Below, piece after piece: positions 1-22,931 of a stretch of DNA of 22,931 nt; positions within the stretch are counted from its first letter, which is position 1; every line of letters begins with the position of its first letter. The DNA lies in contig JAABOA010000079.1 in the NCBI GenBank assembly GCA_015680635.1, positions 1-22,931 on the forward strand. Direction: 5' to 3'. A program made the translations under genes and the position numbers. This DNA comes from Lunasporangiospora selenospora. Taxonomy: Eukaryota > Mortierellomycota > Mortierellomycetes > Mortierellales > Mortierellaceae. The notes beneath the pieces were generated by a model. It did no database searches and was not told the DNA's origin. It worked only from the letters and a program-made list of their open reading frames with translations.

Positions 1-514
1 AGAGTCGATTGAAGATACTGTTGGTGACTTGGTGTTACGGTTATTTCCCACCATTGCTCGTTGGTTGGTCATACCCTCTTTGATGCATTTTTCCAATTAG
101 TGATACCTTTCCAGTGCATCGATCCGATCACAGTGGCAGTTGAGTCAGGTCCACCGTCCCGGCACGCTATTTTAAGGGGTAGAGACCTATTGCTGGACAC
201 TGCAATGAATGGGCGCTTTGGATGGTCAAAGCTATGAAGCGAGCGACAGTGACCATGCACGGCGCCTCTTAGTTGATGGAGACGCACTCCACTCGAAGTC
301 CTTTCCCCCCGGCTTCCCACACACACAGAAAGTGTGTTGCTTTTGTGACCAGAGGGAGTGACTGCCTCGAGGCTGACCCTGGTCGAGTATTTTTTTTCCA
401 GTGCCCTCTCTTCTCTCGCCTTCGCCCCCAACCCCTTGTCGACATCGAAGTTGGCCGAGCGGAATATAAAGCAAATCAAAATCCACCAAGCAACATTTGA
501 TCATTCTGGCATCC
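1..514 (+). promoter_or_regulatory. 5' flank and leader of the importin-7/8 gene
   Basis: No gene is supported here. The short open frames on both strands have no recognisable domain. A TATAAA sequence lies at 465-470, about 45 bp before the importin start codon, which is close for a TATA box and may be chance. A run of T (about 390-398) and C-rich patches near 305-320 are the only other compositional features. The stretch probably contains the importin promoter and 5' leader. Confidence 0.45.
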
Positions 515-3500
515 ATGGAGGCCCTTTCGCTATATCATCTCTTTGAGGCCACTGTCCAGCCTGATCCCAATGTCCGCATCCAAGCCGAATTGCAACTCAA
601 ACAGGTATGGGCCAGAGCGTCCATTACTCCAGCTTTGGTCATCTGGACTGTCGTTTTGTCAGGCACCAGCATATCAGTACCGCGAGTACTCACATAGTCT
701 CGACATCTTCTGATTTAACGCGCGTTCCTGAAATATCTTGTTTGTACAATAGCTAGAGGGTACTCCCGGCGTTCTTGGAGTTGCTATGCAGATCATTGGA
801 TCGCCAGAGTCTGAGCCCCATATTCGTCAAGCAGGTAACATCCTTTTTTTTTGTTAGAACTTCATTTCTTTCTTGCAATAGTAAACTCTGAAACAGAGTG
901 CTAATCTGAACTTGACTTTCTGAGAAAACAGCATCAATCTACCTCAAGAATGCTGTGAAGCGATACTGGTACGAAGGCGAGTCAACACCATCGCATCTCG
1001 TTATCTCAGATGCTGACAAGGACGTTATCAAGGAGCGCATTATCCAACTTATTGTCATGGCACCTACACTTGTCCGGTACGTTCATAGTACAATGGGAGG
1101 GAATCAATCCCCAATCTCTCAAGCATTTGATAGAACGTCAATCCCCTTCGAAAACGATAATTTGGAAACAGTATAGAGCACCTTGAGCTTTTCTAAATAT
1201 CTTTTATTCTTTCATTCTTTGTTTTCGAACCGGGATACGTTGTGTCTATTAGCACTCAATTGATCACTGTCTTGGGAATCATTTTGTCGAATGACTTTCC
1301 ATCCAACTATGCCGGATTCCTTCCTCAAGTTCAAAGCTTACTTCAGTCACAGGACCCTCAAGCCATTTACGTTGGACTGTTGGCCATAAAAGAGGTTACC
1401 CGTGTTTATAAGTAAGCACCTTATTTCTCTACACGCCCAACACCCACCCCCCCTTTTTGTAATTCCAATACTGTTCGTTCGGTAATTGATATTTTGCCTC
1501 CTTTCTACTTTCGGATAAAACCACCTAGGTTCAAGGCGACGGGTCGTACACCTATGGATGAGGTTATAGTTACATTTTTCCCAGCAATTCAGCAAATCGG
1601 CGTAGGGCTCATCGCCTCCGACAATGTAGAGGCTGCAGAAATGCTCAAGATCATCTTCAAGTGTTACTACAATGCTATCCAGCTCGATCTCTCGGAGCGA
1701 CTCATGGATAGCAACCTCCTTGTCCCTTGGGGAACCCTTTTTATTCAGATGGTAGAAAAACCCGTCAAGGTAGAGGGAGCTTCCCCCGATAGTGGCAAGG
1801 AGCTTGGAAAACATCCTTGGTGGAAGGCTAAGCGCTGGGCTTACCAATGCTTGAACCGCCTTTACACACGCTACGGTAACCCAACCGCGTTGACGACCAA
1901 CTCCAAATTCAAGCAGTTTGCGCTTGGGTTCGCTCAAAATTTTGCCCCCAACATTTTGTCCGCTTATTTGAAGCAGATCGAACTCTGGGTGGCCAAGCAG
2001 GCGTGGCTCAGTCCCCGTGCTCTCAGCCTCATCGGCACCTTTTTTGAAGAGAGGTAAAGTGAAACGATCGAGAGTCTCACTGCGCAATTACAGCTTTACA
2101 TTTAACTTGCAGCTTACATTGGCCATCTTCCATCTGTTGGTTTTAGTGTCAAGGACAAGCACACCTGGTCCATGATGAAGGCCCACTCCGAGACGCTTAT
2201 CACGCATTTCGTTTTCCCCCAGCTCTGCTTCACTGCTTCGGATGAGTCTCTCTGGATCGATGATCCCGTGGAGTATGTCCACTCCAAAATTGGTAGGCAT
2301 CTCAGCATCAGTTGTTAACTAATGAAATGTATCGACTGCTGTTATTGGTTACATATCAAGAATACGATAGACTAACGGGTATTTTCAATTACTAAACATT
2401 TTATTATATAGATATTATTCAGGACTTTAGCAGTGCTCCCGGAGCAGCCATCAGCTTCATGACCACCATGGCGCGTTACCGCAAGAACGCGTTTATGCAG
2501 GTCCTCTCCTTTGTCAACAACGTGCTCCAGAGATACAACGAGTCACCAGCGGAGGCCAAGAACCCACGAGAAAAGGATGGTGCACTTGTCATGGTTGGAG
2601 CCTTGGCATCTCTTATTGTCCGCAAGGTAAAGACGTCTTGCCCAAAGATTTGGATTTCCTATCGATAGTGGTGAAGGACTCGCTTTGTTTCGTCTCAATA
2701 CATACTAATCCTCCTTTCTCTCTTTGGGGCCAATTGAACAGAAATCGCTTTCGGCAATGATGGAACCCTTCTTTGTCAACCACATTTTCCCCGAGTTCAA
2801 GAGTCAATACCCGTATCTTCGCGCTCGTGTAAGCGCCAGCATCCTTGAAGGGGGAGCAGGATAGAGCATACGTGAGTATTATGACTTCAATGACTGACAG
2901 TCTTCCTTCACCCTTTCATTTGAATACACAATACATTAGGCTTGCGAGATCGTGAAGCAGTTTAACGAGTTGGACTTTGAGGATTCAAACAACACTGCTA
3001 TTGCTTTCTCTGGCTTGATGGATGGACTTCAGGACAGCCAATTGCCAGTGAAAGTCGTTGCCGCTTTGGCATTGCGCCCAATGATCCGACACGACCTTGT
3101 GCGCGAGGCAATGCGACCTCACCTGCAGCAAATCATGCATGAACTTCTCAAGATTACAAACGAGATCGATGTTGATACGCTATCCGAAGTGATGGACGAT
3201 TTTGTGGAAGTGTTCTCAGATGACCTTGCGCCATTTGCTGTTCAATTGTGTGAGCAATTGCGAGATACCTATATGAGGATCTGCTCGGAAATGGCTGTCT
3301 ACACCAGGGACCACGAGGACGGCTCTGATCATATCTCCGAAGAAGCGACCGAGAAGACCATGACTGCCATGGGTATTCTTAAAAACATGGGCACATTGAT
3401 TCTGAGTCTCGAGAGCACTCCAGACGTCCTGAGCCAACTCGAGTCGGTCCTCTTGCCTGCCATCACTTTTACTCTCCAGAACAAGGTTACGGATCTGTTT

Positions 3501-4803
3501 GATGGTGTTTTTGAGATTATTGACAGCTGCACCTTCTCGGCCAAGGCTATTTCGGCCAACATGTGGGGTGTCTTTGAACTGATCTACAAGACCTTCAAGG
3601 ATGTGGGTATTGATTACATTGAGGAAATGTTGCCCTCGCTCGACAACTATGTCTCGTATGGCAAGGAGGTTGTCTCAACGAACGAGAACGTCAAGCATAT
3701 GTTTTTCGACATTGTTGACACGGTAATGCAGAGCGAACGGTTGGGAGAGGCGGACCGAGTGTGTGCCTGCAAGTTGGCCGAATCTCTGATGTTGAACTGT
3801 CGCGGCCATTTAGACAAGTATGTTGCGCCAATTCTCGGCCTCGTTTTCCACTATCTGGCACACGAGGAGGGCATCCAGACAGTCGAGTTTCGCGTTGAGG
3901 CAATCGAGGTGGTGATGAATGCATTGTACTACAACGCGCCCGAGACATTGAGACTGTTGGAGGAGCAAGGTTGGACAGAGCGATTCTTCACTGCGTGGTT
4001 TACAAACTTGGACAAGTTTTCGCGTGTGCATGATCGCAAGCTGTCGATCTTTACCCTATGCACTCTCTTGAGAGTTCCTGTCGAGCAATTGCCGCCTACA
4101 CTTCAAAATGGATGGTCGCGGGTCCTGGACGGTATCTTGAAAAACTTCAAGGGATTGCCCATTGCTCAAGCCAGTACGCTCCGTTCTTTTCCATCCTTGT
4201 TTTCAGGAATGATTGTACTGAAAATCTATGAGTAAGCCCGTCTAACCACTTATCTTTTCTCTTTATTTTATAGGGCGCAAGGAGATGCAAAAGATGTACA
4301 ACATCGAGTCGGATGATGACGATGATGAGGATTCAGATGATAGCGATGGAGAAAATGACGATGATGACGATGATGACGAAGCGTTGAGAGCCGCTCTGGA
4401 AGAGGACGATGAGGAGCCCGAAGAAGAATGGGTAGATGATGATGAGGATGTCTATGATGAAGGACATGAGTACCTGGAATTCCTGGCCCAGCAGGCTAGC
4501 AAGGCTGGCGTCGTTGCTGTGGACCAGGCCAGTGGAGGTGAGCAGAAAGAGGGTAGTGCCAACAACTTTAGTATTGAAGAAGAGGATGATGGGGATGACG
4601 AGGACTATTTGGAAGAGGAGATTTATTTCGAATCGCCATTGGATGATCTGGACCCATATGTTGTCTTCCGTGATGTCTTTGTGGGTCTGAAGCAACACAA
4701 CCCGGCGTCATACAACGAGTTGACCAAGGCTACCACACCCCAGCAGCAAGAGTTTATTATGCAATTGATCCAAATCGCTGAGGTGAATGCAGCGGAGCCC
4801 TAA
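515..4803 (+). CDS. Importin-7/8 family karyopherin (Nmd5/Sxm1-like)
   Basis: Nuclear import receptor that carries cargo through the pore and releases it on binding RanGTP. Exons: 515-604, 753-834, 932-1076, 1253-1411, 1529-2053, 2147-2292, 2412-2626, 2742-2828, 2940-4173, 4274-4803. They total 3213 nt, 1070 aa, against about 1040 for human IPO7 and yeast Nmd5. The N-terminus (residues about 22-105) reads as an importin-beta N-terminal Ran-binding domain, with LKNAVKRYW and a following DFP motif. HEAT-like helices fill the middle, with PYLRAR-AC at the exon 8/9 join as in IPO7. Residues about 906-960 are a long Asp/Glu tract followed by EYLEFLAQQA, the acidic region typical of this subfamily. 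The final intron uses a GTACGC donor at 4174, chosen because it alone keeps the acidic frame. The start was taken at the first ATG giving MEALSLYHLFEAT. Family is secure; whether it is the Nmd5 or Sxm1 orthologue is not resolved. Confidence 0.95.
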
Positions 4804-4823
4804 GGCAGATGTTTGAAATATAC

Positions 4824-4829
4824 AATAAA
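4824..4829 (+). terminator. Poly(A) signal AATAAA of the importin gene
   Basis: AATAAA begins 20 nt after the importin stop codon. A second AATAAA lies at 4996-5001. Either could direct cleavage; the first is close to the stop, so the second may be the one used. Confidence 0.5.
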
Positions 4830-4999
4830 GTTCTTGCTCAAGTTTTCTTGAAGAAGCTTTTGTACCCAACATGCTGGTATCGTCTTCAGCCTTTTTTTCG
4901 CTTGTTCCCCTTTTCCCTTTTGCTTCGGCCGCAACAGCTTGGACTGGATCGTCGCGCTTTGTTATTTACAGTGATCACTGGGCTGTGTGAGGAAAAATA

Positions 5000-5640
5000 A
5001 AATTGGTGGCGACTAAGTTGGTGGCAAATAAAATGGCTTAGCGGCGTCACCGCTCAGGCCACTGGCCACTGGGTTGATGATGATGAAATTCATTTTAAAA
5101 AATAGATCCCAGACACATGGGACAAGTCCAAAGGTTATGCATTAGAATTTTCGAAGTGTTGGAGAACATCAAAATGATAATGGTGAGATGGGGCAAGGTA
5201 TCATCCATAGAGGACATGGCTAAATAGGGTTTCAGCTCTTGACCGTGACGATCGACCGATGAGATGGTAATGAACAGCATTCAAACCAAAGGTCCATAAT
5301 CGAATGGGAGAGATGTCAGAACCATGAAATTGTGTTCATGGGCTGCTGGAAAGAGGATGAGGATGGAGATGAGGATGAGGGTCAGATGGCCAGCCATGAA
5401 GAGCTGGCAAATAATTTTCTTGATCTTCAGCCTGGCCATCGACCTATGAGATGGCGATGAACATGATTCAAATTATTTGTCCCAATCGAATAAAAATGGT
5501 CTCTAGGCCGTGAATTAGTGCTCCATGGGCGCCGGGGCGATGATCATGATGACGACGAGAGGGTGAACTTGAGATTCAACCGCTAAAAGGTGAGGTGTTC
5601 AGCAAGTTGGTGGCGGAAGGGAGAAATTGGTGGCGTGGGT
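5000..5640. repeat. Decayed tandem array of ~190-bp units with flanking TTGGTGGC boxes
   Basis: Two units align by eye: about 5203-5392 and 5393-5580. Shared blocks are ATCGACC-ATGAGATGG-ATGAAC followed by ATTCAAA (5251-5284 against 5439-5472), AATCGAAT (5298-5305 against 5484-5491), and a CCATGAAATT/CCGTGAATTA stretch leading to CATGGGC-GC-GG. A weaker third unit probably covers about 5050-5202, with GGCCACTGGCCA then GATGATGATGAA matching the same frame of the unit. Outside the array, paired direct copies of A(A/G)TTGGTGGC lie on the left (about 5000-5025) and on the right (about 5604-5635). No open reading frame crosses the units. It could be a degenerate satellite or the remnant of a non-autonomous element. 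Confidence 0.55.
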
Positions 5641-6322
5641 CAACAGCTCACCTCCTTATTGGATCTGTCATTCAATCTGGTAAAGTGGTGTGGGGAGTGT
5701 GAGGCAGAAATGCGGAGTAAAGAGTAGAAGAAGACGAAAAGGGACGATTACAGTGTATGCAATCGTGAAATGTAAAAAGAAAAAGGAAATTACTGAGAAA
5801 TGGTTAATGATACACCCAAGCATAGTACTGGCGAAAGTGGACCAAACCCAACTCCTCAACGCACAAGTTCATACGGGCGGGCTTACGCTTTTGCTCATAC
5901 TACTCTGAAGGATAGAGCGGGCATGTAATAAGAATAATATCCTAGAGAGGCATAAACATCCCCATTCTCAGAAGCCTCGAGTGAAGTCATACTCTCACCT
6001 CGTTATTTATCAAATACTTACTAATTGCATAGAGTCATATCCGAGTTTGTCTTTCGCTCGGCCTCTTTGAAGGAATGTGGGCTTTTCATTGTCTAGCTGT
6101 TTTCACCGTTGTAACACGGCGGTTTTTACTTTCACGCATTTTGTGGAAATATTTTGCTATAGCTCTACTCTGTTGTGTAGTATCTCATTCCACTTTAGCC
6201 CACAAAAACGTCGACTCCAGGGAATCAGCAAATGTCAAGAGACCATGGCGACTCAGCAGCCCCCTCCACCCCTCTTCCACGACTTGTTAATCCCCTTTCG
6301 CATTACCCTGGACTTATCATCA

Positions 6323-8422
6323 TCACTGAGTACGAGCACTCGCTGCAGGCTGCTGAACAGCAGCCTGGCCAAAGCGTGTTATCGCTCCACGGACTGCCAC
6401 ATAAGCCTGGACCACAACTGGTGGTATTTTGGGGTTGCCTCCTGAGGGTGTGATCAGGCTATCAAGTCGAGCGCGAATCAACGCAAAGGCGGTGCGGGTG
6501 TGCAGCGAGAAAAAGTACCGGAAACGCAAAAAGTTGGCATACACCACTGGTGATAAGAGCGAAGACTGAAATCTATTCTCGATTCGAAAATATAATGTGT
6601 AGAGTTGGAACCATATTCGTTTCGCCTTTTGTTCCGTGTTGTATGGGTTTCAGTGAGGTGACTTACGTGATGGCTCCAATAATGAGCGAGCCCATAACGC
6701 CAACAACTTCGACATAGGCAACAAGGGCCATGGCACTTGCATGGTTCTTTTCAGTCCAGACCTGGATCTTTCGCGAGATGGCGGTGACTCGAGTAGCAGT
6801 AGGATCGGTGATACCCGCAGGGGGAGGTGGGAAGATCGCGGGGAGAATATTGGTCCGCGTATAGTTGAGGGCATTGAAGAAGGCAAAAATTGCATAGGGA
6901 ATCAAGGGGGCTAAGAAGGTAATGATTAATAATGATCAGAGTCGAAGTTAGGAGAGCTTGGCTTATTCGGGGCTGTAAGCACATCCCGCGCACAGACCAG
7001 AATGGCAAAATAAGACTGGATAGGTCATATGCAGTGGTTTCAGAGATACGTACTTAGCATGGGCGTCGATCGCCACCAGAAGATCGCCATCAGCAGATAT
7101 TGTACATTCTCCTCAGCAAGCAGCTGTTGCGCAAACTGGGATGTGAATTGAACTTGCTAATAGAGAGTCATCAGGGGAAGGTGAGGGAGCAAGGGAATGA
7201 GTAGGGTGCTCACCATGTCTGGTTAGGTTGGGGGATCCCACACTAGCACATGTCCAAGAGGCGATCGTGCCAAGACGGGGTAAAAAAAGTCAACTGTAGC
7301 AATACTAGTGCTTGTTGACCAAGTGCCTCCTTTTTCTCTTTCTAACCGACTCGGTCTTCGAGTGTTGCCTCGTTCTTCTTTCATGCTGCTCTTTCGTAAG
7401 ACACGCTCTGGTCCTAGAGTAGCTAGGTTCAGAGCCACATGGTATATGTCCAAAGATCACATTTTTTGTTTTTTCCTTTTGTGCCTTTGGTCCAATTGTT
7501 GGAGCGGATATGGTTGCCAAGGCCAATCCTGCCAAGACCTCGATCACAAATCCAAATGAGCTTTTTGTTCCTTTCTTTCTCACGAACAACAGCAACTAAA
7601 AAAATGAAGACATATTTAGTACTTGTCTACTTACAGGGAAGGACTTGTAAACGACAACACTGTAGCTGACCAGCGCTCCGAGAAAGGCCCTCGTGTACCA
7701 GTGAGCTCCCGCCTTGTAGTTGAACGTCAACCAATATGGCAGATAGAATGCCGTGCAAAGCAACATGGTGATATGGCCCAACCACCATGCAAATTGAGGG
7801 CCCTAATGGGAATCATTATAATTCCATTTAAAAAACAGAAAAATCAGCTGCTGTTCAGGCGTCTTTATGGATATTCTCCACAGCATTGTCCGGTGTTTCC
7901 CATTTGATTGGTTCGTTTAATGAGAGAAGACAAAAAAAGAAAAAAGAGAAAAGACGGTGCAACACTAAGACACGGACATTGAGTAATGCCATTCAGTCAA
8001 GGAGCTCTTTTTCGGAGTCATTAGTTGCCAGCGCATCTGTTGACTAGGCAGACAATGCCTGGGAATGCCTTTTTTTTTTTTTTTTTTTTTGGGGGGGGAG
8101 GGGGGATCCTGTCATATTGCCACTCCTTCACGACTTTCTGTCACACACCCAATATGCCGTGGCAAAATGAGTAAAAAAAAATGAAAACTGTCCCGCGATC
8201 TTGCTTTCAGCAAAAGCCAATCCATGTCACCTCTCGGGTCCATTTGCGCAAAGAAAAAAGGAGAAAAAAAAAAAGGAAGCAGCATGTCGAGCTGGGAAAA
8301 AGAGGACCATTTGCTATTCATGTTCATGAATGACAAAATACTCAAAGCAGTGGAGGATGTCGCTCCTTTACCTTGACTAGGGTGAGGAGTCGGTCGCCAA
8401 GTGGAGGGTGAGCAGCAGGCAT
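6323..8422 (-). CDS. TMEM33/Pom33 family ER and nuclear-envelope membrane protein
   Basis: Small multi-pass protein of the ER and nuclear envelope. Yeast Pom33 helps pore complex distribution and assembly; human TMEM33 shapes ER tubules. Exons in transcript order: 8422-8372, 7802-7635, 7156-7054, 6910-6667, 6572-6323, giving 816 nt and 271 aa. Hydrophobic segments lie at residues about 22-44 and 53-70, about 92-125, and about 160-190. Family marks are AQQLLAEENVQYLL (TMEM33 has AQALLEDSCHYLL at the same place), NALNYTRTNILP, and a SLLSPVVYANFLRFRY block matching SLLQPFIYYRFLTLRY of TMEM33. The C-terminal 60 residues can form an amphipathic helix, as reported for Pom33. The gene follows the chitin deacetylase with only 160 bp between stop and start. 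Introns 1 (569 nt) and 2 (478 nt) are long for this window. The 17-codon first exon is the least certain part. Confidence 0.88.
7157..7634 (-). other. Long intron 2 of the Pom33-like gene (478 nt)
   Basis: Donor GTAAGT at 7634 and acceptor ATTAG ending at 7157, both phase 0, joining the codons for KSFP to QVQF. A strong internal acceptor-like site, T-rich then TAG, lies at about 7596, followed by 12 nt and a GTGAGA donor-like site near 7583. An in-frame stretch of about 96 codons also follows that acceptor. TMEM33 homologues need no insertion at this junction, so the region is called intronic. Confidence 0.6.
7803..8371 (-). other. Long intron 1 of the Pom33-like gene (569 nt)
   Basis: Bounded by a GTAAAG donor at 8371 and an ATTAG acceptor ending at 7803, phase 0. 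It contains the poly-T/poly-G tract at 8070-8105 and several A-rich runs (about 8174-8275). Open frames inside it have low-complexity composition and no recognisable domain. Confidence 0.6.
8070..8105. repeat. Poly-T (21) followed by poly-G tract
   Basis: Twenty-one T are followed directly by eight G, one A and six G. On the transcribed minus strand this is a C-rich block followed by A21 inside intron 1 of the Pom33-like gene. Such a junction is prone to length error in sequencing and replication, so exact lengths should not be trusted. Confidence 0.9.
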
Positions 8423-8540
8423 GATGGGTCTAAGCTATGAGGTGGAAGTGATGGAAGGGAAGGCGCGTGAACAAGAAGACACAGAAGACGTACGAAAGGA
8501 TGACAGTGTGCTAAGAGATATTTGATCAGAATAATGGCTA

Positions 8541-8563
8541 TTTATTTCCTGTGATTATTTATT
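8541..8563 (-). terminator. Two AATAAA signals after the chitin deacetylase stop
   Basis: On the minus strand, AATAAA occurs at 8563-8558 and 8546-8541, about 20 and 37 nt past the chitin deacetylase stop codon. The next gene on this strand starts at 8422, so 3' end formation and the next promoter share about 160 bp. Confidence 0.6.
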
Positions 8564-8582
8564 TCCTCGGACTATTGGTACG

Positions 8583-10512
8583 CTATAAAACATGAGCTGC
8601 AACGATCATGAAGACCATACTGGCACCTGTAACGATAAGAGGAGTAACAGGGGTATTATCAACGGCAGCACTCTTGCCTCCATCTCGGCCGGTGTTGTTT
8701 GTGTTGTTGTTGTTGTTGTTGTCGTTGCTCTGGTTGTTGCCTGATCCGAGTTGGAAGGTGCCAGAGCCTTCCTTGTAGGGCTTTCCATCGTTCAAGCACT
8801 GAGCAATAGGCTGCATTGTCAGGCCCTTGGTCGCATAGGCAATAGGGAGAATGCCATTCAGGGCTACATCTACCTGTTGCCTGAATACTATTGTACACCA
8901 TATCCATGCAATAGATTAAGAATCAGCAAACTACAAAATTGTAAAGAGAAAGATTATTGGAAAGATTATTGGAAAAGGAGAGAGACTCACCATCATGTTG
9001 AAGAACAATAAACCCGGTCTCCATTGTAGGGATCTTCGTGAGCCACGTCTTAAACTTGTCAATGATGGTCTGGTAGGGCGTGCCGGTGACGACCGTCCAC
9101 TGGAGAACAAAAAGGTATGACAACAGAGGTTTAATAAAGACGCCAAACCATATTGATAGTCCGATAAAGAGAATGCAAGCGACTACTTACATCATTGGTA
9201 TCAAAGCCCTGGGTCCAGATAGAAGTCTTAAGGCCGAGCTGGGTGGCAATATTACGGATACGGTTATCCACATCGCCTAGTATTTGATTGTAGAAGGAAG
9301 AAAGGCAGTGTGTTATCAGAATTTGTTCACAATAATGCAGACAAGTGCACCAGCCCTTTGATCAAGACATACCGAACGGTGGACGCCAGTAGAGAGGCGT
9401 AACACCAATGGTATCAAAGATGGCTTTCCGAGTCCACATAAGTTCAGCAACCACCTGTTCATTCGAGAGACTGGTCATGTAAGTATGGGACCAGGTATGA
9501 ATGGCAATATGATGACCCTCCTTGTAGGCGCGCTTTAAGGTCTCAGGGTAGCTGACAACACGAGAGCCAACCACAAAGAGAGTGGCCTTTTGGTTATGCT
9601 GCAACAAGTCATCATAGAGGCGGATACTTTCAGGGGATGGACCATCTGTTAGAAAAAGAGTGGGAGAGCAAGTGAGTGAGTGAGTGAGTGAGTGAACAAA
9701 GGATCCAAAGGAAGAAACAGACAGGAAGACAGGGAGAAAGCCATAGCTATTCATAGGACAAAAAGAGTTGCCTGTTGGGTGTGACAGGGCGAGATGTACA
9801 GGGTGGGATAGGACGCAGTTGAGCCCCAGCCCAACGCCAGGTATGACAAACAAAAAAAAGAAAGTTATGGTGGCAAATCTCTCCTTCTTCTGAGGCCAGT
9901 GTTACATCCCGCTATCCCACTAGCACATCACCCTTTCACCAGAATGAGTCCCCTGACCTCAGAGGGACTATGCCACTCTTTTATGAAATGAACTGGAAAC
10001 AAAGCAAGGTCCTCTCCCTTTCTGCCAGGCACTTTGACAATCTGTTTTTTTGTCGGGGCGATGTGGATACTCTAACAATTGAGCTCAAACCAGAGTAGGA
10101 GTCAAGGAGCGAAAGAGAATGGGCAAAATTTTCTAGGCTTACCGTCATAAGTCAGACCCCAGGTATTGGTCTTTGGGCAGGTCACAACATCATCGGGAGC
10201 AGTGCATTTTTGGCATGTCCACCAGCACCGATCAGGGTGGACCCCAACGTTATTAGGAGGGCAGCCACCTTCAATGGAAGGGGGGTAGACAGGAACTTTG
10301 GTCATGTCGACAAGCTTAAGCCATTCCTGGACCTGAGGATCTTGATCAAAAGGAGGACAATCAAGAACGGGGTATTGTCCAGGAGCAATGGCATTGTAGG
10401 TCAACGCGGCACAGTGCGCGGCACGCTTCTCAAGCAATTGTGTGGAATGTGCACAGACGGTTGCCGCAAGTGTGAGAGAGATCGCTGCAACGGCAGAGAG
10501 GAGCTGAACCAT
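8583..10512 (-). CDS. Chitin deacetylase, secreted, probable GPI anchor
   Basis: Polysaccharide deacetylase (carbohydrate esterase family 4, NodB fold) that removes N-acetyl groups from cell-wall chitin to give chitosan. Exons in transcript order: 10512-10143, 9645-9373, 9276-9191, 9099-8991, 8887-8583, giving 1143 nt and 380 aa. Residues 1-21 are a signal peptide. All five catalytic motifs are present: TYDDGP (121-126, usual form TFDDGP; D123 base, D124 metal), HTWSH (H173, H177 metal ligands), RPPFGDVDNR (211-220), the D240-to-W244 segment, and LQH (276-278). Two split precisely across introns. The exon 5 acceptor at 8888 was chosen because it restores the HDVFRQQVDVA continuation. After the domain come an Asn-rich linker and a hydrophobic C-terminus (about 362-380) fitting a GPI signal, so the enzyme is expected on the cell surface. 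An upstream in-frame ATG at 10557 would spoil the signal peptide. Confidence 0.95.
9646..10142 (-). other. Intron 1 of chitin deacetylase (497 nt)
   Basis: GTAAGC donor at 10142 and a CTAACAG-type acceptor ending at 9646, splitting the second Asp codon of the TYDDGP motif. It contains the AGTG microsatellite at 9671-9695. I see no gene inside it. Confidence 0.75.
9671..9695. repeat. (AGTG)n microsatellite in an intron
   Basis: About six perfect AGTG units, 25 nt, close to the acceptor of chitin deacetylase intron 1. The same motif in reverse complement occurs at 11013-11038. Confidence 0.95.
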
Positions 10513-10606
10513 GATGGAGGGAACGGATCTGTAGAGGATGGATCGTCGAGGAGGCAAGAAAATAGGAATGAAGAAGGATGTTATGGAACAAAGAACCTAG
10601 TCGGGC

Positions 10607-10614
10607 CTTTTATA
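10607..10614 (-). promoter_or_regulatory. TATA box of chitin deacetylase
   Basis: On the minus strand TATAAAAG lies about 95 bp upstream of the start codon at 10512. This is a close match to the consensus TATA box at a normal distance, suggesting a regulated rather than constitutive promoter. Confidence 0.6.
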
Positions 10615-10989
10615 CGACAGTTTCGCGTGTGGGCTCAAAGGCGGAACCCTAGGCGGAGTTGTTCGGGTTGAGACTATCCTTGGTAGTTCGATCAGCTGTA
10701 CTTCCTTCCCCGGGCTCGCATTGAAATTCATCCCCGTGCAAATAGTTCAAAAAAGATCTCATCGTTCGAGTGACAATCTACCCACCAAGAGGTAACCCAC
10801 TGTGACTGATATAACCTCTTGTCCAACGTCAGCCTGAAACGTATTGCAGGGACCACTGTCCAACTCAAGTCCAGGACCCAAAGCATTGGATGTGATCCAT
10901 TTTTCTATTCCAGGTTCAATAACTTATCCAGACACCATTGCTGCGTGGTCCCACAAGACCTCAGCACAAAACTCACCTCCAAGGGATCT

Positions 10990-11038
10990 CTCACTCACAC
11001 ACACACTCGCTCTCACTCACTCACTCACTCACTCACTC
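10990..11038. repeat. CA and (TCAC)n microsatellite next to the gap
   Basis: Alternating CA at about 10995-11007, then about six TCAC units at 11013-11038, running up to the undetermined bases. The tract probably caused the assembly break. Confidence 0.9.
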
Positions 11039-11041
11039 TTT

Positions 11042-11050
11042 NNNNNNNNN
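11042..11050. other. Assembly gap (nine N)
   Basis: Nine undetermined bases directly follow the TCAC tract. The true length of this spacer is therefore unknown. No gene is interrupted. Confidence 0.98.
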
Positions 11051-11291
11051 GCGACTGAATATCAACATCGCGATACAGACTCCTTTTTGCCAACTGAGAG
11101 AGTGAATGAGCTTGACCCATATACCTCTATGAAACGGACAACTAGATCATGTCTCTAACCCATCTATCTTTTTATAATATATTCCAGTATTCCTGCAAAT
11201 TAATGGGGTAAGGAGGACTCAAATGACAATAGGAAGCGGGTGGGTTATTTTATGTGTGCGTTTGTGCGTCCCGTCTTTCCTGATAGTCGCT

Positions 11292-14110
11292 TCACTTTTG
11301 TACAATAGGCATCGGAGGATCGGTCTTGATCTCGTCCACAAAACTCCAGTCCTCGTCGTCTAAAAAGTCCAGTTGTAACTGACTCAAGGTGGGCATTGCC
11401 TGATGCAGTTGTGATAACTGCATTTGCTCTTGCTCCATCATCTGTAGCCGGAGTCGTCGCTGTTCCTCTAAAATCCCTTGTATCTGACCCTCTGAAGCTC
11501 CATTCAGCGATTGACTAGAGCCCTGAGCACTGCCTTGGCCTTGCACGTGTTGTTGCACTTGTTGGTTTCTGAGATGACTTTGGAATGTGCTAAGCTGATG
11601 TGCTTGCTGCTGATGGTCTTGGCGCATAGTAGTTTGCTGCAGGTTCAATGAGAGCTGTTCTACTTGTGAATGACCATTACCAAACCCTTCGGGCAGGACT
11701 GACTGGTTGACAAGCCCCGTCTGGGCGTTGGTCAGGCTGAGATCCATGCCCATATCATCCGCACTCATCCCCGCACCCATACTTGTATCCATGCCCAAAT
11801 CCATGCTCAGTCCAATGTCTGCAAGATAATGTCCGTCTCTGTTCAGGGCCATTTCAAGCTCTAATTCATCCTTTAACACCCTTGCTTGTGATTCACCCAC
11901 AAATTTGCACATGTCCTGGAAACAGTCGGCACAGTCTACCGTTGGTCGGCCACAGCCACAGCCACAAATGAGTACTCCAGTTTCACTCAAAAGGGTTGGG
12001 TGTTGCATCCTTGCTGCCTCTACCTCAGCTCCAGGGAATCCCATTACTGCTTGCCGGGCATCGTACTCCATGCCATATTGACCAATCAAACTTAAGGCTT
12101 TGGAAAGGTTGATCGCTTGATGTCCGGAGGCGCCGCCCGAAGCATTTGAATGACCATCCATCGCAGCCTTCGCCATCTTTGAACCACAGCAGGAGCCTCC
12201 TTGTGCGTTTCTATTGAGCTGGGTATTCGCAGCGCTTGATTCAGGCGCAACCACATTTACGACAGGTGACTGTGAGGCGAATCCTGAAACGTACGATGCA
12301 TGGTTATTAGGATAGGCGAGGCAGCCAGGACAAGCACACATCTCTCCACAGCAGCACATGCTCGCTGAGACGGCACAGCCACAACCACTCATATCTGCTC
12401 CTTCCTGACCAGCGTCGCTCCTGCCAGCAGAAGTCGACTGGGGAGGTGCAGTGGGGGTCGGTGAGTCGGTAGCGTTGCTAGGACGGCAACAGCTCTTGGA
12501 GGTGGAAGGTGTTGAGGTAGGGAACTGCTGCTGACTAGCCGAGCACGAGCCATTGGCAGTCGGGAAGGCAGTCGTCAGCTGTGGAGGTAACGAAGGCGAA
12601 TCTGTTGAGAAATTAGAGAGTGCTGTATAAAGTGATCCTACGTCATCGGCCGAGGCTGTAGGATGGATCGATGAGGAATGACTGCTTAAACTAACGATAC
12701 GCAAGGTGTCTGCGTCCACAAGTTCGTCAGAGGCATTGCTCATCGCATAGTCTGGCAGAGTTTGAGGATAGTACGAGTAAGTCGAAGGTGTGCTGTACTG
12801 ATCACTGTCATAGTCCGAGGAGCTTGCATAGTCGAAGCATAGGTGAGATTGCATTTGTAGTTGGGGGTTGCTTGTCGAGGAGCCTGGACCATAAGTCAGA
12901 CCTCCTGTGACCGGAAGAGAGGGCATGAGTTGTGCATAGGTGGAGGCCTCTCCCTGAGTCATGCCGATAAATGGACTTCCAACACCAACACTAGAGGAAG
13001 AACTAATACTGCCATCAGGGCTTTGAGCGGGCTGCGCACTCTGTGCATAAAGTGCGATAGCTTTTGGTGAGGAAGAGTCCCGAGGAAGGATGAGTAGCCC
13101 TGGTTTGCCAAGGTCAAGCGACGTTGCACTTCGTTGGTGCTTTACTTGAAAGGTCTTGAAGACGGTCGAAGGTGAAGTACTCTTCCCGGGCTTGACAACA
13201 ATATGACCACCGCGATCACGGCAACAAGTGCAAACCTTGCCTTCCAAACAACCACACGAGTATCCTGCATGACAGTAAGATGGCGTATGGCCGATAAACA
13301 ATCACGACAATCAAGATAAATGAGAGCAAAGTGAGCGGGGGAGTCAAACCAAGCCATGCGTTAGAAAGAACTTTTTTTTGTCAAAGGAAAAGTTCACATC
13401 TTTCGAAACCATGCGACAAAGAGCAAGTTTCCGTGCTTTCCATACCTGCAGCAGGCGACGAGATATCCGTGGATCCCGTGCCTTCAGCAGACATTGCATC
13501 CCCGATGTCAAAAGGTCGACCATCATGAGAAAGTGACTTGGTGCGTTGGACACCATTGACCATCGCAGATGTGGCTAATAACAAAAATTGAGATAATAGA
13601 AATTAACACCCTTGCCCAATAACAGTCCGAGCACGCAGCAAACCAAGACCGAGAATGACTCGGCATTTTCGAGACAAGAACCAAAGAATGAGAACTTTAC
13701 CATCCTCCCGACCACAAATGCATTTCACATGCACTTGTTTTGCTTTTCGCAACTCCTTGCAATGCTGGCATTGTGTTGCAGGACGACCTTTCTTCTTGAT
13801 CTCATGTAGTGGTCGTTCACTATTGTCATTGCCATTGAAGGAATCAGGGACCAATAAGACAGATGGGCTTATTAAATGGCTCACATTGCACACCTTGATT
13901 TTAAGACAAAAGACAGCGGAGAAATTTCCCCTTCATTCTTTCCTTCTACCTCTACTTACCCATGGTTACAGGTCGTCGACCGATGGCCCTTGATGCAGGT
14001 TGCACTATTGAAAGATGTGTACATGTGAGAAGTCTGCACGAAATAGCCTGGTGCGATATAGATTTCCGATAGTCATACCAGGCGAACTTTTGGCCATTCA
14101 CAAAAACCAT
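11292..14110 (-). CDS. Copper-fist transcription factor (Ace1/Mac1/Cuf1 type)
   Basis: Copper-responsive DNA-binding regulator. Exons in transcript order: 14110-14079, 14004-13960, 13819-13701, 13574-13446, 13264-11292, giving 2298 nt and 765 aa. Residues 1-45 form a complete copper fist: zinc ligands C11, C14, C23, H25 at the same numbering as yeast Ace1, and KGRP at 36-39, the minor-groove motif. C43, C46, C59 and C61 continue the Cys pairs. Three further clusters follow: YSCGCLEGKVCTCC at about 110-123, CGCAVSASMCCCGEMCACPGC near 402-422, and CGCGCGRPTVDCADC near 545-560, with a CC pair near 465. The middle one resembles the C-x-C-G-x2-C-x-C-P-G-C sensor motif of Mac1/Cuf1, but the closing His is six residues away. 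The rest is low-complexity Ser/Gln/Pro/Met; the last 35 residues are acidic and aromatic, like an activation region. Whether it turns on copper uptake or detoxification cannot be told. Confidence 0.92.
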
Positions 14111-15169
14111 GTTGTCAGACTGGAGTGCGGGATGCGTTGTATACTGATGTTGTTAATAGAATTAGGTAGAGATTGGCTGGCAATACCCAATGATGGATGT
14201 TAAGAGTTCTGTTGGAGGAGACGGTGGCTGCGGTGGTGAAGGAGGAGGATGGCGAGACCAGTAGGCGAGGAGAGCGATATACAACTGAAGGCAGGGATGG
14301 CAGGCAAGCAGCCTACAGTGTACACATCGATCTTGAAGGAGGAGCAATGATCAACAACTGAATAGGCAAGGGGGAAGAAGCAGAGTAGAACGGCAGAGGA
14401 ACCCAGAAGAGCCTTGCCAGCGCGGATTTAGCGGCCTACCACAGGGTGACCAAGCTGGCCCGTCTTGAGTTTACCCTTAAGTTACTCTTCCTATTCTTCT
14501 CCCTCAACTGTCTTGATCCTAAAAATCCATTTTTTAATTCGCTCAACCGTCAACTATTGCCCTCTGGTTCTGGTGCAGATTGCCAGCATTGGTTATATCA
14601 TTCGATGCCAAGTTGACTCAGAAAAGTAGTACAAGCTGCATATGCATTGCAACGCTTAGTCATACACATGCCAACAATGTAGTACGTATCCATCTACAGT
14701 AACCACCATTGTAAATGACCACCATTTTCGGGATTCCTGTCCAGTTCTAACACCGGAACGGATAGAGCTTCTAAGGTTATGTGTGTAGTCAGAGTAAGCA
14801 CAAGGATTTTTACTCACTACAGAGCAAGAAGCAGCCAACAATATTGTTAGCGACATTAGCTTTACCAGCAGCAGTGCAGCTACCTCCCACATCCCACTCC
14901 TCTTTATTTTCAGCTTGATAATTGGCATCGAAAAAGAACCCAGGTGCTTCTATTCTAAATTTTTGGAGGCATAGTGATACTTTATTTCAACGAACATCTT
15001 GCTTGCCTCGGCGGGACGCTTCGTTCCGAAGACATAAACAATATGAACCGCATCCTACATTCTACAGGATTTAATTCAAAGGATACGTGATGAGAATTGT
15101 GAATGGTCAAGCTCAGATAATCAAGAGGTAGGAAGCTACTTCGACTACTATCTCACCTTGGCTAGGAGC

Positions 15170-15191
15170 GCGCCAAGAGAGCGCCAAGAGA
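15170..15191. repeat. Exact 11-bp tandem duplication
   Basis: GCGCCAAGAGA occurs twice head to tail. It may be chance or a duplicated regulator site in the shared promoter region. Confidence 0.8.
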
Positions 15192-15364
15192 GAGAAAGTT
15201 GGTTGTCAAGCTCTAGAACTGCGGTGCTATCAAGACAAGTCAAAAATCTTACCTTAAGATCGAGTCAGGCAAATCAAGATCTCTAATAGTCCTCAATTGT
15301 ACCATCAGGCCAGGGCGATATGGCGGATTGAGGCATAGGTCGAAGAGTCGATTTTAGTCAAAGG

Positions 15365-15429
15365 TTATATAGAGATAAAGGTACAGCAACAAAACATCAT
15401 CTTTGGCCCCAAAAAATCCGGTGACGTAA
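15365..15429 (+). promoter_or_regulatory. Putative Ran core promoter: TATA-like and ATF/CREB-like sites
   Basis: TTATATAG at 15365-15372 and TGACGTAA at 15422-15429, a match to the bZIP ATF/CREB half-palindrome type, lie 125-190 bp before the Ran start codon. A pyrimidine-rich leader follows, as is common for highly expressed fungal genes. Function is inferred from sequence match only. Confidence 0.35.
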
Positions 15430-15552
15430 ATGACTACTTTTTTTCAGCGGAAAGGCCAAATGAACTGACTGCAAAATAAAAAAAAAGAACCAGCACAATC
15501 TTGATCTCTCCTGCTCTCTTTCTCTGCCCCATACACCAATCTCGCATTCATC

Positions 15553-16928
<1,376 letters not shown>

Positions 16929-17385
16929 AGGATCTTTGGAATAAAAATATGCCGTCGGGCACATTGCGTTTTGTAACCTCTCTCCACAATCTTTACATCA
17001 TCAACATCCCTTTTTTTTGTTTTTTATTCACACTATTCACTTTTGTTCGCCTTTTTTGTTCGTCTCTTTCCACCTCCCCTCCCCACCTCGCTCACTCCTA
17101 CCCTCCCCCTCTATCTCCGCCATTACCACCATCACCTCCTACATAGCACCTTTATTTCTATTAAAAGCCTGATACAATTTTCCCTCAACTTGGACTTAGT
17201 TGAACAGAAAAAAGGGAAAATGCTCTTCATTCGGTGGCAAACCACTGAGGCCAAGCCACCATCATTTCTCTTCAAAACTTGCTTTGCAAAAGACAATTGA
17301 ATCACGGACTCCATGAGGACAGCACCTAATGAATCCCATGCAATTGCTGAATCGATTCCACTAGTACCATTACCAGAACTTAATA
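16929..17385 (+). other. Pyrimidine-rich spacer between Ran and the ICE2-like gene
   Basis: The left part carries the Ran 3' UTR. About 17005-17150 is almost entirely T and C with few purines. The right part, about 17160-17385, is mixed and presumably holds the leader and promoter of the next gene. No coding exon is supported. Confidence 0.55.
16940..16945 (+). terminator. Poly(A) signal AATAAA of Ran
   Basis: AATAAA starts 11 nt after the Ran stop codon, followed by T-rich sequence from about 17008. Confidence 0.55.
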
Positions 17386-20300
17386 ATGGCAGGATTGGAA
17401 TCTTCAATACCACTAGCTACCTCGGAAGGGGGTTCTGGAGACGCTGCAGAGGGTAGCCGACCTGGCCATGGACGTGGTCGCGGTCGAGGACGTGGTCGAG
17501 GACGTGGACGAGGACCAGGAAGACCGCGTGGCTCGTCCCGCCGTGGAGGTAGGGGACGTGGACGTGGAACAGTCCAGAACCAGGACCAAAGGGATAGCCA
17601 GGACTTGCACGACTCAGATCACAGTGACCAAGAAAGGATATACAAGCCAAGCCAGGACGATAACGATAATCATTTGACAGACACTACCGACTCTACTTCT
17701 AATTCTTCCGAGTCCGAGTCTGGCTCTGATTCTGACAAAGCTTCAGATTCTAGGCTTGAAGATGAGAAAAAGGAACGTCTGCAGGAACCCAACCCCAGTA
17801 GAAGACACTCAAAATCGTCGACAGTGGTGGCGCCTGCAGGCCTTGATTCAAGAACAGATTTGATAAAACAGAGGAACAATCTGCAACCCCACACCATGGT
17901 AGAGCCATCAACTCAAAAAATGACTTCATCAGATCGATCCTTCTTCTCAGAGGATCTATTCAATCAAATTTCAGTTGGTGGCACTGGACGAATGGTGGGA
18001 ATATTTACTCAAAAAGCGCGGCAAGTATATGGTTCAATAGCATCCACAAATTCGGGAACTCTACTACCTGAGATTGAGGCTAACGGCGTAATGACAAGGA
18101 AGCGAAGGATGTCCAAGACACTTTTGTCAGGGTCGCCAAGCGCAAATATGCCATTATCGAAACTACGGGAGAAGAAGTCCAATGACCCGTCCAACATGGC
18201 ACAGACCGGCAACGCCTCTGCTCCAGCAGGTACCGCTACAGCAGCGGGGTCGACAGCTTCATCTGCCACAGCACCATTGCCAGTATCCAAGGCCTTTGAT
18301 ATCAACGAATTAGTGGCCTCTGTCAGCTCTTATGTACCAGAGATCGTCTCAGCATTACACAGTGCACAGATCAAGTCAACTCCTTCAAATGCAGCTCAAC
18401 ATCCAACCTCACAACAACAACAGCAGCAGCATCAACAGCAGTCGCAACCTTCTGGACTACTTGAATTGAAGCCCCCAGTCTCCTGGTTCCACCACCCATG
18501 CTTGCACTCGTATGACCACCGGTCTAGCCTTACCAGGGATGAACACCGCCGCTATCTAATGTATGAAGGGATTGTACGCGAACAGCACAATAACAAGCAC
18601 CTTCCACGTCTCAGCTCCGAGGACAGAGTACTATGGGCCAAACTGCAGGAACAGGTTGAGCATGAGCGCGCCCAAGTACGGATGTGGAATGCCAACATTG
18701 TGCGTCCAAGAATCACCAATCTTTTCAATCCTTCGATCCGGGCAGCATTGGAACCGAAATTTAGGAGAGCACGCGCTCGCGTGAGAGGAGAATACCCACA
18801 ATTCTATGACTTTGTGCAGGCAATCGGGCTGAGGTTGCCCGGGAATGCTTCTAAGGAGCCCGTGTTGATGAGAGCAAAAGTGGATGTCAGCCCAGCCATT
18901 GGGGGATCCACTGGGTTGACTGTCGAGCAATTGAATCGTGGACTGCTGAAGCGGATTGGAAAGGTCTGTCCTGTAGCGTTAGAGAAGCCAGTCTGGCCTA
19001 CAGATGAGAATGGTGTCCCTTTCGAGAAGGGTGTAGATGTAGATGGCCGGTATTGGTCCATGATAGGAACCCCTTCAATTACATCGACAGTAGCGGATGG
19101 ATCCAAATCACGATCGACGACTAAGGACCGACGTCGCGGAAAGATACCCGGAAAAAAGGCAACGCTGCCTGTCTCGACGGATACAATCGTGGGAGAGCTG
19201 GTCAAAGAGCACAATGTCCATATTTCGGTCGCTGCGAGTACATTGGTAGCATTGGTGAAAACCGTCCCAAGTCTTTCACCAGAGTGGGAAATCCCAGTCA
19301 AGGTTGTTATCGAGACTGACTCGAATGGTAAGAATTGTCAACCTCACCCAATCCTTGCCAAACAGGATTTCTTTGCACAGCCAACACAGTGCCAAGCGGC
19401 TCATACCCACGAATGTTTTACACCCAAATTTCAACTTTACTCAATAGGTCTGCAACAAAAACACATCTACATGGACAAGCCGTTAGTCTCCAAACGCATG
19501 TCAAAACTCGAGATGACCCAACAATTTTACGATGGCGCTCTCAAGAGACTGTCCTTAACCAACTCTGCATCCAAGGGCGTTGATGTTTTGTCCCCTGGCA
19601 GTAATATTCAAATCCCAAGTCATGAGTCGAGCCCTGTTGCAGCCACGACTGTGAATGGCACTCGTGCGGATCAGCCCCCTGTGGGTCAATTCCAAGGTAC
19701 CAGTTCAAGCACAGAGTCGAGTGACAAGTCTAAACAGCCTAACCAATCAACTCTTCGGGATTCAAGCAAAGATCAAGAGCTTCCCAAGACTGCCCCGACG
19801 GAAGGTCTAGAGGGCTCGAACAAGCTAGTAAAATCTGAGCTACCTTCCGACGATGTTGCGATGGAGGACGTCAGTATGAGCTCAAGTCCTCCAAAACGGA
19901 CGAACGAAGGGATGACTGATGTAACTATTGACACTCCAAGCGGGGAGTCTGAAGAAGATGGTGTCCTAGGATCCCTCTCTTCGAGTGACGATCGAGCCGA
20001 CAACTTTGAGTACTCGCTTTGGACTTTTGGTGATATTCGATTACTTGTTCGTAGCCGAATTCATGGATACCTCACCAACACAGTAAATTGCGATATCTTA
20101 TGGCCGTCTTTGTCTGAGAGCACTCTCTATCTCACGAAATTGTTTGATACTAACTGCGACCCTTCATATTTTTGTGTATTTCTTAGCGACCCTATCGACA
20201 AATCGTTCTCAAGTCTTTGCTCGATTTTGCGCCAGAGATTGGACCTTCCGAAATGTCCAAGACGGCTATGGCTGGCCTGTGGATGGCTACATGGCTGAGG

Positions 20301-21002
20301 GATGACAGACTCATTGCTGCCGGTCACTTGAATGTACCAAGAAATCAGTTTGCACGATACCCCGCACCTAGCCCTTATTTGACGGCAGATTCTATTCATC
20401 CAGAGAACCCTCTCCGAGCCACGTTCTGCGACCTACCCTCAATCCAGATTGAGGATGCAAGCCAGTTTCGTGTTCAAGAGAGGGATATTCATGAGTGGAT
20501 CAAGCCGAACATGCGAATGATTCATTATGTACTAGGGAAGCTTATGCACCTGGGACCAGGACAGTACCTCTTAGCTCACAAACGTCAGGACGTGAACGCA
20601 GTCCTCTATAGGGCAGCTACATCCGAGTCCAGTGAAGAAAAGGACAGGAGAGGCTCTTTGAGATCTGCCTCAGCTCCAACTTCTGGCGCTTCGACAAACA
20701 CAGCAGTGACTGCTCGTGGTCAATATGATTTACATGCTGCGCACGAAGAGTCGCCACAACTGACCAGCGATGAAGGGGGAGGAGCGGTTGAAGGGATCAC
20801 ACCTTTGGACGATGACCAGCTGTTGCTCAAGTGGATCGGAACTCCTGACCAAATCTATGGGACATTTCCATATAACGAGAACGAGCCAACCCCCAAGATC
20901 CGCAAGCCTAGTCATAGTTCACAAGCTGGAAAACAGGCAGGGCGAGGTCGTGGTCGCGGTCGTGGCCGTGGTCGTGGTCGGGGAACCCAGGCGAATGAAT
21001 AA
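17386..21002 (+). CDS. Little elongation complex subunit 2-like protein (ICE2/NARG2)
   Basis: In animals ICE2 works with ICE1 and ELL to support snRNA transcription by RNA polymerases II and III. Exons: 17386-19327, 19448-20082, 20187-21002, giving 3393 nt and 1130 aa (human ICE2 about 980). Residues about 835-1005 match the NARG2 C-terminal domain in order: YSLWTFGDIRLLVRSRI (animal form has LLLLIRCSV), then a LW-x2-TWL-x11-GHLNVPRNQF block, then HYVLGKL-x6-GQYLLAHKRQDVNAVLYRA (human reads HILKKL, then SYLLSHAAEDSSLLIYKA). A second conserved-looking block begins at WFHHPC (about 367) and contains LTRDEHRRYL and LSSEDR. The N-terminus is an Arg-Gly array with an AT-hook-like GPGRPRG (29-62), then Ser/acidic low complexity and a Gln run (about 344-356); the C-terminus has seven GR pairs (1111-1125). 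Intron 2 is confirmed by the frame change; intron 1 is 120 nt and open in frame. The family call rests on remembered motif order. Confidence 0.82.
17464..17571 (+). repeat. Arg-Gly coding repeat, N-terminal array of the ICE2-like protein
   Basis: GGTCGT/GGACGT-type hexamers encode alternating Gly-Arg across residues about 29-62, broken by GPGRPRGSS. Third bases vary, so the array is kept at protein level and is not a fresh expansion. Confidence 0.85.
19328..19447 (+). other. Intron 1 of the ICE2-like gene, 120 nt, open in frame
   Basis: GTAAGA donor after the first base of a Gly codon and a CAATAG acceptor. Removal joins ETDSNG to LQQKHIYMDKPL, which resembles the IDKPL segment of ICE2 proteins. 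The interval is a multiple of three with no stop, so an unspliced message would add 40 residues containing several Cys and His. Confidence 0.75.
20939..20985 (+). repeat. Arg-Gly coding repeat, C-terminal array of the ICE2-like protein
   Basis: Seven Gly-Arg pairs plus a Gly (residues 1111-1125), written mostly as GGTCGT and GGTCGC hexamers. It ends five codons before the stop. Confidence 0.85.
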
Positions 21003-21003
21003 A
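20998..21003 (+). terminator. AATAAA overlapping the ICE2-like stop codon
   Basis: The TAA stop at 21000-21002 lies within AATAAA. It may be chance. If used, the 3' UTR would be very short, which would suit the 294-bp gap to the next gene. Confidence 0.3.
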
Positions 21004-21296
21004 TCCAACGAAAATTGTGGCGCAGCTCGTGCTAGGAATGAGAGAAAAGAAGTAGGACAAAAAAAAGTCCATTCAAAGAGCAGACATGATGCATTCCTCA
21101 ACACTTGACTCTTTACCAGGATTCATTCAACCTCGGCCAAACTCAACCTTGCATAAACAAGGAGAAAAGAGTGTTCGAAACGAAAAAAAGCTGAAGAACT
21201 GTCTGCAGAGGAGAACGGAGAAGAATACGATACAACTTATTCTATATTGTCTCTCTCTCCCCCAACAACACCCGCAGAAAATAAGAAGAGAACACC

Positions 21297-22931
21297 ATGA
21301 GCTCGTTTAAGAGACGCGTTCCTTCAGCACAGGCAAGTTTGCCAACAGGATGCCGTCTTTCAGCCTACAATGGACAAGTTCTCATTTCAACTGGTGTCCC
21401 TTCGTTGGATGATATCCTTGGCGGAGGCTTGCCCGTGGGAACTATTTTACTGATCCAAGAAGACCGCCAGACCTCGTATGGTCAACTGCTCTTGAAATAT
21501 TTTTTGCGACAAGGAGTTGTTGCGGGAGACAAGTGCGTTGTAGTCAGTGGAGACGAACCTCCCGAGGCAATTATGAGATCCTTGATGGGGATTGCTGGAG
21601 AAGAGTCGCTGAATGTCCCGCTCCAAAAGGGTGTCGACAATCGCGACGGAGGTGACGATGGAGACAATGATGCCGTCCAAGACAAATTGACCATTGCCTG
21701 GAGATACAGTGGACTCAAGAAATTTGAGAGCGGTGTCGAGGCCAGGAATACACCTAGTAAATGTAATTTTTTGATCTACCTACCCAAGAAAAAACCACTT
21801 TTGATCCTCCAATGCGATCGTGCTCTAGCCTCCCCTTTTTTTGTTCACCACTTTTCTCGTGTATTACTATCCCAATGTACGACTCTTAATAGCCATCTCA
21901 CCTCGCGTCAACAAGTCTGCAGCCCTGACTCCAGATTCACCTCCCTCAGCGGCTCAGATCCCTTTTTGCGAACAGTTTGATCTCACGACCAGAATCTCTG
22001 CTAGGGCGCTGGAATCTGCAGATACAACACTGATCGACTCTGGAGATATTTTGCGAAGCTTTGATGGAAGTCACCTTCGAAGCCTCAATTCTGAAAGCGA
22101 AGAGGAGGACAATGAGGAGGAGGACGATATGGAAGGACATAACCAACCGGATCTCTACAGAAGTGTTTTGGAAAAGATCCGGGACGTAGTTATTGGAGGA
22201 GGATTCAGTACGGCACTTGCTAGAAAGGATGCGGCTGATACGGCCGCCGCCAACAAGTTGCAGGAGCGTCATATCTGCAGAATTGGCATCAACTCAATTG
22301 CATCCCCAAGTTGGCGAGGCAGGACTCCTCACGTAATGCGAAAAGATTATCGAAACGCCTATCTTTGTACTTGCATTTGCCTTTTTTTTTCTTTTCTTTT
22401 TCGGGACCACCCAAATATCCTGGCATTAACAGACCAATTGGTGCCCTTCGTCTTTTCCAGGATCTCTACAAGTTTCTCCATGCGCTTCGTGGACTTCTTC
22501 GATTCAGTTTTGGTGCTGCCGTAGTCACTATTCCAGCCCATCTCTACGGCACAATAGATCAACGGCATGTCACAGATGGATCCACCAGTTCGCCATTTAT
22601 TCATCGTCTGGAACAACTCTGTGACGCGTCGGTTCGGATCGAGTCGTTTGCAGGCGCATTGACGAATTCGTCCTCAGCCGCCTCGGATTACCACGGTCTT
22701 TTCCATGTTCACAAAATCCCTGTCCTCAACTCGCTTGTTCCTTCGTCGACAAAACTCTCGATCCTTTTGGACGGGTCTGTCAAGGGTACAGGGGGGGCCA
22801 GTGGAGCACGAGCAGGTAGTGGTGCCCCTGGCAGAAGTATGAATAACCTTGGCTTTAAGGTCCGTCGTAAACGGTTTGCGATTGAGACGTTCCATTTGCC
22901 TCCCGAGGGAGGCGTTGGCCAGAGAAGAACA
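21297..22931 (+). CDS. ELP4: Elongator complex subunit Elp4 (3' end beyond window)
   Basis: Elp4 forms a hexameric RecA-like ring with Elp5 and Elp6 that binds tRNA within Elongator, which modifies wobble uridines in the cytoplasm. Exons: 21297-21756, 21893-22332, 22461 to beyond 22931; 457 residues are visible, close to the yeast length (456). STGVPSLDDILGGGLPVGT at about 31-49 is the family N-terminal signature; the P-loop position reads IQEDRQTSYG, lacking a GKT/S as in other Elp4 proteins. Then come IAWRYSGLKKF, FCEQFDLTTRI, RIGINSIASPSW, DLYKFLHALRGLLR and, near the edge, GFKVRRKRFAIETFHLPPE, which sits near the C-terminus of Elp4. Low-complexity inserts lie near residues 117-128 and in exon 2 (EEEDNEEEDDMEG). 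Intron 1 has two possible donors, 21757 and 21763, both giving the same phase. The gene begins 294 bp after the previous stop. Confidence 0.93.

Follow-up and report, generated by a model that had tools for sequence, protein, structure and literature searches.

An ICE2/NARG2-family protein encoded in the fungus Lunasporangiospora selenospora

We found that the fungus Lunasporangiospora selenospora encodes a protein of the ICE2/NARG2 family. The window (the whole stretch of DNA that was analysed, 22,931 nucleotides long) carries a three-exon gene whose predicted product contains the NARG2_C domain (Pfam PF10505) near its C-terminus. The gene product is a new member of an already known family, and we place it in the ICE2 family with high confidence. 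The little elongation complex (LEC), to which ICE2 belongs, is described mainly in animals. In the literature that we searched, mainly open-access papers, we found no treatment of ICE2 in fungi; fungal NARG2_C proteins may already be listed in protein databases under automatic names.

The core human LEC consists of ICE1, ICE2, ELL and EAF. At the snRNA genes and replication-dependent histone genes of human cells it aids both transcription and the processing of 3' ends, and the binding site for ICE2 is the C-terminal half of human ICE1 (PMC7044329, PMC5493778). The function of ICE2 itself has been called unknown (PMC5493778). As cited in PMC6057032, loss of human ICE2 reportedly leaves snRNA expression unaffected; thus, the molecular role is unclear even for the animal protein.

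Gene structure and the NARG2_C domain

We re-derived the gene as a join of three coding exons on the + strand (Table 1), and the result has the same end points and the same 1130-aa length as the gene model of the first-pass annotation. Both introns are predicted from the DNA. The length of intron 1 is a multiple of three, and the reading frame remains open even when this intron is retained. We called it an intron because it has a GTAAGA donor and an AATAG acceptor, and because the ICE2-like block is unbroken across the joined ends; its predicted removal rests on these splice signals and on the continuity of the block. Intron 2 has canonical signals, and the frame is lost unless it is removed. 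Exon 3 alone scored 36.3 bits against NARG2_C; joining the exons across intron 2 raised this to 51.2 bits for the whole protein, and to 58.2 bits for residues 820–1060.

Table 1. Features of the ICE2-like gene, in window coordinates
Feature	Position	Strand	Details
ICE2-like gene	join(17386..19327, 19448..20082, 20187..21002)	+	1130 aa; internal stops 0
Coding exon 1	17386..19327	+	Start ATG; residues 1-647 plus one base; open frame, splice donor AATG/GTAAGA (exon/intron)
N-terminal RG-repeat stretch	17464..17571	+	AT-hook-like PGRPRGS core; read from the sequence
Central block like the centre of human ICE2	19171..19569	+	Residues 596-688, split by intron 1; BLASTP
Intron 1	19328..19447	+	120 nt, GTAAGA...AATAG; ICE2-like block continuous across the junction after removal
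Coding exon 2	19448..20082	+	Up to residue 859
NARG2_C, first stretch	19984..20345	+	Residues 827-912, split by intron 2; profile 4-94; Pfam PF10505
Intron 2	20083..20186	+	104 nt, GTAAAT...TTCTTAG; CTAAC branch-like motif
Coding exon 3	20187..21002	+	Residues 860-1130, stop TAA
NARG2_C, second stretch	20511..20771	+	Residues 968-1054; profile 123-182; Pfam PF10505; independently recovered in genome search
C-terminal (GR)n tail	20937..20984	+	SmD1-like; phmmer vs PDB

A Pfam profile search of the 1130-aa protein matched NARG2_C with E = 1.4e-13 and 51.2 bits, the curated cut-off for this profile of 211 positions being 30.8 bits. The match consisted of two collinear stretches, which together span profile positions 4–182 of 211. 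No other Pfam family scored above its own cut-off in the protein. The first-pass annotation had likened three blocks in residues 835–1005 to the NARG2 C-terminal domain; these blocks lie inside the Pfam match, which is significant and has no better competitor from another family. A profile search of the genome assembly located PF10505 in a single copy, in the ICE2-like gene only.

Low-complexity sequence is abundant in the protein, as would be expected if the NARG2_C match had arisen by chance or composition. Profile scores and the reversed-sequence control refuted this explanation, whose probability we consider negligible. Residues 820–1060 in isolation matched the profile with E 1.1e-15, and the same residues in reverse gave zero matches to Pfam. 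In addition, the matched stretches lie outside the low-complexity regions, and two exons match the profile collinearly. Exon 3 read alone already scored above the NARG2_C cut-off, and the match is therefore independent of the splicing guess.

Comparison with human ICE2 and the RG repeats

For comparison we used a provisional human ICE2 sequence of 982 residues that we take to represent the human protein. Its C-terminal part, the only validated portion, matched NARG2_C with 271 bits over profile positions 1–211 of 211. The NARG2_C region of the fungal protein aligned with the provisional sequence at a BLASTP value of 1e-6. The central block (residues 596–688) aligned at 4e-7, with 28% identity over 94 aa, to a portion of the provisional sequence that is unvalidated; its score was reached by none of 500 shuffles. 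Identity between the fungal protein and provisional human ICE2 was 18–28%.

The two aligned blocks occur in the same order in both proteins and are separated by a long linker of low complexity. The fungal protein resembles human ICE2/NARG2 in its C-terminal NARG2_C domain, apparently in the central block ahead of it and in the disordered-looking character of the long linker, as well as in a size of about 1000 residues (982 human, 1130 fungal). It differs in its fungal host, in the RG repeats at both of its ends, in an insertion of about 30 residues inside the domain, and in a low-complexity insertion near the domain end. Scans of viral and prokaryote contigs detected no relatives of the ICE2-like protein.

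Two further similarities were examined by shuffle tests. The alignment of the N-terminal half (residues 362–482) with human ICE2 (block 89–235) was persuasive by eye and not significant, 490 of 2000 shuffles being equally good; nor was the terminal LDxxLLL...TFP block significant by itself, similar as it looked.

With RG repeats at both ends, the protein may bind RNA or be methylated on arginine. Searched with phmmer, the C-terminal tail matched PDB chains of SmD1 at E 0.0008–0.002, a low-complexity match only, and the solved structures that matched the protein did so only through low complexity, in the RG tails of SmD1 and of ribosomal S10. The near-perfect GRGRGR repeat at the fungal C-terminus is like the tail of SmD1, whereas no Sm domain was detected in the fungal protein and the similarity is of low complexity only. 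In the style of the SmD1 tail, the repeats could add RNA binding or Tudor-type contacts.

Candidate partners and proposed role

The first-pass annotation had proposed an ELL-containing complex in this fungus, and this proposal is partly supported by the assembly searched (8.2 Mb, 475 contigs). EAF (ELL-associated factor, PF09816) is encoded in the same assembly on contig C469. Spliced from C469:255-497 (L002 252-494) and L002:698 onward, it scored 34.5 bits, above the cut-off of 26. ELL (PF10390, PF07303) and ICE1_C (PF25817) were not found in this very incomplete assembly; SNAPC3 was not found there either, which is uninformative. Eukaryotes have 14 proteasome-family genes, and our completeness check saw about 2 of these 14 expected genes, so that the absence of ELL and ICE1 carries almost no weight. 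Perhaps about one seventh of the genome is represented, a rough figure that may be too low because an exon-by-exon search misses genes cut by introns.

Animal EAF binds ELL and is a core LEC component, and fungal EAF is hence a candidate partner of fungal ICE2. It is a separate gene, on contig C469. The EAF gene (L002 252-494 and 698-1996) encodes a long C-terminal part that is Ser/Gly-rich and has acidic repeats.

We consider it likely that the gene is a fungal orthologue of ICE2 in an ELL–EAF assembly, setting aside the details of target genes. The C-terminal domain would dock fungal ICE2 into the ELL–EAF elongation assembly, as in animals, probably via an ICE1-like scaffold. The ELL–EAF–ICE2 assembly would then cooperate with RNA polymerase II on short transcription units that yield non-polyadenylated RNA, for example snRNA genes. 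Strict orthology to ICE2, with these partners and target genes, is what we infer as most likely from sequence comparison. In support of this explanation are the NARG2_C match without a competing family, the central block, the single copy and the presence of EAF. Counted against it were ELL and ICE1_C, which were not found, the reported lack of an snRNA effect on loss of human ICE2, the non-significant blocks, and the use of a provisional human sequence for the central block. On the question of whether the fungal protein works in a LEC-like complex, we regard the chances as evenly balanced.

Alternatively, the protein might descend from ICE2 and carry NARG2_C yet work independently of an LEC; it could, for instance, be an RG-rich factor that binds RNA or DNA and serves in pre-mRNA processing or chromatin. 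Such a role would fit the long RG repeats and AT-hook-like core, which were not seen in human ICE2, and the failure to see ICE1 and ELL in the assembly. We judge it unlikely, given that EAF is encoded in the same assembly, that two separate ICE2 blocks appear to have been kept, and that missing partners do not count in an assembly this incomplete.

Genomic setting and origin

The ICE2-like gene is native to the fungus and is not animal contamination. The gene directly upstream on the same contig encodes Gsp1/Ran, and the best solved match of this GTPase was yeast Gsp1 (413 bits, versus 391 for Ran). This gene and the Elp4 gene flank the ICE2-like gene, and the contig also carries a copper-fist gene and a polysaccharide deacetylase; we concluded from these neighbours that the gene is native. 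Intron density, a GC content of 47.7% and the presence of ACTC microsatellites would be compatible with Mortierellomycota. Although the animal bias in descriptions of the LEC would favour animal DNA as the source, this neighbourhood and the distance from human ICE2 (18–28% identity) make contamination very improbable.

An older origin of the ICE2 subunit had been suggested at first pass. With a NARG2_C protein native to a fungus, we grade this as probable: the subunit is probably older than animals. A broader proposal is tentative, and we rate it somewhat below an even chance. It holds that the LEC, or at least an ICE2–ELL–EAF core, predates the animal–fungal split and that in some fungi it still serves short Pol II genes with non-polyadenylated transcripts, ICE2 being linked to snRNP assembly through its RG tails. 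With a fungal ICE2, the subunit would date from before animals, and its function could be tested in a simpler organism. If ICE2 is kept in some fungi, one could also ask which partners and target genes disappear alongside it.

Several other features were observed in the window. The Gsp1/Ran GTPase gene (15553-16928, + strand) is complete, with four exons encoding 212 aa, and the Elp4 (PAXNEB) gene directly downstream of the ICE2-like gene (21297-22931, + strand) has several exons and reaches the window end. A copper-fist DNA-binding domain (PF00649; 13819-14110, − strand, continuing to 13603) is encoded in three short exons and scored 73.1 bits when spliced; to our knowledge, the copper-fist family has only fungal examples. 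Downstream of these exons, a long Cys-/Gln-rich ORF (11292-13301, − strand) may be the remainder of the copper-fist transcription factor. The protein with a polysaccharide deacetylase domain (PF01522; 9362-9901, − strand) is probably a chitin deacetylase. A HEAT-repeat-like protein (2940-4803, + strand) with an acidic C-terminal part gave weak CSE1/importin matches, all below cut-off, and is probably a karyopherin. An exon of a TMEM33/Pom33 nucleoporin-like membrane protein (6663-6935, − strand) scored 27 bits against a cut-off of 24.
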